This document shows, piece after piece, positions 1-64,000 of a stretch of DNA of 64,000 bases. The stretch is taken from positions 24,943 through 88,942 of the forward strand of contig CAJJBR010000033.1 of the NCBI GenBank assembly GCA_905182475.1. Direction: 5' to 3'. Within the stretch, counting starts at the first letter, position 1. Each line of letters begins with the position of its first letter. The position numbers were made by a program, and so were the translations under genes. The notes beneath the pieces were generated by a model. That model did not search any database and had not been told where the DNA came from. It was given only the letters and a program-made list of their open reading frames with translations. The DNA comes from Akkermansiaceae bacterium. Lineage in GTDB: Bacteria > Verrucomicrobiota > Verrucomicrobiia > Verrucomicrobiales > Akkermansiaceae.

Positions 1-481
1 CCGGGATCGCTCCATCCGGCGGGATACCGCCCGGGTCAATGACGGGAAGAGGTTCTATCGGGCCGCCACCTGGAAGTGGCGGATACACTTGGTATGCTCC
101 GTCGAAGGGGAGTAGCTCGGGTGAAGTTCTATCAGGAGATGAAACCATCACGGCTGGAACGTAACCCACCTCGCCGCTGTCCAACTCCACTTTCACGTAG
201 TTCGAATCCAGTTCGATGATTTTCATTTCGGTGCCGAGGGAAATGAGCTTGTCGGCATCTTCGGTTCCGGTTGGTTTATTCTTATAAAAGGCGGTGTTCG
301 GGATGTTTGCGCTCACGAACTGGCCGGGGGAAAGCTCGGAGCCGAAGCTGCTTGCAGACTGGAGGCCGGTACCGGGCGGGCGGAGCGGATCGAAACTGGA
401 ACTGCTCACCGGTGAGTTCATCGAGTTACAAGCCGCCATGGCGATTGCTACCGGAACTACGGTAAATAAAGAGAATTTCAT
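1..481 (-). CDS. Putative lipoprotein/secreted protein with SH3-like region, C-terminus cut by window edge
   Basis: Reverse frame from ATG at 481 reads MKFSLFTVVPVAIAMAACNSMNSPVSSSS...DKLISLGTEMKIIELDSNYVKVELDSGEVGYVPAVMV, open to base 1; lipobox-like AMAAC and SH3-like motif. Confidence 0.7.
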   Translation of the reverse strand, partial: MKFSLFTVVPVAIAMAACNSMNSPVSSSSFDPLRPPGTGLQSASSFGSELSPGQFVSANIPNTAFYKNKPTGTEDADKLISLGTEMKIIELDSNYVKVELDSGEVGYVPAVMVSSPDRTSPELLPFDGAYQVYPPLPGGGPIEPLPVIDPGGIPPDGAIP

Positions 482-538
482 AACGAAGGCAAGTTGCCAC
501 CGCAATGCAGAGCGGTCAACGCGATTCATACATGGTAT

Positions 539-1216
539 TCACAAACGTTTGACCACGACTTCAACGTTCATAAAGCATTCGGCATTTCTTTTGAACGAGC
601 CATGGATTGGCTCGACGTCTTGGTAGTTCCTGCCGACAGCGATTTCTAGGCTCCTGCACATGCCAAGCATCACGTGGGCGAAATCCTGGCAGAATCCTTT
701 GCTAAGGGTGAAAGCTTGCTCTAAATGGTTTTTTGCATCCGTGACCCGGGGCTCGTAGGCGAACTCGGAATTGATCCAACGCATGATCGCGGCGGCTTTT
801 CCAAAAACGGCGTTTTCCGAATGAGTGACATCGATGGCCTGTTTCCAGATATCCGGCTGACTGGAAATCCATCGACTTTCCTGAAGGTGTTCCTAGCATC
901 TGTCGCGGATCTCCGGGGAATCGAAAAACTCCATGCCACCCGCATCGCCTTCGTTGGAGATAGTTAGCGGAAGGTTGAGTACTCTGATCTGGCTCTCCAC
1001 CACCATGCTCTTGTGCTGCGTGCCGATTTCGTAAACGTGGAGATATTCCCGAAAAGGTCGGAGAAGCGGATTAGCCGGGTGGTATATAGCAACCCGGCGC
1101 GAGCAATACACAAACAGATTCACCTTCGCGGCGGGGCGAGATGTAGTTGAGTATGTTGATAAGGTGAGGGTTTGAAGTCTTGGCAGGAGAATTAGCAGCA
1201 CCCGCGCCAAAACCAT
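539..1216 (-). pseudogene. Transglutaminase-like protein remnant (in-frame stop and internal deletion)
   Basis: Same frame across a TAG (893-895): ...MEFFDSPEIRDRC*EHLQESRWISSQPDIWKQAIDVTHSENAVFGKAAAIMRWINSEFAYEPRVTDAKNHLEQAFTLSKGFCQDFAHVMLGMCRSLEIAVGRNYQDVEPIHGSFKRNAEC; matches transglutaminase core and C-terminal motifs with the His/Asp segment missing. Confidence 0.8.
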
Positions 1217-1225
1217 ACGGGTATT

Positions 1226-1975
1226 TTAATTCTTTTTCCCGATGCTGAAATCGTTGGTGGCCCCAGTTCCGCCGCCATAGGAAGCTCCAAGCCGCTCGGG
1301 CAGATCGATCTCAGGGAAAATCCGGACGCTGGATTGCTTTTTGTCCGCATTTCCCATCAGCCAGCTAATCCCCATCCCACAGAGTGCGAGAAAGGCAAGG
1401 GATCCGATGGCGATGAGTGCCAGCCGTAGCGAGTGGCCACTGTTCATAGGAGCCTCCCTGAGTTTGAACCACGCGGTCAGGCCGGTGGTGATCTCCGTCA
1501 CGAGCTTCTCGACGTAGTCCTCTGTGGTTTCCTCTTCACCTATTTTGTGCAGGGCCTCGGATATAATCTGCACGAGACTGAACGCCGGAACCCCAATTTG
1601 ATCCGGTTGCATACCTTCTTTGGCTCCGAGTTCGCGCCCAAAGCCCAGCTTTCTCGTATCCGATTCGAAAACGATTACAAGCCCGCCGCCATCCGGAAGC
1701 CATTCTTGTTGGAGTTGAGACGCGTAATCGGAGGCTGTGGTCGAGATCAGAGCGCTTTCTAGGATGACAAACATCCGGTATCCGTGATCCCGCTCAAGCT
1801 TCTGAAGCATTTTGGTGATCCGTCGCGCAGCCTCTGGTTTCTGGGAAAGAATCCCGTCCTCATCGGACAGCCTTGTAAGAGGTGGAGGTGGGACGTCCGC
1901 ATCCGGAAGCCGCTGGGCGGAAAGCAAGCTGCTCAGCAGAATACACAGGACGAAACTCAGGGAGAAACGGCTCAC
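1226..1975 (-). CDS. TPM domain (YgcG-like) membrane protein
   Basis: 249 aa; signal peptide, TPM-like domain (LSDEDGILSQ...GLVIVFESDTRKLGFGRELG), C-terminal TM helix. Confidence 0.75.
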   Translation of the reverse strand: MSRFSLSFVLCILLSSLLSAQRLPDADVPPPPLTRLSDEDGILSQKPEAARRITKMLQKLERDHGYRMFVILESALISTTASDYASQLQQEWLPDGGGLVIVFESDTRKLGFGRELGAKEGMQPDQIGVPAFSLVQIISEALHKIGEEETTEDYVEKLVTEITTGLTAWFKLREAPMNSGHSLRLALIAIGSLAFLALCGMGISWLMGNADKKQSSVRIFPEIDLPERLGASYGGGTGATNDFSIGKKN

Positions 1976-2080
1976 TGCCTCCTATTCTCCAAATCCCGGG
2001 GCGAGTTACAATACCGAAAACGTGTGGCGGGCTGCGTGTTTCCCCTTCCAAGAAGGTTTCACACACGGCTAACTTCCCAT

Positions 2081-2584
2081 ATGCGCGTTCTCGCAATCGA
2101 TCCCGCCGTCCGCAACACCGGCTACGCTATCCTTGAGGGCGAGCCGTCGAAGCCGACCGTGCTGACATACGATGTGATTTGCGTTCCGAAAAAAATCATC
2201 CAGTCCGGTGCCCTTTCCGCGATCCGCTCCCATCTGGTACATCTGATCAAGCAGTATGAACCGGATGAAATAGCAGTTGAGGGTATCATTTTCGTGCAAT
2301 CCCATCGCACCGCGATCTCAATGGGAGCCGCCCGTGCCGCCGCCCTTATCGCTGGTGCCGACCACGGGCTACCGATTTACGAATACTCGCCAAAAAAGAT
2401 CAAAATGGCGGTTGTTGGGAAAGGGACTGCGGACAAGGCGCAGGTCGCGTTCATGGTGCGAGCCATCCTCGGACTCGCGGAGACACCGCCATCGGATGCG
2501 GCAGATGCACTGGCGATTGGAATGGCTCACCTCCAGGCATCTGATCCGCTTCGGGCAAAGCTTCTAGAGCGGCGACTGGTTTGA
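2081..2584 (+). CDS. ruvC: Crossover junction endodeoxyribonuclease RuvC
   Basis: MRVLAIDPAVRNTGYAIL...EIAVEGIIFVQSHRTAISMGAARAAAL...KKIKMAVVGKGTADKAQV...DAADALAIGMAH; start trimmed from the longer ORF. Confidence 0.93.
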   Translation: MRVLAIDPAVRNTGYAILEGEPSKPTVLTYDVICVPKKIIQSGALSAIRSHLVHLIKQYEPDEIAVEGIIFVQSHRTAISMGAARAAALIAGADHGLPIYEYSPKKIKMAVVGKGTADKAQVAFMVRAILGLAETPPSDAADALAIGMAHLQASDPLRAKLLERRLV

Positions 2585-2613
2585 TCTTTCGGTAGATTCG
2601 TATAGGCTCCTGT

Positions 2614-3210
2614 ATGACCGATTGGAACAACCGCTATCTCTCAGGTGACACTCCGTGGGAAAAGGGAGCGCCCGCTCCACCGTTACTTGAGCTTTTGGGG
2701 AAAACCGGTGATGATATCTGGGGCGGCGGAACGATTCTGGTGCCGGGCTGCGGAACCGGGCATGACGTCCGCGCCCTTGCTTCAAAAGGGCAAGGAGTGC
2801 TGGGTCTCGACCTCGCGCAGCAAGCGGTCGAAAAAGCACGATCTTTTCCCGCCGTCGGCAACGAAGAATATGCCCTCGGCGATTTTTTCGATCCGGAATG
2901 GCAGGAGGGAAAAAGTTTCTCCGCCATCTGGGAGCACACCTGCTACTGCGCCATCCATCCTACCCGGCGTCCGGACTATGCAGAAGCTACTGCCGCGTTA
3001 GTTGAGCCGGGTGGGCATCTTATAGGAGTATTTTTCCTAACCCCAAACAAACCCGGAGAAGAAGACCAAGGGCCGCCCTTTAGCTCCGATATTGAGGAGC
3101 TCGATGCCCGCTTCGATCCATGGTTCTACCGCGTGGATTCATGGGTGCCGGAAAGGGCTTACCCGGGTCGTGAAGGGCAGGAGTGGCTGGCGATCTATCG
3201 GAGAAAATGA
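2614..3210 (+). CDS. SAM-dependent methyltransferase (thiopurine methyltransferase-like)
   Basis: WNNRYLSGDTPWEKGAPAPPL...ILVPGCGTGHDVRALA...FSAIWEHTCYCAI. Confidence 0.85.
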   Translation: MTDWNNRYLSGDTPWEKGAPAPPLLELLGKTGDDIWGGGTILVPGCGTGHDVRALASKGQGVLGLDLAQQAVEKARSFPAVGNEEYALGDFFDPEWQEGKSFSAIWEHTCYCAIHPTRRPDYAEATAALVEPGGHLIGVFFLTPNKPGEEDQGPPFSSDIEELDARFDPWFYRVDSWVPERAYPGREGQEWLAIYRRK

Positions 3211-3248
3211 TTGCCCGTGCCTCCGGAACCCGGACAAATGGGCTGCCA

Positions 3249-3419
3249 ATGAAAATTACCGCCCCGTTTCTACTCGCAGTCCTTCTGATGGGATGCGCGC
3301 AGGTAGTGCCTGACCCTTCGCCCGCCCGGCCGGGCATGCCCTTGGATCCGAGCCATGCGCCGGAGACTGACGAAAGCGCAGTGACCCGGGCAAGCTCCCG
3401 AAATCTTCCTTCTTCTTGA
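3249..3419 (+). CDS. Small lipoprotein
   Basis: MKITAPFLLAVLLMGCAQ: signal peptide with lipobox, 56 aa. Confidence 0.5.
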   Translation: MKITAPFLLAVLLMGCAQVVPDPSPARPGMPLDPSHAPETDESAVTRASSRNLPSS

Positions 3420-3420
3420 A

Positions 3421-4047
3421 ATGGATAATCTGAATACACGTTTGATTCACGGCCTTGTGTCCTACTCGGACGGGCTAGAGCTTCAGAATCGCACCGTGGC
3501 GAATATACTGGCGGGGCAGGAAACGGACACGATTTTCCTCCTCGAACACGAACCCGTTTACACCATCGGCCGCCTCCGAGATCAATCCTCCCTTCAGTCC
3601 GCCGCAAGCCTGCCGCATCCGGTTTTCGAGACGAACCGCGGAGGACAGGCTACCTACCACGGTCCGGGCCAACTCGTCGGCTACCCGATACTCGACCTCA
3701 ATCCGAGGGGGCGGGATCTGCACCTGCACCTCCGGCTCATCGAGGACGCGCTCATCGCCGCATGTGCGGATCTGGGGGTGGGCGCGGGCCGCCGCGATGG
3801 AATGACAGGTGTATGGGTGGAGGATAGGAAACTCGCATCCATCGGTGTCGGCGTTCGAAAATGGATCTCCATGCACGGCTTCGCGATCAATGTAACCCGT
3901 GAGTCCCTACCGCCGTTCCTCTCCATCACCCCATGCGGCCTCGCCGGCGTCTCGATGACCTGCCTTGAGGCGGAATCGTCCGTTCCGGTGACAATGACGG
4001 ACGCCACCGGAATGATTGCCAAACATCTTCGATCCCGTTTTACATAG
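3421..4047 (+). CDS. lipB: Lipoyl(octanoyl) transferase LipB
   Basis: HEPVYTIGR...RGGQATYHGPGQLVGYPILDL...VWVEDRKLASIGVGVRKWISMHGFAINV. Confidence 0.95.
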   Translation: MDNLNTRLIHGLVSYSDGLELQNRTVANILAGQETDTIFLLEHEPVYTIGRLRDQSSLQSAASLPHPVFETNRGGQATYHGPGQLVGYPILDLNPRGRDLHLHLRLIEDALIAACADLGVGAGRRDGMTGVWVEDRKLASIGVGVRKWISMHGFAINVTRESLPPFLSITPCGLAGVSMTCLEAESSVPVTMTDATGMIAKHLRSRFT

Positions 4048-4254
4048 CTTTCTTTCATCACGGCGGATACCCCCCCCGCGCGGAGCATGGATCCAAGACG
4101 AACATCGCTTACCGTCATGGTGGCAAGGCGATCGTTGTCTTCCACGATGGCCACGCGTCACCCGTTTCTTCCTCGGAAATACCTGGAAAAGCGGCAACCG
4201 ACGCTTTCTGGGTCGCCTGAACATTCTGAGCCGCCTTATCGAATTGCCCGGGTA

Positions 4255-4926
4255 TCAGGGAAGTTCCTTGATACGGAGATTTTTCCAACGGACGTCGGTT
4301 GCGCCACCGGCATGGACTTGCATGCCGAAGAACCCCTTGGCGGTCGCGTCCTTGGCATCGGTGTCGGTGAAATCGACCCGCTTCTCGCCGTTGAGGAAAA
4401 TCTGCACGTGGTTGCCCTCGCAGAGGATGCGGATCTCATTCCACCCCTCCCACTTGATGACTTCACCACCCTGCTTGGTGAAGGCGGCGCATTGAGCCTT
4501 GTCTTTCTTGTCCGGGAAAAGCCAGCCGCGCCGTGCCTCATCGTAGAGTCCGGCCGTCCACGCGCGGCCCTTGCCGTTGTCGTGCTCGCACTGGTATCCA
4601 TAGACTCGGCCGTTGCCGTCCTCCGATTCCTTCTGCAGGGCGCGGAACATCATCCCGGAATTCCCTTTGAGCGTGTCGAACTTCATCTCAAAGCGGAAAT
4701 CGTAGTTCGCATAGGTTTTCTCGGAGATCAGGAACGTGTTCCCTTTTACCTTGCGCCCGGTGCCGACGATTTCGCCGCCTTCCATCTTGTATTCCCCGTT
4801 TCCTCCGACCGTCTTCCATCCGGTGAGATCCTTGCCGTTGGTCAGCGGGGTGAAGCCCTCCTCCACTTGGGCGGATGCGAGGCACGGGATCAGGGCGAGG
4901 GCGGCTATCAGGCTTTTCATGGTCAT
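4255..4926 (-). CDS. DUF1080 family secreted protein
   Basis: Signal peptide then EGFTPLTNGKDLTGWKTVGGNGEYKMEGGEIVG...YDFRFEMKFDTLKGNSGMMFRA. Confidence 0.9.
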   Translation of the reverse strand: MTMKSLIAALALIPCLASAQVEEGFTPLTNGKDLTGWKTVGGNGEYKMEGGEIVGTGRKVKGNTFLISEKTYANYDFRFEMKFDTLKGNSGMMFRALQKESEDGNGRVYGYQCEHDNGKGRAWTAGLYDEARRGWLFPDKKDKAQCAAFTKQGGEVIKWEGWNEIRILCEGNHVQIFLNGEKRVDFTDTDAKDATAKGFFGMQVHAGGATDVRWKNLRIKELP

Positions 4927-5007
4927 GTTATGAATTCTTTTTACGGATCCTTGAAGCGCTTTCTTGCTTGCTAGGATAATTTCATCTGGTTTGATACAGA
5001 TGTTCAG

Positions 5008-6543
5008 ATGATTACTAAGCTATATTCGGCGGCGTTGCGGGGGGTAGATGCCCTTGAGGTGGAAGTGGAGGTGAATGCCCGTGGATCGGAGACGCCAGGA
5101 GTTATCATCGTTGGTCTTCCGGATGCGGCTGTAAGGGAAAGTTCACAGCGTGTGACGTCCGCTATCATCGCCTCCGCCCTTGAACTCGACGTTGGCATCA
5201 AGACCGTGAACCTCGCCCCGGCGGATTTGAAAAAGGAAGGCCCTTCCTTCGACCTGCCCATCGCCCTTGCCATGGCCGGCGCGAGCGGGACGAAGATTTT
5301 TGATACGGAAAGTTTCTGCGTTGTGGGTGAATTGGGACTGGATGGCACCGTGCGCCCGGTGAAAGGGGTTTTGTCCATCGCTCTGGAGGCGAGGAAACGC
5401 GGGCGAAAAAGCCTCATCGTCCCGGAGGCGAATGCGGCCGAGGCTGCAGTGATTGAAGGGATAGAGGTCATCGCCGTCCGCAACCTCCGCCAGGCATGGG
5501 ATTTCATTTGCGGCGAAAAGCGTATTGCGCCCTTCGTCCTCGACCGCCGTGCCTTTTTCGAAAACCACCGGAACTACTTGGTCGATTTTAACGAAGTGAA
5601 AGGCCAGCAGCATGTGAAGCGTGCCTTGGAGGTCGCTGCGGCCGGTGGCCACAACCTCTTAATGGTCGGGCCGCCTGGAACGGGGAAATCCATGCTCGCG
5701 AAACGCATCCCGACGATCATGCCCAACATGACCGAGGAGGACGCCATCGAGACCACTAAGATCCACTCGATCACCGGCATGCTGGATACAAAAAAAGGTT
5801 TTCTTACCACCCGCCCTTTCCGCGCGCCACATCACACGATTTCCGATGCAGGTTTGCTTGGCGGCGGAACGAACCCGGGACCCGGTGAAGTTTCACTCGC
5901 ACACCACGGAGTCCTTTTTTTGGATGAGCTTCCCGAGTTCCGGCGGCAAACCCTCGAAGTATTGCGGCAGCCTCTCGAGGATGGGCATGTGACCATTTCC
6001 CGAGCCGCTGGCTCCCTGACCTTTCCCGCCAGGTTCATGCTTGTGACGGCGATGAACCCCTGTCCTTGTGGTTTTTACGGTGATTCCAAGCGCCAGTGCC
6101 GTTGCTCCGTCCGCCAGATCGAAAACTATCGTCAGAAGATCAGCGGGCCGCTGCTCGACCGCATCGACATCCACGTCGAAGTCCCGCTCGTAGATTTCCG
6201 CGAACTCACCTCGGAAGGAACAGCCGGCGAATCCTCCGCCGTGATCCGCGAGCGCGTCGCAGCTGCAAGAAACATTCAGGTAGCGCGTTTCAAATCCGAA
6301 GGCGTCACGACAAACGCAGCGATGGGCGCGAAGCAAGTCCGCGAATGCTGCAAGCTCGATTCCGAGAGCCGTGGCTACCTCGAACACGCCATGGAGCAAA
6401 TGAACTTTTCCGCCCGAGCCCACGATCGTATCCTAAAAGTCTCCCGCACCCTCGCGGATCTCGCCGGAAAACAAAACATCACCGGCAACGAGATCCTCGA
6501 GGCGATCCAGTTCCGCTCCCTCGATCGGCGGCTCTTCGAGTAA
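5008..6543 (+). CDS. comM: YifB/ComM family Mg-chelatase-like AAA+ ATPase
   Basis: [18 protein letters not shown]...[19 protein letters not shown]...[13 protein letters not shown]...[11 protein letters not shown]. Confidence 0.95.
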
Positions 6544-6545
6544 AT

Positions 6546-7628
6546 TCAGGGCTTCTTGGGAGGCGCTTCAAGTGCCTCGATGTGGCGACGGACTCCCTCC
6601 GTGATCCCGCGCTGGCTATAGCCGCCTTCGAGTAGTGAAACGATGCGCTCGTGTCCTTGTTCGCGGCATAGCGCACGAAGGATTTCCGTAAGCTCGGCAT
6701 ACACATCACTCGACCAACCGAGATCTCCCAGAGGATCGGCCTCGTGAGCATCGAAACCCGCCGAAATAATCAGAAGCTCGGGTTTGAATTTCCGGAAAGC
6801 ATCGGTCAACTGCATTTGATACACCTTAACCACAGATTTATCTCCGCCTCCTGCCGCCAGCGGCACGTTCAAATTCGATCCCTTACCAGCGCCCGTCCCA
6901 GTGATTTCCGGCGAGCCGCTAGGCCCCGGATAGAAAGGGTATTGGTGCGTGGAGAAAAAATACACTGATGGATCTTCTAGGAAAATTGACTGTGTCCCAT
7001 CGCCGTGGTGGACGTCCCAATCGACGATCATCACGCGTTCCAATTTGTGATGTTTTTGTGCGTATCGTGCGGCGATCGCTGCGTTTGCGAAGAAACAAAA
7101 ACCCTTCGCGTTTGCGGGCATGGCGTGGTGGCCAGGTGGGCGCAATGCGGCAAAGGCATTGTTTACGCGCCCTTCCATGACAAGATCCACTGCCGTCAGT
7201 GATCCAGTCACCGCTTTCGCGGCAACTTCGTAAGTGCGCTTGGAGATCGGCGTATCAGCACTGCCATGCATCTGTCTTTCCCCAGCCTCGCATGCACGTT
7301 TTAAGTCCGCCACATATCCGGGATCATGGATGGCTTTGATCCACGGCACCGGGTCGATTTTTTCATCCGGCGCTGCCCAGAGCAATTGGTTCGAAACCGG
7401 ATGCTCTTTGAGGTGCTTGGTCAAACGACGCAACCGATCGGCATTTTCCGGAAAACCTGACCCTGTATCGTGTTCGAGAAAAACATCATCATAGATGACG
7501 GCCGTGCGGAATACATCTGGCTCAGGTTTTGTATCGTAGACTTCGGCTTCAATTACCATGGCAAAAGTAAAAGACAGCAGCGTAACTCTGAAAAGTAACA
7601 AGGTGTGAGAACGGTATCGGCAGATCAT
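6546..7628 (-). CDS. Histone deacetylase/acetylpolyamine amidohydrolase family protein
   Basis: RPPGHHAMPANAKGFCFFANAAIAARYA...VMIVDWDVHHGDGTQSIF...LLIISAGFDAHEADPLG. Confidence 0.92.
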   Translation of the reverse strand: MICRYRSHTLLLFRVTLLSFTFAMVIEAEVYDTKPEPDVFRTAVIYDDVFLEHDTGSGFPENADRLRRLTKHLKEHPVSNQLLWAAPDEKIDPVPWIKAIHDPGYVADLKRACEAGERQMHGSADTPISKRTYEVAAKAVTGSLTAVDLVMEGRVNNAFAALRPPGHHAMPANAKGFCFFANAAIAARYAQKHHKLERVMIVDWDVHHGDGTQSIFLEDPSVYFFSTHQYPFYPGPSGSPEITGTGAGKGSNLNVPLAAGGGDKSVVKVYQMQLTDAFRKFKPELLIISAGFDAHEADPLGDLGWSSDVYAELTEILRALCREQGHERIVSLLEGGYSQRGITEGVRRHIEALEAPPKKP

Positions 7629-7838
7629 TTCTAATGAGAATGACTATAGCTTAATTTTCGCGTTTCAGCAATGGCGCGCGGATGGGAAGTTCGGATTTGA
7701 TCTGGAGTTCATGCCGAGTTACCAAGATGCAGGAGCCTCCTGCAAAAGAAATTTCGGAAAACTTCCAAGGTTTTCCTCTTTCGCGTGTCTGATATAAAGA
7801 GGGGATTGCGATCCTCCGTAATCCAACCTCGGAAAATC

Positions 7839-10800
7839 ATGAAGGAAACCCCCATTATTACCATGCTCGTGGCGGCCTTCGGCTGCCTTCTCTCGCTGCC
7901 GGAAGCCAATGCTCAGACGGACAGACCCATTGTCATCATGCCGCCCATGCCGCCGCCACGCATCGAAGTCCGCGAGCCGGATGTCGGTGCGATGCAAAGC
8001 CGCGAGATATCGATCAACGTGCGAGTCAACGGACTCCATGCCGTGGTCGAGACCACAATCATTTTCCATAATCCCAACGCCCGCGATCTTGAGGGCGATC
8101 TGGTTTTTCCCCTGCCCGACGGCGCAGCAGTCTGCGGCTACGCACTCGATATCGGGGGATTACTGGTGGATGGCGTGGTCGTGACCAAGGAACGCGCCCG
8201 CGTCGCCTTCGAGACGGAAACGCGCCGCAACGTCGATCCGGGGCTGGTCGAACACATTCAAGGGAACCTCTACCGCACCCGCATCTACCCGCTGCCAGCG
8301 AAGGGCGAGCGCCGCATCCGCCTGACCTACACCACCCCGCTGGTCACCGCAGCTAACGGCGATGCCGCCCTGCTGCTGCCCATGCCGCGCGAGAAAATCG
8401 CCAAATTGAATGTGACGATCGAGGTCGCAGCCCCCGACGGCACTGCGCCGGAAGTTGGCGGACTCGGCGACGCCCGTTTTGAAAGAGCCGAAAAAATCTG
8501 GAGGGTTGAATCCTCAGCCGAGGACACCACGCCCGGCGAAGACGTCCTGGTGGCGTTACCAAAACTGCCAGCCTCGTTTCATCGGATCGAGCGCGATGCC
8601 TTAGGCACCGACCGTTTCATGATCACGACGCTTGCTCCGCTTCCGAAAGCAAAAACAATAGTAAGGGGGCCGATGCATGTTCTCTGGGACGCCTCCGGCA
8701 GCCGCGCCGGGGCTGATCTCACCAAGGAATTCGCCCTCCTCAAACAGAGCAAGGGCACCGGCTACATGCTTACCGTCTTCCGCGATGTGCCGGAAACCAC
8801 CCGCGAATTCGCAACCGTTGATGAACTCATTGCCGCGATCAAGGACGCGCCCTCCGACGGCGGCACGGACATCGCCGCTCTCGCCGCCGCCCTGCGCAAA
8901 CAGCCAGCTCAGGATCCCGGCGCGCGTACCCTGCTTTTCACCGACGGCTTTGACACCCTCTCCGGAGAAACTCTGGAGTTCGGTGGCATCACCCCCGTCG
9001 CCATCGTCTCGCAGACGGTTGCCAATCGTGAGGCTTTGCGGCAGGCCTGCGCCGGGGCGCTGATCGATCTGCAAAGCACCGACCCCGAAGCGGCTTGCTC
9101 GGAAATCGAAAGTCCATCCAGCCGCGTGACCGGCGTGAAAGGCACCGGCATCGCAAACGTCCAGGGCATAGGTCAGCCCGCCCATGGCCGCATCAGTTTG
9201 CTAGGCGAGCTCACCGTGCCGGAGGCCACCGTGCGTATCCTTTATGCCGATGGCTCGGAGTCGGAACCCTTCGTGCTGCGCAGCGCGGATGCGGCCGAGG
9301 GACGCGTCCTCGCCACGGCTTGGGCCGCCGCCCGCGTCAACCGGCTAGCCCCGCGCCCCGATGAATTCGCGGACGAGCTGCTCGCGCTCGGCAGGACTTA
9401 CGGCCTCGTTAGCCCGGCTACCTCACTGATCGTGTTGGAAAGACTCGAGCAATGGGTGCGCTACGAGTTCGAACCTCCGGCCTCCCTGCCGGATATGCGC
9501 CGCCAGTGGAAACAGGCGATGAAAGGCCGCGCCAATCAAAACGATTCCGATCCCGCCCAGCGGCTCGAACAGATCGCTGGGCTGTGGAAGCAGCGTGTCG
9601 CGTGGTGGAAAACCGATTTCTCGAAGGCCAAGGCGGTGCCTCAGAGGAAGGGTGCAGAGGAAGGCGAGAATGCTCCGAGGCTTTCCCAACGAGCCGAGAT
9701 AGCTCCAAACTCCCCCGCATCGGCTGCCGAATTGGACTCATTTTCATCCGATGACCAAAGCAGGGCACTCCGAGGCGGTGGTGGCGGCGGCGGTGGTGGC
9801 TTCGGTAGGGATGCTGCCAAGAAAGAAGGCAATGTGGGCGACGGACCCGCCAGCGCTTCCATCGATATCAAACCCTGGAGTCCGGACACGCCATACCTCA
9901 AGGTCATACGCGCCGCCAAGGACGGCCTGCGTTACAAAGCCTATCTCGGCGAGCGCGGAAAATGGGCGCAAAGCCCGGCCTTCTTCCTCGATTGCGCCGG
10001 GGTGTTTTATGAGGACGGTGACAAAGCCCTCGCCCGCCGTATCCTCACCAACCTCGCCGAGCTGCGCATCGAAGAACCCGGCCTCTTACGCGTTCTCGCA
10101 TGGCGCCTGCAGCAGGCTGGTGAGCACGACCCCGCCACCGTCATCCTGCGCCGCGTCGTCAAGCTCCGCCCGGAGGAACCCCAATCGTTCCGCGACCTTG
10201 CCCTCGCCCTAGCCGAGCGCGGGCGCGTCACTGCATCAAAAGCCGATCTTGAGGAAGCGCTGGGACTTTTCCTGAAAGTCGCTCTCGGAAACTGGGGGCG
10301 CCATGGTGAGAGCATCCCGCTCTTCGCGCTGGAGGAAATGAACGGCCTCATCGCTTGGGTGAAACGGCAGGATTGGCCGAAAGCCAAACAACCGAAGATC
10401 CCCAAATTCGACAAACGCCTGCGCGCAAATCTCGACACCGACATCCGCATCGTCATGTCATGGGATGCAGATTCCACCGACATGGATCTGCATGTCATCG
10501 AACCCGGCGGCGAGGAAGCCAACTACGCCCACAACCGCACCGCCCGCGGCGGGCTTGTTTCGCAGGACATCACCGACGGCTACGGCCCGGAGGAATACCT
10601 CATCCGTAAAGCTCCAACCGGTGGCTACACGATCGCCACCAACTACTACGGATCGAGACAACAGACCGTCGTGGGGCCGGCCACCGTCACCGCCACCGTC
10701 TTCACCAACTGGGGCCGCGCCAACGAGGAGCGCCGCGTTCTCACGATACGCCTCGACAAGGCGAAAGAGAAAATCGACATCGGCACCATCACATTTAGCC

Positions 10801-11015
10801 GCAGCGAACCGGCAGCCGAGGCGGGAAACCTCCGCCCCGGGATGACCCGCGATCAGGTGCTAGCCATCCTTCCCAAGCCCGCCGATCCGGCTGCAAATCC
10901 CCTGGAATATCCCGATGGAGCCAAAATCCTGAAAATCCATTTCAACAAAAAGGGAGTCCTCCTCCGAGTCAGCGAAACCCTCCCCGGCGGCACCGAAACT
11001 ATCATCCTGCAATGA
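7839..11015 (+). CDS. VIT domain / VWA-like / DUF2135 C-terminal secreted protein
   Basis: 1058 aa: signal peptide, VIT-like N-terminus, MIDAS-like DASGS...GGTDIAAL, poly-Gly tract, TPR-like region, DUF2135-like WDADSTDMDLHVIEPGGEEANYAH. Start trimmed to the MKET signal peptide. Confidence 0.82.
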   Translation: MKETPIITMLVAAFGCLLSLPEANAQTDRPIVIMPPMPPPRIEVREPDVGAMQSREISINVRVNGLHAVVETTIIFHNPNARDLEGDLVFPLPDGAAVCGYALDIGGLLVDGVVVTKERARVAFETETRRNVDPGLVEHIQGNLYRTRIYPLPAKGERRIRLTYTTPLVTAANGDAALLLPMPREKIAKLNVTIEVAAPDGTAPEVGGLGDARFERAEKIWRVESSAEDTTPGEDVLVALPKLPASFHRIERDALGTDRFMITTLAPLPKAKTIVRGPMHVLWDASGSRAGADLTKEFALLKQSKGTGYMLTVFRDVPETTREFATVDELIAAIKDAPSDGGTDIAALAAALRKQPAQDPGARTLLFTDGFDTLSGETLEFGGITPVAIVSQTVANREALRQACAGALIDLQSTDPEAACSEIESPSSRVTGVKGTGIANVQGIGQPAHGRISLLGELTVPEATVRILYADGSESEPFVLRSADAAEGRVLATAWAAARVNRLAPRPDEFADELLALGRTYGLVSPATSLIVLERLEQWVRYEFEPPASLPDMRRQWKQAMKGRANQNDSDPAQRLEQIAGLWKQRVAWWKTDFSKAKAVPQRKGAEEGENAPRLSQRAEIAPNSPASAAELDSFSSDDQSRALRGGGGGGGGGFGRDAAKKEGNVGDGPASASIDIKPWSPDTPYLKVIRAAKDGLRYKAYLGERGKWAQSPAFFLDCAGVFYEDGDKALARRILTNLAELRIEEPGLLRVLAWRLQQAGEHDPATVILRRVVKLRPEEPQSFRDLALALAERGRVTASKADLEEALGLFLKVALGNWGRHGESIPLFALEEMNGLIAWVKRQDWPKAKQPKIPKFDKRLRANLDTDIRIVMSWDADSTDMDLHVIEPGGEEANYAHNRTARGGLVSQDITDGYGPEEYLIRKAPTGGYTIATNYYGSRQQTVVGPATVTATVFTNWGRANEERRVLTIRLDKAKEKIDIGTITFSRSEPAAEAGNLRPGMTRDQVLAILPKPADPAANPLEYPDGAKILKIHFNKKGVLLRVSETLPGGTETIILQ

Positions 11016-11052
11016 TTTGCGAGCTGATGAAGTGCTGGTTTTCGCCGGCGTG

Positions 11053-11143
11053 TCACCTCGGAAGGAACAGCCGGCGAATCCTCAGCCGTGATCCGCGAGT
11101 CGTGGCTACCTGGAATACGCCATGGAGCAGATGATCTTTTCCG
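11053..11143 (+). pseudogene. Rearranged partial duplicate of comM/yifB
   Basis: 11053-11099 matches 6206-6252 (1 mismatch in 47); 11101-11143 matches 6370-6412 (4 mismatches in 43); intervening ~117 bp absent. Confidence 0.9.
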
Positions 11144-11318
11144 TCAGCACCGGATACGGAACATCGATGAACTCGACCTGCACGCGGATCAGCTTGGGCA
11201 GGTCGTCGTACTCACCGTGCGGATCGAACTCCGGGGTGCCGGTCTGGGCTTGGGAAATCTGGATCGGTGAGATCCAGAGGGCGGCGGCGAACAGGGCGAT
11301 GGGATTCTCATATTTCGT
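11144..11318 (-). pseudogene. N-terminal remnant of a secreted protein
   Basis: KYENPIALFAAALWISPIQISQAQTGTPEFDPHGEYDDLPKLIRVQVEFIDVPYPVLTEKII: signal-peptide-like start, then runs into the comM fragment. Confidence 0.5.
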
Positions 11319-11427
11319 TTGGGAAACTGGCAGAGAGGAAAGCACGAACAATCGGCAAACTGACTGGTATTCGCGCTTTGACGCGATCTGGAGGCTTGCC
11401 ATACATGGGAAAATGCTCTCATCAGGG

Positions 11428-11988
11428 ATGAGAAAGCTAATCGCATCCATCCTCGCATTCGTCTCCATGTTTTCGTACGCCATGGGGCAGATCGAAGCTG
11501 GGCAATCCGTCATCGTAAAAATTATGGGGGTTCCTGCAGAAGAGAAGGCAAAAATCGACGAGGTCTATCCGATTTCAAAAGCTGGATTCATCAATCTCCC
11601 GTTTGTAAATGAGCTCCCGGCGGCTGGACTTGAGGCTGGTCAGCTTGCGAAATCGATCCAGAAAGCCTATAAAGACGGCGGCTATTATAATAATGCCGTC
11701 ATTCAAGTGATCGCGAACAAAATTGATATTGAGCCGCAGGAACAACAGGTTCACCTAGCTGGGCATGTAAGAGCCCCTGGGCCACGCCCCTTTAAAAAAG
11801 GTTTGACGATATTCCAAGCAATTCAGGCCGGGGGTGGTCCCGATAAGTTCTGAGCCATGAATCGCGTCAAATTGCTTAGAGAAGGTAAGATGCAAATTAT
11901 CGATCTTGAAAAATCAGCCGGTAAAATGGTGGTTTCAGAGGTGCATGATACCATCGAAGTGCCCGAGAAGAACTGGCGAGGTAGGTAG
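11428..11988 (+). pseudogene. SLBB-type polysaccharide biosynthesis/export protein interrupted by TGA
   Basis: MRKLIASILAFVSMFSYAMGQ...VHLAGHVRAPGPRPFKKGLTIFQAIQAGGGPDKF*AMNRVKLLREGKMQIIDLEKSAGKMVVSEVHDTIEVPEKNWRGR; homology continues in frame after TGA 11851-11853. Confidence 0.85.
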
Positions 11989-12036
11989 TTCGTTTTCTGT
12001 GGGAGCGAAAGATCTCGCCAGATCACCCGGCTCTGA

Positions 12037-14211
12037 TTGAATGCTAGGGTGATACTCGGAAAAGAACGTATGTTTGCCCTGATGGGGGCGATCCTTGGGA
12101 TGCTTCTCACCGTCCTGGCAGTAGGTCATGATATCCCGGGAATGATGCGGTGGGTTTGTCTCGGGTTGGGGCTGTCGATGCTGATGGTGAGCGTTTCCGG
12201 CTCGGCTCGGTTAGAGCTTTTCGAGAGCCAGATGCGGCTCCGCAAGACCCGTAGGGAGCGGGATGAGATCGAGCGCTATTTCAGCGCACTGATGGATACC
12301 ATGCCGGCGTGGATCTTCTTCAAGGATAGGGACTCGAAGTTCCTCCAGGTAAATAAGGCGCTTGCGGATTATTCCGGATTGAAACCCGAGGATATTAAAG
12401 GGGAATCCGATAGTGCGTTCCTCGATGAGGAAAGCACCCGCAAGAACCGCGAAGACGAAATTGAGATTCTTGCAAGCGGCGTGGGTCGTGAGCGTTTCAT
12501 TGAAAAGGAAAGCACACCGGATGGCGGTATAGCGTGGGTAATCACTTCCAAGCTTCCGCTACGCGACAAACAGGGGCGCATCATCGGAACCTTCGGGGTA
12601 TCGAGCGACGTGACGGAATTGATCGAAACCCAGCAGACGCTTGAGAAGGAACGTAACACGCTCCGGACGCTTTTGGACAGCATCCCGGACAGCATCTACA
12701 TTCGGGATCGGGGTGGAAAATATATCGTTGTGAACCGTGCTCTGGCGGATCTCGTTGGCGCGGATGATCCGCAGGGCGTTACTGGGAAGACACCGTATGA
12801 TTTTTTCCCCGACGACAAGGCTCAGATCTTAATCGTCGAGGATGCAAAGGTGATGGATGTGGGCGAAACTGTGATCAATCAAAGCAGCATTGTAAGCGCC
12901 CAAGACGGAGATACGCGGCATTTGCTTACTACGAAGGTGCCGATGCGAGATCGTGACGGAAACGTTTTCGGAATCCTCGGGATCAACCGAGACATCACCG
13001 AACAGGAAAAAGCGCGGAAGGCGGTAAGGCAGACGGAGCACAGGATACAGGAGATTGTAGATAACAGCCCCTCTCCGATGTATGCGAAGTCGGTGACCGG
13101 CCGTTATCTGATGGTGAACCGGCGTTATGAAGAACTCTTTGGTCTGAAATCAGAAGATGTCGTCGGTAAGACTGACATGGAGATTATTGGTGACGAGGCG
13201 GTAGTGAAGGAACTTCAGAAAAACGACAAGCTAGTGCTAGAGAGGAGAGAGCCTATTCAGTTCGAAGAGACTTTGACTTTTAAGGACGGGCAGCACGCTT
13301 ACGTCTCGATGAAGTTTCCCATGCGCGATCTTGATGGAGAAATCTACGCGATGGGCGGAATTTCCACGGATATCACCGAGCGCAAGAAGGCGGAAAGGGC
13401 GCTCCAGGAACTGAACCAAGAGTTGATGCAGACACACGAGAACCTGACAAGTGCCCACGAGCAGCTCATCCAGGCGGAGAAAATGGAATCGGTCGGCAGG
13501 CTGGCCGCAGGAGTTGCGCATGAAGTAAAAAACCCGCTGGCAATGATAGGGATGGGATTGGAACTTCTCACGCGGCGGCTTCCCGAAGGGGATACGAAAA
13601 GCAAGGAGACCATTGAGCGCATGAAGCGCGGTATCGACCGTGCAAAAAAAATCGTTCGTGGATTGGTAGATTATTCTTCGGACAGGCGGCTTGAATTTCA
13701 CTCGCACGATCCAAATAGGCTAGTTCTGGAAGCCCTGGAGTTGGTGGAATATCAATTGATTGAAGGAGGGATCACGATCGAATTTACACCGGACAAGGAA
13801 CTTCCCTGGGTTGATGCGGATCAGACGAAAATTGAACAGGTGCTTGTGAACCTTTTCATCAATGCAATGCATTCCATGGAAGACGGTGGAACTCTAGCGA
13901 TCCGGTCGGAGCGTGTAAGCCGATCAAATGTGGTTCACGATGAAGGATCGCGCTTGAGGGATCGCGCTCATGAGGGCGACGAGATGGTAAGGATTATCGT
14001 CACAGATACGGGCAAAGGAATCCCCGAGGAGGTTCTTTCCAAGCTCTTCGATCCGTTTTTCACCACCAAGGCGACAGGCAAAGGAACCGGTCTCGGTCTG
14101 ACGGTTTCCCGGAAAATTGCCGAGCTCCACGGTGGAGAACTCGTTCTGGCAAACCGCGAGGGCGGAGGGGGCGCGATGGCTACCCTTACATTGCGTGTAA
14201 TGAAAACATAG
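12037..14211 (+). CDS. PAS-domain sensor histidine kinase
   Basis: Two N-terminal TM segments, three PAS domains, HisKA (GVAHEVKNPLAMIGMGLELL) and HATPase (DTGKGIPEEVLSKLFDPFFTTKATGKGTGLGLTVSRKI). Confidence 0.93.
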   Translation: MNARVILGKERMFALMGAILGMLLTVLAVGHDIPGMMRWVCLGLGLSMLMVSVSGSARLELFESQMRLRKTRRERDEIERYFSALMDTMPAWIFFKDRDSKFLQVNKALADYSGLKPEDIKGESDSAFLDEESTRKNREDEIEILASGVGRERFIEKESTPDGGIAWVITSKLPLRDKQGRIIGTFGVSSDVTELIETQQTLEKERNTLRTLLDSIPDSIYIRDRGGKYIVVNRALADLVGADDPQGVTGKTPYDFFPDDKAQILIVEDAKVMDVGETVINQSSIVSAQDGDTRHLLTTKVPMRDRDGNVFGILGINRDITEQEKARKAVRQTEHRIQEIVDNSPSPMYAKSVTGRYLMVNRRYEELFGLKSEDVVGKTDMEIIGDEAVVKELQKNDKLVLERREPIQFEETLTFKDGQHAYVSMKFPMRDLDGEIYAMGGISTDITERKKAERALQELNQELMQTHENLTSAHEQLIQAEKMESVGRLAAGVAHEVKNPLAMIGMGLELLTRRLPEGDTKSKETIERMKRGIDRAKKIVRGLVDYSSDRRLEFHSHDPNRLVLEALELVEYQLIEGGITIEFTPDKELPWVDADQTKIEQVLVNLFINAMHSMEDGGTLAIRSERVSRSNVVHDEGSRLRDRAHEGDEMVRIIVTDTGKGIPEEVLSKLFDPFFTTKATGKGTGLGLTVSRKIAELHGGELVLANREGGGGAMATLTLRVMKT

Positions 14212-14238
14212 TTCTTCTGCCTTGCTAGGATCCCGTTA

Positions 14239-14640
14239 ATGGAGAGAATAGGAAAGATGAATACTAAGCCAAAAATCCTGCTGATTGATGATGAGGTCGA
14301 TTTCACCGAGTTGCTTGCAGCCAACCTTGAAGAGTCCGGCTACGAGGTGCACCAAATCAATGACCCGACCAAGGCGCTGGCTGAGGCACGCTCGTTTCAT
14401 CCGGATATCTGTATCATTGATCTGGTGATGCCGCGCATGGACGGCGGGGATGTTGTGAGTGCATTGAAGGACGATTTCGCCCTTTCGAAAACCCCGGTTC
14501 TAATGCTCACCGCGCTTGTCGAAGAAAACCCGGACGACCCGGGTGAATTGCAGATGAAGGGAGGACTGCCTTTTGTTAGCAAGACCTCTGATCTGGAAGT
14601 GATCATCAACGCGGTCAAAGTCCAGCTCGGCCATCGCTAG
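14239..14640 (+). CDS. Response regulator receiver domain protein
   Basis: KILLIDDEVDFTELLAANLEESGYEV...ICIIDLVMPRMDGGDVV, directly downstream of the histidine kinase. Confidence 0.92.
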   Translation: MERIGKMNTKPKILLIDDEVDFTELLAANLEESGYEVHQINDPTKALAEARSFHPDICIIDLVMPRMDGGDVVSALKDDFALSKTPVLMLTALVEENPDDPGELQMKGGLPFVSKTSDLEVIINAVKVQLGHR

Positions 14641-14707
14641 TGCTGCGTCACACGAAAAAAGATGATTAATATTTTCTGAGCCTTTTCAAAAAATGACAAC
14701 CTGAGCA

Positions 14708-14905
14708 CCCACCACTTTCAGTTACACCCTCTGATTCCTTCCTGCTTTCCTGCCTTCCTCATTAAAACTACATTCTCCCATGTCTCTAGAATCCCGCCGT
14801 AAAATGCGCAGCCGAAGAGGATCCAATAAGGAATGCAGGAATTTCTTTGCCAGTTTCCCACCCATTTCCGTAGTTCTGATTCCGGGCGTAACTGAAAGTG
14901 GTGGG
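14708..14905. mobile_element. MITE-like 198-bp element with 22-bp terminal inverted repeats
   Basis: 14708-14729 cccaccactttcagttacaccc and 14884-14905 gggcgtaactgaaagtggtggg are inverted with 1 mismatch; interior recurs at 42943-43096. Confidence 0.65.
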
Positions 14906-15007
14906 CAGGATTATTTTTGAACTGGCCGGCGTTGTCGTCCGCATAAAACTCCAACGCCTCTATCCTTCAATCGAAGTGTGACAGAACACTAGTCTCTGAA
15001 ATCAACA

Positions 15008-15039
15008 CCCCCCGCAACGGTCGGAGCCATTGCGGGGGG
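15008..15039. terminator. Strong GC hairpin, terminator-like
   Basis: ccccccgcaa cggtcggagcca ttgcgggggg: perfect 10-bp stem; U-tract weak. Confidence 0.5.
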
Positions 15040-15071
15040 GGGCTTTGCCTCCCTGGAAAAATTTATTCGGA

Positions 15072-15575
15072 TCAGTTGTCGAGAGTATCGGGCTCCGAGT
15101 TGGGTGGTTTGCCGAAGCGGAAGGAGAAGCCTGTTCCGTTTTCGGAATACACTTTTTCAATCCGTTCGCGGATGTCTTTCGGTTCGCGCTCTTGGATGGA
15201 GGAACTTAGAGTCTCGGGATTTCCTGCTGCGGTGTCATCTACGGAAAGGATAATGTCATTTACGGAGAGTCCGGCATTTTTCCGCAGGACTGTCCGCGCA
15301 GACGGTGGGTAAGATGACTCCGGAGCCTTGATCCAGATCAAGGTGATCGGCGACCATGTCTGGCACGGTAGCGGTTGCCAGCACTATGAAGGGAATGTTT
15401 TGTTCGACCTTTGTTTGGTTGCGTTGAACTTGCGAATTTTTGATCTGGTTCAGAAGTGCAGCCGGAGGCCCGCAGTGTCCGGCGGAGGCTCGATCGCCAG
15501 TGCCTGGCTGAAGGTGATAACGGCTATTCCTCCGATAAAACCGCTTGCAGATATGATGGTTAGTTTCGTTTTCAT
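15072..15575 (-). pseudogene. PDZ-domain secreted protein, frameshifted
   Basis: MKTKLTIISASGFIGGIAVITFSQALAIEPPPDTAG then, in another frame, PAALLNQIKNSQVQRNQTKVEQNIPFIVLATATVPDMVADHLDLDQGSGVILPTVCADSPAEK, then NAGLSVNDIILSVDDTAAGNPETLSSSIQEREPKDI. Confidence 0.75.
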
Positions 15576-15631
15576 AGCTAACTTTTACATACTGGAAGCG
15601 TAGTAGTAACGCGAATCTGTTTCGACTTTGT

Positions 15632-16372
15632 TCAGTCCACTTTCTCAGGGATTAGCGAGTATTCGAAGCTGGGTTGCTCAACTTGGATGGTTTCGCCATT
15701 TTCGTTATCCTTACTGATCCTGTCGGTGAACGTGTGGAGCAATACCCGGTATGGTTGGTTGTTGTCTTTCCAGATGACGCTTTGGTCTCTGGTATTGCTG
15801 AGGTTACGATCGTAGCTCGTTGGAACAAAATTCGTTTGTGGTAACTGGTTTGGCACGAAAGCGGTAGGAGCTATGTTTTCTGTCTCCGTGGTTGCCGCTG
15901 CAGTTGAAGTTTCCGCAGGGGTATTGTTCGGAAGCATGAGTGCGGCGACGGATCCGAGAATCGCCACGGCCGCCGCTGCGGCGATGTTGAAACGGAAAAT
16001 GTTCGAGGCCTTGCGGTTTTTTGACGCGGCGTGGTTTCCTTTGCTGGACTTGTTGAAAAGGACGATCTTTTTATCTACGGAAAACGGAGTGTCGCCGATT
16101 TTCCCTTGAAGATCTGCCACTAGGGCGGACTGAATCTTGCGCGGGCGAATGTCGCGGAGCTTGTTCTCGAACTCGAGTTCTTGGGAGGAAAGTTCGGTGA
16201 ACGTTTCTTCGGCGGAAGCTGCGAGACGCGAGAGGAATTCCTCGTCGAGGCCGCAGGGGTTGAGACCTTGGAGCTCTTGCTCGGTGATGGATGGGATCTT
16301 GGACATGTTCAGTTGGTTTAGCGTAGCGCCGGTTCGTCTTGGTCTGGATATTCTTGGTCTGGATATTTTCAA
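15632..16372 (-). CDS. Anti-sigma-factor-like single-TM membrane protein
   Basis: 246 aa with TM FRFNIAAAAAVAILGSVAALML; immediately downstream of the ECF sigma factor gene. Confidence 0.55.
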   Translation of the reverse strand: MKISRPRISRPRRTGATLNQLNMSKIPSITEQELQGLNPCGLDEEFLSRLAASAEETFTELSSQELEFENKLRDIRPRKIQSALVADLQGKIGDTPFSVDKKIVLFNKSSKGNHAASKNRKASNIFRFNIAAAAAVAILGSVAALMLPNNTPAETSTAAATTETENIAPTAFVPNQLPQTNFVPTSYDRNLSNTRDQSVIWKDNNQPYRVLLHTFTDRISKDNENGETIQVEQPSFEYSLIPEKVD

Positions 16373-16947
16373 ATGGAGAGGTCACCCTTCATGCGGGCGG
16401 TGCCGAGTTCACGTTTCAGTGCTTCGAGCCCGTAACGGTAGCGGGATGCGGCGGTGTTTTGTGAGATTTCGAGGGCTTTCCCGATCTCGGCAAACGTGCG
16501 CTCACCCCAAACTTTCATAATGATGACTTCGGAAAATTTTTCAGGGAGAGCCTTGAGTGCGTCTTCAAGCTGGGAGCGGGTTTCTTCATCTCCGCCCTCG
16601 TTGTCGAACCAAGGATGGAACGCATCCTGTTGGAGTGACTCGGTGTCTGCGGAGACGTTGTTTTCTCGCTTCGTGCGCCTGTCGTTCTTGCGGGAAAGGT
16701 CGATCGCGAGCCGGCGGATCGTGGTGTAAAGATAAGGCTGCCAAGCTTGCTGCCCGCCGACGAATTCACCCGCGCGAATCTTTTCGACGAGTTTGACGAC
16801 TGCGTCCTGAAGGACATCCTGTGCATCTTCATGGGATCGGGTTTGTTGGCGTGCGAAGAGGAAAAGTTTCGGGGCGTGTTCGTCCAGCCAGACGCGCCAT
16901 GCGCTGGCTGCTGGGGAACTCTGTGTCGGAGCTTCGATTGCTGACAT
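16369..16947 (-). CDS. RNA polymerase sigma-70 factor, ECF subfamily
   Basis: RSHEDAQDVLQDAVVKL...WQPYLYTTIRRLAIDLSRK...ALPEKFSEVIIMKVWGERTFAEIGKALEISQNTAASRYRYGLEAL. Confidence 0.9.
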   Translation of the reverse strand: MSAIEAPTQSSPAASAWRVWLDEHAPKLFLFARQQTRSHEDAQDVLQDAVVKLVEKIRAGEFVGGQQAWQPYLYTTIRRLAIDLSRKNDRRTKRENNVSADTESLQQDAFHPWFDNEGGDEETRSQLEDALKALPEKFSEVIIMKVWGERTFAEIGKALEISQNTAASRYRYGLEALKRELGTARMKGDLSI

Positions 16948-17049
16948 GGTTTTAGGAGGTGTAGTAGTAGCGGCACGTTTGCAGCGATTTGTTCAGATTT
17001 CCAATGAAAGAAGGATTTGGAGATTGAATGATTAACTTTCCTGAAGTAT

Positions 17050-18723
17050 TTGACGGGCATGGACTTCCTTAAAATTTTGGGTATTTGCGTGTTGGTTCTG
17101 GGACTTTCCCAATGCCGGAAGAAATCGAACCCGGTGGAAAAAGAGGTTCATGAAGCTGGTTATGAGATGACGGCGGAAGGCTGGTTTAAAGCCATCGAGG
17201 GGAATGATGTCTCGGTGATGAGGAAGATGGTAGACGGTGATTTCGATCATAAAACCAAGGATATTGATGGGAAAAGCGGACTGCACGTGGTGGCGGCAGC
17301 GGGAAGTAAGGAGGCTGGCGAATATCTTCTAAATAAAGGACATACCATCGATATTGCAGGGTCTGAGGGGAGGACACCGCTGATGGAGGCTGTTTTTGCC
17401 GACCGTCCAGAGATGGTAAAATGGCTACTCAGACAGGGAGCAGATCCCAATGCGAAAGACAACGGAGGTTTCATGGCGCTTATGCTGGCAAGCATGGAAG
17501 GTAAAAGCGCAGCTGTCGAAGAACTTGCGCCTTACCACCGGGCGGATCTTGATTCGGCGCTGCTGCTGGCGGCACTGGTAGGCCAGGCGGAGGTGATCGA
17601 TGTCCTGACTAACTACGGTGCTTCGGTCTATGCCCGGATGGAGGACGGGCGGACACCGCTGATGCTTTCCGCACAAAATGGCCACAAGCAAGCGGCGGCG
17701 CTACTGATCGATATCGGCGCGAGTCGGTTTTCCACGACTGAGGCAGGTGATACTGCTCAGAGCCTGGCGGTTGCTGCTGGTCATAGTGAGATTGCAGCGA
17801 TGATTGATAGCGGTTTTTCTGGCGACAGCCTGGCATTCGAAACTGACGAGGAAGTCGCTGAGGCGATGGAGGAGTATTTGGAGGATTTTGATCCGGGGCT
17901 AGAAGAGCCTGCTGAAGTAGGCTCGCTGGCATTAAATGAAGATGGAGGTCAGGATTTTGCTCCTTTGGATCGTTCGGGCGATAGTGGAGATGCTCCAAGG
18001 GATTTTACTCCTGAATCTTCCGATGATTTATCCGAGAACGCTTCAAATCGAACCTCGGCCGACGGGGCGCTTCTCGGTGCAGCCGTGGGAGTGATCTCCG
18101 GTGAGGTCGGTTCGAATCAAACTAGCCCTTCAGAAAGGACGTCCACTAGGCCGCGGGTTCCGAAAACGCTAGCTGGTGCCCGTATTGGGAAAGTGAAATT
18201 CGCTCCGGCTGGCGGCGGGATTGATGCTCCGGTATCCGGTGCTGAAATCCCCCTAGTCATGCGCCACTTCCGCCAGCGGGAGCTTCCGGTGGAAGTCCGG
18301 GAGGTATCCGGTGGTGTCGCTTCCTTACGAATTGCAGGGGCGGAGCCGAAAGAAGTGCAAGTGCAGGCGGGCGAGAACATTCCCCAATCGAATCTGGTGG
18401 TGGTGAAAGTTTTCAGCAGAACCGAACAGGGGAAACTCAACAACAACGCTCCAATCGAAGTGGGTGTCGTCGAAGTGGAGGACAAAAGTAGTGGTCAGCG
18501 AAGGGAATGGATAGCCGGAAGGCCGGCATCCGGTCATGATCCCGTGGCGCTGGTGGAAGACGCAGCCACAGGCCAAAGATATGTCGCAAAGCCGGGACAG
18601 AGGTTCACTTCGGAAGACGGGCGCGAGTTTATTGTGAATGACGTTCGCCCTAGCCAACTGGTGATCGAAGATACAAGCAGCGGCGAAGTTCGCACACTGC
18701 GCCTGCGCGGCCCTAAAGGCTGA
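17050..18723 (+). CDS. Ankyrin-repeat protein with N-terminal signal/lipobox-like segment
   Basis: Ankyrin repeats DGKSGLHVVAAAGSKEAGEYLLNKGHTID, EGRTPLMEAVFADRPEMVKWLLRQGADPN, DGRTPLMLSAQNGHKQAAALLIDIGAS; alternative start 17059. Confidence 0.88.
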   Translation: MTGMDFLKILGICVLVLGLSQCRKKSNPVEKEVHEAGYEMTAEGWFKAIEGNDVSVMRKMVDGDFDHKTKDIDGKSGLHVVAAAGSKEAGEYLLNKGHTIDIAGSEGRTPLMEAVFADRPEMVKWLLRQGADPNAKDNGGFMALMLASMEGKSAAVEELAPYHRADLDSALLLAALVGQAEVIDVLTNYGASVYARMEDGRTPLMLSAQNGHKQAAALLIDIGASRFSTTEAGDTAQSLAVAAGHSEIAAMIDSGFSGDSLAFETDEEVAEAMEEYLEDFDPGLEEPAEVGSLALNEDGGQDFAPLDRSGDSGDAPRDFTPESSDDLSENASNRTSADGALLGAAVGVISGEVGSNQTSPSERTSTRPRVPKTLAGARIGKVKFAPAGGGIDAPVSGAEIPLVMRHFRQRELPVEVREVSGGVASLRIAGAEPKEVQVQAGENIPQSNLVVVKVFSRTEQGKLNNNAPIEVGVVEVEDKSSGQRREWIAGRPASGHDPVALVEDAATGQRYVAKPGQRFTSEDGREFIVNDVRPSQLVIEDTSSGEVRTLRLRGPKG

Positions 18724-18738
18724 ACCCGAAAAAATACC

Positions 18739-19215
18739 ATGGGTCAGCAATTTCAGGATGGAGGTGACACGGTTGCCGAGAACGGCTCTCCGGTCAGGCA
18801 ATTTTCAGTGATGCTCCCGAACCGGGTTGGGGCGTTGGCGTCGCTTGTGAAGCTATTGCGGGCGTCATCCATTGAGGTGATCGGCCTGAGTGTTCAAGAC
18901 TCGCGGGATGCGACGGTTGCTAGGTTAGTAGTTTCCGATCCGGATGCGGCTGAGTCGATTTTCTGTGAAAAAGGGATTGCGCACACGAGCTGCGAGCTGG
19001 TTGTGATTGCGCTGAAAGAAGCGGGGCCGGGACTTCTCCAGTGTCTGGATATTCTCATGGTTGCGGAAACGAACATTGATTTCGCATACGCGCTACTCCC
19101 TGGTTCCCACCAGCAGGCGATGCTCGCGATGCACGTGGAGGACTACGAGTTCGCGATCTCCGTCCTCAACCGCAGCGGCTTCAAGCTGATGTATGAAGAG
19201 GATCTGGTGAGGTAG
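18739..19215 (+). CDS. ACT-domain protein
   Basis: FSVMLPNRVGALASLVKLLRASSIEVIGLSVQDSRDATVARLVVSD; second ACT-like half. Confidence 0.8.
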   Translation: MGQQFQDGGDTVAENGSPVRQFSVMLPNRVGALASLVKLLRASSIEVIGLSVQDSRDATVARLVVSDPDAAESIFCEKGIAHTSCELVVIALKEAGPGLLQCLDILMVAETNIDFAYALLPGSHQQAMLAMHVEDYEFAISVLNRSGFKLMYEEDLVR

Positions 19216-19261
19216 TGGATGAGGAGTAGCTTTCTCCAGAACGCGGCTCCGTCCCGGCCTG

Positions 19262-22200
19262 TTATTTTGCGCCGGGGAGTTTCGCTGGATCGACCAATTC
19301 CGGTTCCGCTGCTTTGGTCGCCTTTGCCTCCTTGGTTAAGCTGGCGAGCCATGCGACTAGGTCTCGGATTTCCTCTGGTTTGAGGAGATGCCCGATGGGA
19401 GGCATGGCGGAAATGGGAGGTGTGAAAGATTCTACGTCGGAGCGCTTGGCTCGGAGGAGTTTGTCTGGGGTGGCTACGTCGATGTGATCCGGGGTTTCCT
19501 CGACGAGGTTCCCGGCGAGGGTGCCTCCGTTTTTGAAGGTGAGGGAGGTGATTCCGAATCCAGGTGCAACCACTGCAGTGGGGTTCACGACTGATTCGAG
19601 GAGGTAGCGGCGCTCGTGGTGTTTGGCGATTCCTGCGAGATTCGGACCAGCATCACCACCGGCGGAGCGTGCGTCGTCATTGGCTTTGTGGCAGCGCATG
19701 CATTGGCCGACGGGGTGGGAGGTGAAAAGGGAGAATCCGTTTTTCGCGTTCCCACCTTCGAGGGAGATGTTGAAGCGGGCGAGAGGATCATCGCTCGCCT
19801 TCATTGCTTTTTCAAAAGCGGTGAGGGCGCTGGCGACGAGGGGTTCCTTTCTGGTCTTTGCCGCGGCGATGAGTTCAATAGCACATGCGGAGATGCCGTT
19901 GGCATCCTTGAGTTTGACTAGGTGGCTCGCGATGAATTTCGCAGCCTTGTCGCTGGGGATTGAGGCGAGGATGCTCCATGATTTCTGGGCACGGGAGGTG
20001 TTGTCGGAATCGATGGTTTTTTCTGAAATGGCGATGGCTGACTCCGGGTCGCGTTCGGACAAACTTTTCAGGGCGGTAAGAGCGAGAGCGTCAGTCTTGT
20101 CACTGACGAGTTTGGCAAGATATTGGTTCAGGCTGCTTCCATCGCGCTCGATGAAGAGGGTGAGTGCCTTTTCACGTGCATCGTCCGGTAGTTTGGAATT
20201 ATTGATGAGTTTGCTAAGCGTTTCATCGTCGAGTGATGCGAGGCCAATCTTGAATTTTTTCACAAGATTCAGAGCGCTGGTGAGGACGAATCCGTCCAAT
20301 TTCAGGAGATCCGGGAGGGCGGCGCTGAGGGCGGGTTTGATCGTCTCTAGTGGGCGTGGATCGAGGGGGCGCCAGTGACCGGTGAGCTGATCGACGGGAA
20401 AAGGTTTCTCCCATTCCATGACGAGACGGAGAGCTTCTTCGCGGACTTCTTGCGGTAGTGATGCGTTTGCTATGACTTTCAGAAGTCGGGTTGCGTTCTC
20501 CTCAGTGCCAACGCGGTATGCGTTGTGGATCAGGCGGTGTAGCATAAAGGCGGTCCATTTACGGCCATCGAGTTCGTCGAGCAGGGCGGCGACGGCCGGG
20601 CGGACATCGCTCATGTCCTTGTCGCAGATGGCGCGGATTGCCTCGTCCTGAACTTTCGGGTCTGCATCCCGTACGAAGTAAGCAACTTCCGGGCTATTGA
20701 GACGACGTAGGGCGACGACGGCGGCGAGGCGCAGGGCGGCAGAAGGATGGGCGTGCAGTGCGCTGATCTGAGCTGGCTTGGCGGTGATGTGTTCGAGGGC
20801 GTAGATTCCTGCGTGGCGGAGATACACGTCCTGGTTGTTATTTCTCCCAATGAAATCGAGAATAGCGGAGGAATGGCCGATCGCTTTCATCTTTCCGATT
20901 GCGATTCCTGCGGCGAAGGCAACACGTGGGTTCTTGTCGAAGAGCAGGGCGGCGAGCGGAAGGCTATTGCCGTCAACGGGAGCGTCGCCGATGGCGCGGA
21001 GTGCCTGGACGCGGATTTCCGGATCGGGATCATTGAGGATTACGATGAGGGCTTTCGCGGCGTTTTCCCGGAGATCTTTTATCGGGACGTCTACAAATTC
21101 ATTCGTAGGCCGTGGAACGGAGCCGCGGCGGGTGATGATTCCCAGTCCCCAGATGGCATGAATACGTTTGAGTTTGTCTTCCGATTTAGTCGCTTCCACG
21201 AAAGTTGGGAGAGCATCGATCTTCCGGGTGAGAGCCATTTGGGCGCGGAGGCGGACACGTGAATCCGCGTGTCCGAGGAGCTTGCTGAGTTCTTCGGAGT
21301 CGCGTTGGTCGAAGCCTTCGGAAATGAGTTCGGCTGCGTGCTTTGTCTCGGCAGTCAAGTAGGTGTTTTTACCTGCATCGAGCGAGATTAGGCGTCCTGC
21401 GTTATGTGACTTCCAGCCTGTGACAAAATCGGTGATAAACACTCGGCCATCGAAGGAGTATTCCACGTCGGTCGCCGCGATGCCCCAAGTAAGCTTGCGG
21501 GCATCGGTCATTTTCATCCCGGCTCCCTTCGATTCCATGGCGAAAGACCAGATGCCGGATCTGTTTGCTCCACCCTTATAATCACAGATCAGGAAACGGC
21601 CTTTTTCGCTTTCTAGGAAGCCGGTGCCAGGGTGGTAGGTGAGCCCTGATGGCCCTGCGGAGAGGTGGGCTGAGGGAGGAAGGATGTAGGCGGGTTGCGA
21701 GTCGTTTTCCAATTCCCACATTTTTTCATTCATCCACCGGCTAGGTGGGCGCTCTTCGAGGTCGATCTGGCGGTGGAAGGTGTGCATGGCTTGGTGCTCC
21801 ATTTGCCAACCGGATTCTCCGCCTTCGACAAGATAAACGATGCGCGAGGCATCCCCCTGATCCGAGTTGTTATCGACGGAGAATGCATTTCCAAATTCAT
21901 CGAAAGCGATTTCCTTGGGGTTGCGAAGGCCGGTGTGCATGAGCTCGAAGCCGCTGCCATCGGGTTCGAAGCGGAAGACCGCCCCTTCGTTGGGGTAGTG
22001 GAGTTCCTTGCCAGCCTTCGTTACCATTGAAAAACCACGATCGCCGATCGTGCCGTAGATCCGTCCGTCGGGGCCGAGTGTGAAGCCATTCATGTCGTGG
22101 CCGGAAAGGGAGATGCGGACGCCAAAGCCTTCCTTCACCACTTTCCGCTCGTCGGAAACGCCGTCGTCATTGGTGTCGCGGAGTTTGTAGATCTTCGGGA

Positions 22201-23185
22201 TACACGCGAAGTACAGCGCCTCGTCGTAATAGAATATCCCTGCTGCGGTGCCATCGAGGAGGTTGTTGAAACCATCGGCGAAGACTTTGGATTCATCGAA
22301 AGTCCCGTCACCATTGGTATCGGAAAGGCGGCGTATCACCTCGGAAACCTCAGTCATATATTTCTCGGAAACTTTTCCTTTCCACTTCTTGTGGAGGGCA
22401 CGCCTGTCATCGGTAGTCTGTGACTGGAGGTCGTCGAGATACCAGTAGAGGTGATTGCGGTTGTCCTCGACCCCGTGGCGGAAACGGTGAGTTTCAGCAA
22501 CGAATACATTGCCCTGATCGTCAAAGGTGAGCGCGGTAGGGGATTTGATTTTCTGGTTTTCGTAGTCTGCCTCGATTTTAAGAATGCTTCCTTCCGGAAT
22601 GGTGGCTCCAGCGAGGGCGTCCGTGGTGACGAGTTTCTCCGTAAACAATTTTCCGCCCTTGGTGGTTGCCGGGAACTTCGGGTTCGCGTAGTTGCCGAAA
22701 AGGATTTCATCCACGGCAATAATGCCCCACCGCCCCTTTTGCTCATCGATCACTCGGATGACGGCTCTGCTACCCTTGAGTTTGGTTACGTCCCATTGCG
22801 AAGGGGAGAAACGGAGGCTGTTGTCACCAGTGCTTTCAAATTCCACTTTGCCGTCCAACAGTAGTTGCACCGCCGTTTTTCCCGGATGATTGCCACCGGC
22901 GATGAGGAATGAGATGAAGTTGGTTTTGATCGTGAACTCCTGAGAGACCAAGGCTCCGGTAGCTTCGTCACCGCCATGCGCGGAAGTGGCGAAGGCGTTG
23001 TTCGAATAGGCGGTGAAAGGATTCTTCATTTCATCGAGCTTCCCGTGGACGGGGGATAGGCCGAATGCGGAACCAATCGTCTTCCAGTCGCCAAAGCCGT
23101 CTCCTTCGAAGGATTGGAATGCGGCATGGGTGGAGCTGGTAAGAGCCGTGATGGCGAGAAGCGAAAGGAGATGCGGTAGTTTCAT
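19262..23185 (-). CDS. PVC-type haem-binding (CxxCH) protein with propeller and HEAT-like repeats
   Basis: Signal peptide MKLPHLLSLLAITALTSSTHA; propeller LKIEADYENQKIKSPTALTFDDQGNVFVAETHRFRHG; HEAT repeats; CMRCHKANDDARSAGGDAGPNLAGIAKHHERRYLLESVVNPTAVVAPGF. Confidence 0.9.
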   Translation of the reverse strand: MKLPHLLSLLAITALTSSTHAAFQSFEGDGFGDWKTIGSAFGLSPVHGKLDEMKNPFTAYSNNAFATSAHGGDEATGALVSQEFTIKTNFISFLIAGGNHPGKTAVQLLLDGKVEFESTGDNSLRFSPSQWDVTKLKGSRAVIRVIDEQKGRWGIIAVDEILFGNYANPKFPATTKGGKLFTEKLVTTDALAGATIPEGSILKIEADYENQKIKSPTALTFDDQGNVFVAETHRFRHGVEDNRNHLYWYLDDLQSQTTDDRRALHKKWKGKVSEKYMTEVSEVIRRLSDTNGDGTFDESKVFADGFNNLLDGTAAGIFYYDEALYFACIPKIYKLRDTNDDGVSDERKVVKEGFGVRISLSGHDMNGFTLGPDGRIYGTIGDRGFSMVTKAGKELHYPNEGAVFRFEPDGSGFELMHTGLRNPKEIAFDEFGNAFSVDNNSDQGDASRIVYLVEGGESGWQMEHQAMHTFHRQIDLEERPPSRWMNEKMWELENDSQPAYILPPSAHLSAGPSGLTYHPGTGFLESEKGRFLICDYKGGANRSGIWSFAMESKGAGMKMTDARKLTWGIAATDVEYSFDGRVFITDFVTGWKSHNAGRLISLDAGKNTYLTAETKHAAELISEGFDQRDSEELSKLLGHADSRVRLRAQMALTRKIDALPTFVEATKSEDKLKRIHAIWGLGIITRRGSVPRPTNEFVDVPIKDLRENAAKALIVILNDPDPEIRVQALRAIGDAPVDGNSLPLAALLFDKNPRVAFAAGIAIGKMKAIGHSSAILDFIGRNNNQDVYLRHAGIYALEHITAKPAQISALHAHPSAALRLAAVVALRRLNSPEVAYFVRDADPKVQDEAIRAICDKDMSDVRPAVAALLDELDGRKWTAFMLHRLIHNAYRVGTEENATRLLKVIANASLPQEVREEALRLVMEWEKPFPVDQLTGHWRPLDPRPLETIKPALSAALPDLLKLDGFVLTSALNLVKKFKIGLASLDDETLSKLINNSKLPDDAREKALTLFIERDGSSLNQYLAKLVSDKTDALALTALKSLSERDPESAIAISEKTIDSDNTSRAQKSWSILASIPSDKAAKFIASHLVKLKDANGISACAIELIAAAKTRKEPLVASALTAFEKAMKASDDPLARFNISLEGGNAKNGFSLFTSHPVGQCMRCHKANDDARSAGGDAGPNLAGIAKHHERRYLLESVVNPTAVVAPGFGITSLTFKNGGTLAGNLVEETPDHIDVATPDKLLRAKRSDVESFTPPISAMPPIGHLLKPEEIRDLVAWLASLTKEAKATKAAEPELVDPAKLPGAK

Positions 23186-23357
23186 AAGCTTGTTTGGAGG
23201 TGTGGCCTGAGAATGTGATCCAATAGGCTCGCTGGGAAGGCTTGCCAACCGTAAAAGCTGTCTAGCAGGCCTATGGATATCAAGAGCTATCTTGGATGGC
23301 ACGGAATGGATCGTAAGTCGCTGGGAGTGGCGCGGGTTTAGCATAGAATTGGGTTCT

Positions 23358-24764
23358 TTAGAAAAATACCATTGAAAGTCCTGTGATCAGCAGGACGAAG
23401 AGCATGTTCAGCACCACGCCAACTCGGATCATTTCCCGCTGCGGAACGAGGCCGGTGCCGAAGACGATGGCGTTTGGAGGAGTGCCTACCGGGAGCATGA
23501 AGGCGCAGGAGGCGGCGAGTGCGAGGGGTAGGATGAGCTTCGCCGGAGCCAGATCGAACTCAGTTGCCATCGTGAAAAAGATCGGGACGAGAAGGGCGGC
23601 GCTGGCGGTATTGCTGGACAGCTCGGTGAGGAAAATGACGAAGCAAACGACGGCGCCTACGATTGCCCAAAGCGGCCATGCATCCATTGCCCCGCCGAGC
23701 AGCCTTGCGAGGAACAGGCTGGTGCCGGAGGATCCGAGGATGCCGCTAAGAGCGAGCCCACCGCCGAAGAGGAGGAGGACGCCCCATTCGGTGCCGTGCT
23801 CAATCTGTTTCCACGTCACGACCTTTGCCACCGCGAGCGCTACGACCGCCGTGAGTGCGATCCACGTATCCATGCTGGAAATGGAGAACCACGCCCCGAT
23901 TTTCGAGCTAAAGATCCAGGATACTGCGGTGAGGGCGAAGATTCCCAAGGTGACCTTGCGTTGCATGGTGAACTGGAAATCTTCCGTTTCACCTTCGATC
24001 ATGAGCTTTTTTTCGTCCGGATTCGACGGGCGCAGCATCAGATAAAGGGCAATAACCATTATGGGGAGTAGCAGTATGACCGCCGGGATCCCGAAGGCCA
24101 TCCATTCGGAAAAAGTGACGTCGAGTTGCTTCGCGGCTATGCCGTTTGGCGGGCTGCCGACGATGGTGCCGAGTCCGCCGATACTCGCGGAGTAGGCCAA
24201 CCCGAGAAGGAGGAACCAACGGTTGTTCAGCTTCTTTTTTCCTTCGCCAAACTGGTTGAGTATGCCGAGGGCGAGGGGAATCATCATCGCGGTGGTCGCG
24301 GTATTGCTCATCCACATGGAGAGCACTGCGGTGCCGAGGAAAAGCAACAGGGCGACGGGGACGAACTTTCCTTTCCCAAGTTTCGCGAGCTTTTCCGCAA
24401 GCCAGCGGTCGATCCCCTGCGCGGAAAGTGCGGATGCAATCGCGAAGCCCCCGAAGAACAGGAAAATGGGAGGGGCGGCGAAGGAGGCGAGCGAAGTTTT
24501 CACATCGGACAGACCCATTGCGGCACCGAGTACGGGCACGAGTAGAGCCGTTATCGCAAGGGGCAGGGCTTCCGTCATCCATAGGCATGCGATGCAGGCG
24601 AAGAACGCGAGTCCCAGCCGTATCGTTCCCGGATCAAGTCCCTCCAGAGCCGGACTACCTTCGGATAGCGGAAGGAAAAAGGCGATGAGGAGAAGCAGCG
24701 CGATGCTGATGGCAATCTTCATTGGTGTATCTAATGGCATGGCGGGCGGTCGGGGCGAATACAT
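23358..24764 (-). CDS. SLC13/DASS family sodium-anion symporter
   Basis: Multi-TM; AFFACIACLWMTEALPLAITALLVPV...MWMSNTATTAMMIPLALGIL...LPVGTPPNAIVFGTG. Confidence 0.9.
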   Translation of the reverse strand: MYSPRPPAMPLDTPMKIAISIALLLLIAFFLPLSEGSPALEGLDPGTIRLGLAFFACIACLWMTEALPLAITALLVPVLGAAMGLSDVKTSLASFAAPPIFLFFGGFAIASALSAQGIDRWLAEKLAKLGKGKFVPVALLLFLGTAVLSMWMSNTATTAMMIPLALGILNQFGEGKKKLNNRWFLLLGLAYSASIGGLGTIVGSPPNGIAAKQLDVTFSEWMAFGIPAVILLLPIMVIALYLMLRPSNPDEKKLMIEGETEDFQFTMQRKVTLGIFALTAVSWIFSSKIGAWFSISSMDTWIALTAVVALAVAKVVTWKQIEHGTEWGVLLLFGGGLALSGILGSSGTSLFLARLLGGAMDAWPLWAIVGAVVCFVIFLTELSSNTASAALLVPIFFTMATEFDLAPAKLILPLALAASCAFMLPVGTPPNAIVFGTGLVPQREMIRVGVVLNMLFVLLITGLSMVFF

Positions 24765-24771
24765 TTAGAAA

Positions 24772-24887
24772 TTTCAAACCACCGATTGCACGGATTGACA
24801 CGGATAAGAATATAGCTCCGGCTGTAAATCCGTGATCAGCACTATTTCCCGATATCTGTGATCATCTGAGAAATCGGTGGTTAAATT
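24772..24887. repeat. Inverted-repeat element bounded by AACCACCGATT / AATCGGTGGTT
   Basis: 24777-24787 and 24872-24882 perfectly inverted; interior has cacggattgacacggat and aatccgtg complementary segments. Confidence 0.6.
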
Positions 24888-24975
24888 CATCTCATTTTCC
24901 CCGAAACCCTCGGTGGGGTTGCTGTCGAACATCAAATTTGACGCGGAGGGATATTTTCAACACAGTGTCGGAACG

Positions 24976-26034
24976 ATGAAAGGAAACCGTCTGTTTGTGG
25001 GAGCTTGTTGTGCGCTTGGTCTGGTGGCTTTTTCCCAGCTTCTGATCGCTGGCATGGCGCTGGCGGTGCGTATTGAAGAGGGCAGGGAGGTGCGCGTGGT
25101 GGAGCGCGAGGTTGAGAAACTTGTTCCGATTCGGATTTCTGTGCCAACTGCCCCGCAGGATAAGCCTGTGGAAAGCAAGCCGCCCGAGCTTCCCCCAGTG
25201 CCAAAGCCGCAGGAACACGGCGTTCCGGCCATCGCCGACCCGCGCTCCGAGCGTCTCGTGAAGGAAGGGCGCACCGCGCGTATCGCGGGGGATATGGGGC
25301 TGGCAATCGTCAAGCTGGAGGAAGCCCTGGCAGATTCTCCAGAGCATCCCACCGTGCTTTTCGAGCTTGGTATCGTGCATGAAACCATGGGAGTTTACGG
25401 CAAGGCCTCCCGTTATTATGAGGAAGTATTCCGTCTTGGCGTGACTGGGGCAGGGGATCTTTACGAGGCCGCTGCCGCGAAACTGCGCGATGGCTTTGAG
25501 CAACCCACCGATATGCTCGGAAGAGTGGCACTCGGGCGGGTCAGGATTTTTAACGATCCGAACGCCCGTGGAGGGCAACGGGTGGTGTTGAGTGTGCCCG
25601 TTCAGAAAGCTCCCGGCGAGGACGTCGATGCGGATGAAATCGAGGTGGCGGTTAGGTTTTTCAACAAGACGAACCAAGGCAAGATCGTTCAACTTGAGGA
25701 TAGTTCATGGGCGGTTCCGCAGTGGGTTTCTCTGCCTTTCGATTGGCAGGGCGGGGAGGAAATGCTGCGGATGAACTACATGATCCCAAAGCGCGATACC
25801 CAGACGGCTCATCTCTTCGGCGAGCTTTCCTACTACGGGCAGGTCGTCACGCTGACTTTCAAGGGAGAAGTTCTCGATGTGCAGGCATGGCCGCGGGATC
25901 TCGCTGCGCGGATCGGGCAGGTGGCTCCGATAGGTGGCCACGGGAACGATTTTCCGGAGTTCCTTGATCAGGATATTTTACCTCCAAATTTTGATCCTGC
26001 TATTCCGCTTCTCATTCCGCTCCCGCCGGAGTGA
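24976..26034 (+). CDS. TPR-containing membrane-anchored protein
   Basis: N-terminal TM (LFVGACCALGLVAFSQLLIAGMALAV), TPR-like LAIVKLEEALADSPEHPTVLFELGIVHETMGVYGKASRYYEEVFRLG. Confidence 0.65.
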   Translation: MKGNRLFVGACCALGLVAFSQLLIAGMALAVRIEEGREVRVVEREVEKLVPIRISVPTAPQDKPVESKPPELPPVPKPQEHGVPAIADPRSERLVKEGRTARIAGDMGLAIVKLEEALADSPEHPTVLFELGIVHETMGVYGKASRYYEEVFRLGVTGAGDLYEAAAAKLRDGFEQPTDMLGRVALGRVRIFNDPNARGGQRVVLSVPVQKAPGEDVDADEIEVAVRFFNKTNQGKIVQLEDSSWAVPQWVSLPFDWQGGEEMLRMNYMIPKRDTQTAHLFGELSYYGQVVTLTFKGEVLDVQAWPRDLAARIGQVAPIGGHGNDFPEFLDQDILPPNFDPAIPLLIPLPPE

Positions 26035-26057
26035 AATAGCCCGCCGCAGAAACGGGT

Positions 26058-27557
26058 ATGGAAATGTTGGATCAAAATAGCGAAAACGGGGATAAAGTAT
26101 TTGGGGACTATGTGGCGAAAAAATGCCTCGCTGAAGACAAGTCCACTCGCTCATGGCTTGCCGAGCAAGCATCGGTCGGGCGTATGGTGCTGATCGAGGA
26201 ACTGAAGCCTGAAGCAGGCCAAGAGAAAGACAGTTTTCTCGCCGATGTAAGAGCTAAGGCCGCTGTTGAGCACCCGTTGGTCGGTTCTATCTACGAGGCC
26301 TCCACGGAAAACGGGCAATGCTTTTTTGCCCACGAACTCCTGCCAGGCGAGAGCCTACTCGAACGGCGTGCCGTAGGTGAAAAAGTCCGTGCTCAGCGAT
26401 TTGTCCACATCTTGAGGAGGATTGCAGAAGCGAATATTTACCACGAATCACATGATAACGCGAGCTCACCGCTGGATCTCGATGCGGTTTACGTGGACGG
26501 CCATGGGGTGATCCGGGTGAAGAATCTGGTCATTTCCGGAAATCGTTTGCCAGACCATTCCCTGCGCGACGTACTGAAGCTAGGCGCGGATTTTGAAGCC
26601 ATGCTCGACCGCGACCAGCCGGGTGCCACCCGTTGCCTTACATTGCTGGCGTGGATGCGAGGCGAGGAGGTGGCCAAGCCGCTCAGGTGGGAGCAGATCC
26701 GCGACTACTGCGAGCAGATCGAACAACAACTAGCCGAGCCTTCCGAAGTCGTCGCTCCACCGACTGCAGCGATGCGTCCGGAAAAGAAGAGCGGCTTTGT
26801 GTGGATTGTCGCGATTCTTCTGGTTGTCCTGATCGCTAGCGTCCTAGTGCTTACAAAAAAGGAAAAGCCGGCCAAGGCGAATGCGCCAAAGCCCGGTCTG
26901 GTGAGCGTGGAGGGCGGGAGATACACGACTCCAGGCGGCGCTTCAATCAAGGTCGGTGGTTTCCGGATTTCCGCCTATGAAGTCACAATCGGTGAGTATG
27001 CCGAGTTCCTAGGAACTCTTGAAGTTCTCTCCGATGAAGGGGAAGACCGAACCTTCGACCATCCCGACCAGCCTCAGGAAAAGGTAGGTCACGATCCTGA
27101 TGATTGGGTAGCGCTTTACTCTGCAGCAAAAGCTGCGGAGGAATGGAACGAGCGAGAGGTGGAAGTGAATATGCCGATTGTGGGCGTCGATTGGTGGGAT
27201 GCCTTTGCGTATGCAAAGTGGAAACGTAGCACCCTACCAACCCAGGAACGCTGGCTTGCTGCGCTGGTATCCGGAGCGGAAGTCCCTTCCGCCATCCCCG
27301 TGAGCGAGTGGATCCCGGTGACCTCAAAAAGCGAGGATCGCACCACGAACGGAATTCTCGGAATGGCAGGCTCCGTATCCGAATGGACACTCGAAGCACG
27401 CCCTCTGCCATCGAATCCTCTTGGAGACTCGCTATGGGTTATTGTCGGGGGTTCCTACTTGAAGCCCGGCAAAGGTGCCGCCACACGCGAGTGGGTGGAA
27501 GACCGTTCCCTCCGTCGCCCAGATCTCGGATTCCGTATTTGTAAGGATACGCATTAG
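26058..27557 (+). CDS. Degenerate kinase-like domain + TM + SUMF1/FGE-sulfatase domain protein
   Basis: Kinase-like N-terminus lacking HRD/DFG; TM FVWIVAILLVVLIASVLVLT; C-terminal VSVEGGRYTTPGG...FRISAYEVTIGEYAEFL...MPIVGVDWWDAFAYAKWKRSTLPTQERW...GSVSEWT...GGSY. Confidence 0.8.
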   Translation: MEMLDQNSENGDKVFGDYVAKKCLAEDKSTRSWLAEQASVGRMVLIEELKPEAGQEKDSFLADVRAKAAVEHPLVGSIYEASTENGQCFFAHELLPGESLLERRAVGEKVRAQRFVHILRRIAEANIYHESHDNASSPLDLDAVYVDGHGVIRVKNLVISGNRLPDHSLRDVLKLGADFEAMLDRDQPGATRCLTLLAWMRGEEVAKPLRWEQIRDYCEQIEQQLAEPSEVVAPPTAAMRPEKKSGFVWIVAILLVVLIASVLVLTKKEKPAKANAPKPGLVSVEGGRYTTPGGASIKVGGFRISAYEVTIGEYAEFLGTLEVLSDEGEDRTFDHPDQPQEKVGHDPDDWVALYSAAKAAEEWNEREVEVNMPIVGVDWWDAFAYAKWKRSTLPTQERWLAALVSGAEVPSAIPVSEWIPVTSKSEDRTTNGILGMAGSVSEWTLEARPLPSNPLGDSLWVIVGGSYLKPGKGAATREWVEDRSLRRPDLGFRICKDTH

Positions 27558-27576
27558 GAATTGAGGGATTCTCGGT

Positions 27577-29979
27577 CTAACTTTTCACGACGAATCCTTC
27601 GCCATCCACTATCGTTTCATCAGGCAGCGGGAGGTTTCCAGGAAACACCGCACCATTTTCAATATGCCATCCTGGAAGGAGTTTTCCCCATGATCCGGGT
27701 TTGTGTCCGTTTTGTATAAGGCTGCTTTCCTTTGGCTTTGGCGGATGAGGCATGGACATCGCGATGACTTGGTCATGAATCGCGAGGCATGGCAGATGGG
27801 TGACGTTTTCTTTTTCCAAAGGCTCCAATGCGGTCTCGCTGAAATCAAAAAATCTGACAGGTATTTCAGATGACTTTGCCTCTTTGATGGCCTCCCGCAG
27901 CGCTCTCCCACCGATCCAGGTTTGCCCGGCGGCTGGATTAAAATTAGCGGATCGAATGAGTTTCCCTTTTGTTTGTCTTGCGAACTCACCTAGCGACTGC
28001 AGCCCATTGAGATCTCCTTCGAATAGGTGAAGTTCGGTTCCACGCGGCAGTGCATCTAGCTGGGTGAGCTGGTAGCCGTTGGTTTGCGCCGGAGTGCCGC
28101 CTTTCGTGAAACGCCTCGCGATCGCTTGGGCAGAGGTTTTCATCAAGGCTGCTTGAACCAGCTTTCTATTAGGTTTTCCCGAAATCTCTTCGCCCACAGC
28201 TATGCTCAGTCCGTAAGGAATTTTATAAGGAGATTTCTTGAAAAACTTGCCTCGCTCAAAGGAAAATAGCGAACCCCACGAGCCATCCACCCACAGCGGG
28301 AAGATCGGTGACTTCGCCTTTTTTACGATCAGCTCGAAGCCTCGCTCAAGCTCGCACAATCCACCTGTTCGTGTGAGTTGTCCCTCCGGGAAAAGGGCGA
28401 CAACATGACCTTCCTCCAGTGCCTCAATGGTTTTTCGGATCGCCTCCAACGGCTGGTCGCGGCGTATCGTAACCGCACCGAATAAGCGAGCGGCAAAGCG
28501 GATCATCCCGCTTTTCATGAACGTCTCGTCCATCACGAAACGCACCGTCCTATCGGTTACTGCGGAAATGTAGAATGAGTCGGCGAAGGTAACGTGGTTT
28601 GGCAGAAGAAGCACCCCGCCTGTTTTCGGAATCCTCTCCGTACCGGAAAATTTGATTCGGTAGAGCGTTTTCACAGCCGCGAGGCAGACAAGCCGGATGA
28701 AATCCGCCGGCAGGATACGGATGATGAACCAGCTCATCAGTCCGCAGGAAATTCCGACGACTACCATCTGCATCCGGAAGCCAGCAAGCACCGTCATGCC
28801 TAGCATATGCGCCAGTTGGATCATCCCCTCGATGGCAGCCACTGCGATGATGCCTCCGAAGCAGTCCTGCAGGTTCACTGCAGATTGCAGTTCGCCGCGC
28901 TTGTCCGCTGGATAGCGATCCTGCATCCATGCATTCAGCGGGGCTAGGAAAAGGGCTGAGAAGAAAGCCAGTAGTCCGAGAGCGATCAAGAAAGGCCAAT
29001 CATCCGGGGTCAGGAAAGCCAGCACCAACGCGCTCACGGTCATCGCGATCCCGGAAAGCGGCACCCACCCAAGCTCGATTCGTTTCCGTAAAAGCCATGA
29101 TGCGAACCCGAATCCGATCGCCATACCAAGTGAGGCGGAGGCCATGAATATGGAGGACTGAGTTCCGAAGCCCTCGCCCCCGGCAGTCATCGATTTCGCC
29201 ACTTTCACTGACCACAGGTTGATGAACGCCGCGAATCCCCAGAAATAGGCCACGCCAAACGAGGTATGTCGCAGTCCTTTGTCTGACCATAGTTCTCCGA
29301 GATCGCGGAAGTGGCTGAAGAGAAGTTTTCCGGAAAGTTTCTCCCTGCCATGAGCCGGAACTTTGGGGATCGAAATCGCCATCACCACTGCGGGAACCGA
29401 AATGCAGGCGAGCAGGATCAGCGGGAAGAGCGCCGCGTCCCATGCTTTTTCTGAAACGGAACCCATCGCGACGTAACGCTTGTCATACCACCAGCCCGCA
29501 ACGATTTGGCCAGCAAGTATCGCCAGCATCGCCATCATCTGTTGCACCCCCGCCGCGAATCCAAGGTGCTTGGAGCCAACGAGTTCCTTGTTAATCCCGA
29601 TCTTCGCTGGGCTGAAAAACGCCGACTGCATGGCTAGCAGGAAAAAGCCTACCAGCGCGAGCGGCATGTTCCGGTGGAATACCGCGAAACAAATCAGCGT
29701 AAGGATGCATACCTGCGCGATCGCCGCACCCAGGATAACGTTTCTTTTTGAAAAGCGGTCGCTGAACCAACCCGCCAGCGGAGCGAAGAGCACGAAGGGG
29801 ATCGCGATCATCAGACCGGCGGCGGACTCCACCGCGTAGCCAACAGCCCCACCCAGTGGAATGAGAATGAACTGCGCCGCCTTGTCGTTGAACGCGTTCT
29901 GCGTCTGCTGGACAATCATGCTCCAGTAGCCCGCCCACTGCCGTTTGTTCGGCTCGCCTACCGGTTCTTGCATGGCCAT
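27577..29979 (-). CDS. MFS (LplT-like) / 1-acylglycerol-3-phosphate acyltransferase (PlsC) fusion
   Basis: 12-TM MFS N-terminus plus LLLPNHVTFADSFYI...VVALFPEGQLTRTGGLCELERGFE PlsC motifs. Confidence 0.9.
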   Translation of the reverse strand: MAMQEPVGEPNKRQWAGYWSMIVQQTQNAFNDKAAQFILIPLGGAVGYAVESAAGLMIAIPFVLFAPLAGWFSDRFSKRNVILGAAIAQVCILTLICFAVFHRNMPLALVGFFLLAMQSAFFSPAKIGINKELVGSKHLGFAAGVQQMMAMLAILAGQIVAGWWYDKRYVAMGSVSEKAWDAALFPLILLACISVPAVVMAISIPKVPAHGREKLSGKLLFSHFRDLGELWSDKGLRHTSFGVAYFWGFAAFINLWSVKVAKSMTAGGEGFGTQSSIFMASASLGMAIGFGFASWLLRKRIELGWVPLSGIAMTVSALVLAFLTPDDWPFLIALGLLAFFSALFLAPLNAWMQDRYPADKRGELQSAVNLQDCFGGIIAVAAIEGMIQLAHMLGMTVLAGFRMQMVVVGISCGLMSWFIIRILPADFIRLVCLAAVKTLYRIKFSGTERIPKTGGVLLLPNHVTFADSFYISAVTDRTVRFVMDETFMKSGMIRFAARLFGAVTIRRDQPLEAIRKTIEALEEGHVVALFPEGQLTRTGGLCELERGFELIVKKAKSPIFPLWVDGSWGSLFSFERGKFFKKSPYKIPYGLSIAVGEEISGKPNRKLVQAALMKTSAQAIARRFTKGGTPAQTNGYQLTQLDALPRGTELHLFEGDLNGLQSLGEFARQTKGKLIRSANFNPAAGQTWIGGRALREAIKEAKSSEIPVRFFDFSETALEPLEKENVTHLPCLAIHDQVIAMSMPHPPKPKESSLIQNGHKPGSWGKLLPGWHIENGAVFPGNLPLPDETIVDGEGFVVKS

Positions 29980-29985
29980 TTGTGA

Positions 29986-30810
29986 TCAGATGTTGCAGAT
30001 CCAATCGGTGCAGGTCAGATGTTGATCCATCTCCATGGCAGGATTTTTTTCCCGCGCCTGACCTACTACGATTGCCGGGACTCCGGCCACGGTAGTGTGA
30101 GGAGGTACGTCGCTCAGCACCACGCTGCCAGCGCCGACCTTCGACTGGGTGCCGATTTCCACACGTCCGAGGATTTTCGCACCCGCCCCGATGAGGACTC
30201 CGGAGCGAATAATCGGGTGCCTGTCACCGGACGCCTTACCTGTGCCGCCAAGAGTGACCTCGTGAAGAATTGAGACATCGTCTTCGATGATCGCAGTTTC
30301 ACCGACCACGAAGGAAGTCGCGTGATCTAGTAAAATACCGCAGCCGATTTTCGCCGCAGGATGGATGTCTGTGGCGAAAGTTTCCGAGGAAATACTCTGC
30401 AGATAGAGCGCCAACCAGCGCCGGCCATCGTGCCACAGGCGGTGGCTCACTCGATAGGTGGAGAGCGCCATGAAGCCTTTGAGGAATAACAGCGGCTCGA
30501 GAGGTGAAAAGCACGCAGGATCCCGCTCGAACATTGCAAGCAGGTCGCGCCCGCAGGCACGTGCGATCTCCGCATCCCCAGCGATGATTTCAGTGAAAAG
30601 CGGCTCGATCATCTTGCGTGGCATGTCCTCGCGCGCCAGTCTGCGTGCTAGGCGCACCGCCAATGATTCTGCAAAACTTCCACGTGAGAGCACCACGTCA
30701 TCCACAAGATGTCGCAAGCCTTCCTCTTCTTCGCACAATTTTTCCGCCTCCGAGCGTAGTTGCGCCCACAGGTTTTCCAAATTCGCGGCTTCCCCCCTGC
30801 ACAACTTCAT
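29986..30810 (-). CDS. cysE: Serine O-acetyltransferase
   Basis: FATDIHPAAKIGCGILLDHATSFVVGETAIIEDDVSILHEVTLGGTGKASGDRHPIIRSGVLIGAGAKILG; start trimmed from 30858 to MKLCRGEAANLENLWAQLRSEAEKL. Confidence 0.93.
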   Translation of the reverse strand: MKLCRGEAANLENLWAQLRSEAEKLCEEEEGLRHLVDDVVLSRGSFAESLAVRLARRLAREDMPRKMIEPLFTEIIAGDAEIARACGRDLLAMFERDPACFSPLEPLLFLKGFMALSTYRVSHRLWHDGRRWLALYLQSISSETFATDIHPAAKIGCGILLDHATSFVVGETAIIEDDVSILHEVTLGGTGKASGDRHPIIRSGVLIGAGAKILGRVEIGTQSKVGAGSVVLSDVPPHTTVAGVPAIVVGQAREKNPAMEMDQHLTCTDWICNI

Positions 30811-30856
30811 TCCACCCTCTGTTACCGCCTTTGTTTCCTTTGCACTCATGTAGCTC

Positions 30857-31270
30857 ATGAAAATTTCCCAAAAATTAGAATACGCCTGCCGGGCTCTTGT
30901 ACAACTCGCGAAGACCTATGACGGCAAGAGTCTTACCCGTCTTGACGAGCTTGCGCAACGCGAAGCTGTCTCTTCGAACTTTTTAGTACAAATCCTAAAC
31001 GACCTCCGCCGCGCCGGTCTCATCGACTCCCGCCGCGGTGCCAACGGCGGCTACGTCCTCTCCCGCCCTGCGCAAAACATTACTCTGCGACAGATCGTCG
31101 ATGCGGTGGAGCCCTCCCAGCTCCAGAATACCGCCGTCGATCAAGGCGATTCCGGCTCTGCAGTCCGCCGCGCCTGGGAAAGCGTCTCCACCAAGCTCGC
31201 CGCCGACCTCGATACGGTAACCCTCGAGTCCCTCGCTAGCCCGCCTTCTGACCCGATGTTTTACATTTAG
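30857..31270 (+). CDS. Rrf2 family transcriptional regulator
   Basis: MKISQKLEYACRALVQLAK...LAQREAVSSNFLVQILNDLRRAGLIDSRRGANGGYVLSRPAQNITLRQIVDAVE; no Fe-S cysteine cluster seen. Confidence 0.93.
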   Translation: MKISQKLEYACRALVQLAKTYDGKSLTRLDELAQREAVSSNFLVQILNDLRRAGLIDSRRGANGGYVLSRPAQNITLRQIVDAVEPSQLQNTAVDQGDSGSAVRRAWESVSTKLAADLDTVTLESLASPPSDPMFYI

Positions 31271-31342
31271 GCGATGGAAAATCACCGGTATCCTGCCAGC
31301 GGTAGGAATTGACTGGAGTTCCATTCCAGCTAATATTCCAGC

Positions 31343-31594
31343 ATGACCCAAGTGCATCTGCAAATCCCAGAAACCACGCCGGTTGCCCTCGGGCTTGATT
31401 CGGAAAACGTGGGTGATGCCATTTTGTTGGCCGCAGCGGTGCAATGGTTTGAAAGTGGAAAGCTCTCGACTGGTGCGGCTGCCGAGTTGGCCGGAATCTC
31501 CAAGCCTACCTTTGTCGAACGGCTGAAGGATCTTGGCGCATCTCATTTCCGTCAAAACGGGGAAGAACTTCGTGAAGAAATTGGGAATGCCTGA
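31343..31594 (+). CDS. UPF0175 family protein (antitoxin-like)
   Basis: VGDAILLAAAVQWFESGKLSTGAAAELAGISKPTFVERL. Confidence 0.85.
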   Translation: MTQVHLQIPETTPVALGLDSENVGDAILLAAAVQWFESGKLSTGAAAELAGISKPTFVERLKDLGASHFRQNGEELREEIGNA

Positions 31595-31769
31595 GGACGT
31601 CTCCAATACCACCCCGCTCCAGTATCTGCACCAGATCGGACTTCTACTCAAGGCGAAACAGGCCGGTCTGATAGATGCCGTATCTACATATGTAATCGGT
31701 CTGGAGAAAGTGGGCTTTCGCCTAGCTCCATCGACCCGGCAGGATTTCCTCTTACTCTCAGGTGAATGA
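31587..31769 (+). pseudogene. DUF3368 PIN-like toxin remnant, core deleted
   Basis: VSNTTPLQYLHQIGLL joined directly to LKAKQAGLIDAVSTYVIGLEKVGFRLAPSTRQDFLLLSGE; N- and C-terminal DUF3368 motifs without the middle. Confidence 0.75.
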
Positions 31770-31803
31770 GCATCTGTTGTGATTTAGAATTTAAAGTATC
31801 CCT

Positions 31804-34800
31804 ATGATCCGCTGGTTCGCAAAAAACGATATCGCCGCCAATTTCCTGCTCTTCGGGATCCTTGCGTGGGGCATTTGGTCTGCTGTGGAAAAAGTGGCTC
31901 TGGAGGTGCAGCCGGCTTACTCTCCGGAGAAGATTTACATCAATATTGACTACCGTGGCGCCAGCCCGGCTGATGTTGAGAAAGCCGTCGTCCTGCCGGT
32001 CGAGTCGGCACTGGAGGGGCTCCCAGGGGTGAAAACGATCGAGTCTCGGGCTAATGATGGGAATGCTCGGATCATCGTTGTTTCCGAGTCGAAACGGAAT
32101 CTCAAGCCTCTGCTGGAGGAGGTGAAAACCCGGGTGGATCGCATCAACAGCTTTCCCGACGAGGTCGACCCTCCGCGTGTTTACATCCCGGACACCAGCC
32201 AGTGGTATGATGTGATAAAAATCGCCATCCAGGGCGATATGGACGAGGCGGATCTGCTCCATGCGGCGCGCACGGTGCGGGATGATCTCATCGCGATGAA
32301 AGGGATTTCACAAGCTTCCGTGCTGGGGGCTTCGCCTTTGGAAATTTCTGTAGAGGCGGATCCAAGGCTCTTGCGTGCTTACGACCTTACTTTTGCTGAC
32401 CTCGGCAATGCCATTCGCAAATCTTCGATCGACCTTCCTGCCGGCCGAATCCAGACGGACGAGGGTAGGCTTACCATTCGCTCGAAGGGGCAGGCATACA
32501 CCCGGGAGGATTTCGAAAAGATCGTCATCAGCAATAGCAAGGGCTCTGAGGTGAGGCTGTCCACCGTGGCAAAGGTTATTGACGGCAGCGAGGAGAGCAA
32601 AAAGATCATGCGCTTCAATGGCAAACCATGCCTGCTGGTGGAGGTGCTTAGGCTGGGGAATGAGAACGCATTGGAGATCGCCTCGAAGGTGAAAGAATAC
32701 GTTGCGTCTTCGGATCAGCGCTTTCCAGAAGGGGTCAGCCTTTCCGTGTGGGACGATTCTTCAGAGGAATTGGAAGGCCGGCTCGGCACCCTGCTGACTT
32801 CCATGCTCCAGGGTGGCGTGCTTGTTCTTGTGGTGCTCGGGCTTTTCCTTCGTCCCATGCTCGCTTTCTGGGTGACGCTCGGTATCCCAGTCGCCTTTGC
32901 TGGCGGGTTTATCGTCATGCCCTACTTCGATCTCACGGCGAACGTGATGTCCATCTTCGGCTTCATCATCGTCATCGGCCTGGTTGTGGATGACGCCATC
33001 GTGACTGCGGAAAACGTTTATACAAAACTCAAGACGGGCATGGATCCCCTGGAGGCGGCGACAGAGGGCGCCTCCGAGGTTGCGACGCCGGTCACCTTCG
33101 GGGTTATCACCACTATCGTCGCCTTCGTTCCGCTGATGTTTTTCGAAGGATTCTACGGGGCTTTCACGAAACAGATTCCACCCATCGTTGCCGCTGTCCT
33201 CGTTTTTTCCCTGATCGAGTCAAAACTCGGCCTGCCATGCCACCTGAAGTACGTAAAAGTTAACCGCAAGAAGCTCAACGCGGCGGAGCGTTTTCAGAAA
33301 CGGATCGCAGATAGCTTGGAGACTTTTGTTGTAAAGGTTTATGAGCCTGTTCTCCGCCTTGCTGCCAACCACCGGTATATCACGCTCTCGCTCTTCCTCG
33401 CGCTCGGAATGGCTTCCATCGGCTATTTCTCCTCCGGGAAAATGGGCTTTGTGAACATGCCCTCTATTGATCGGAACCGTATCGTTGCCATGGTTCGGAT
33501 GACGAGAGATACGAAAGTGGACATCACCGAGGCAAGAACCCAACAGGTCGCCGATGCGCTTAGCCAAGTAAAAAGGGAGTTCACCGATCCCGCCACTGGC
33601 GATTCTCTCATAACCGATACCCTCACTTCCGCAGGTGGATGGTCCGGTCGCAAGAGCGTGGAACCGCACACCGGTTTCGTAGTCATCGGCGTGACCGATC
33701 CGGGGAAACGCTCCGAGCCGGGGCCGAAAAATTCCGAAATCGCCGCCCGCTGGACCGAGTTGATCGGGGAGATGCCCGACGTGCAGAATTTCTGGATTTC
33801 CGGTGATCGTGGACGGGGCATGGGCGGTGACGACGACCTCGAATCGATTTCCCTGGAGATTCGTGGCCGCGATTCCGAGGAAAAAGATGAAGTCGTCCGC
33901 GAAATCGAGGAAATGCTGGAATCCTACGACGGGATCGAAAGCGCCTGGAGTCGCTCCGGGGGGACAAGCGATGAACTGCTTATCACCATCCGTCCCGAGG
34001 GCGAGGCGCTTGGCCTCACCCAGCAGGCACTTTCCCGCCAGGTGCGCAGCGCATTTTTCGGAGAACAGGCGCAACGGGTGCAGCGGGAGAGGGACGATAT
34101 CCGCGTGATGATTCGCCTACCTCGTGCTCAGCGGGAATCGCTCGCTACATTGGATAGTCTCCGCATTCGCACTCCCTCAGGGGGGCAGGCTCCTTTCCAT
34201 ACCATTGCCACTGCCACTTATGTGAAAGCCCGCTCAAGGATCGAGCGTGTTGACGGCTCCCAGGTCATAGAGATCTCCGCGAAACCGGTCGATGAGTCCA
34301 TCGATGTCGTCGCCATTTCCAAAAACCTGGCCGGAGAGCTTGACCGTATTCTCAACAAACACCGCGACCTCTCCTGGCGCTACACCGGCTACGTCGCCGA
34401 CCACGAGGATACGAAGAAACGCTCCATCTACGGCGGCCTTGCCTTGTTTTTCACCCTATACGCCCTGCTAGCCATTCCGTTCCGCTCCCTTTACCAGCCG
34501 TTGTTCGTGATGCTCGCCGTGCCCTTCGGAGCCATCGGGGCACTCTTCGGTCACCTGATCATGGATATCACTCCGTCCTACCTTTCCGTCTTTGGTATCC
34601 TCGCCCTCGCAGGTGTGGTGGTGAACGATTCCCTCGTCATGGTTGATTTTATCAACCAGAAGACCCGCGCCGGGGGAGATCTCTTCGAATCCGTCATCTC
34701 CTCCGGCACCCGCCGTTTTCGCCCTATTTTCCTCACCTCCGCCACAACCTTCGCGGGGCTCATGCCTCTGATCTTCGACCGCTCCCTCCAGGCGCAGTTC

Positions 34801-34971
34801 CTCATCCCCATGGCAGTCTCCCTGGCCTTCGGAATTTTATTTGCCACAGCAATCACCCTCTTCCTCATCCCTTGCTCTTACCTCGCAGCAGAAGAAATTC
34901 GCGTCCACCTCGGTAAGGCGTGGGTCTGGTGGAGGTATCCGGGCGGTAAGCCCTCCATCGACGAAAAGTAG
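31804..34971 (+). CDS. RND family efflux transporter permease (AcrB/HAE1-like)
   Basis: 1055 aa, RND topology; NIDYRGASPADVEKAVVLPVESAL, VVDDAIVTAENV, LALAGVVVNDSLVMVDFIN. Confidence 0.93.
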   Translation: MIRWFAKNDIAANFLLFGILAWGIWSAVEKVALEVQPAYSPEKIYINIDYRGASPADVEKAVVLPVESALEGLPGVKTIESRANDGNARIIVVSESKRNLKPLLEEVKTRVDRINSFPDEVDPPRVYIPDTSQWYDVIKIAIQGDMDEADLLHAARTVRDDLIAMKGISQASVLGASPLEISVEADPRLLRAYDLTFADLGNAIRKSSIDLPAGRIQTDEGRLTIRSKGQAYTREDFEKIVISNSKGSEVRLSTVAKVIDGSEESKKIMRFNGKPCLLVEVLRLGNENALEIASKVKEYVASSDQRFPEGVSLSVWDDSSEELEGRLGTLLTSMLQGGVLVLVVLGLFLRPMLAFWVTLGIPVAFAGGFIVMPYFDLTANVMSIFGFIIVIGLVVDDAIVTAENVYTKLKTGMDPLEAATEGASEVATPVTFGVITTIVAFVPLMFFEGFYGAFTKQIPPIVAAVLVFSLIESKLGLPCHLKYVKVNRKKLNAAERFQKRIADSLETFVVKVYEPVLRLAANHRYITLSLFLALGMASIGYFSSGKMGFVNMPSIDRNRIVAMVRMTRDTKVDITEARTQQVADALSQVKREFTDPATGDSLITDTLTSAGGWSGRKSVEPHTGFVVIGVTDPGKRSEPGPKNSEIAARWTELIGEMPDVQNFWISGDRGRGMGGDDDLESISLEIRGRDSEEKDEVVREIEEMLESYDGIESAWSRSGGTSDELLITIRPEGEALGLTQQALSRQVRSAFFGEQAQRVQRERDDIRVMIRLPRAQRESLATLDSLRIRTPSGGQAPFHTIATATYVKARSRIERVDGSQVIEISAKPVDESIDVVAISKNLAGELDRILNKHRDLSWRYTGYVADHEDTKKRSIYGGLALFFTLYALLAIPFRSLYQPLFVMLAVPFGAIGALFGHLIMDITPSYLSVFGILALAGVVVNDSLVMVDFINQKTRAGGDLFESVISSGTRRFRPIFLTSATTFAGLMPLIFDRSLQAQFLIPMAVSLAFGILFATAITLFLIPCSYLAAEEIRVHLGKAWVWWRYPGGKPSIDEK

Positions 34972-35003
34972 CCTGCCGTCGAATCCTGAATTCATATATA
35001 CAC

Positions 35004-35270
35004 TCAATGAATTTGTGAGTTGCCCCACGGTCCTAGATCAACCGGTGCCAACAGTCGCCAGACTTCCATGTCATGTCCTTTCGCCAATCGCTCCAAGGTG
35101 GAAAGTCTTAGATCCCTTTTCCGCCCAGCCTCAATGGCCTGATAGTATTTGTAGGACATCCCGGCCACTTCGGCGAATTTTTCCTGTGTCCAGCCACGCT
35201 CGTTCCGCAAGGCTTTAAGCCTTGCCAGAGCAAGCATTTGAGAACAATCTCTTCCATCGAAAGATTTCAA
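35004..35270 (-). CDS. XRE family helix-turn-helix regulator
   Basis: LARLKALRNERGWTQEKFAEVAGMSYKYYQAIEAGRKRDLRLSTLERLAKG. Confidence 0.85.
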   Translation of the reverse strand: MKSFDGRDCSQMLALARLKALRNERGWTQEKFAEVAGMSYKYYQAIEAGRKRDLRLSTLERLAKGHDMEVWRLLAPVDLGPWGNSQIH

Positions 35271-35329
35271 TCTATATGTTTGGGAATGTGCTTTACACCT
35301 CCTCCACGGTAGTCTGTAATTGAAATAGA

Positions 35330-38277
35330 ATTAAACGTCTTCTTTTCCTTCCGTTCGTTGTTATCACGCTTTCCGCCACGCCGGAGAACCCGCTCATTCC
35401 GTCCACTTGGTCTCAGGAAATCACCGCCACGGACGGCTCGACCCAGCAGTGCATCATTTTTACCACGATTCCCGGCGTGGAATACACCTTCCAACATTCC
35501 AATACGTTCGAAACATGGACGGCGATAGGAAAAACCTACGGCCTCGGCCAGCAGTTCAGCGCGGCGATGTTCCAGACGGCTCCCGCGCCAGCACCGCCAG
35601 ACCCGCAGAACCCACCGCCGGCCGGCGCCCTGTTCTTGGGAACGCCAGCGTCACCATCCAGCCCTCCTCCGGTGCTGCGGGCGGCACTGTTGTCGCGTGG
35701 CCATCGCTTGATCACGGGAATTCCGTCCGCCACCTGATCGCCGGTAGCATGGACGCGGCATGGAGCACGGTTCCGATCTTCGCTGACAGCCACGGTGGGC
35801 ACCAGTTCTTCATCACTTCCGGCGGAGGAAGCACCGCACCGCCTACCGAAAACGACTTCCTCGACACGGCGGACGCCGCGATGATCGCGGATCTCGAAGC
35901 GGCGTGGGCGGATTTCAATGCCGCGATTACAACTTTTTCCGCAGCCGCCCAGAACACCCCGCCGCCCCCGCCCCCGGCAACCGATTCAAGAGGTTTCTGG
36001 CGCATCAAGGCGGACTGGTCGCTGGACAGCGATAGCGACGGCATCCTCGACCATGCCGAGTTCGCGCTCGCCGCCGCACAGGCCGCAGCGGGCGACGGCC
36101 TCGTCGGCAATCCACACAACGCCGACACGAACAACGACGGCATCCCCGACGGCTAGCAACTCGATTCCGACGGCGATTCCATTCCGGACGCCCTCGACGT
36201 AGCGCCGGATGACGGCCTCGTCGCCTATGAAATCGTTGCCCTGCCGCGCTACGCGATGTTTACGGTCGCTGACTCTCCCCACCACACTTTCGCAATCAAC
36301 GACCGCGGCACCGCACTTGCTCTCCTCGGCTATTGGAAAGGCGGAGTAACCCATAACCTCATAACCGACGAGCAGCAAATCCCCGGCTACCCCCTTTCCG
36401 AAGCGAACGAGGGAGCCGACATCCATGCCCGCGCCATCAACGACAACGACCAGATCATCGGTGCCGGGATCGCCGACCTCGAGGATCCCCTAGTCGGAGC
36501 CAACCGCAGGCGGATATACCCCATCATATACTGGTCCGTGCCCCAGGCCGTCCCTGCGGTCGTGGCGTCCACCGCTGGCACTACAATCACCTATTCGAAC
36601 CGGACTCACTTGGGAAACTACTACGCCGGCAGGCACCTCGACAACAGCGGGAGCTTTTTCAGCCCGGCCGTGACATGGGATCTCACGCGCCCGGCTCCCG
36701 GCCCGAAGCACGAGGACGACGGCTGGAAGAAATGGACGCTTCCCCCCGGCGGCGGGCCGATCGTCCACGCCCCCGCGCCAGAGGCTACCAAGGGAACCGC
36801 AGCTGGCGGCATCGTGTGGGGCAGCACATACGGCGAGAATGGGGAATGGCTGCATAGCGACATCACATCGCCGTTCTCAGCGGAAATCCCGGTCACCGAT
36901 CCGGAGAATGTCATCGCACAGGGAGCCAGCGGGAACATACTCGCCTTCAACCGATACGCAGGCATGCCGGCCATGGTGAGGAAAGGCGAGGAATGGGGAG
37001 TGAGTCCGCTGCTTGCGGATGTCCGTGACATCGCCGATAACGGCACCGCCATCAGGAAAAATGCCTACTTTGGCGAACCGCTTGACAGGGTGATCCTTCT
37101 AAACGGCAAGTGGACTTCGCTCGCCCGCGCCATCCCGGGCATCCCGGAGCGCTGGAAAACCACCACTGCCGCATGGCTCTCCGACACCAGCCCCGGCGGC
37201 TGGATACTGGCTCACGACCGTGCCGTGCCGCGAGTCGCAGCCGCACTTCTGCCCTTGCGCGTGACTGGGCGTTATACCAACTCCGCAAATAAAATCGTAG
37301 AAGAGGCGGCCGGCGTTGACGATTTTTCCATCGGCAGCAGCGATCCGGCCGCTTCCTTAGACGGCATTGATCACGTGCAGGACAGGATATGGGTAATGGC
37401 TCCCGCCATCTCGGGGGAGACCACGATAACAATAGATACTCCCGTACATTCCTCAGCACCAGTCTGGATCACCGCAACGGGTATCAGACTTAACGGCAAT
37501 GCCATGCACCAGCTCACATCGGAACCAACTCCAATAGCAGTCGAGTAAGCTGTGCCATCGAGTGGTCAAGAAGTTCTTGCGGAAATCAGAATGGGAGGAC
37601 TCACATCCCTCTCCACGCCCATAGGCTTCAAGGTGATGAAGCAGAGAGCCGTTCGTGTAGCCGTTTACTTGGTAAATAGAGAGATACCTGGAAGTTCCAA
37701 TGTCTATGAACCTGATCTCGTCACCACCGCTGAAAACCTTCAGAATTACCTCAACTCGGTATTCAAGCCGCAAATCAATGTGGATATCGTTGTGAACCCC
37801 AATTACCAAACCATTGCAGCCCCTTGGGACGTGAACGGGAACAATTATCTGGATTGTACGGGGCCAAATAATTTTCCAGGTCCTGAGCAACAGATGATCA
37901 TGGATCTTGTCACAGAAACGGATCCCGCCCCCCACCTCTCTATTTTCCTCATGGGGGGAGGCGTTCTGGTGCTCGGTAAGGTAGCGGGATACGCCCATTT
38001 GAACAGCAGCACGATATGGATCACCGCAGATTCTTTCCGGGGTTTGAAACTTGAGGATCAACCGCATATCATCACCCACGAGATCGGTCATTTCTTTTTT
38101 GATGAAGGACACCCTGACGAAAAAGGGGGGTCGGCGTTGCTACCCGGCACAGCTCACCAGAGGCGGTTGATGGTTTCCGGTAGCGGTGCAGGTCCCAAAC
38201 CTGGTGTCCTGATCGTGAAGGGTGAGTGGGATAAGGCGGATATTCTCGTGCAACAACTAATCGATAATCAGCAGTGA
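35330..38277 (+). pseudogene. Large secreted zincin-metalloprotease-like protein, multiply disrupted
   Basis: Frame 2 IKRLLFLPFVVITLSATPENPLIPSTWSQEITATDG..., shift to frame 1 near 35630, Ca-binding-type DSDSDGILD/DTNNDGIPDG*QLDSDGDSIPD across TAG 36154-36156, stop TAA 37546-37548, then same-frame domain with HEIGHFFFDEGH. Confidence 0.7.
37552..38277 (+). CDS. Zincin-like metalloprotease domain (could be expressed alone from GTG)
   Basis: HExxHxxxxxH-type motif THEIGHFFFDEGHPDEKGGSALLPGTAHQRRLM. Confidence 0.55.
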   Translation: MPSSGQEVLAEIRMGGLTSLSTPIGFKVMKQRAVRVAVYLVNREIPGSSNVYEPDLVTTAENLQNYLNSVFKPQINVDIVVNPNYQTIAAPWDVNGNNYLDCTGPNNFPGPEQQMIMDLVTETDPAPHLSIFLMGGGVLVLGKVAGYAHLNSSTIWITADSFRGLKLEDQPHIITHEIGHFFFDEGHPDEKGGSALLPGTAHQRRLMVSGSGAGPKPGVLIVKGEWDKADILVQQLIDNQQ

Positions 38278-39179
38278 AATTACTCATCTACATCGTTTTC
38301 TTAGCGGCAACATCGCCCACTTGGGAATATTCTCCCAGAGAACTTGAAGATAAGCGGCTTTTGGTGGAAGGCTGGAAGAAAATGGCGACCCAGCCCTTGC
38401 CTGAGAAAAATCTTGATGAATACATAAACAAACTTGGTTTAGCCGTCTGGGCTGCTTCCAGTTCAAAAGCAAATAAAGGAACCGAACGGAATGAAGCTTA
38501 TTGGTTGCTCAGGGAACGCCTGCTTTCCATCCCCGGCCACGCTGAATATTACCGGGATCGGATCAACCGTATGCGTTCGAAGGTTGACAAGTATAGGGCT
38601 GAGCATGGGTCGCCGCATGGCAAGTATGATGGTGCGGGAGGAGGGCTAAGCCTTCTGGGAAGAGAGCAGAGGTCTGGATTCCGGATATTAGAGAATCTCC
38701 CGAGCGTTGAAACCGTGCGCGTTCTCGGCGAGTTTCTGTCGGATGACCGTGGAGCGGGGATTCCGCTGCTCGAGCAAATAAATACCGGGGAAACTTCGAA
38801 TGACGTGCTTGCTATGACTGCCATTTCACAGCTTGGCATCGCGAACGCCCCAACTCCAGCTATCCGGGTTTCAGAGGACATGGATCGTAAACTGGAGGGA
38901 TGGAAGCATTGGTATGCGGAAGTGAAGGAGGGTCGCCGTACCTTCCGTTTCATTGGCGATCCGGTGGATTATGACCTGCGTGGTCCTTCGAAAAGGGGCG
39001 CGCTGGAGCCGAACAGGACGAGGAGCGGCAAACGGGCGGCAGGAGATGACGGTGCGGAGGACAGGGATGAGTCAGCCGGGGAGGGAGGGGTTTCCCCGCC
39101 AGTCATAGGAGCGATCCTTGCCGGGCTATTCCTGCTGGCGGCTTTCTGGATTTACCGGAGGAAGCAACTTGCAAGATGA
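38274..39179 (+). CDS. Hypothetical protein with signal peptide and C-terminal TM
   Basis: 301 aa, start overlaps the stop of the metalloprotease ORF; C-terminal TM PPVIGAILAGLFLLAAFWIYRRKQ. Confidence 0.65.
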   Translation: MKLLIYIVFLAATSPTWEYSPRELEDKRLLVEGWKKMATQPLPEKNLDEYINKLGLAVWAASSSKANKGTERNEAYWLLRERLLSIPGHAEYYRDRINRMRSKVDKYRAEHGSPHGKYDGAGGGLSLLGREQRSGFRILENLPSVETVRVLGEFLSDDRGAGIPLLEQINTGETSNDVLAMTAISQLGIANAPTPAIRVSEDMDRKLEGWKHWYAEVKEGRRTFRFIGDPVDYDLRGPSKRGALEPNRTRSGKRAAGDDGAEDRDESAGEGGVSPPVIGAILAGLFLLAAFWIYRRKQLAR

Positions 39180-39231
39180 TGGACACGCTCCGTTTTCCGT
39201 CACCTAACACCGTTACATATTTCACGGAAAG

Positions 39232-39335
39232 GTTTTCCTCAGCGCTTCGACAATGCCGTGCCCGTGGGCGGCGGTGGTGACCAGTCCGCCGCGTGCGGCG
39301 ACCAGTTCGCGGATCGGGGCGACGGCGTTGGCGTG
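39232..39335 (-). pseudogene. C-terminal fragment paralogous to the adjacent HAD phosphatase
   Basis: Reverse frame ANAVAPIRELVAARGGLVTTAAHGHGIVEALRKTFP* vs ANAVEAIRQIITERGGLVASKNAGHGVVEALQTIFPDNV* in 39374-40177. Confidence 0.8.
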
Positions 39336-39373
39336 CCGTCCATACCATATGCAGAAGGAATGCGCAGAATTTG

Positions 39374-40177
39374 TTACACGTTATCAGGGAAAATCGTCTG
39401 AAGTGCCTCTACGACCCCGTGCCCGGCGTTTTTTGAGGCAACTAGACCGCCACGTTCCGTGATAATCTGACGGATCGCTTCCACCGCATTGGCCGGGCAG
39501 GCTGCACCGCCGGAGTGGGCTTCGGAGAGCATCTCGATATCGTTATGGCTGTCGCCCATCGCGAAAACATGCGAGGTGGGTATATCGTAAAGTCTAGCCA
39601 TCTCGGTCAAGGTGCTGCCTTTCTGGTAATCCTTGTGGCCGAAGCGCAAGTAGATGGAGTTCCGCTGCCAGCCGAGCCCGGGAACCTCTGCCATGAGTGG
39701 GGCGATGTGGGCGGCGATCCATTCCATCTCCTCTTCTGTCCGCGAAATCAGGCCGGCGGGTTCGCCTTTCATCTCGATGTATTGCGCACCGGTGTGCTCC
39801 TCTATTTCGTAGCGAACTTTCTTCAAAGTTTTCTTCGACTTTTTGAAGAGCTTTGCGATGTCTTTTTCACAGCGATCGTTCCAGTCCTTGTGGGCAAGAA
39901 AACGACCGAAGGCATTTGGAAAATAGATCTCTCGCTCACGGGCGATGACCCAGTCCGGGAGAAATGGGAAACTGCTTTCAATGAATCCTTCCATCACCTG
40001 CGGCATCGAACGCCCCGTATTGATCCCCCAAACGGCTCCCTTCGTCTCGCGCAAGCGGCGGATGGTGGTGAAGAAATCGGTGGGGACAGGAGGTTTGTCC
40101 GCAGGATCATGGAGTGTCCCATCGAAGTCGAAGGAAAGTAGCAGGGCAGGCTTCGGGCAGGCGTCCAGAGTTCTCAC
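39374..40177 (-). CDS. HAD family (Cof-type) hydrolase
   Basis: LLLSFDFDGTLHDP...WGINTGRSMPQV...GSTLTEMARLYDIPTSHVFAMGDSHNDIEMLSEA. Confidence 0.9.
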   Translation of the reverse strand: MRTLDACPKPALLLSFDFDGTLHDPADKPPVPTDFFTTIRRLRETKGAVWGINTGRSMPQVMEGFIESSFPFLPDWVIAREREIYFPNAFGRFLAHKDWNDRCEKDIAKLFKKSKKTLKKVRYEIEEHTGAQYIEMKGEPAGLISRTEEEMEWIAAHIAPLMAEVPGLGWQRNSIYLRFGHKDYQKGSTLTEMARLYDIPTSHVFAMGDSHNDIEMLSEAHSGGAACPANAVEAIRQIITERGGLVASKNAGHGVVEALQTIFPDNV

Positions 40178-40254
40178 GCGGGGAAACTACAGGGAAATGG
40201 GGATGGGGCAAGTTTGAGAAGAGGGATAGAGGGAGTTGCAGGTCGAAAGACCGA

Positions 40255-40321
40255 ACGTAGCTGCCGCGTCTCGCGGCAGGCCGTGCATGCGGCGTCTCGC
40301 CGCGAGTCTTCGACGTAGCTG
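40255..40321. repeat. REP/BIME-like pair of GC hairpins
   Basis: ctgccgcg-tct-cgcggcag (40261-40279) and gcggcg-tct-cgccgc (40289-40303), bracketed by direct acgtagctg at 40255 and 40313. Confidence 0.7.
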
Positions 40322-40369
40322 ACGAATCCTGCGCCAGCTCCCTGCGCTCAGTACCCCTAATCTCTAATC

Positions 40370-40699
40370 TCATTTCCTCAGCTCATCCCTCCATGCCTCG
40401 CGGGGTGCGTTCGCGGGGAGTGCGGGTGGATAGGGGTTGTGGTTTCTATTTTCCGCGCGTTCGCGGAGTTTGGCGAAGATTAGCATGTTGAAGAAATGCA
40501 TGAACCCGAGGACGAGGAGGACGACTCCGATCTTGGTGCTGAGCGCTTCGAAGATACCGGTGGTGCCTTCCACCATGTTGTCCAGTTTCAGGTAGAGGGT
40601 CACGAAACCGAGATTCACCAGATAGAAACCGACGAGGAGCAGATGATTCACGCTGTCGGCGAGTTCTTCGTTTTCTTTGAAACAGCTGAGTAGGATCAA
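40370..40699 (-). CDS. Small membrane protein, N-terminus uncertain
   Basis: NHLLLVGFYLVNLGFVTLYL...TKIGVVLLVLGFMHFFNMLIFAKLR; called start is a TTG. Confidence 0.55.
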   Translation of the reverse strand: MILLSCFKENEELADSVNHLLLVGFYLVNLGFVTLYLKLDNMVEGTTGIFEALSTKIGVVLLVLGFMHFFNMLIFAKLRERAENRNHNPYPPALPANAPREAWRDELRK

Positions 40700-40813
40700 T
40701 CCGGCTCGGTTGACCCTGATTTTTCTTACTGTAGCTGGTTTGAAGGGTTCGCTCTCGAAACCAGGAGGCGGGCTGTGAGATTATTGATTTGGGACGTCCG
40801 AGCCGGACCGTCC

Positions 40814-41584
40814 CTATCGTTTGAAACTCGGCCTCACCGGCACGCCGTGTTTCTCGAAATGCTCTTTCGCTTCGCCGACGGTGTGCATGCCGAAGTGGAA
40901 GATGGAGGCGGCGAGGACGGCGTCTGCTTTGCCTTTTTCCAATACCTCAACCATGTGGTCTAGGTTTCCGGCTCCGCCCGAGGCAATGACGGGGATGCCG
41001 ATGGCAGAGGAGATAGCTGCAGTGAGTTCGCAATCGTAGCCTGCCTGGGTGCCGTCGGAGTCCATGGAGGTGAGGAGGATCTCGCCTGCACCCCTGCGCC
41101 AGACTTCTTTTGCCCACTCGACTGCATCGAGGTGGACGGGAGTCCTGCCGCCGTGAGTATAGACACCCCATTTTCCGGGGGCTTCGCGTTTCGCATCGAT
41201 GGCGACGACGATGCACTGGCTGCCGAAGGCCTTCGCACCTTCATCGACGAGACCGGGATTGGTGACGGCGGAGGTGTTGATGCCTACTTTGTCGGCACCG
41301 GCGAGCAGCATGGTGCGCATGTTGTCTACGGAACGGATGCCACCGCCGACGGTGAGAGGGATAAAGCATTTTTCCGCAGTGCGGCGGACGACATCGACCA
41401 TGGTCTCGCGGGCGTCCGAGGAGGCGGTGATGTCGAGGAAGACGAGTTCGTCCGCTTCCTGCTCGTTGTAAGCGATGGCGCATTCGACGGGATCGCCCGC
41501 ATCGATGAGATCGACGAAGTTGACGCCTTTGACCACGCGTCCGTTGGTTACGTCGAGGCAGGGGATGATTCGTTTTGCGAGCAC
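40814..41584 (-). CDS. hisF: Imidazole glycerol phosphate synthase subunit HisF
   Basis: [34 protein letters not shown]...[31 protein letters not shown]...[14 protein letters not shown]. Confidence 0.96.
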
Positions 41585-41591
41585 GGAGTGA

Positions 41592-41627
41592 CTCTAAATT
41601 TCAAAACTCAAAATACAAACTTCAAAG
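41592..41627 (-). repeat. Heptameric A/T-rich array upstream of hisF
   Basis: Minus strand: CTTTGAA GTTTGTA TTTTGAG TTTTGAA ATTTAGAG (7-nt period). Confidence 0.6.
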
Positions 41628-41656
41628 AAGAGAAGATGGATTAGGAAGTTGTTTCT

Positions 41657-42292
41657 ATGAGTGGGAGCGTCTATGGATACCTTATGTCCGTTGCTGAAAA
41701 AAGATTTGTGACTGATGAGGAGTATCTCGCATGGGAGCGGGAGGCTGATTTTAAGAGCGAATATCTGCGCGGGGAGATTTACGCGATGTCCGGTGCGGGG
41801 CTGAACCACAATATCATCGCTTCGAATTTGAATCGGGCTATTGGAAATAGATTGGAAGGTCGCCCGCGCTTGGTTCTAGGTTCTGATATGAGGGTGCAGG
41901 TGGATGTTGCGGATGCCTATTTTTATCCGGATATTTCCGGTTTATGTGGGGAGTTTGAGTTCCATGACGACAGGCAGGATACCTACAAGAACCCGCAGTT
42001 CATCATCGAGATTCTCTCGGACAGCACCGAATCGTATGATAAGGGAAAGAAATTTTTCAACTATCAGATGCTTTCTAGCCTGAAGGAATATGTTTTGGTT
42101 TCCCAAAAGATGGTTGCCGTGGAGTTGTATCGAAAGGATGGTGACCGTTGGATCTACCAGCTCCTGAGAGGGGATGATGAATGCTTGGAGTTGGAATCGG
42201 TGGGTTGTGAGGTGCCAATTGAAGAAGTTTACCGGAACGTGAAATTTCCTGTCGATGACGAGGCTCCAGTGAAATCGGATGTCCCGAGATGA
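41657..42292 (+). CDS. Uma2 family endonuclease-like protein
   Basis: VTDEEYLAWEREADFKSEYLRGEIYAMSGAGLNHNIIASNL...FYPDISG...QFIIEILSDSTESYDKGKKFFNYQML. Confidence 0.92.
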   Translation: MSGSVYGYLMSVAEKRFVTDEEYLAWEREADFKSEYLRGEIYAMSGAGLNHNIIASNLNRAIGNRLEGRPRLVLGSDMRVQVDVADAYFYPDISGLCGEFEFHDDRQDTYKNPQFIIEILSDSTESYDKGKKFFNYQMLSSLKEYVLVSQKMVAVELYRKDGDRWIYQLLRGDDECLELESVGCEVPIEEVYRNVKFPVDDEAPVKSDVPR

Positions 42293-42295
42293 CAC

Positions 42296-42329
42296 AAAAA
42301 AACGGCAACCCGTAAGGGTAGCCGTTTTT
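42296..42329. terminator. Bidirectional rho-independent terminator
   Basis: aaaaacggcaaccc gtaa gggtagccgttttt between convergent Uma2 gene and rpmE2. Confidence 0.88.
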
Positions 42330-42360
42330 GAGAGGAACGGAATTTGATCCGTTCGTTGCC

Positions 42361-42636
42361 TCAGGCCTCGCTGGGCTTCGGCTTGCCGACGCGGCGAACT
42401 GCGCCAAAACGCTTTTGGAACTTGTCGATGCGGCCTTCGGTATCGACGAACTGCGCGAGTCCGGTGAAGAAGGGATGGGAATCGGAAGTGATGCCGGAGG
42501 AAATCACGGAATATTCAACACCGTCGACGGTTTCCTTTTTCTCGGAGGAAGCGGTGGATTTCGTGATGAAACGTGCGCCCGTCGTCATATCAACGAAGAT
42601 GACGGGATTGTATTTGGGATGGAGATCCTTTTTCAT
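42361..42636 (-). CDS. rpmE2: 50S ribosomal protein bL31 (type B)
   Basis: MKKDLHPKYNPVIFVDMTTGARFITKSTASSEKKETVDGVEYSVISSGITSDSHPFFTG. Confidence 0.95.
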   Translation of the reverse strand: MKKDLHPKYNPVIFVDMTTGARFITKSTASSEKKETVDGVEYSVISSGITSDSHPFFTGLAQFVDTEGRIDKFQKRFGAVRRVGKPKPSEA

Positions 42637-42725
42637 GGGAGTGGTTGGTTTGCCGCACGTACCAACGCGCGGGGCGGGGAAAATGGCGGAAACCGCTCCG
42701 GTGTCAAGTTTCTAATGGAAATCCT

Positions 42726-42968
42726 TCAATGCCAGAGCTGCGTGACGAGTTTCAGGATGGCAGGATGCATCTTGTATTTCGCATCGGCTACCTGATTGAT
42801 GGGGAGGTGGCTGTAGGTGCCGCCCTTGTGTGTGATTCCGGAAAATAGTTCCTTGGTTGCCGGAACAATCTTGTTGTCAATGAGACCTTTGAGTCCGTCA
42901 CAAACGACAAAGGGATCGTAGCCGCGCTGGATAGCGTATTCGGTTGCGCATTTTACGGCGGGATTCTA
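42726..42968 (-). pseudogene. C-terminal fragment of an unidentified protein, 5' end lost at repeat boundary
   Basis: Reverse frame *NPAVKCATEYAIQRGYDPFVVCDGLKGLIDNKIVPATKELFSGITHKGGTYSHLPINQVADAKYKMHPAILKLVTQLWH*; no start codon before the upstream stop inside the repeat. Confidence 0.5.
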
Positions 42969-43096
42969 GAGACATGGGAGAATGTAGTTTTAATGAGGAA
43001 GGCAGGAAAGCAGGAAGGGATCAGAACTGCGGAAAGGGGTGGGAAACTGGCAAAGAAATTCCTGTATTCCTGCATTCCTTATTGGATGCTCTTCAA
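42943..43096 (+). repeat. Circularly permuted copy of the interior of the 14708-14905 element
   Basis: tgcgcattttacggcgggattctagagacatgggagaatgtagttttaatgaggaaggcaggaaagcaggaagg followed by gatcagaactgcggaaaggggtgggaaactggcaaagaaattcctg...cattccttattggat. Confidence 0.85.
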
Positions 43097-44007
43097 AGTC
43101 CGCGGTATTCCGCAGCGAGGCGCTTTGCGGTGGCGATGGTGTTGCGGTGGAGTTTGGCGGTGAACTCCGGTTGGCGATTGTAGCCTCCACCATAGAGGAT
43201 TGCTACGGGGATGTGGTTTTTGATCATCGCGCGCAGGAGGACTTCGTCGCGGCGTTGGATTTCCTTGAGGGAAAGGTGCATCTGGCCGAATCGGTCGTTG
43301 CGGTGGTTGTCGGCTCCTGAGATCCAGATCACCAGATCCGGAGAGAATTTATCGAGGGCGTCGGCGAGTGTTTTGAACAGCTGCTGAAGATACATTTCCC
43401 CCTCCACGTAGCGGACAGTTTCGACATCCAGGGTGGAGGCGATTTTCTGCGTGGGATAGTTTTTCCCGACGTGGATGGAGTAGGTGAAAACCTGCGGGTC
43501 ATCGCCAAGGATGGAGGCGGTGCCATTGCCTTGATGGGCATCCGTATCGACGACCATGACCTTGATTCCCGGGCGCTTATCTTGGAGGTCACGGATGGCG
43601 ATGGCGATGTCGTTAAAGACGCAGTAGCCCTCGCCGTGCTGGCGGAAGGCGTGGTGGGTGCCGCCTGCGAGGCAAACTCCGACCCCTTCTTCCAAGGCTG
43701 CGTTGCAGGCGAGGCGTGTGGCTTCGACTTCGGTTGCGGAGCGTGAAAAGAGGCTTGAAGATGCGGGGAGGCCGAGGAGGAGTTGTTCCTTGCGGTCGAG
43801 GGCAGCGGACTGGATTTTCTCGATGTAGGAACGGTCGTGGACACGGAGAATGTGGTGGAAATCGGTGGCCTTGACCTCAGTGACCTCTTCCGGGCGGAGA
43901 ATATTTTCCTGAAGCAGCATTTCCTTGGAGACACGGAACTTGTCCATGGGAAACGGGTGACCGCTAGGTAGATCGAGTTCAAAATCCTGTGAGTAAAAGC
44001 AACGCAT
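43093..44007 (-). CDS. Histone deacetylase family protein (second)
   Basis: AGGTHHAFRQHGEGYCVFNDIAIAIRDLQ...VMVVDTDAHQGNGTASI...LVIWISGADNHRNDRFGQMHLS. Confidence 0.92.
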   Translation of the reverse strand: MRCFYSQDFELDLPSGHPFPMDKFRVSKEMLLQENILRPEEVTEVKATDFHHILRVHDRSYIEKIQSAALDRKEQLLLGLPASSSLFSRSATEVEATRLACNAALEEGVGVCLAGGTHHAFRQHGEGYCVFNDIAIAIRDLQDKRPGIKVMVVDTDAHQGNGTASILGDDPQVFTYSIHVGKNYPTQKIASTLDVETVRYVEGEMYLQQLFKTLADALDKFSPDLVIWISGADNHRNDRFGQMHLSLKEIQRRDEVLLRAMIKNHIPVAILYGGGYNRQPEFTAKLHRNTIATAKRLAAEYRGL

Positions 44008-44013
44008 GGAAGA

Positions 44014-44043
44014 AACCTTAAATTCTAAACTTTAAACTTCAAG
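44014..44043 (-). repeat. Heptameric A/T-rich array upstream of the HDAC gene
   Basis: Minus strand: TTGAAG TTTAAAG TTTAGAA TTTAAGG TTTC. Confidence 0.5.
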
Positions 44044-44117
44044 CAAGAGTCCGGGGTGATCGGACGATTGAAGGTTTCGGATGACAGGGCGGGGTAAGCC
44101 GTGCAGTTTTCGCTATT

Positions 44118-45059
44118 ATGAAACGTTTTCTCGTCGCTTCCACTTTATTGAAATCATTTACGTGCCTGCTGTTGGCTGGCGGGGGATTATTCGCACAGGA
44201 TGCGAAACATCCCGAGAAGCCCCTCCTTTGGAAGGTCGATGGGAAAGGCCTTGAAAGGCCCTCGTATCTTTTCGGGACGATCCACCTGGGTGCTGAGGAA
44301 GTGACGACCCTGCACCCGGAGGCGCGGAAGGCGTTCGAGTCCGCAGATGCAGTTTACACGGAGGTTCCGATGGATGCTGCATCGCAATTGGCCGCAGCTC
44401 CGATGATGATGCGGAAGGACGGGCAGGCGCTCAATGATGCGCTTGGGGAGGAAATTTCCGCCCGTCTCGACGAGGAACTGAAACTCATCAATCCAGCTCT
44501 TGATTCTACAGCTTTCCAGCCGCTTGCGACATGGGTTGTGGGGATGAGCCTTCCGCTTTTGCCCGATCAGTTGGCGGGCAGGAAAGCGCTGGATATTGTA
44601 CTATGGGAAGAGGCTGCCGCGGCAGGAAAGAAGACAGGTGCCATCGAGACGCTAGCCAGTCAGCTTGCGATTTTTACGGAAATGGCCGAAGAGGAACAGG
44701 TGATCATGCTTTCTGAGACGATGAGGCTTCTCAAGGAGGATAGGGAAAAAGACCGGAACTCGGTGGGGGATTTGACCGCCGCCTATGTCACTGGTGATGT
44801 CGATAAAATCGAGGCGCAGATGCAAAGGAGTATGAAGGAAATGGCGGAGAGCGAGCACAAGGATCTTGGTGAAAAATTCATGAAACGCCTCCTCGCCGAC
44901 CGGGACGTGACCATGGCGGCGACGATTGCCGAGATACTTTCGAAAGAGCCAGGCAGTGTCCATTTCTTCGCAGCAGGAGCCGGGCACTTTTCCTCGAAAA
45001 CGAGTATTCGCAGTCATCTCGAAAAAGCGGGCTATACGGTTACCAGGATTGGCGGATGA
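44118..45059 (+). CDS. TraB/GumN family protein
   Basis: KPLLWKVDGKGLERPSYLFGTIHLGAEEVTTLHPEARKAFESADAVYTEV...FFAAGAGHF. Confidence 0.9.
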   Translation: MKRFLVASTLLKSFTCLLLAGGGLFAQDAKHPEKPLLWKVDGKGLERPSYLFGTIHLGAEEVTTLHPEARKAFESADAVYTEVPMDAASQLAAAPMMMRKDGQALNDALGEEISARLDEELKLINPALDSTAFQPLATWVVGMSLPLLPDQLAGRKALDIVLWEEAAAAGKKTGAIETLASQLAIFTEMAEEEQVIMLSETMRLLKEDREKDRNSVGDLTAAYVTGDVDKIEAQMQRSMKEMAESEHKDLGEKFMKRLLADRDVTMAATIAEILSKEPGSVHFFAAGAGHFSSKTSIRSHLEKAGYTVTRIGG

Positions 45060-46207
45060 ACGTAGCAGTGGTGGGATGCGGTGCGGCGGGCGCGGCTGCG
45101 GCGGTTTTTCTGAAACGTGCGGGGCATGATGTGGTGGTATTCGAGCAAGCTCCGGAGTGCCGGGCGGTGGGTGCCGGTTTCCTCATGCAGCCGAGTGGGA
45201 TGGATGTTTTGCGTGAGCTGGGGATTTATGAAGAGGTCGTTTCCCATTCCTCAAAGGTGAAGCGCTTGCATGTGCTGGAGAAGGACGGGCGCGACCTGAT
45301 GGAGCTTCGCTACGGCGAGCTAGGCGGAGAACTTTTCGGAGCGGGATTGCACCGGCCGGTGGTCATGGGTGCATTGATTGCGTTGGTGGAGAAGGAGGGG
45401 ATAGAAATTCGCTGGGGCTGCCGGGTGAAAGATGCGCGGAAGCTGGCGGACGGTTGGGAAGTGGAGGGTGAAAGGTTCGGCCTGCTGGTGGTGGCTGACG
45501 GTGCGCGCTCTGCGATGCGGCGGGCCATTCTCGGGGACGGATACGACCGCGGGTATGGCTGGGGAGCACATTGGTTCATCGGGAAAAATAACGGGGTGTT
45601 TCCCTCCGGAGATCTCCATCAGGTGGTGGACGGGACAAGATTGCTTGCGGGATTTCTGCCGACCGGGAGGGAACGCGGCGGAAATGAAGAGCTGCTGAGC
45701 CTCTTCTGGAGCCTGCGGATCGCGGATGATGCAAAGATCCGCAGTCAGCCCTTGGAAAAATGGAAGGAAGGTATTCTCGATCTTTGTCCGCGAGCGGAGA
45801 ATCTGTTAGGCCAGATCGATAGCTGGGAGCAGGTTCTCACCGCGAGGTATGGCGATGTCCGGATGCGGAAATGGCACGGAGATAAGCTCGTCTTCCTCGG
45901 CGACGCCGGTCATGCCATGAGCCCCCAGCTTGGCCAAGGAGTGAACCTCGCGCTGGCGGATGCAAGCTGCCTAGTCGCGTGTCTTTCGGAAATGCCTTTG
46001 GAAAAAGCCCTGCCCGAATACTCCCGAAGACGCGGCCCTGTGTTGCGCTATTACCAGTTTGCTACCCGCTGGCTGACGCCCGTTTTCCAGTCGGACTACC
46101 AGTTCATCGCGCCTTTCCGCCACGCCGGCTTCCGTGTTTCTCAGCGCATTCCGTTTGCTCGCAAGCTGATGACAAGGTCGATGGCGGGGATGATGCGCGG
46201 GATCTAA
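45056..46207 (+). CDS. FAD-dependent monooxygenase/oxidoreductase
   Basis: MNVAVVGCGAAGAAAAVFLKRAGHDVVVFEQ...LVVADGARSAMRR...LVFLGDAGHAMSPQLGQGVNLALADA. Confidence 0.92.
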   Translation: MNVAVVGCGAAGAAAAVFLKRAGHDVVVFEQAPECRAVGAGFLMQPSGMDVLRELGIYEEVVSHSSKVKRLHVLEKDGRDLMELRYGELGGELFGAGLHRPVVMGALIALVEKEGIEIRWGCRVKDARKLADGWEVEGERFGLLVVADGARSAMRRAILGDGYDRGYGWGAHWFIGKNNGVFPSGDLHQVVDGTRLLAGFLPTGRERGGNEELLSLFWSLRIADDAKIRSQPLEKWKEGILDLCPRAENLLGQIDSWEQVLTARYGDVRMRKWHGDKLVFLGDAGHAMSPQLGQGVNLALADASCLVACLSEMPLEKALPEYSRRRGPVLRYYQFATRWLTPVFQSDYQFIAPFRHAGFRVSQRIPFARKLMTRSMAGMMRGI

Positions 46208-46335
46208 TGGAATTGGAGAATCCACGATTCCACCAAGTTAAGATAATTTCCCTTGCCTGATACCTTTTAATGCAAGGTAGCTGGTGAAGATTGTCACAGG
46301 GAAAGTCAGATTGGTTTGGTAATTGGACGGTGCAG

Positions 46336-46676
46336 ATGCGCAAGGGCGTGCTGGATCTGTGCATCCTGTCGGCGTTGTAGAACGGTGAGAAATACGGGTA
46401 TGCGCGGGTTAAGTCTTTGGTCGCGGTTCCTAGGGTGGGGGTTGCTGAAAGGTCGATATACCCATTGCTTTCCAGGCTGAAAAACAGGGACTGGTGACAA
46501 CACGGCTGGAGGAATCGAGTGAGGGGCCTGCGCGGAAATATTACTCCCTCACCGAGACGGGACGCGTGGAGGCGGGGAGGATGTCGGACTATTTCGGGAT
46601 GATGATGAAAGGTATGCAGTCGCTCAACGAAGGCGATTTCATGCGGGATGAGAAAACCAACGAAACGAAATTATGA
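46336..46676 (+). pseudogene. PadR family regulator, in-frame TAG and frameshift
   Basis: MRKGVLDLCILSAL*NGEKYGYARVKSLVAVPRVGVAERSIYPLLSRLK then shifted QGLVTTRLEESSEGPARKYYSLTETGRVEAGRMSDYF. Confidence 0.85.
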
Positions 46677-47908
46677 AAACGTGGACGAAGCAGGCTGAAG
46701 GGCGATTGGAAGAATACATCGAAGCGAGGGCGCGGCGGGACAATTTGGTAGGCAGCGATATCCGGGAGCTGAGGGAGGATCTTTCCGCCCACGTTTATGA
46801 GGAGGCGGAGGGGCTGAAAGTGGAGCGAATCGGCTCGGTGGATGTGGAGAAAATTATCGCCGGATTGGAAAGTAGAAGTGCGGATCAGGTTGCTCTCGTG
46901 ACGCGGAAAAAGGGTTGGAGCTGGGCGCTGGTATTTGGAGTGATCATGCCGCTTCTGGTGGCAATTATTGAAATCCTATCCGGCTTCTGCGGGGGAGTGT
47001 TTTTCGATCCGGTGCCGACCGTCTGGCACTCGCTGCTGGTGCTTTCCGTGCCGCTAGTGAACTGGTGGCTGCTGACCAAAGGTCGTGCTGCCGGGGCCAT
47101 GGCACAGGGGATTGCGGCGGGTATTTCGGTGGTGGTTGCCATATTCTACGGATTATTGTTCCTCCCGCTGCTACCGCTTTCCATTCTTGCGATTCTTGCG
47201 ATGGGGCTGGGTTTTCTCTCGCTGACTCCCGTGTTTGCGGCGATCGCGGTCTGGCTGGGCTTACGTTTTATCTGGAGAAAGGCTGAGAAGCCTCCCGGAA
47301 TTTCTCTCCAACTGTTCGCGATCACCCTCGGATTGTGGATAGCAGGAACCGTTTTTTATTCTGGCGAGGAATGGATGGGGCACATCGGTGCGCTCCTGAT
47401 CCTGTTTGGGACGATCTTCGGTTGGGTGCTTTTCGACAGGCTGGTGAGCTACGGATGGTTGGCAAAAAAGGAGCGTGCTGGAATGCCGATCATTCTCCGG
47501 CAGCTCTGCGGTGCCATCGTTGTGCTGATCGCTGCCTCTTCGATTTTAAAATGGGGCTACGGACTCGAACTTACCGGTCTGATCGCAACGTCGGGAGTCG
47601 CGGCAGTGATACTCGCTTTCAAACCGCATCTGGGACTTTTTCGCGTAGATTGGGCGAATTTTTCCTCTTTTCCGAAGGGTGCCGAACTGCTTAGACTGCC
47701 AATGTGTTCCAAATCGTTTTCAATGAAATCAGTGCCGCCGAAATTTCCGCTTTGGGGACCTTGGAGCAGCTCGAGTTGCTCGAAGAATTCCGCGTCACGG
47801 AGCAGGATCTCAACGGTCTGGGCAGCGATAAATTCGGGCGCATCGAGAGGGATGGCCACGTCTTCCATCGATTTCGGGCGAAGGAATACCGTTTCTATTT
47901 CGAGGTGA
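46673..47908 (+). CDS. Multi-TM membrane protein paired with PadR regulator (DUF1700-like N-terminus); C-terminus doubtful
   Basis: EARARRDNLVGSDIRELREDLSAHVYEEAEG plus several TM helices; last ~68 codons overlap 47704-48066 out of frame and look non-coding. Confidence 0.65.
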   Translation: MKTWTKQAEGRLEEYIEARARRDNLVGSDIRELREDLSAHVYEEAEGLKVERIGSVDVEKIIAGLESRSADQVALVTRKKGWSWALVFGVIMPLLVAIIEILSGFCGGVFFDPVPTVWHSLLVLSVPLVNWWLLTKGRAAGAMAQGIAAGISVVVAIFYGLLFLPLLPLSILAILAMGLGFLSLTPVFAAIAVWLGLRFIWRKAEKPPGISLQLFAITLGLWIAGTVFYSGEEWMGHIGALLILFGTIFGWVLFDRLVSYGWLAKKERAGMPIILRQLCGAIVVLIAASSILKWGYGLELTGLIATSGVAAVILAFKPHLGLFRVDWANFSSFPKGAELLRLPMCSKSFSMKSVPPKFPLWGPWSSSSCSKNSASRSRISTVWAAINSGASRGMATSSIDFGRRNTVSISR

Positions 47909-48066
47909 AGGACGGCTCCGTTATCGTCCACCGCGTCCTGCACAAGGGAACATTTTCCGATTTCCTGTTCCGTTCGAAAATGCCCTTGGGCGAGGATGAA
48001 GCCCTCGCCAGCTCCAAGCATTTTTGGAAGCTCATCGACGAAGGCCGGAACGCGAAGAAGTTGTAA
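47704..48066 (+). CDS. RelE/ParE-like small conserved protein
   Basis: DKFGRIERDGHVFHRFRAKEYRFYFEVKDGSVIVHRVLHKGTFSDFLFRSKM. Confidence 0.65.
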   Translation: MFQIVFNEISAAEISALGTLEQLELLEEFRVTEQDLNGLGSDKFGRIERDGHVFHRFRAKEYRFYFEVKDGSVIVHRVLHKGTFSDFLFRSKMPLGEDEALASSKHFWKLIDEGRNAKKL

Positions 48067-48073
48067 CCGGTTC

Positions 48074-48718
48074 TTAACCGAACACTTTTTTCTTCGAAGG
48101 CGTGATGTGGGGTGGCTTGAGGTAAATGGGTTGGGGGAGTTTTCCTGCCCACAAAGCGCGGGTCTGGGGTGTTGCGCTTTGCCACGCCTGCCACAGGCCG
48201 CTGGCGGAAGGTTTTGCAAGCGGGATTTCCTTTTCCTTGATCAGCTCCATGCAGAAAACCGGGGTCTGGCTTTCTTTTGCCTGGCGAACGGCAGAATCGA
48301 GGCCGATCTCGTCGGTCAGTTCAGGTTCGGTGACGAGCTGCCCTTCGGAGATTTTCGCCACCCAGTAGGAACCTCTCCGCGCGTCGCCGACGGCAATACA
48401 GGGCTCGCCGGTGAGCGCTTCCGGAACAGCGAGAATGGACGGGATAGAGATGGCTTTGCACCCTGCGACAAGTGCCGCACCTTGTCCTGCGGCGATCCCG
48501 ACCCGCGTCCCGCTGTAGCTGCCCGGCCCGCTTCCAACGAAAATCGCCTCGAATGATCGCGATCCGTTCGCTTCGATAATTTCCCCGAGAGGCTCGAAGA
48601 GAGCCGCATTGTGACGGCGGTCGCTGGAAAATGACTTTTGCGCAACGATTTTCCCTTCGTTCGCCAAGGCGATGGAGGCAGTGGGTGTAGAGGTTTCTAT
48701 GATCAGGACAGCGGTCAC
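48074..48718 (-). CDS. tsaB: tRNA threonylcarbamoyladenosine biosynthesis protein TsaB
   Basis: VLIIETSTPTASIALANEGKIV...FVGSGPGSYSGTRVGIAAGQGAALV. Confidence 0.93.
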   Translation of the reverse strand: MTAVLIIETSTPTASIALANEGKIVAQKSFSSDRRHNAALFEPLGEIIEANGSRSFEAIFVGSGPGSYSGTRVGIAAGQGAALVAGCKAISIPSILAVPEALTGEPCIAVGDARRGSYWVAKISEGQLVTEPELTDEIGLDSAVRQAKESQTPVFCMELIKEKEIPLAKPSASGLWQAWQSATPQTRALWAGKLPQPIYLKPPHITPSKKKVFG

Positions 48719-48725
48719 GCCCGGA

Positions 48726-48757
48726 CACTAAATCTCAAATCTCAAATCCCCAATCTC
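48726..48757 (-). repeat. Heptameric array upstream of tsaB
   Basis: Minus strand: GAGATTGGGGATTTGAGATTTGAGATTTAGTG. Confidence 0.6.
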
Positions 48758-48812
48758 TTTCATTCAGTTTCTTGGAACTTGCAACTTCCGTTAGGAATCA
48801 TGAGTCTCAGCC

Positions 48813-49913
48813 ATGCTCCTTGCAGACCGCTATATCGCCAGACAGATCCTACTTGGGACTCTGTATGCGATCGTGGTGCTTAGTCTGGTGCTGGTGATGG
48901 GAAACCTTTTCAAGCAAGCGAGGCCATTGCTGGTAGAACAGCATGCCCCGCTTGGGCTGGTTCTCCGCTTCGTCATCAATGTCCTTCCCTTTTCACTGAT
49001 GTTCACCATCCCATGGGGTTTCCTTTCCGCCGTGCTGCTGGTGTTCGGACGGATGTCCAGCGATAACGAAATCACTAGTTTACGTGTCGCGGGGCTGAGT
49101 TTGTGGAGGCTATCTTTGCCGGTCTTCGTGATTGGTGCGGTTTTTTCGGGGATTTGCTTGTGGATCAATGTGAATGTGGTTCCCCACGCGAAAGCATCGC
49201 TCACGGAAATGATCTATGAACAGGTGAAGCGGGATCCGAGGTCGCTGCTAGATCCCGGTATCGTGCAGTCGAAGTTTAAGAACCAGAAGGTTTTCGTGGA
49301 GGCGAGGGAAGGAGATTCGCTTGTCGGTTTCCACCTCTACCAGGTTTCTAACGGCGAAAACGGAACTCCTGTCCGCGCGGATGCCTATGTCCATGCCGGT
49401 AAGGTTTCGCTGGTGGTGGATGAGGAAAAGAAGCAGCTCCGCCTCAAGCTGATCGATGCGTTCATCGAGACGAAACAGGAAAACGGACTTTCCGAACTGG
49501 CCTTCGCCGGGGAAGCCGAGCCGTGGTTATTCGACTTCGGTTCCGACCAGAATAAGAAAGCCCGCTCCAGCGCGATGACCAACGGGGCGATTCTCCGCTA
49601 CATCGATGCAAATCCGGATCTGCCCCAAGTCAAAAAGGTCGAGTTCCGCGCGGAGATTACAAAGCGCTATTCATTTTCCCTCGCCTGCCTCTCTTTCGCC
49701 TGCGTGGCGGTTCCGCTGGGCTTGAAGAGCCGGAGGAAAGATACCTCCAGCGGCCTCATCGTTAGTCTGATAATTGGAACGGCGTATTTCCTCTTCACGG
49801 TGCTGGCCGATGAATTCGAGACAGATCTCGGCGCGACCCTCGTGCTATGGGCTCCGAATGTTTTTTGCGTATTGCTCGGCTTGTTTCTGTTCAGACGCGT
49901 TCGGTTCCGTTAG
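48813..49913 (+). CDS. LptF/LptG family permease (YjgP/YjgQ)
   Basis: DRYIARQILLGTLYAIVVLSLVLVMGN...FGRMSSDNEITSLRVAGLSLWRL...FAGEAEPWLFDF...CVAVPLGLKSRRKDTSSGL. Confidence 0.92.
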   Translation: MLLADRYIARQILLGTLYAIVVLSLVLVMGNLFKQARPLLVEQHAPLGLVLRFVINVLPFSLMFTIPWGFLSAVLLVFGRMSSDNEITSLRVAGLSLWRLSLPVFVIGAVFSGICLWINVNVVPHAKASLTEMIYEQVKRDPRSLLDPGIVQSKFKNQKVFVEAREGDSLVGFHLYQVSNGENGTPVRADAYVHAGKVSLVVDEEKKQLRLKLIDAFIETKQENGLSELAFAGEAEPWLFDFGSDQNKKARSSAMTNGAILRYIDANPDLPQVKKVEFRAEITKRYSFSLACLSFACVAVPLGLKSRRKDTSSGLIVSLIIGTAYFLFTVLADEFETDLGATLVLWAPNVFCVLLGLFLFRRVRFR

Positions 49914-49928
49914 TGTGCTAGGATAGCT

Positions 49929-51797
49929 ATGGGTTTCGGAAATTTCACAAGGAAGGCTTTTAGGCAGACCCGCGATTTTTTCGCCTCCGAGAAGATCAGT
50001 TTCCTTCCGAGAATCAGTTCACCCCGCGATTACTCAAAGGCATTTTTCGGGTCTGATCTGCGGGCTGCGATGAACGTGACCTTGCTCGCCCTCCCCCAGG
50101 CTATCGCTTACGCGGCCATCGCAGGGCTGGATATCATTTACGGAGTTATCTGTTCGGCGATCGCAGCCATCGTCGCGCCTTTTTTCTCCAGTTCGAGATT
50201 CAATGTCCAGGGTCCGACCAACGCGACGGCGTTCATGCTTTTCAGTTTCTTCGCGATGAATCCCGAGTTGAAAGTGCGGATTCCCGAGTTGCTGCCCTTG
50301 CTGGTGATTCTGATTGCCGTTATTTCGATGGTGGGCGCCATCCTGAAAGTCGCGGATCTGCTCCAGTATGTTTCACGCAGTGTTCTTGTCGGCTACATGG
50401 CGGGCGCGGCGGTATTGATCATTGCAAACCAGCTGAAACCGCTGCTCGGACTCAGCCCCTTCGTCGATCCGAATAAGACCGCCACATTTTTCGGCCTGAT
50501 CGGGGAGCTTCTTAAGAACCTTGGGAACATTAACTGGGTGCCGGTGCTCATCGGTGCTGGGACACTTGTAATTTACCTAGCCTTCCGGAAATGGAAGAAG
50601 AATTGGCCAGCCTTCTCCATCGCTCTGCTCCTTGGTTCCGCGATTTTTGGTTCGCTCATCCAGTTCGGGGTCGAGCCTTTCGCTGGTCAGGCGACCTTCA
50701 ATACCTTCGGTTTCACCGAACTGATCCCGACAGCACCGAATCTCTTCCATAGTGAGATTTTCAACGATATTTCGGTCATGCTTGGACTGGCATTAGCTAT
50801 CGCCTTTCTCGCTTCCCTAGAAAATACCCTGATGGCGAAGTCCATCTCATCCCAGACTGGCGACAAGGTCGATGTGAACCAAGACATGCTTTCCGTCGGT
50901 TTCTCAAATCTTGGCTCCGCCCTTGCAGGTGGCATGCCGGCCTCTGGTTCGCTCACAAGATCGATCCTGAATTTTCGCTCCGGGGCGAAGACGAAAGCTG
51001 CTCCCGTTTTCACCGGGATTTTCACTCTCATTCTGGTCATCCTGATCGCATGGTCCAGGGAAACCGGTCTGAACCTGATCGACTACATCCCCAAAGCCGC
51101 ACTCGCCGTTTTGGTAATCGCGATCTCTTTTTCCCTGTTTAACGTCCACCAAATTCGAATCTGCCTGCGCTCCACCAGTGATGACGCGGTGGTGATAGGG
51201 TTCACCTTTCTCTCCACCCTTCTGGCGCCGTTGCACGTTGCTATCTTCATCGGCGTCGCTATCTCCATCACCTTGTTTCTGAGAAAAGCCAGCAAGCCGC
51301 ATCTGACGGAATACGAGTTCAATGAGACCGGAGAGCTGCGCGAAAAGGAAGGGAAACAAGCCCGGGTCATTCCGGCGATTTCCATCGTCCACGTCGAGGG
51401 CGACCTGTTCTTCGGTGCATCGGAAATTTTCCGCACCCAAATCCAGCATACTGTGGCGGATCCGGCGATCAAGGTGATCATTCTTCGCCTGAAAAACGCG
51501 AGGCACCTCGATGCTACCAGCGTGATGGCGCTGGAAGATCTGAACAAATTCATGCGCCGCAAAGGGCTGTTCCTGCTAATTTCCGGAGCGACCAAGGACG
51601 TTTACAAGGTTCTGAAACGCTCGGGCATCCTCGAAACGCTTCAGAAAGGCGCGGATCGCAAACAGGGAGAGAGCAATATTTTCCTCACCATGCCTTCCAA
51701 CCCGAACATCTCCACCCGAGACGCCCTGCGTCGCGCACAACAACTCCTCGGGACAAAAGAGGCGGATGTGCGTATCTTCTATGATCCGAGTAAGTAG
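49929..51797 (+). CDS. SulP family inorganic anion transporter with STAS domain
   Basis: ALPQAIAYAAIAGLDIIYGVICSAIAAIVAPFF...GMPASGSLTRSILNFRSGAKTKAAPVFTGI; STAS VEGDLFFGASEIF...HLDATSVMALEDL. Confidence 0.93.
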   Translation: MGFGNFTRKAFRQTRDFFASEKISFLPRISSPRDYSKAFFGSDLRAAMNVTLLALPQAIAYAAIAGLDIIYGVICSAIAAIVAPFFSSSRFNVQGPTNATAFMLFSFFAMNPELKVRIPELLPLLVILIAVISMVGAILKVADLLQYVSRSVLVGYMAGAAVLIIANQLKPLLGLSPFVDPNKTATFFGLIGELLKNLGNINWVPVLIGAGTLVIYLAFRKWKKNWPAFSIALLLGSAIFGSLIQFGVEPFAGQATFNTFGFTELIPTAPNLFHSEIFNDISVMLGLALAIAFLASLENTLMAKSISSQTGDKVDVNQDMLSVGFSNLGSALAGGMPASGSLTRSILNFRSGAKTKAAPVFTGIFTLILVILIAWSRETGLNLIDYIPKAALAVLVIAISFSLFNVHQIRICLRSTSDDAVVIGFTFLSTLLAPLHVAIFIGVAISITLFLRKASKPHLTEYEFNETGELREKEGKQARVIPAISIVHVEGDLFFGASEIFRTQIQHTVADPAIKVIILRLKNARHLDATSVMALEDLNKFMRRKGLFLLISGATKDVYKVLKRSGILETLQKGADRKQGESNIFLTMPSNPNISTRDALRRAQQLLGTKEADVRIFYDPSK

Positions 51798-51983
51798 TCG
51801 TGAGGAAAGTGCCTCCCGGTTCGGAGCCATCCGGGCAATTACTCAGAGGCATTCGTAAAGGTGCAGGGATGCTACAGCTCCGGGGAAAGCGGACGCGGGT
51901 CTTCCATATCACCCCCCTTTCTCCGAGCTGAATTCCCGGCGTATGTTCTTGCTGCCTGGAGGCCTGAGGGTAGGGTTCGCAGT

Positions 51984-54314
51984 ATGAAATTGTTCATATG
52001 GATTCTGGCGTTTTTGGCGGCGGCCCCACTTGCGCTTGCTCGCGCCGAACTTTCGGAACAGCTGGCCACGGCGGGAGACAACCGGAGGGAGATCGAAGGG
52101 TTTGTCGAAACAGCGGAGAATGAGCATGGGGTGTTCGGTGAAAAAGCCGCGGTTTTCCTTGTGAAATGGATGCCGGATGCAGACCTCAAGTCGCTGAAAA
52201 AAGACTTCCTGATGGAGAATCTCGGTCTGGCCATGACCGCGCGCGAGCAATTCCCATGGGCGAAGGAGTTGCCGGAGGAAGTTTTTCTAAACGATGTCCT
52301 TCCCTATGCCTCGCTGGATGAGACGCGGGAGAGCTGGAGGGAGGAGTTTCACGCACAATGCCAGGAGCTGGTGGTGAATAGCAAAACGGCGACAGAGGCG
52401 GCGCAGAAAATTAACAGGGAGTTCTTTGATCTCATCAACGTGCATTACAACACGGGGCGAAAAGCACCGAACCAAAGCCCTTCCGAATCAAAGAAGCTCG
52501 GTATGGCGACCTGTACCGGTCTTTCGATTATCTTGGCGAACGCCTGTCGTTCGGTAGGCGTTCCGGCGCGGGTGGCGGGGACCGCCCTGTGGTCAAACAA
52601 GCGGGGAAACCACACTTGGGTCGAAATCTACGACGGGGGCGAGTGGTTTTTTGCCGGCGCGGACGAGTATAGCGCCGGCGGACTCAACAGGGCGTGGTTT
52701 ACCGGCGATGCCGCGAAGGCGACTGCGGAGGATTGGAAGCACGCGATCTGGGCGACCTCTTGGAAGAAGGGCGATGGACACTTTCCGATGGTGTGGGATC
52801 TGAAGAATAAGCAGGTCGGCGCGGTGAATGTGACGGCCCGCTATACGAAGGGTGCGAAGAAGAAACAGAAGCTCGTACCGGTGCACGTGCGGATTTTTGA
52901 CAAAGTGGGCGGGAAGCGGATGGTCGTGCAGGTGGATCTGCTGGGAGCGGATGAAGGCGAGAAGCAGTCAGTGAAGACGAAGGCGGGCACGGCAGACATG
53001 AACGACATGGCCACCCTCAACGTGGTGGCCGGGGAGAAGTTTCGATTGCGTCTGAGGCATGGGGAGGAAGTGCGGACCACGGAGACATCGGCGGATGGCG
53101 AGATCACTCTGGATTTGAATTGGGGCGGATTGGAGGAGGAAGCGAGTCTTCCCGAGGTGCAGTCCTGGTTGGCATTGCTGCCCGAGGAGCGGCATCTGTC
53201 GGTGCCGGAGCGGGCGCTGTCAGAGGAAGATGCGAGGGCGGTGACCGGGCTGGTATTTGCCAAGCTGCGGGAGGAAGAAAAGGAAGCCCGGAAAGAGGAA
53301 TTGGGTCGTCGTGATGTAACGCAGGACGGATCCATTCAGTATGGAGTGGTGAAGGCGGGCGGGAAGGAAATGAAGCTGCTGGAGAAGACCTTTGGAGCTG
53401 CTCCGGAGGGTGGATACAGTTTGTGGATCTCGATGCACGGTGGGGGTGGAGCGCCTGCCAGGGTGAATGACCAGCAATGGAAGAATCAGATCATGCTCTA
53501 CGCGCCGGAGGAGGGCATCGTGATCGCTCCGCGGGCGCCCACCAATACCTGGAACCTCTGGCACGAAGGGCATATCGATGGACTCTTCGACCGCCTCATC
53601 GAAAACTACGTGCTGGGGCGCGGCGTGAACCCGGATCGGGTTTATCTGATGGGCTATTCGGCAGGGGGTGATGGAGTTTACCAGCTGGCACCGCGGATGG
53701 CGGATCGGTTCGCTGCGGCTTCAATGATGGCAGGACATCCCAATGGCGCGAGTCCGCTCGGCCTCCGTAACTTGCCATTTATGATCTTCATGGGAGGCAA
53801 TGACCGAGCCTACAGCCGTAACAAGGTGGCTGCAGAATGGGGGGAGAAACTGGTGGCGCTTCAGAATGGTGATGCTGGTGGCTACGAGCACAAAGTGACG
53901 ATCTATGAGGGCCTCGGGCACTGGATGGATGGTAAGGATGCCGAAGCGCTCCCATGGATGACCGACCACATGCGCGACCCGTGGCCGAAGAAGGTGGTCT
54001 GGAGCCAAAGCAATCGGACCCACGATCGCTTCTACTGGCTCTCGGTGCCAAAGGTTGCCATGCGCGGTGGACAGGTTGTCCGGGCGCAGGTAAAAGGTCA
54101 AACTATCGAGATCGAGGCAGAGGGTATCGAGCAACTTACCTTGCGGCTAAGCGATGTCTTACTCGATCTTGATCAGCCGGTCGTGGTGACCGTAAATGGG
54201 AAAGAGCAGTTTTCGGGAAAGGTGACGCGATCAGTGCAGGCAATTTGGAATTCCCTGAACGAGCGAGCGGATCCGAAATCGGTGGCAACAGCAACGGTGG
54301 AACTAAATTTTTGA
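51984..54314 (+). CDS. Secreted transglutaminase-like domain + alpha/beta-hydrolase (PHB-depolymerase-like) fusion
   Basis: MATCTGLSIILANACRSVGVPARVAGTALWSNKRGNHTWVEIYDGGEWFFAGADE; NPDRVYLMGYSAGGDGVYQLAPRMADRFAAASMMAGHPNGA; signal peptide. Confidence 0.85.
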   Translation: MKLFIWILAFLAAAPLALARAELSEQLATAGDNRREIEGFVETAENEHGVFGEKAAVFLVKWMPDADLKSLKKDFLMENLGLAMTAREQFPWAKELPEEVFLNDVLPYASLDETRESWREEFHAQCQELVVNSKTATEAAQKINREFFDLINVHYNTGRKAPNQSPSESKKLGMATCTGLSIILANACRSVGVPARVAGTALWSNKRGNHTWVEIYDGGEWFFAGADEYSAGGLNRAWFTGDAAKATAEDWKHAIWATSWKKGDGHFPMVWDLKNKQVGAVNVTARYTKGAKKKQKLVPVHVRIFDKVGGKRMVVQVDLLGADEGEKQSVKTKAGTADMNDMATLNVVAGEKFRLRLRHGEEVRTTETSADGEITLDLNWGGLEEEASLPEVQSWLALLPEERHLSVPERALSEEDARAVTGLVFAKLREEEKEARKEELGRRDVTQDGSIQYGVVKAGGKEMKLLEKTFGAAPEGGYSLWISMHGGGGAPARVNDQQWKNQIMLYAPEEGIVIAPRAPTNTWNLWHEGHIDGLFDRLIENYVLGRGVNPDRVYLMGYSAGGDGVYQLAPRMADRFAAASMMAGHPNGASPLGLRNLPFMIFMGGNDRAYSRNKVAAEWGEKLVALQNGDAGGYEHKVTIYEGLGHWMDGKDAEALPWMTDHMRDPWPKKVVWSQSNRTHDRFYWLSVPKVAMRGGQVVRAQVKGQTIEIEAEGIEQLTLRLSDVLLDLDQPVVVTVNGKEQFSGKVTRSVQAIWNSLNERADPKSVATATVELNF

Positions 54315-54321
54315 CCTTCTG

Positions 54322-55092
54322 ATGATGGATAACACAACGGTTCCGCGGTCATATTTCTGCCAGCGCGTTGCCGCGCCTATGGAGATCGATGGATCCATGC
54401 GCGATGCAGGTTGGGCGTCTCTACCGTGGTCCGAGGATTTCGTAGATATCACCGGGGACGAATCGCTGCGCCCACGCTTCCGGACGAGGGTCAAAATGGG
54501 CTGGGACGACACGTATTTCTATGTCGGTGCCGAGATGGAGGAGCCGCATGTGTGGGGAACTCTTACCGAGAGGAACGCCATCATGTTTAACGACAACGAT
54601 TTCGAGGTTTTCATCGATCCCGATGGGGATGGGTTGAACTACTACGAGTTCGAGATCAACGCTCTCGGGACGATCTGGGAGCTGAGTCTTCCCAAGCCTT
54701 ACGGGGAAGGCGGTGTCCCGATTTTAGGGTGCAACTTGCCGGGTCTGAAAAGCGCCGTGCACGTCCGTGGGACTTTGAATGATCCCTCCGACTGTGACGA
54801 GGGCTGGTCGGTAGAGGTTGCCTTCCTGTGGAAGGCGATGGCCGGATACAATCCAGAACGCCCGATGCCGCCTAGCATCGGGGATGTGTGGAAGGTGAAT
54901 TTTTCGCGGGTGCAGTGGGAGCACGAAGTAGTCAGCGGGGAATACATCCGCATTCCGCCCCATGGAACCCCACTCGCAGAAAGCCTCAACCCGGAAGAGC
55001 AGGAACATCCGGAAGATAACTGGGTCTGGAGCCCGCAGGGCGCGGTGAATATGCACCTCCCATTGAGGTGGGGCGAAGTCGAATTCCGTTGA
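54322..55092 (+). CDS. Carbohydrate-binding family 9-like protein
   Basis: DGSMRDAGWASLPWSEDFVDITGDESLRPRFRTRVKMGWDDTYFYVGAEMEEPHVWGTLTERNAIMFNDNDFEVFIDPDGDGLNYYEFEINALGTIWEL. Confidence 0.88.
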   Translation: MMDNTTVPRSYFCQRVAAPMEIDGSMRDAGWASLPWSEDFVDITGDESLRPRFRTRVKMGWDDTYFYVGAEMEEPHVWGTLTERNAIMFNDNDFEVFIDPDGDGLNYYEFEINALGTIWELSLPKPYGEGGVPILGCNLPGLKSAVHVRGTLNDPSDCDEGWSVEVAFLWKAMAGYNPERPMPPSIGDVWKVNFSRVQWEHEVVSGEYIRIPPHGTPLAESLNPEEQEHPEDNWVWSPQGAVNMHLPLRWGEVEFR

Positions 55093-55323
55093 GAGGCTAC
55101 GGAAGAAAACCGTGGTTCACTCGGGTTTCGTGACGGTGTCCCAGAGCGCTTTGTGGGTGTGGACGAACAATTCGTCATCGTGGCACACCTGGAGCTAGAG
55201 GCGATGCGCTTGGTGAGGAGACGAATTACAGCAAGGCCTACCGCGGCGAGGAATTTTCCTGCAACCCTGCCGGAGTAATGCTCTATCATTCCACTAGCTT
55301 CACACACTTCCGGGTGATTGGCG

Positions 55324-55527
55324 CTACTTCAGCGATTTGATGTAGGCTTCGTCTGCGATCAATTCGGATCCGTCTGCAAAAACCCGTGTTGAGCCGAGTA
55401 AGCCTTGCTGGTTTGGCGCGATCTGCGCGGCACCGGCTTGATGGCATGCCGCGCAGCCTTGGCTGAGGAAAAGTTTTGTGTCCTCGGCTACTGCGGGATC
55501 GAGGTTTGCCCGGGCGGAGCCGGACAT
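55324..55527 (-). pseudogene. Cytochrome c domain fragment
   Basis: AVAEDTKLFLSQGCAACHQAGAAQIAPNQQGLLGSTRVFADGSELIADEAYIKSLK*; one CxxCH, stops before the expected distal Met-ligand region. Confidence 0.55.
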
Positions 55528-55591
55528 CTGTTGAAACAGAGCAGGACAAATGGCCGAGATGTGCCTATTCTCCGAGAACTAGTAAAACCCT

Positions 55592-56074
55592 ATGAAGAAA
55601 CTATGGATCGCCCTTGCCGCCCTCGTCATTCTCATCCCAGTGGGTATCTGGTGGTTTTCACCGGAGCAGGTGCTGATGCGGCGGACGAAGCACCTGATGG
55701 AGGTGGCTTCCATCACTGATGGCACCGGGGGAGCTTTGCGCAAAGCTAAGGTATTTTCGATGAACGCGATGCTTGCTCCGGAAGTGGTAATGGAAACGCC
55801 GGAGATCTCGGATGCGAATGGAACGTTCGATAAGCAGGAAGTGGAATCCGCGTTTTACTGGATCTGCCAGAATGCGAAGAGCTCAAGTTTCAGGGTGACT
55901 GAATTCCGGAAGGTGGAGATGGACGGCGATCGGGCAAAAGTCAGGGTCAATGTCGAGGGGTATATGGAGTTACCAGCTTATCGCCCGGCAGACGGAGCTT
56001 TTGATGTTTCCATCGATTGGATCAAAGGCGGCGATGGCTGGAGGTTCGAGAAGGTGCTTTGGAAAAGTCTTTAA
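55592..56074 (+). CDS. Hypothetical membrane-anchored protein
   Basis: 160 aa with N-terminal TM ALAALVILIPVGIWWFS. Confidence 0.55.
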   Translation: MKKLWIALAALVILIPVGIWWFSPEQVLMRRTKHLMEVASITDGTGGALRKAKVFSMNAMLAPEVVMETPEISDANGTFDKQEVESAFYWICQNAKSSSFRVTEFRKVEMDGDRAKVRVNVEGYMELPAYRPADGAFDVSIDWIKGGDGWRFEKVLWKSL

Positions 56075-56787
56075 TCTCCGAGGAAAACGAACTCCTCTGC
56101 CACCCGGTTGAGTGACTTCCGCGCATCTGGTAATGCTTCTGCAAGGCTGCCTAGAAGATGACGTGGGACTTTTCCGTAGCCACACGAACTGTCGGCAGCG
56201 CCTTGGAACGAGCGGCGGGCGAATGATTCGTAAAACGCAAGATCGGGTGCTCCGTGGCGTTGGTTCCGGCGGTTGATAAAGGCCGGGAAAAGGCCGGTGA
56301 GAACCATGAACTGGTTTCCGGCGGCGACCTGGAGGTGGAATTTCATCCTGCCCTGAGCCGATGATATGACGGCAAGGAAATCGGAGGCATGCGTGTAGCC
56401 GTTGGCGATGTCGTGCATGGGATCATTCTTTTGAACTGCTAGCCTCTGCGCCATCACCCGTGAAACGTAGTCCGCCATTTCGGGATCGGATATGCCGGCC
56501 TGCTTGAACGCATGCCGGATCAATACGTAAAAATAGAAATCGGGTGAGACGCGAAGGGCGGACGGAGAGTCAAGAATTCCGCGCAGAACCCGCTTGAGAT
56601 CCAGCATTTCGCGCAACGCATCGGGGTCGTCCCATAGCTTTGCCATGCACAGCCGTTTCTCGCCTCCAGCGAGCACTTCGGTGAGGAAATTGAAGTCGGC
56701 TCCGGTGAACCGATCACGGCTTGTAGCTATCCATGCTTCCAATATAGCTACGCGTTTACCAAAGCCTGAGTCGCCTTGGCAACTCAA
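56071..56787 (-). CDS. Hypothetical protein
   Basis: 238 aa ORF with coding-like composition. Confidence 0.55.
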   Translation of the reverse strand: MSCQGDSGFGKRVAILEAWIATSRDRFTGADFNFLTEVLAGGEKRLCMAKLWDDPDALREMLDLKRVLRGILDSPSALRVSPDFYFYVLIRHAFKQAGISDPEMADYVSRVMAQRLAVQKNDPMHDIANGYTHASDFLAVISSAQGRMKFHLQVAAGNQFMVLTGLFPAFINRRNQRHGAPDLAFYESFARRSFQGAADSSCGYGKVPRHLLGSLAEALPDARKSLNRVAEEFVFLGD

Positions 56788-56923
56788 ATTGTAAAGATAT
56801 GTGAAATAAATTTTCAGGCAATGATTTGGATGGGCCTTGCCTCTTGCATCGAATCGCTCACGGCTTCAGGTTTTGCGGGCACCAAAGGGAATCCCGGGAG
56901 CGGGATTCCAAGGAGAAAATTTT

Positions 56924-57799
56924 ATGGAAGAATCAGCAAACAACAACGCCATCGCCGCAACCGCCGCCTCGCTCGGGGAGAGAATCTCCGCATCTGAAGG
57001 AGCCGCTGGGAATGCCGGGATCAACCACTCCGTATGCCGCTGGTGCTACGACGATATTCCTCTCGAGGTTTTCTGCGCGGCTGCGAAAGAGATCGGGTTG
57101 CAATCCATCGAACTACTAGAAACATCGGACTTCGCGACCCTAGAAAAATTTGGACTCACCTGTGCCATGGTTACATTTCCGACGACGACCACGAAGGACG
57201 GGGTGAAGTGCGGCATGATCGAGAAAGCTTTCAACCGGACTGAGCATCACGATGCTTTGGTGGAGGTTTATGAAAAGACCTTGAACGACTGTGCAGCCGT
57301 CGGTGCGAAGCAGCTTATCTGCTTTGCCGGGAACCGCGAAGGGATGGATGACGAGCAAGGCTTGGAGAATTGCTCGAACGGGCTCAAGCGAATTCTGCCG
57401 CTTGCGGAAAAGCTGGGGATCACCCTGTCGATGGAACTGCTCAACTCCCGTGTCGATCACCCCGACTACATGTGCGACCGAAGCTCATGGGGCACGGCGC
57501 TTGTGGACAGGACCGCAAGCCCGAATTTCAAGCTGCTCTACGACATTTACCACATGCAAGTCATGGAGGGTGACGTCATCGCGACCATACTCGCCAAGCA
57601 CGAATATTTCTCTCATTACCATACCGGTGGGGTGCCAGGTCGCAACGAGATCGACGAGACCCAGGAGCTGTATTACCCGGCCATCATGAGAGCCATCGTG
57701 GACACCGGATACACCGGTTACGTCGGCCAGGAATTTATTCCTAAAAACCCGGACAAGCTCGCCAGCCTGAAGCAGGGCGTGGGGATCTGCACGGTGTGA
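56924..57799 (+). CDS. Hydroxypyruvate isomerase-like TIM-barrel protein
   Basis: VGAKQLICFAGNREGMDDEQGLENCSNGLKRILPLAEKLGITLSMELLNSRVDHPDYMCD...FKLLYDIYHMQVMEGDVIATI; RBS aaggag upstream. Confidence 0.88.
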   Translation: MEESANNNAIAATAASLGERISASEGAAGNAGINHSVCRWCYDDIPLEVFCAAAKEIGLQSIELLETSDFATLEKFGLTCAMVTFPTTTTKDGVKCGMIEKAFNRTEHHDALVEVYEKTLNDCAAVGAKQLICFAGNREGMDDEQGLENCSNGLKRILPLAEKLGITLSMELLNSRVDHPDYMCDRSSWGTALVDRTASPNFKLLYDIYHMQVMEGDVIATILAKHEYFSHYHTGGVPGRNEIDETQELYYPAIMRAIVDTGYTGYVGQEFIPKNPDKLASLKQGVGICTV

Positions 57800-58034
57800 G
57801 CCCCTCCTTGGCGAGAATCGTTCGGCCCCAGGCAGAGGATAACCGGGGCGTCCGCGAGGTTGGATGGTCCCAGGTTTTTGGTGGGGTTCCAGTTCAGTCA
57901 ATCGGGGATCTGCTCCACCAGCAGCGAGGTAGCCTTCCGTTTCTCCGGCCATTGCCGAGCCATGGTCTGTGAAGGCTTCCGTATTCGCTCGGATTTAATG
58001 TCGGGCTGTGGACGTCGAATCGCGGATGAAAGGG

Positions 58035-58049
58035 GCGATCGAAGATCGC
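58035..58049. repeat. REP-like hairpin
   Basis: gcgatc-gaa-gatcgc just downstream of the lptB stop; no U-tract. Confidence 0.4.
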
Positions 58050-58051
58050 AC

Positions 58052-58831
58052 CTACATTTTGAAATCCTCGCCGAGGTAGTATTTCTTGGCGATGGGATCG
58101 TTGACGAGTTCGTCGGAAGGCCCTTCGAGGATGACTTTGCCATCGTGGATAAGGAAGGCGCGGTCGGTGATGGAAAGGGTCTCACGGACAGAGTGGTCGG
58201 TGATGAGAATGGCGATGCCGTCCTTTTCCCGAAGGTCGCGGACGATGCGCTGGATATCTTCCACTGCGATCGGGTCGATACCTGCGAATGGCTCGTCGAG
58301 CATGAGGACTTTCGGATCCGAGCAGAGGGAACGTGCGATGGCGAGGCGGCGTTTCTCACCGCCGGAAAGGGTGATGGCCTGGGATTTGGAAAGCTTGGTG
58401 ATACCGAAGCGATCCAGTAGGTCGTCGGCGCGTTCCCGTTGGTTCGCGCGTGAGAGGCCGGGGCGTGTCTCGAGGATGGCGAGCAGGTTTTCCCGAACCG
58501 TGAGCTTTCTGAAAATGGATTCCTCCTGAGGGAGGTAGCCGAGGCCGAGCCTAGCACGGCGGTGCATGGGGAGCTTGGAGATGTCCCGCCCAAGAAGCTG
58601 AACAGAGCCGCTTTCCGCCGGGATGAGACCGGCGATCATGTAGAAGGAAGTGGTTTTCCCCGCGCCATTGGGGCCGAGTAATCCGACGATTTCACGCGGC
58701 TTGACGGTGATGCAAACCCCATCAACGACTGCGCGGCCATTGTAGGTTTTACGGAGTCCTTGGGCGGAGAGAACGGCGTTCTTGGTGTTTTTGCAGGTGG
58801 AGCCGGGATCGTGCACTGATTTAAAATTCAA
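58052..58831 (-). CDS. lptB: LPS export ABC transporter ATP-binding protein LptB
   Basis: LLGPNGAGKTTSFYMIAGLI...GLGYLPQEESIFRKLTVRENL...LSGGEKRRLAIARSLCSDPKVLMLDEPFAGIDPIAV; true start may be downstream of the TTG at 58831. Confidence 0.95.
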   Translation of the reverse strand: MNFKSVHDPGSTCKNTKNAVLSAQGLRKTYNGRAVVDGVCITVKPREIVGLLGPNGAGKTTSFYMIAGLIPAESGSVQLLGRDISKLPMHRRARLGLGYLPQEESIFRKLTVRENLLAILETRPGLSRANQRERADDLLDRFGITKLSKSQAITLSGGEKRRLAIARSLCSDPKVLMLDEPFAGIDPIAVEDIQRIVRDLREKDGIAILITDHSVRETLSITDRAFLIHDGKVILEGPSDELVNDPIAKKYYLGEDFKM

Positions 58832-58853
58832 GTTTCAAAATTTAACTCTCAAG
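58819..58853 (-). repeat. Heptameric A/T-rich array at/upstream of the lptB start
   Basis: Minus strand: CTTGAGAG TTAAATT TTGAAAC TTGAATT TTAAATC. Confidence 0.55.
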
Positions 58854-58875
58854 GAAGATGAAGAGAAGAAAGAGG

Positions 58876-60132
58876 TTATTGGCCGTTGAGATTGAGGTTG
58901 CCGCCCATCTGCCAGTTGCCCTGGGTAGAGAAGGAGCCGTTGTTGAGGAGTCGGAGGGTGAGGTTGGGTTCTTTGGCGCGGGCGAAGAAGTTACCTTGTT
59001 TTACCCACGGGAAGCCGCCGCTAATGATGATTTCACCGCTCTGGACGCTGTAAGTGAGGATGGCACCGCTTGCTTCGACAGGAGCTTTTCCGACAACACT
59101 TTTCTGAAGGATTTTTACGGCTCCTGTAGCGAGAAGTTTTTTCACATCGCCGAAGTTTGCGGTCGGGCCGACAGCCTTTTTGGGATCGCCCTTTTGCGCG
59201 CCCTTTTTCGCTGCCTTTTTCGCTGCCGGCTTCTTGTCGAAAAAGATTTTCAGTTCGTTGGCTCCACTGAGGTTGAAGCGGGGATCGGTCACTCTGACGT
59301 TTTCCAAATAGACCAGCACTCCCTCATCGGCATCGAAATACATTCCGCCGTCGCAGTCGATCACGGTGTCGTTTTTGCCTGGAACGATATCAAGCGGCTT
59401 TGGATCTTCATTTACGCCATCCACCGCGATGGTGTTGATATCGTTTTTGTGCATGAAAGCGTTGGCGGCTTCGGTCGCTTTATTCCCAGCTTTGCGGTCT
59501 GTGGTAAGTTCTGAGGAAGTGGATTGATTTGCGGCGTCGACCTTGGGTTTCGCTGTCTTCGCATCGGCCTTGATTTCCGCGAGTTCCTCCGGGGAAACGA
59601 ATGCCGGTGGCGCGGCAGGAAGGATGGCCGGAGCGAATGCGAGGAGGGCAACTACTGGGAAGGTGAGTGGGTTTGTGTTCATGGAGGTGGCTGTAGGTGG
59701 CGGGCTGAGGCGGGTGGAGACCGGCCCGAGGAGAAAGCCTTTCCCGGAATCAAAAGAGTAAACCAAGCCGCCGCCGGTTGCTGTGAGGGGGGCGCGGGTG
59801 AGTTTGACTTCCTGCTTTGCGGTCAGACTGGACTTTTCCTGATCGAAAAGGGCGCGGGTGAGTTCGACCCTGCCGCTAGGGGTTCGGTCGGGATTGTAAA
59901 AGCGGATCAGCACATCCTCGCCTTGGATGCGGTCGCCGTCGATCAGGGTCATGGTTTCCGCCTTGAGATCGCCGACGAGGCGGCGCTGCGCATCATAACG
60001 GGGTAGTAAAACACCGTGCAGGACGCTGCCGTTCGGCAAAAGAGCGATGGGTGACTTTTTTATCACAGTTCCCGGCTCCTGGGCATATAGCAGGGGGGCG
60101 GAAAGGAAGAGGATGGATAGGCGCAGGTTCAA
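58876..60132 (-). CDS. LptA/LptC (OstA)-like protein
   Basis: 418 aa, signal peptide, upstream of lptB; DTVIDCDGGMYFDADEGVLVYLENVRVTDPRFNLSGANELKIFF...ASGAILTYSVQSGEIIISGGFPWV. Confidence 0.7.
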   Translation of the reverse strand: MNLRLSILFLSAPLLYAQEPGTVIKKSPIALLPNGSVLHGVLLPRYDAQRRLVGDLKAETMTLIDGDRIQGEDVLIRFYNPDRTPSGRVELTRALFDQEKSSLTAKQEVKLTRAPLTATGGGLVYSFDSGKGFLLGPVSTRLSPPPTATSMNTNPLTFPVVALLAFAPAILPAAPPAFVSPEELAEIKADAKTAKPKVDAANQSTSSELTTDRKAGNKATEAANAFMHKNDINTIAVDGVNEDPKPLDIVPGKNDTVIDCDGGMYFDADEGVLVYLENVRVTDPRFNLSGANELKIFFDKKPAAKKAAKKGAQKGDPKKAVGPTANFGDVKKLLATGAVKILQKSVVGKAPVEASGAILTYSVQSGEIIISGGFPWVKQGNFFARAKEPNLTLRLLNNGSFSTQGNWQMGGNLNLNGQ

Positions 60133-60251
60133 ATTTTCCTAAGAGGTTTGAAATCGCTGGCAGAATAGCCACCACAGGCTGTGAGACAATCGGAATGTCA
60201 TAAACAATACCAAGTGTTGATTTGGCCGTGCAGGGGGGCGATGCTGCGCGC

Positions 60252-60716
60252 ATGAAACCAAAGGTTGGAGAGATGGCACCAGATTTCACGGCAACAGTCG
60301 TGGATGGGGAAACAGAATCGGAGATTTCCTTGGAAAGACTTCGTGGGGAGGTGGTGGTGCTGGTGTTTTACCCGAAAGACAATACCCCTGGCTGCACGAT
60401 CCAAGCCTGCTCCCTCCGGGAAAACTGGGACGATATCAAAGATAAGGCGCGGGTGTTCGGTGTGAGTGGAGATTCGGTGACGAGCCACAAAAAGTTCATT
60501 TCGAAGAAAAGGCTGCCTTACCCGCTTATCGCGGATGTGGACAAAAAGATCGTAGAAGCATACGGGGTGTGGGTGCAGAAGTCGATGATGGGAAAAAAAT
60601 TCATGGGAATCGAGAGAAGCACTTTTGTCATTGGTGAAGACGGTCGGTTGAAAGGTATTTTGGAAAAAGCCTCGCCTCTGAGCCACACTGAGAAGCTTCT
60701 GGAACTTTTGGGATGA
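60252..60716 (+). CDS. bcp: Peroxiredoxin (BCP family)
   Basis: VGEMAPDFTATVVDG...VVVLVFYPKDNTPGCTIQACSLRENWDDIKD...VFGVSGDSVTSHKKFI. Confidence 0.94.
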   Translation: MKPKVGEMAPDFTATVVDGETESEISLERLRGEVVVLVFYPKDNTPGCTIQACSLRENWDDIKDKARVFGVSGDSVTSHKKFISKKRLPYPLIADVDKKIVEAYGVWVQKSMMGKKFMGIERSTFVIGEDGRLKGILEKASPLSHTEKLLELLG

Positions 60717-60756
60717 GTGGGATGAGTGGGATGAGTGGGATGAGTGGGATGAGTGG
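60712..60756 (+). repeat. 9-bp minisatellite gatgagtgg x5
   Basis: Five exact tandem copies spanning the bcp stop and the next gene's start, encoding (MSG)n. Confidence 0.95.
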
Positions 60757-61219
60757 GAATGTGAAATCTGGTGAGGTTCCTCACATCGGGTTGGCGATTT
60801 TTGCCACCGGAGTGATGGCGCTTGGCTTGGCTGTGGGGTTGCGGTTTCTGAAACTGGTGGGTAGCTTGGACGTTTTTTTTGAAACGGTGTTTTTACCAAA
60901 AGGAATGGATGCCGCCCTGCGCTCGCTGGATCCGGTGATGCTATGGATTGCAACGGCGGTTTTGGCTTTCGCCCTGCCGGCGGTGATGCTGAATGTTCCT
61001 GGAAGCTGGCGACGAACTGTGGTCTGGGCTGGGACTCTTGCTCTCACGCTTTCCTGGGGACCGGTGATGCTGCTTGCATCCTACAAACCTGAAATCGGGG
61101 TGGCGGTGGTCGCCGTTCTGTGGTCGGGTTTCTGTGCAATGATTTACGCAATAAACCACGTCCTGCCGGTTGATAGGACGCCTGTAATTGTAACCTCAGA
61201 AAACGATGGCACGCGCTGA
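60713..61219 (+). CDS. Small multi-TM protein with variable (MSG)n N-terminus
   Basis: MSGMSGMSGMSGMSGNVKSGEVPHIGLAIFATGVMALGLAVGL... four predicted TM helices. Confidence 0.7.
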   Translation: MSGMSGMSGMSGMSGNVKSGEVPHIGLAIFATGVMALGLAVGLRFLKLVGSLDVFFETVFLPKGMDAALRSLDPVMLWIATAVLAFALPAVMLNVPGSWRRTVVWAGTLALTLSWGPVMLLASYKPEIGVAVVAVLWSGFCAMIYAINHVLPVDRTPVIVTSENDGTR

Positions 61220-61811
61220 CTTTCCCGCTCCGGTTAAAAAACTCGTGGCGGATCTGAAACGACTTCCCGGCATCGGCCCGCGCAGTGCGGAGCGAATGGC
61301 GGTATGGCTTCTCCAGCACAAAAAGGCAGAGCCGCTGGTTCTCGCAGAGTCGCTGGTGGAAGCACATGAAAAGATCGTCGCCTGTCCGGTTTGCGGCTTT
61401 TTTGCGACCCGCAAGATTTGTGAAATCTGCTCGGACCCGAAGCGCGACGAAAGTATCCTCTGTGTAGTCGAGCAAGCAACCGATGTTCTTCCTCTTGAGC
61501 GCTCGGGAGCTTTCAAAGGCCGCTACCATTGCCTTGGCGGGAAGCTCTCACCTCTGGATCGCGTTTCCCCGGAAGATCTCAATATCCCGGAACTCATGCG
61601 GCGGGTAGATTCTGCCGGAGAAATCGAAATCATCCTCGCACTGGGAGCCGATGTGGAAGGGGAAGCTACATCGAACTATCTTGCCGACATGCTGCGTGGA
61701 AAATCCGCAAAGGTGACCCGCATCGCCCAAGGCCTCCCCGCAGGCGGTGGACTTGAATACGCCGACGAGTTGACCCTGATACGCGCACTTCAGGGTCGGA
61801 GGGATTTTTAG
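61206..61811 (+). CDS. recR: Recombination protein RecR
   Basis: LVADLKRLPGIGPRSAERMAVWLL...CPVCGFFATRKICEICSDPKRDESILCVVEQATDV...FKGRYHCLGGKLSPLDRVSPEDL. Confidence 0.96.
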   Translation: MARADFPAPVKKLVADLKRLPGIGPRSAERMAVWLLQHKKAEPLVLAESLVEAHEKIVACPVCGFFATRKICEICSDPKRDESILCVVEQATDVLPLERSGAFKGRYHCLGGKLSPLDRVSPEDLNIPELMRRVDSAGEIEIILALGADVEGEATSNYLADMLRGKSAKVTRIAQGLPAGGGLEYADELTLIRALQGRRDF

Positions 61812-61923
61812 ATCGGATTAATCAAAGCCCGGGGAAAGCCTTCGTCAGATCCAGGTGATCCCCGTTGCCGCGCTGGAGATCTCGGAACTTGTCCGTGGAG
61901 AAGATGCGTATAGCTTATAGGAA

Positions 61924-63177
61924 ATGTTTGCCAAATTTTTCGCCGCCTCGCTTGCCGTTTTTGCCGGATTAATTCCACTCTTTGTTGCAGCCAAGCCGAT
62001 ACCATGCCCGCTGGATCCGCTGCTCGAGATTCCTACGAACTGGCAGATGACCCCAGACGAATTTGAGAACCACTTCAAAGACGGGGAGAACAAACTTTTC
62101 ACTTGGCTCACGAAAGACCGCAACCGTGCGAAGATCGGGCGGAAGCTCTATTCAAACACGGAGATTGATCTCACTGTTTTCGAGGGCGCAGTGCCAGTAG
62201 AGGAGGCCATCGTGGATTTCTCCGATGGAAAACTGAATTTGGTTACCCTCTCGATTTTCAACCGTGGCGATGCGGGGGATATCTCTGTTGAAGAGTTTGG
62301 AGACCATTTCAAGACGACTGGGAAAGGGGTTGGTGAGACAATTGGAACGAAACCCCGGCGCAAGGATGCGGATCCGAACAGCGGACTACTCACTGCCGGA
62401 TACACTTGGTATTCACGGGAAAATGGTAGCGCGGTACTCGAGCACAACGAGAAGGCAATTGATGGCGGCGATAGGGAATTCCTGCGTCTTCGTTTTGCTC
62501 GCCCGGATGCCAACGGTCCGCTCGCCGCGTCCATGCTCCATCGCCGCGGCGGCGCCGCTACAAGGTTGCGCGATCTACCGGATAACCTGGAAAAGGCCGA
62601 CAACGGAGACGTTTTCATCGCGAACCTCCCCATGGTAGATCAGGGCGCCAAGGGTTACTGTGTCGCCGCGACCACCCAGCGCGCCTTCGAATACTACGGA
62701 ATTGGCGCGGACATGCATCAGATCGCACAGATCGCGGAGTCCGATCCTGAGAAGGGCACCAGCACGCTTCTCATGGCCAAGCAACTCGACAAAATCGACT
62801 ACCGCTTCAAAACCCGCCTCGATATCATCGGGATGGGATCGCCCGGAAAACTCACCGATGTGAAGGTGAAGAAGGGTGAATACTTCGTGGGGAAGGAGGT
62901 CGATGAGCGGAAATTTCTCAAGAAAATCCACAGCTATATTGACATCGGGCTGCCCCTCCTCTGGTCTCTGGAACTGGGAAGATATCCTGAAACCCCCCAG
63001 CTCAATCCTCAGACTTCCGGCGGCCACATGCGCATGATTATCGGCTACAACGACAGCACCGAAGAGATCATCTTCTCCGATTCATGGGGTTACGGACACG
63101 AGTTCAAAAAGATGAAAATGTCGGATGCCTATAAGGCGACCCACGGGCTTTTCGTTCTGAAGCCAACGGTGCATTGA
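61924..63177 (+). CDS. C39-like (papain-fold) peptidase domain secreted protein
   Basis: Signal peptide; LPMVDQGAKGYCVAATTQRAFEYYGIGADMHQIAQIA; GGHMRMIIGYNDSTEEIIFSDSWGYGHEFKKM. Confidence 0.8.
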   Translation: MFAKFFAASLAVFAGLIPLFVAAKPIPCPLDPLLEIPTNWQMTPDEFENHFKDGENKLFTWLTKDRNRAKIGRKLYSNTEIDLTVFEGAVPVEEAIVDFSDGKLNLVTLSIFNRGDAGDISVEEFGDHFKTTGKGVGETIGTKPRRKDADPNSGLLTAGYTWYSRENGSAVLEHNEKAIDGGDREFLRLRFARPDANGPLAASMLHRRGGAATRLRDLPDNLEKADNGDVFIANLPMVDQGAKGYCVAATTQRAFEYYGIGADMHQIAQIAESDPEKGTSTLLMAKQLDKIDYRFKTRLDIIGMGSPGKLTDVKVKKGEYFVGKEVDERKFLKKIHSYIDIGLPLLWSLELGRYPETPQLNPQTSGGHMRMIIGYNDSTEEIIFSDSWGYGHEFKKMKMSDAYKATHGLFVLKPTVH

Positions 63178-63299
63178 ATCACGAAATTCTGGTGATTGTC
63201 CGCGCTAGGGTATAATTTCCCATTAAAAGTGGTAAACTCCCTTCAAGCTTGAAATATAGTTAAGTTTTACTTACTTTAGATCTTATTCCCTGAGACCCA

Positions 63300-63560
63300 A
63301 TGACAAAGAGCCAGTGCCCCCTCTGGATTACCCTAGCGTTCACCTGCCTGGTCATGGCTTCTTTGGCTCAAAATGTCGCAATTGAATTCACCTATTCGAC
63401 TGATAATACCTCAACTCTGATCCTAACCGCGCCAAATCTGACGGCGGCGGATCGTGATGCTGTATCCTACAGCTACGAGATGGATGCGGGGGGTGCAATT
63501 TCCGGAGCTTCTGCCTCTTTGTATTCGGACGGATCTACCACGGGAAACAGTGACGATATT
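63300..63560 (+). pseudogene. Truncated secreted protein N-terminus interrupted by IS remnant
   Basis: MTKSQCPLWITLAFTCLVMASLAQNVAIEFTYSTDNTSTLILTAPNLTAADRD...; ORF then runs antisense into transposase-like sequence. Confidence 0.6.
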
Positions 63561-63831
63561 TCAGGCCTTTTTGGTGGAGTCGGTCGGTGATGTCCCAATC
63601 CAGGGATTTCCAGGCTCTGTTGTTGTCGGGGCGGACTTTGCGGGTGCTTTCCAAGAGGAAGAGTTCGCTGTCGTAGAGATTGTCCGTGATGCGGCGGATG
63701 ACGCTCAGAGCAAGGCCGAAGCGGTCGATGGGTTTCATGCCGAGGGTGCTGTGCTCGCGGTTGTGGTAGGTGGTTTCGACCCATTGGGTGAACTCGTCGT
63801 CGAGCAGCTTGTCTTTAATATTCGGTTTCAT
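63535..63831 (-). mobile_element. IS transposase (integrase-core) C-terminal remnant
   Basis: DEFTQWVETTYHNREHSTLGMKPIDRFGLALSVIRRITDNLYDSELFLLESTRKVRPDN; typical rve/DDE C-terminal region. Confidence 0.75.
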
Positions 63832-64000
63832 GATGTGTCCTTTGATTGATTCTCTCAGGACATCGCCAGAAAAGCACTTACACAGAATTCCTTACACCCT
63901 CATGTTCGAGTATCGGTTCGAACAAAAAAACGCAGTCCCCGGGTGACGGTGTCGTGACCTGATTCCGCCAGACCCCGGAGGTAGCCATGCGCCACCACGG

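What the first reader, a model, noticed from the sequence alone, without database searches (positions are those of the whole stretch)
41592..41627. Heptameric TTTGANN arrays immediately upstream of start codons (hisF copy)
Upstream of hisF the sense strand reads TTTGAAG TTTGTAT TTTGAGT TTTGAAA TTTAGAG, five in-phase heptads ending ~8 nt from the start codon. Similar 7-nt periodic arrays occur before the HDAC gene (44014-44043), tsaB (48726-48757) and lptB (58819-58853), always on the sense strand. They recall cyanobacterial short tandemly repeated heptamers (STRR) but sit where an RBS or leader should be. They could be translation or transcription elements, binding sites, or slippage-prone spacers.
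Basis: partly seen in the sequence, partly recalled or inferred. Interest (0 to 1): 0.72.

Follow-up and report, generated by a model that had tools for sequence, protein, structure and literature searches.

The report
Seven-base repeat start-site elements
This uncultured freshwater bacterium places short runs of a seven-base AT-rich repeat right against the beginnings (and some ends) of many housekeeping genes; at several genes the repeat appears to be the promoter itself, and related species use differently worded seven-base repeats in the same places.

Summary
In 1.39 Mb of this Akkermansiaceae MAG, intergenic runs of four or more in-phase TTT occur 73 times at period 7 and at most twice at any other period from 4 to 14. 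They are copies of one directional ~37-bp element, TCTTCC-TTGRRG-(TTTRRRN)3-TTTC. Its TTTC end faces a gene: mostly a start codon (3-15 nt), about a quarter of the time the end of a gene on the other strand, occasionally a tRNA. Neighbouring arms form inverted pairs. Arms recur at the same genes in related genomes (78% protein identity) although their flanks no longer align. The element is confined to a subclade of one genus.

At asnS, polA and hisF the array holds TTG-N16-T(A/G)NNNT-N6-8-start, in register with leaderless promoters of relatives lacking arrays. hisF, the HDAC-like gene and tsaB of the window fit too. At argG, pyrG and guaA it does not: the array touches the ATG. The genome shows almost no Shine-Dalgarno signal. 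Same-genus genomes carry TAACNNN arrays with the same layout, the heptad that MacGregor (PMC4679880) described in Beggiatoaceae. Best reading: a new variant of that kind, doubling as a leaderless core promoter at many genes. Mechanism is inferred.

The parts
41592..41626 (-). hisF heptad array (5 in-phase TTT heptads)
   Evidence: direct reading; motif score 46.8 bits
41627..41632 (-). 5' cap CTCTTC of the hisF array
   Evidence: TCTTCC is conserved in 119 genomic copies
41613..41618 (-). TTGTAT, -35-like hexamer inside the hisF array
   Evidence: TTGTAT-N16-TAGAGT-N6-GTG; same register in relatives; inferred promoter
41591..41596 (-). TAGAGT, -10-like hexamer inside the hisF array
   Evidence: 6 nt before GTG
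40814..41584 (-). hisF coding region, GTG start
   Evidence: NCBIfam TIGR00735, E 8e-109
44013..44049 (-). array before the HDAC-like gene: TCTTGC-TTGAAG-TTTAAAG-TTTAGAA-TTTAAGG-TTT
   Evidence: score 54.0; TTGAAG-N16-TAAGGT-N7-ATG; array at the orthologous start in G004, L001, L003, L036
   Evidence: ORF; no NCBIfam hit
48725..48753 (-). array before tsaB: TTGGGG-N17 (two TTTGAGA heptads)-TAGTGT
   Evidence: below the threshold of the motif scan
48074..48718 (-). tsaB coding region, GTG start
   Evidence: NCBIfam TIGR03725
58817..58858 (-). array before lptB: TCTTCC-TTGAGA-GTTAAAT-TTTGAAA-CTTGAAT-TTTAAATCA
   Evidence: score 50.3; TTGAGA-N16-TGAATT-N8-GTG, a poor -10
58052..58816 (-). lptB coding region (start uncertain)
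   Evidence: NCBIfam TIGR04406; LptB homology begins about 20 aa into the longest ORF

Best explanation
The arrays are copies of a dispersed ~37-bp cis-element, TCTTCC-TTGRRG-(TTTRRRN)3-TTTC, a lineage-specific 'dialect' of the heptad-repeat elements that sit against gene borders in some bacteria (the TAACTGA type). SHOWN by sequence: copy consensus, outward orientation towards the neighbouring gene, 3-15 nt from start codons, inverted pairing, conservation at orthologous genes, absence of Shine-Dalgarno sites. INFERRED: at many start-facing copies, including hisF, the HDAC-like gene and tsaB in the window, the array is the core promoter of a leaderless or nearly leaderless mRNA. TTG is the -35; 16 bp later the third heptad step gives a -10 of the form T(A/G)NNNT; transcription starts at or just before the start codon. 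Because 3x7+1 = 22 bp is also the -35 to -10 start distance for a 16-bp spacer, a heptad ladder keeps both boxes in register when a unit is gained or lost. At other genes (argG, pyrG, guaA) the array abuts the ATG and can only act as an AU-rich, SD-free leader or intercistronic spacer. Heptads and paired arms are homogenised together over time by slippage or template switching, while selection keeps the array in place. The role of gene-end and tRNA-border arms is not explained.
For: Period 7 only. Consensus with cap and fixed length, 119 copies in 1.39 Mb. 150 matches in the whole genome with <=2 mismatches, 28-108 in six same-genus genomes, 0-5 in the other 30. Ortholog conservation: own against G004 12 both / 13 one-sided / 73 neither, G005 9/10/85, with unalignable flanks. 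Promoter register TTGNNN-N16-T[AG]NNNT-N6-8-start: asnS 6/6, polA 4/4, hisF 8/10, shuffled ~0; relatives without arrays keep a looser -35/-10 in the same register (22/24, 22/26, 27/28; shuffled 3-5). Register survives extra heptads (own hisF; asnS of G005, G015, G017). In two divergent gene pairs only 23-25 bp separate the opposing start from the array, so the promoter probably overlaps it. In L002 hisF follows a terminator-like hairpin with only the array between. Target genes are housekeeping (named from their N-termini by eye). SD-like motifs 0-8%, equal to control. 10% of mapped TSS in Akkermansia muciniphila are leaderless (PMC4782308). TAAC arrays with the same layout in the genus.
Against: argG 0/7, pyrG 0/6, guaA 0/6 lack the register; argG in the array genomes keeps a promoter-like TTCCCT-N16-TANNNT upstream of the array, read by eye. 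A class with TTG only 30-31 nt from the start (23 sites) is too short for that promoter. Arrays are less frequent at divergent starts (19/380) than co-directional ones (59/567), p=0.004, unlike a pure promoter. Position 2 of the proposed -10 is often G. Gene-end arms would give antisense promoters. tRNA-Ala keeps its own promoter-like boxes downstream of the array. The TAAC dialect has no TTG. No transcript data.
Confidence: 0.5

Rival explanations
1. Translational leader: the array is the last ~35 nt of the 5' UTR, an unstructured AU-rich site for SD-independent initiation (for example ribosomal protein S1), and its stop codons every 7 nt close all three frames before the start codon. This is close to MacGregor's proposal for TAACTGA.
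For: SD-free genome. Arrays abut the ATG at argG, pyrG, guaA. 117 of 150 arrays close all three frames in 33 nt, 102.5 expected from column shuffling; TGG-making heptads are under-represented, 11 observed, 27.5 expected. The pyrG array lies in the short gap after the upstream gene. TAAC and CTGATCA dialects also carry stops.
Against: Arms occur next to tRNA genes, two of them facing tRNA 3' ends. About a quarter of arms face gene ends, where the RNA carries the reverse complement. Heptads without sense stops occur upstream of starts in relatives (CTTGGCA, TTCGATG). At asnS, polA, hisF the array overlies a promoter.
Confidence: 0.2
2. Mobile or amplified repeat: the arms are terminal inverted repeats of a small MITE/BIME-like element, single arms being remnants.
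For: Neighbouring arms within 250 bp are in '-+' orientation 26 of 32 times, never '+-'. Both arms share heptad type 29:1. Patchy subclade distribution. Many near-identical copies.
Against: Loops between arms show no shared sequence on inspection and vary from 5 to 91 nt; within-pair identity 0.685 against 0.661 between pairs. Presence conserved at orthologous genes with diverged flanks. None of seven Y1-transposase loci has an arm nearby. Strong start-codon spacing.
Confidence: 0.15
3. Binding array for a DNA-binding protein (insulator, nucleoid protein or regulator) that recognises 7-bp direct repeats at transcription-unit borders; two heptad types reflect two specificities.
For: Direct repeats with a fixed cap, both gene ends and tRNA borders used, type coherence within and between paired arms, dialects by lineage.
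Against: Type switches freely between orthologs (17 of 27 agree). Genes share no function. No candidate protein was looked for.
Confidence: 0.1
4. Pure mutational product: 7-nt slippage repeats tolerated in intergenic DNA, phase-variable at most.
For: Heptads homogeneous within an array; long CAATCNN heptad runs exist in the same genus.
Against: Shared cap and consensus at >100 unlinked places, four units as the mode, start adjacency, conservation at orthologs. CAATC runs of the same genus are not start-adjacent.
Confidence: 0.05

Closest known systems
TAACTGA direct heptad repeats of marine Beggiatoaceae, Cyanobacteria and Bacteroidetes (MacGregor 2015, PMC4679880)
   Same: 7-nt direct repeats, a few copies, mostly intergenic and facing a start codon a few nt downstream, a minority facing stop codons, stops in all three frames, canonical RBS rare, no functional theme among the genes, ~170 sets per genome
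   Different: Different heptad (TTTRRRN, A and G types), conserved TCTTCC-TTG cap, frequent inverted pairs (one reported in BOGUAY), tRNA borders, promoter register at leaderless genes, different phylum. TAACTGA itself turned up in sister genomes of this genus
Cyanobacterial short tandemly repeated repetitive heptamers (STRR), from general knowledge
   Same: Intergenic 7-nt tandem repeats
   Different: STRR as remembered are longer, variable-copy and not tied to start codons; not tested here. CAATCNN runs in G349/G060 resemble that picture better
Leaderless sigma70 promoters of Akkermansia and relatives (10% of TSS in A. muciniphila, PMC4782308)
   Same: -35/-10 directly before the start codon; spacing matches at asnS, polA, hisF
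   Different: Spacer and boxes built of reiterated heptads; spacer 16 instead of about 17; TRRRNT instead of TATAAT
BIME/REP-type intergenic repeats (general knowledge)
   Same: Dispersed, intergenic, inverted pairs with variable linker
   Different: No internal GC-rich hairpin, start-codon spacing, no arm next to Y1 transposases

Membership tests
TAACTGA-type start-facing heptad repeats (PMC4679880) | Direct repeats of exactly 7 nt, in excess of other periods | tested here: met
TAACTGA-type start-facing heptad repeats (PMC4679880) | Most sets forward and within several nt upstream of a start codon | tested here: met
   83 start-type against 25 gene-end type at score >=16; modal distance 3-15 nt
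TAACTGA-type start-facing heptad repeats (PMC4679880) | Forward repeats close all three reading frames | tested here: met
   117 of 150 arrays, only somewhat above column shuffling
TAACTGA-type start-facing heptad repeats (PMC4679880) | Ribosome binding sites rare behind repeats | tested here: met
   0 of 68 array genes, but rare in all genes
TAACTGA-type start-facing heptad repeats (PMC4679880) | The heptad is TAACTGA | tested here: not met
   Own genome has one TAAC array match; heptad is TTTRRRN. Hence variant, not member
Leaderless sigma70 promoter | -35/-10 pair with 16-18 bp spacer ending ~6-8 nt before the start codon | tested here: met
   asnS, polA, hisF in 18 of 20 array-clade sequences; not argG, pyrG, guaA
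Leaderless sigma70 promoter | Transcript 5' end at the start codon | not testable with these tools
   no transcript data
Leaderless sigma70 promoter | Conserved A at position 2 of the -10 | tested here: inconclusive
   A about 0.5-0.6, G about 0.35 in array copies
Shine-Dalgarno or translation-only element | Found only before coding genes | tested here: not met
   5 of 28 tRNA genes have an arm at their border
MITE / REP-BIME element | Shared interior or neighbouring cognate transposase | tested here: not met
   (interior judged by eye)
Phase-variable simple sequence repeat | Variable copy number among strains | tested here: inconclusive
   One extra heptad in own hisF; mode of four units in 49 of 83 arrays; no strains of one species compared
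Cyanobacterial STRR heptamers | Specific STRR heptamer words in long variable arrays | not tested
   recalled from memory only

The most novel reading that the evidence does not exclude
Akkermansiaceae genomes without Shine-Dalgarno signals carry a general class of outward-facing heptad-array 'border elements' at starts and ends of transcription units, whose 7-letter word differs between lineages (TTTRRRN, TAACNNN, CTGATCA, TTTAGAA) while cap, copy number, spacing and inverted pairing stay fixed, because a co-evolving recogniser reads the 7-nt step.
Probability: 0.2. Interest if true: 0.8.

Novelty: new variant of a known kind. Interest (0 to 1): 0.6.

Why it matters
How genes are started in bacteria without Shine-Dalgarno sites is open. 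Here is a repeated, conserved, easily recognised element at housekeeping gene starts, with sister species that use another wording or a plain leaderless promoter at the same gene. That makes natural comparisons possible and ties the unexplained TAACTGA repeats of giant sulfur bacteria to a second phylum and a testable function.

Tried and rejected
First iterative PWM drifted because TTTAAA is its own reverse complement; redone with strand competition. RNA hairpin CUUC-NNN-GRRG at the cap: no covariation beyond column composition. Long hairpin between paired arms: only heptad type agrees, hardly more identity. Promoter upstream of all arrays: no -10 signal there. Terminator adjacency: not clearly enriched. 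Selection for stops as the sole cause: relatives have stop-free heptads. REP/RAYT link: none. 16S tail for anti-SD: 16S not found in this assembly. Papers linking heptamers to Verrucomicrobia: none found.

Full report
Where it is. The window is contig C33:24943-88942 of a 3.38-Mb, 144-contig MAG. Its hisF is 94-97% identical to those of MAGs filed as Akkermansiaceae, Verrucomicrobiaceae, Prosthecobacter and similar, and 82-91% to Haloferula, Luteolibacter and Rubritalea. I fetched 1.39 Mb of the genome (a good part of it from contigs chosen because they had matches, so densities are biased upwards, positions are not) and 0.72 Mb of two array-bearing relatives, G004 and G005. Genes were called with a simple dicodon predictor written for the purpose, so some starts are off.

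Observation. The hisF, HDAC-like and tsaB arrays are the only places in the window with three or more in-phase TTT at 7-nt steps, all sense; lptB is a weaker copy. In the 1.39 Mb, period 7 stands alone: 142 intergenic runs of three or more against ~8 expected; 73 of four or more against at most two at other periods.

What the element is. Aligning the copies gives TCTTCC-TTG(A/G)(A/G)G-TTTaaAg-TTTaaAa-TTTaaAg-TTTC; 119 copies above 16 bits in 1.39 Mb, and essentially none in Markov-shuffled sequence. The number of units is narrow (four in 49 of 83 start arrays, counting the TTG unit). Two types exist: the base after TTT is mostly A in all three heptads or G in all three.

Where it sits. The TTTC end faces a gene. 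94 sites face a start, mostly 3-15 nt away; 29 face the end of a gene on the other strand, usually overlapping its stop codon. Neighbouring arms form inverted pairs with TCTTCC inside (26 of 32 '-+', none '+-'), and share type 29:1, whereas arms more than 2 kb apart do not. Among 28 tRNA genes, five have an arm at the border; tRNA-Ala has it in both own and G005, upstream of promoter-like boxes. So the element is not tied to translation.

Conservation. Within the genus, seven genomes including own have 28-150 matches, the rest 0-5; across 287 genomes of the class no other exceeds 3. Presence is shared at orthologous starts far above independence (own/G004 12 both, 9 own only, 4 G004 only, 73 neither), with flanks that do not align, while A/G type is nearly random between orthologs (17 of 27 agree). 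That is the pattern of a selected position with heptads homogenised in cis.

Promoter register. In relatives without arrays asnS reads TTGACA-N17-TATCCA-N5-ATG, polA TGGACT-N17-CAAGCT-N6-ATG, hisF TTGGCG-N17-TTTGCT-N6-GTG: leaderless promoters by inspection. In the array genomes the same place holds TTGNNN-N16-T[AG]NNNT-N6-8-start in 6/6, 4/4 and 8/10 cases, with ~0 in shuffles, also when an extra heptad lies 5' (own hisF, TTGTAT-N16-TAGAGT-CACTCC-GTG). The window's HDAC-like gene (TTGAAG-N16-TAAGGT-N7-ATG) and tsaB (TTGGGG-N17-TAGTGT-N6-GTG) fit. Two divergent pairs leave 23-25 bp between opposing start and array, so a separate promoter upstream is unlikely there.

Where that fails. argG, pyrG and guaA have arrays touching the ATG and no such register; argG has promoter-like boxes upstream of the array in all seven array genomes read (by eye). 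TTG-to-start distances are bimodal, 30-31 and 34-38. Arrays are rarer at divergent starts than between co-directional genes (p=0.004). The element is therefore not simply 'the promoter'.

Dialects. At pyrG and guaA, relatives lacking TTTRRR arrays have period-7 arrays of other words (CTGATCA, CTGAAAA, TAACCAA, TTTAGAA); among 251 genes of these loci 16 have strong period 7 against 0-2 for periods 5, 6, 8 and 9, a set biased to the genes I chose. TAACNNN arrays exceed 100 matches in several same-genus genomes; 22 of them examined face a start 4-17 nt away (12) or a gene end (10), some in inverted pairs, often behind a TCTTYC cap. Some are TAACTGA itself. CAATCNN heptads are long runs not tied to starts, so not every heptad repeat here is of this kind.

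Comparison. MacGregor (PMC4679880) described TAACTGA repeats with the same placement, a minority towards stop codons, three-frame stops and few RBS, and suggested translational regulation. Our arrays meet those features except the word itself, and add the cap, pairing, tRNA borders and promoter register. Akkermansia species are SD-scarce (PMC10783764) and A. muciniphila has 10% leaderless TSS (PMC4782308), which fits the SD-free upstream regions found here.

Verdict. Real, conserved, unusual; a new variant of a known but unexplained kind. Promoter function at a subset of genes is the best-supported mechanism; gene-end arms and ATG-touching arrays remain open.

Noticed in passing
own genome, all fetched stretches: Almost no Shine-Dalgarno signal before any class of gene, including tightly spaced operon genes (4-8%, equal to control).
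   Followed up: partly
L344-L363, e.g. L358, L362, L363: TAACTGA heptad repeats, known from Beggiatoaceae, Cyanobacteria and Bacteroidetes, occur in this Verrucomicrobiota genus, up to about 7 copies, with the same start-facing placement.
   Followed up: partly
L250-L276 upstream of asnS: Textbook leaderless promoter TTGACA-N17-TATCCA-N5-ATG conserved across the genus.
   Followed up: no
own genome C40:26797, C56:1073, L110:13449, C45:42083: Dispersed GC-rich palindromes (GTCGGGACATTCCTGTCCCGAC, GCGGACTTTAGTCCGC) in intergenic regions, sometimes just before an array.
   Followed up: no
G349, G060 (L364-L390): Long CAATCNN heptad tandem repeats, up to 17 copies, some at contig ends, not start-adjacent.
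   Followed up: partly
own genome C56, two copies about 1.4 kb apart: Identical array-bearing segment TTTTCAGTTTGGTGTTTAGCGTTTAAAACTTAGAG in what looks like a duplicated or degenerate region.
   Followed up: no
G027 polA (L227), G002/G012 polA (L242, L240): Stop-free heptads (TTCGATG; CTTGGCA) fill the region before polA, with TTGGAC/TTGGAA about 35 nt before the ATG.
   Followed up: no
G000 assembly: No 16S rRNA gene found in the MAG.
   Followed up: no

Follow-up and report, generated by a model that had tools for sequence, protein, structure and literature searches.

The stretch at 42942-43094 of the window (the whole 64,000-nt stretch of DNA analysed) is a real and exact permutation of a repeat present elsewhere in the genome. 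Two modules, A and B, are common to both; they follow each other as A-B at 42.9 kb (42943-43096 in the 154-bp form first delimited) and as B-A on the minus strand near 14.7 kb. Sequence comparison indicates that the A-B stretch is the source and that the B-A copies are derived. In the account that we consider probable as a whole, the 42.9 kb arrangement would be ancestral, a single rotation around a transposon named T would have given the B-A block, and this block would then have spread as a passenger in mini-elements. The permutation has a clear and ordinary explanation through known processes.

The opposite module orders described in the initial annotation were both found where it had placed them. 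The B-A unit lies at 14739-14883 (minus strand, 145 bp; B, 14814-14883; A, 14739-14813) and the length of about 145 bp given there for the unit is correct for most B-A copies; the A-B stretch (42942-43094, plus strand) measures 153 bp. Most B-A copies are without one 8-bp unit of the pyrimidine arm, which is kept in the C15, C67 and C124L copies. After rotation by 78 bases, 42942-43094 matched the C15 copy at 148 of 153 positions with no gap, and the next best of the 153 rotations gave 59 matches. A blastn search of the 154-bp query against the whole genome revealed A and B adjacent at about nine other places, all in the order B-A, with E-values of 1e-29 to 1e-35 for module A and of 5e-19 to 5e-29 for module B, as well as an additional partial A/B copy at one contig end. 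In this search the A-B order appeared only at 42.9 kb and all the remaining copies were B-A in a single phase, which is close to the fixed phase that the initial annotation had itself set against its reading. The AB-AB tandem arrays which it had invoked were not found in the whole-genome search of the draft assembly (144 contigs, several of them ending inside these repeats), and the derived copies in this assembly displayed neither the head-to-tail arrays nor the several phases of a tandemly arrayed or rolling-circle repeat. No match was obtained in an Rfam scan of the 64,000-nt window or among plasmid records, and nothing relevant was found in the literature on permuted MITEs. Two of the B-A copies are in inverted orientation about 10.5 kb apart on C124 (positions 1-148 and 10499-10652 of the stretch examined), each adjoining a RAYT relic that is itself split by a CTAG-flanked hairpin element.

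The A-B stretch lies between two host genes that are contiguous with it on both sides. To its right, a histone-deacetylase-family gene (PF00850, Pfam E 7e-54; 43093-44007, minus strand) has its 3' end at the border, so that module B ends within the stop codon of this gene. To its left is a relic of a 6-phosphofructokinase gene (42726-42965, minus strand) that has lost the start and about 220 internal codons. The first 24 bp of module A (42942-42965, minus strand) are native phosphofructokinase codons, N P A V K C A T, as evidenced by tblastn of a relative's phosphofructokinase, whose match runs from 42965 leftward across the module A border (E 7e-23), and by the PFK HMM match, which also crosses this border and reaches window position 42965. 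The N-terminus of the relatives' enzymes reads MSxxIMTSGGDSAGMNPAVKCA.EYA and the homology in the window begins at N-P-A-V-K-C-A. Two other PFK-family genes are present in the genome, at C19 and C113, and the internal deletion of the 42726-42965 relic is large. Between the genes the stretch folds as a hairpin (DNA folding, z -2.75) with the purine arm AATGAGGAAGGCAGGAAAGCAGGAA at 42992-43016 (plus strand), which recurs in many hairpins of the genus, the loop GGGATCAGA at 43017-43025 (plus strand) and, also by DNA folding, a pyrimidine arm of three units at 43059-43084 (plus strand). The order of purine arm, loop and pyrimidine arm is the usual one in the genus.

The passage from B to A reads CTCTTC|GGYTGCRC in every B-A copy. 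In the source, the left flank reads TATTC|GGTTGCGC and the right end CTCTTC|AAAG, and comparison with them demonstrated that the B::A joint, GGATCCTCTTC|GGCTGCGC, is exactly the two termini of the 42.9 kb stretch brought together at TTC, a 3-bp microhomology. This trinucleotide is located just outside the stretch at the left breakpoint (42939-42941), inside it at the right breakpoint (43092-43094, overlapping the deacetylase stop codon TCA at 43093-43095), and at 14814-14816 (minus strand) in the joint itself. Such a fused joint is the trace expected alike of a microhomology-mediated tandem duplication and of an excised circle.

The call of the initial annotation for a circular or tandem joint is thus supported, and its further proposal, that the unit is itself mobile and propagates repeatedly through circles or tandem arrays, predicts copies in different phases. 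In its favour, there are two phases and the joint is exactly of the circular or tandem kind; however, one phase is found in all copies but the source, tandem arrays are lacking, and the unit terminates in host gene sequence and at a 3-bp microhomology and not in transposon ends. We consider this proposal quite improbable. Repeated propagation is unsupported since a single phase prevails elsewhere, arrays are missing and the copies fit one rotation followed by spread inside mini-elements. Nor is the 42.9 kb stretch a mobile unit in permuted form: the 24 bp at its outer edge encode phosphofructokinase in frame, and at no other copy do these codons run on into the gene relic.

A second cut is recorded in the same copies. 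The B-A copies are opened in the hairpin loop, with the 9-bp sequence GGAATCAGA at both borders (14875-14883 and 14730-14738, minus strand, in the 14.7 kb copy). Directly outside it are CAGTTACGCCC-type and GGGTGTAACTG-type sequences, the two ends of T, and these are what had been described at 14.7 kb as the inverted termini of the unit. There, the right end of T (...CCCACCACTTTCAGTTACGCCC) occupies 14884-14925 and the left end (GGGTGTAACTGAAAGTGGTGGG) 14708-14729, both on the minus strand; in most copies the left end is joined on its inner side to sequence of the mini-element M. T is a dispersed element with inverted ends GGGTGTAACTGAAAGTGGTGGGCAG, and two complete copies of it, of 277 and 896 bp, are bordered by perfect 9-bp target duplications, CTCCAAGAA and CTCTCCAGC; when more intact copies with target duplications were sought, only these two were obtained. 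The fixed length of 9 bp, in both complete copies and at the B-A borders, is a trait of DDE-type insertion sequences. Since T has 9-bp duplications at these two other sites, the border repeat is most simply read as the target duplication made by T in the loop of an A-B copy, where GGGATCAGA, the probable insertion site, is the counterpart of GGAATCAGA with one base different. The possibility that the 9-bp repeat was part of the unit was ruled out, as the T ends that it adjoins have duplications of this same length, 9 bp, at other sites. The T ends stand head to tail around B-A, which is expected from end-to-end joining of an A-T-B arrangement. In the C129 copy a fuller left T end is retained and one base of the left-hand 9-bp repeat is changed, and in the C67 copy the right-hand repeat and T end are absent. 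The right border of the latter (C67:11447-11601) reads GGAAGG|AAAGTCCGAGG, and the source stretch is likewise succeeded, at 43095, by AAAGTCCG. At C66, C30 and C102 another segment (ccacctaagagcc...aacgtcgg) is found between T ends, inside-out like B-A, and may be a second captured piece.

No transposase of T could be assigned among the ORFs near its copies. T-end sequences lie beside or around relics of RAYT (Y1_Tnp) genes, the Y1_Tnp match of one fragment (E 0.0017) being below the Pfam cut-off, and none of the T copies examined was an intact element with a RAYT-like gene between its ends. It could be thought that the hairpin was released as a single-stranded circle by a Y1 tyrosine (RAYT-like) transposase, which would have cut behind TTC at either side, and that T entered later. 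Enzymes of the IS200/IS605 type cut at matching sites on both sides, and here one TTC immediately precedes the stretch on the left, another forms its last three bases on the right, and a hairpin lies in between; moreover, RAYT relics adjoin several B-A copies. Nevertheless, matches of 3 bp often arise by chance, a joint of this kind was seen at no other hairpin, the relics are broken and IS200/IS605 ends were not recognised, so we regard this excision as very improbable. Were this faint chance true, RAYT excision of a hairpin together with adjoining host codons would be a way in which chromosomal DNA could give rise to new families of palindromic repeats.

Returning to the rotation around T, its direction is indicated by the surroundings of the two orders. 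The A-B stretch is regarded as the source because both its ends are in native chromosomal surroundings, the phosphofructokinase codons on one side and the deacetylase stop codon on the other. Only at 42.9 kb do these codons continue leftward into the gene relic; in the B-A copies the gene is represented by these 24 bp alone. C15 and the copy of the related genome G032 have retained GGTTGC as in the source, and the other copies have GGCTGC. The opposite direction, in which B-A was ancestral and the 42.9 kb stretch was a secondary, rotated insertion beside the relic, would agree with B-A being the commoner form and occurring in two genomes; it needs, however, a chance match of 24 bp of in-frame codons (NPAVKCA) at exactly the missing position, and is highly improbable. 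That the 42.9 kb arrangement is an assembly chimera might be suspected in a draft of 144 contigs broken at these repeats, but it is extremely unlikely, given the unique host sequence on both sides and the outer 24 bp, which extend the adjoining gene in frame.

The 14.7 kb copy is contained in M, a 356-bp element (14637-14992, minus strand; CTAG...CTAG) whose ends were read directly and which lies at the CTAG of the stop codon of a response-regulator-like gene (14239-14640, plus strand). In G032 the ortholog of this gene has no insertion: the same two genes border the orthologous site, which is without the whole 356 bp and reads CTAA. The inverted ends of M, CTAGTGYTSYGTCACAC, start at the TA within CTAG, as is usual in IS630/Tc1-mariner MITEs, and bound the copies at 14.7 kb and in C45 on both sides. 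CTAGTG ends, which M shares with the hairpin elements, are typical of IS630-like MITEs. The genome also carries a gene for a DDE_3 (IS630-like) transposase followed by a partly similar end, TTTACACGACACTAG; an end on the other side of this gene was not found. Shared M ends in most B-A copies suggest that the block reached its remaining sites inside M.

From these data the following history can be proposed. A hairpin of purine and pyrimidine arms, typical of the genus, would have stood between the deacetylase 3' end and the truncated phosphofructokinase gene. T would have entered the loop of an A-B copy to give A-T-B with the 9-bp duplication, and A-T-B would have been joined end to end once to give T-B::A-T, either by tandem duplication or through an excised circle recombining with another T. 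The B-A block would afterwards have been spread as a passenger of the CTAG-flanked M, seen directly at one site and presumed for the rest, and an IS630-like transposase acting in trans would probably have mobilised M; alternatively, recombination between T copies could have spread B-A. As no A-T-B intermediate, circle or tandem array is found in the assembly, the order of these steps is only inferred. This absence counts against the account, and so do the source loop being one base off the repeat, the C67 copy lacking the right-hand repeat and T end, the lack of the source in G032, the draft contigs that end in the repeats and the failure to identify a transposase of T.

Among known systems, M and the hairpin elements resemble IS630/Tc1-mariner MITEs in having short inverted ends that start inside CTAG and in needing no gene, and the empty orthologous site of one M and the IS630-like DDE_3 gene followed by a similar end agree with this. 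They differ in that the TA duplication is deduced from CTAG, no intact helper was matched to M, and M holds nested foreign pieces. The genus-wide intergenic hairpin, with its purine and pyrimidine arms, recalls repetitive extragenic palindromes (REP), but no GTAG or CGTC tag was seen at the hairpin ends and the arms are made of AG-rich units of about 8 bp. Target duplications of 9 bp are not expected from Y1 transposition. TIRtrons or TIRYT are RAYT-like genes flanked by terminal inverted repeats (PMC3733652); similarly, T ends are dispersed repeats that border RAYT (Y1_Tnp) relics on one or both sides, although T has 9-bp target duplications and the RAYT relics are broken. Finally, the Burkholderia thailandensis case is reported to comprise IS-linked tandem duplication and circle formation by recombination between two IS copies (PMC9946442); there, too, an insertion element is involved in the end-to-end joining of a segment, but the joint described here is a 3-bp microhomology. 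The present locus is an unusually readable case of a miniature transposon family picking up host DNA, since it displays together the locus of origin, the two joints, the target duplication left by the intervening transposon and an empty site. A permuted repeat need not imply a circularly propagating element, as one rotation before amplification suffices.

The block was also found in G032, a member of the same genus (Verrucomicrobiales), which contains one B-A copy (contig CAJQKQ010000033.1). A scan of public genomes for module A gave this contig alone, and the further genomes searched within the genus gave short matches to the hairpin arms at most. The deacetylase gene of G032 ends with the same CTCTTCAAAG as here, and its locus lacks both the A-B stretch and the phosphofructokinase relic even though the B-A block is in the genome. 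Since G032 holds B-A and not A-B, either the source was lost there or the block arrived horizontally. In the G032 copy (264-460 of the stretch examined) the run of GCAGGAAGG units in the purine arm is expanded; the T that contains this copy has a counterpart here (C80), which is devoid of the B-A block. Elsewhere in the same genome, a detached duplicate of the last 53 deacetylase codons is located at 1497-1631 of the stretch examined of G032:C28.
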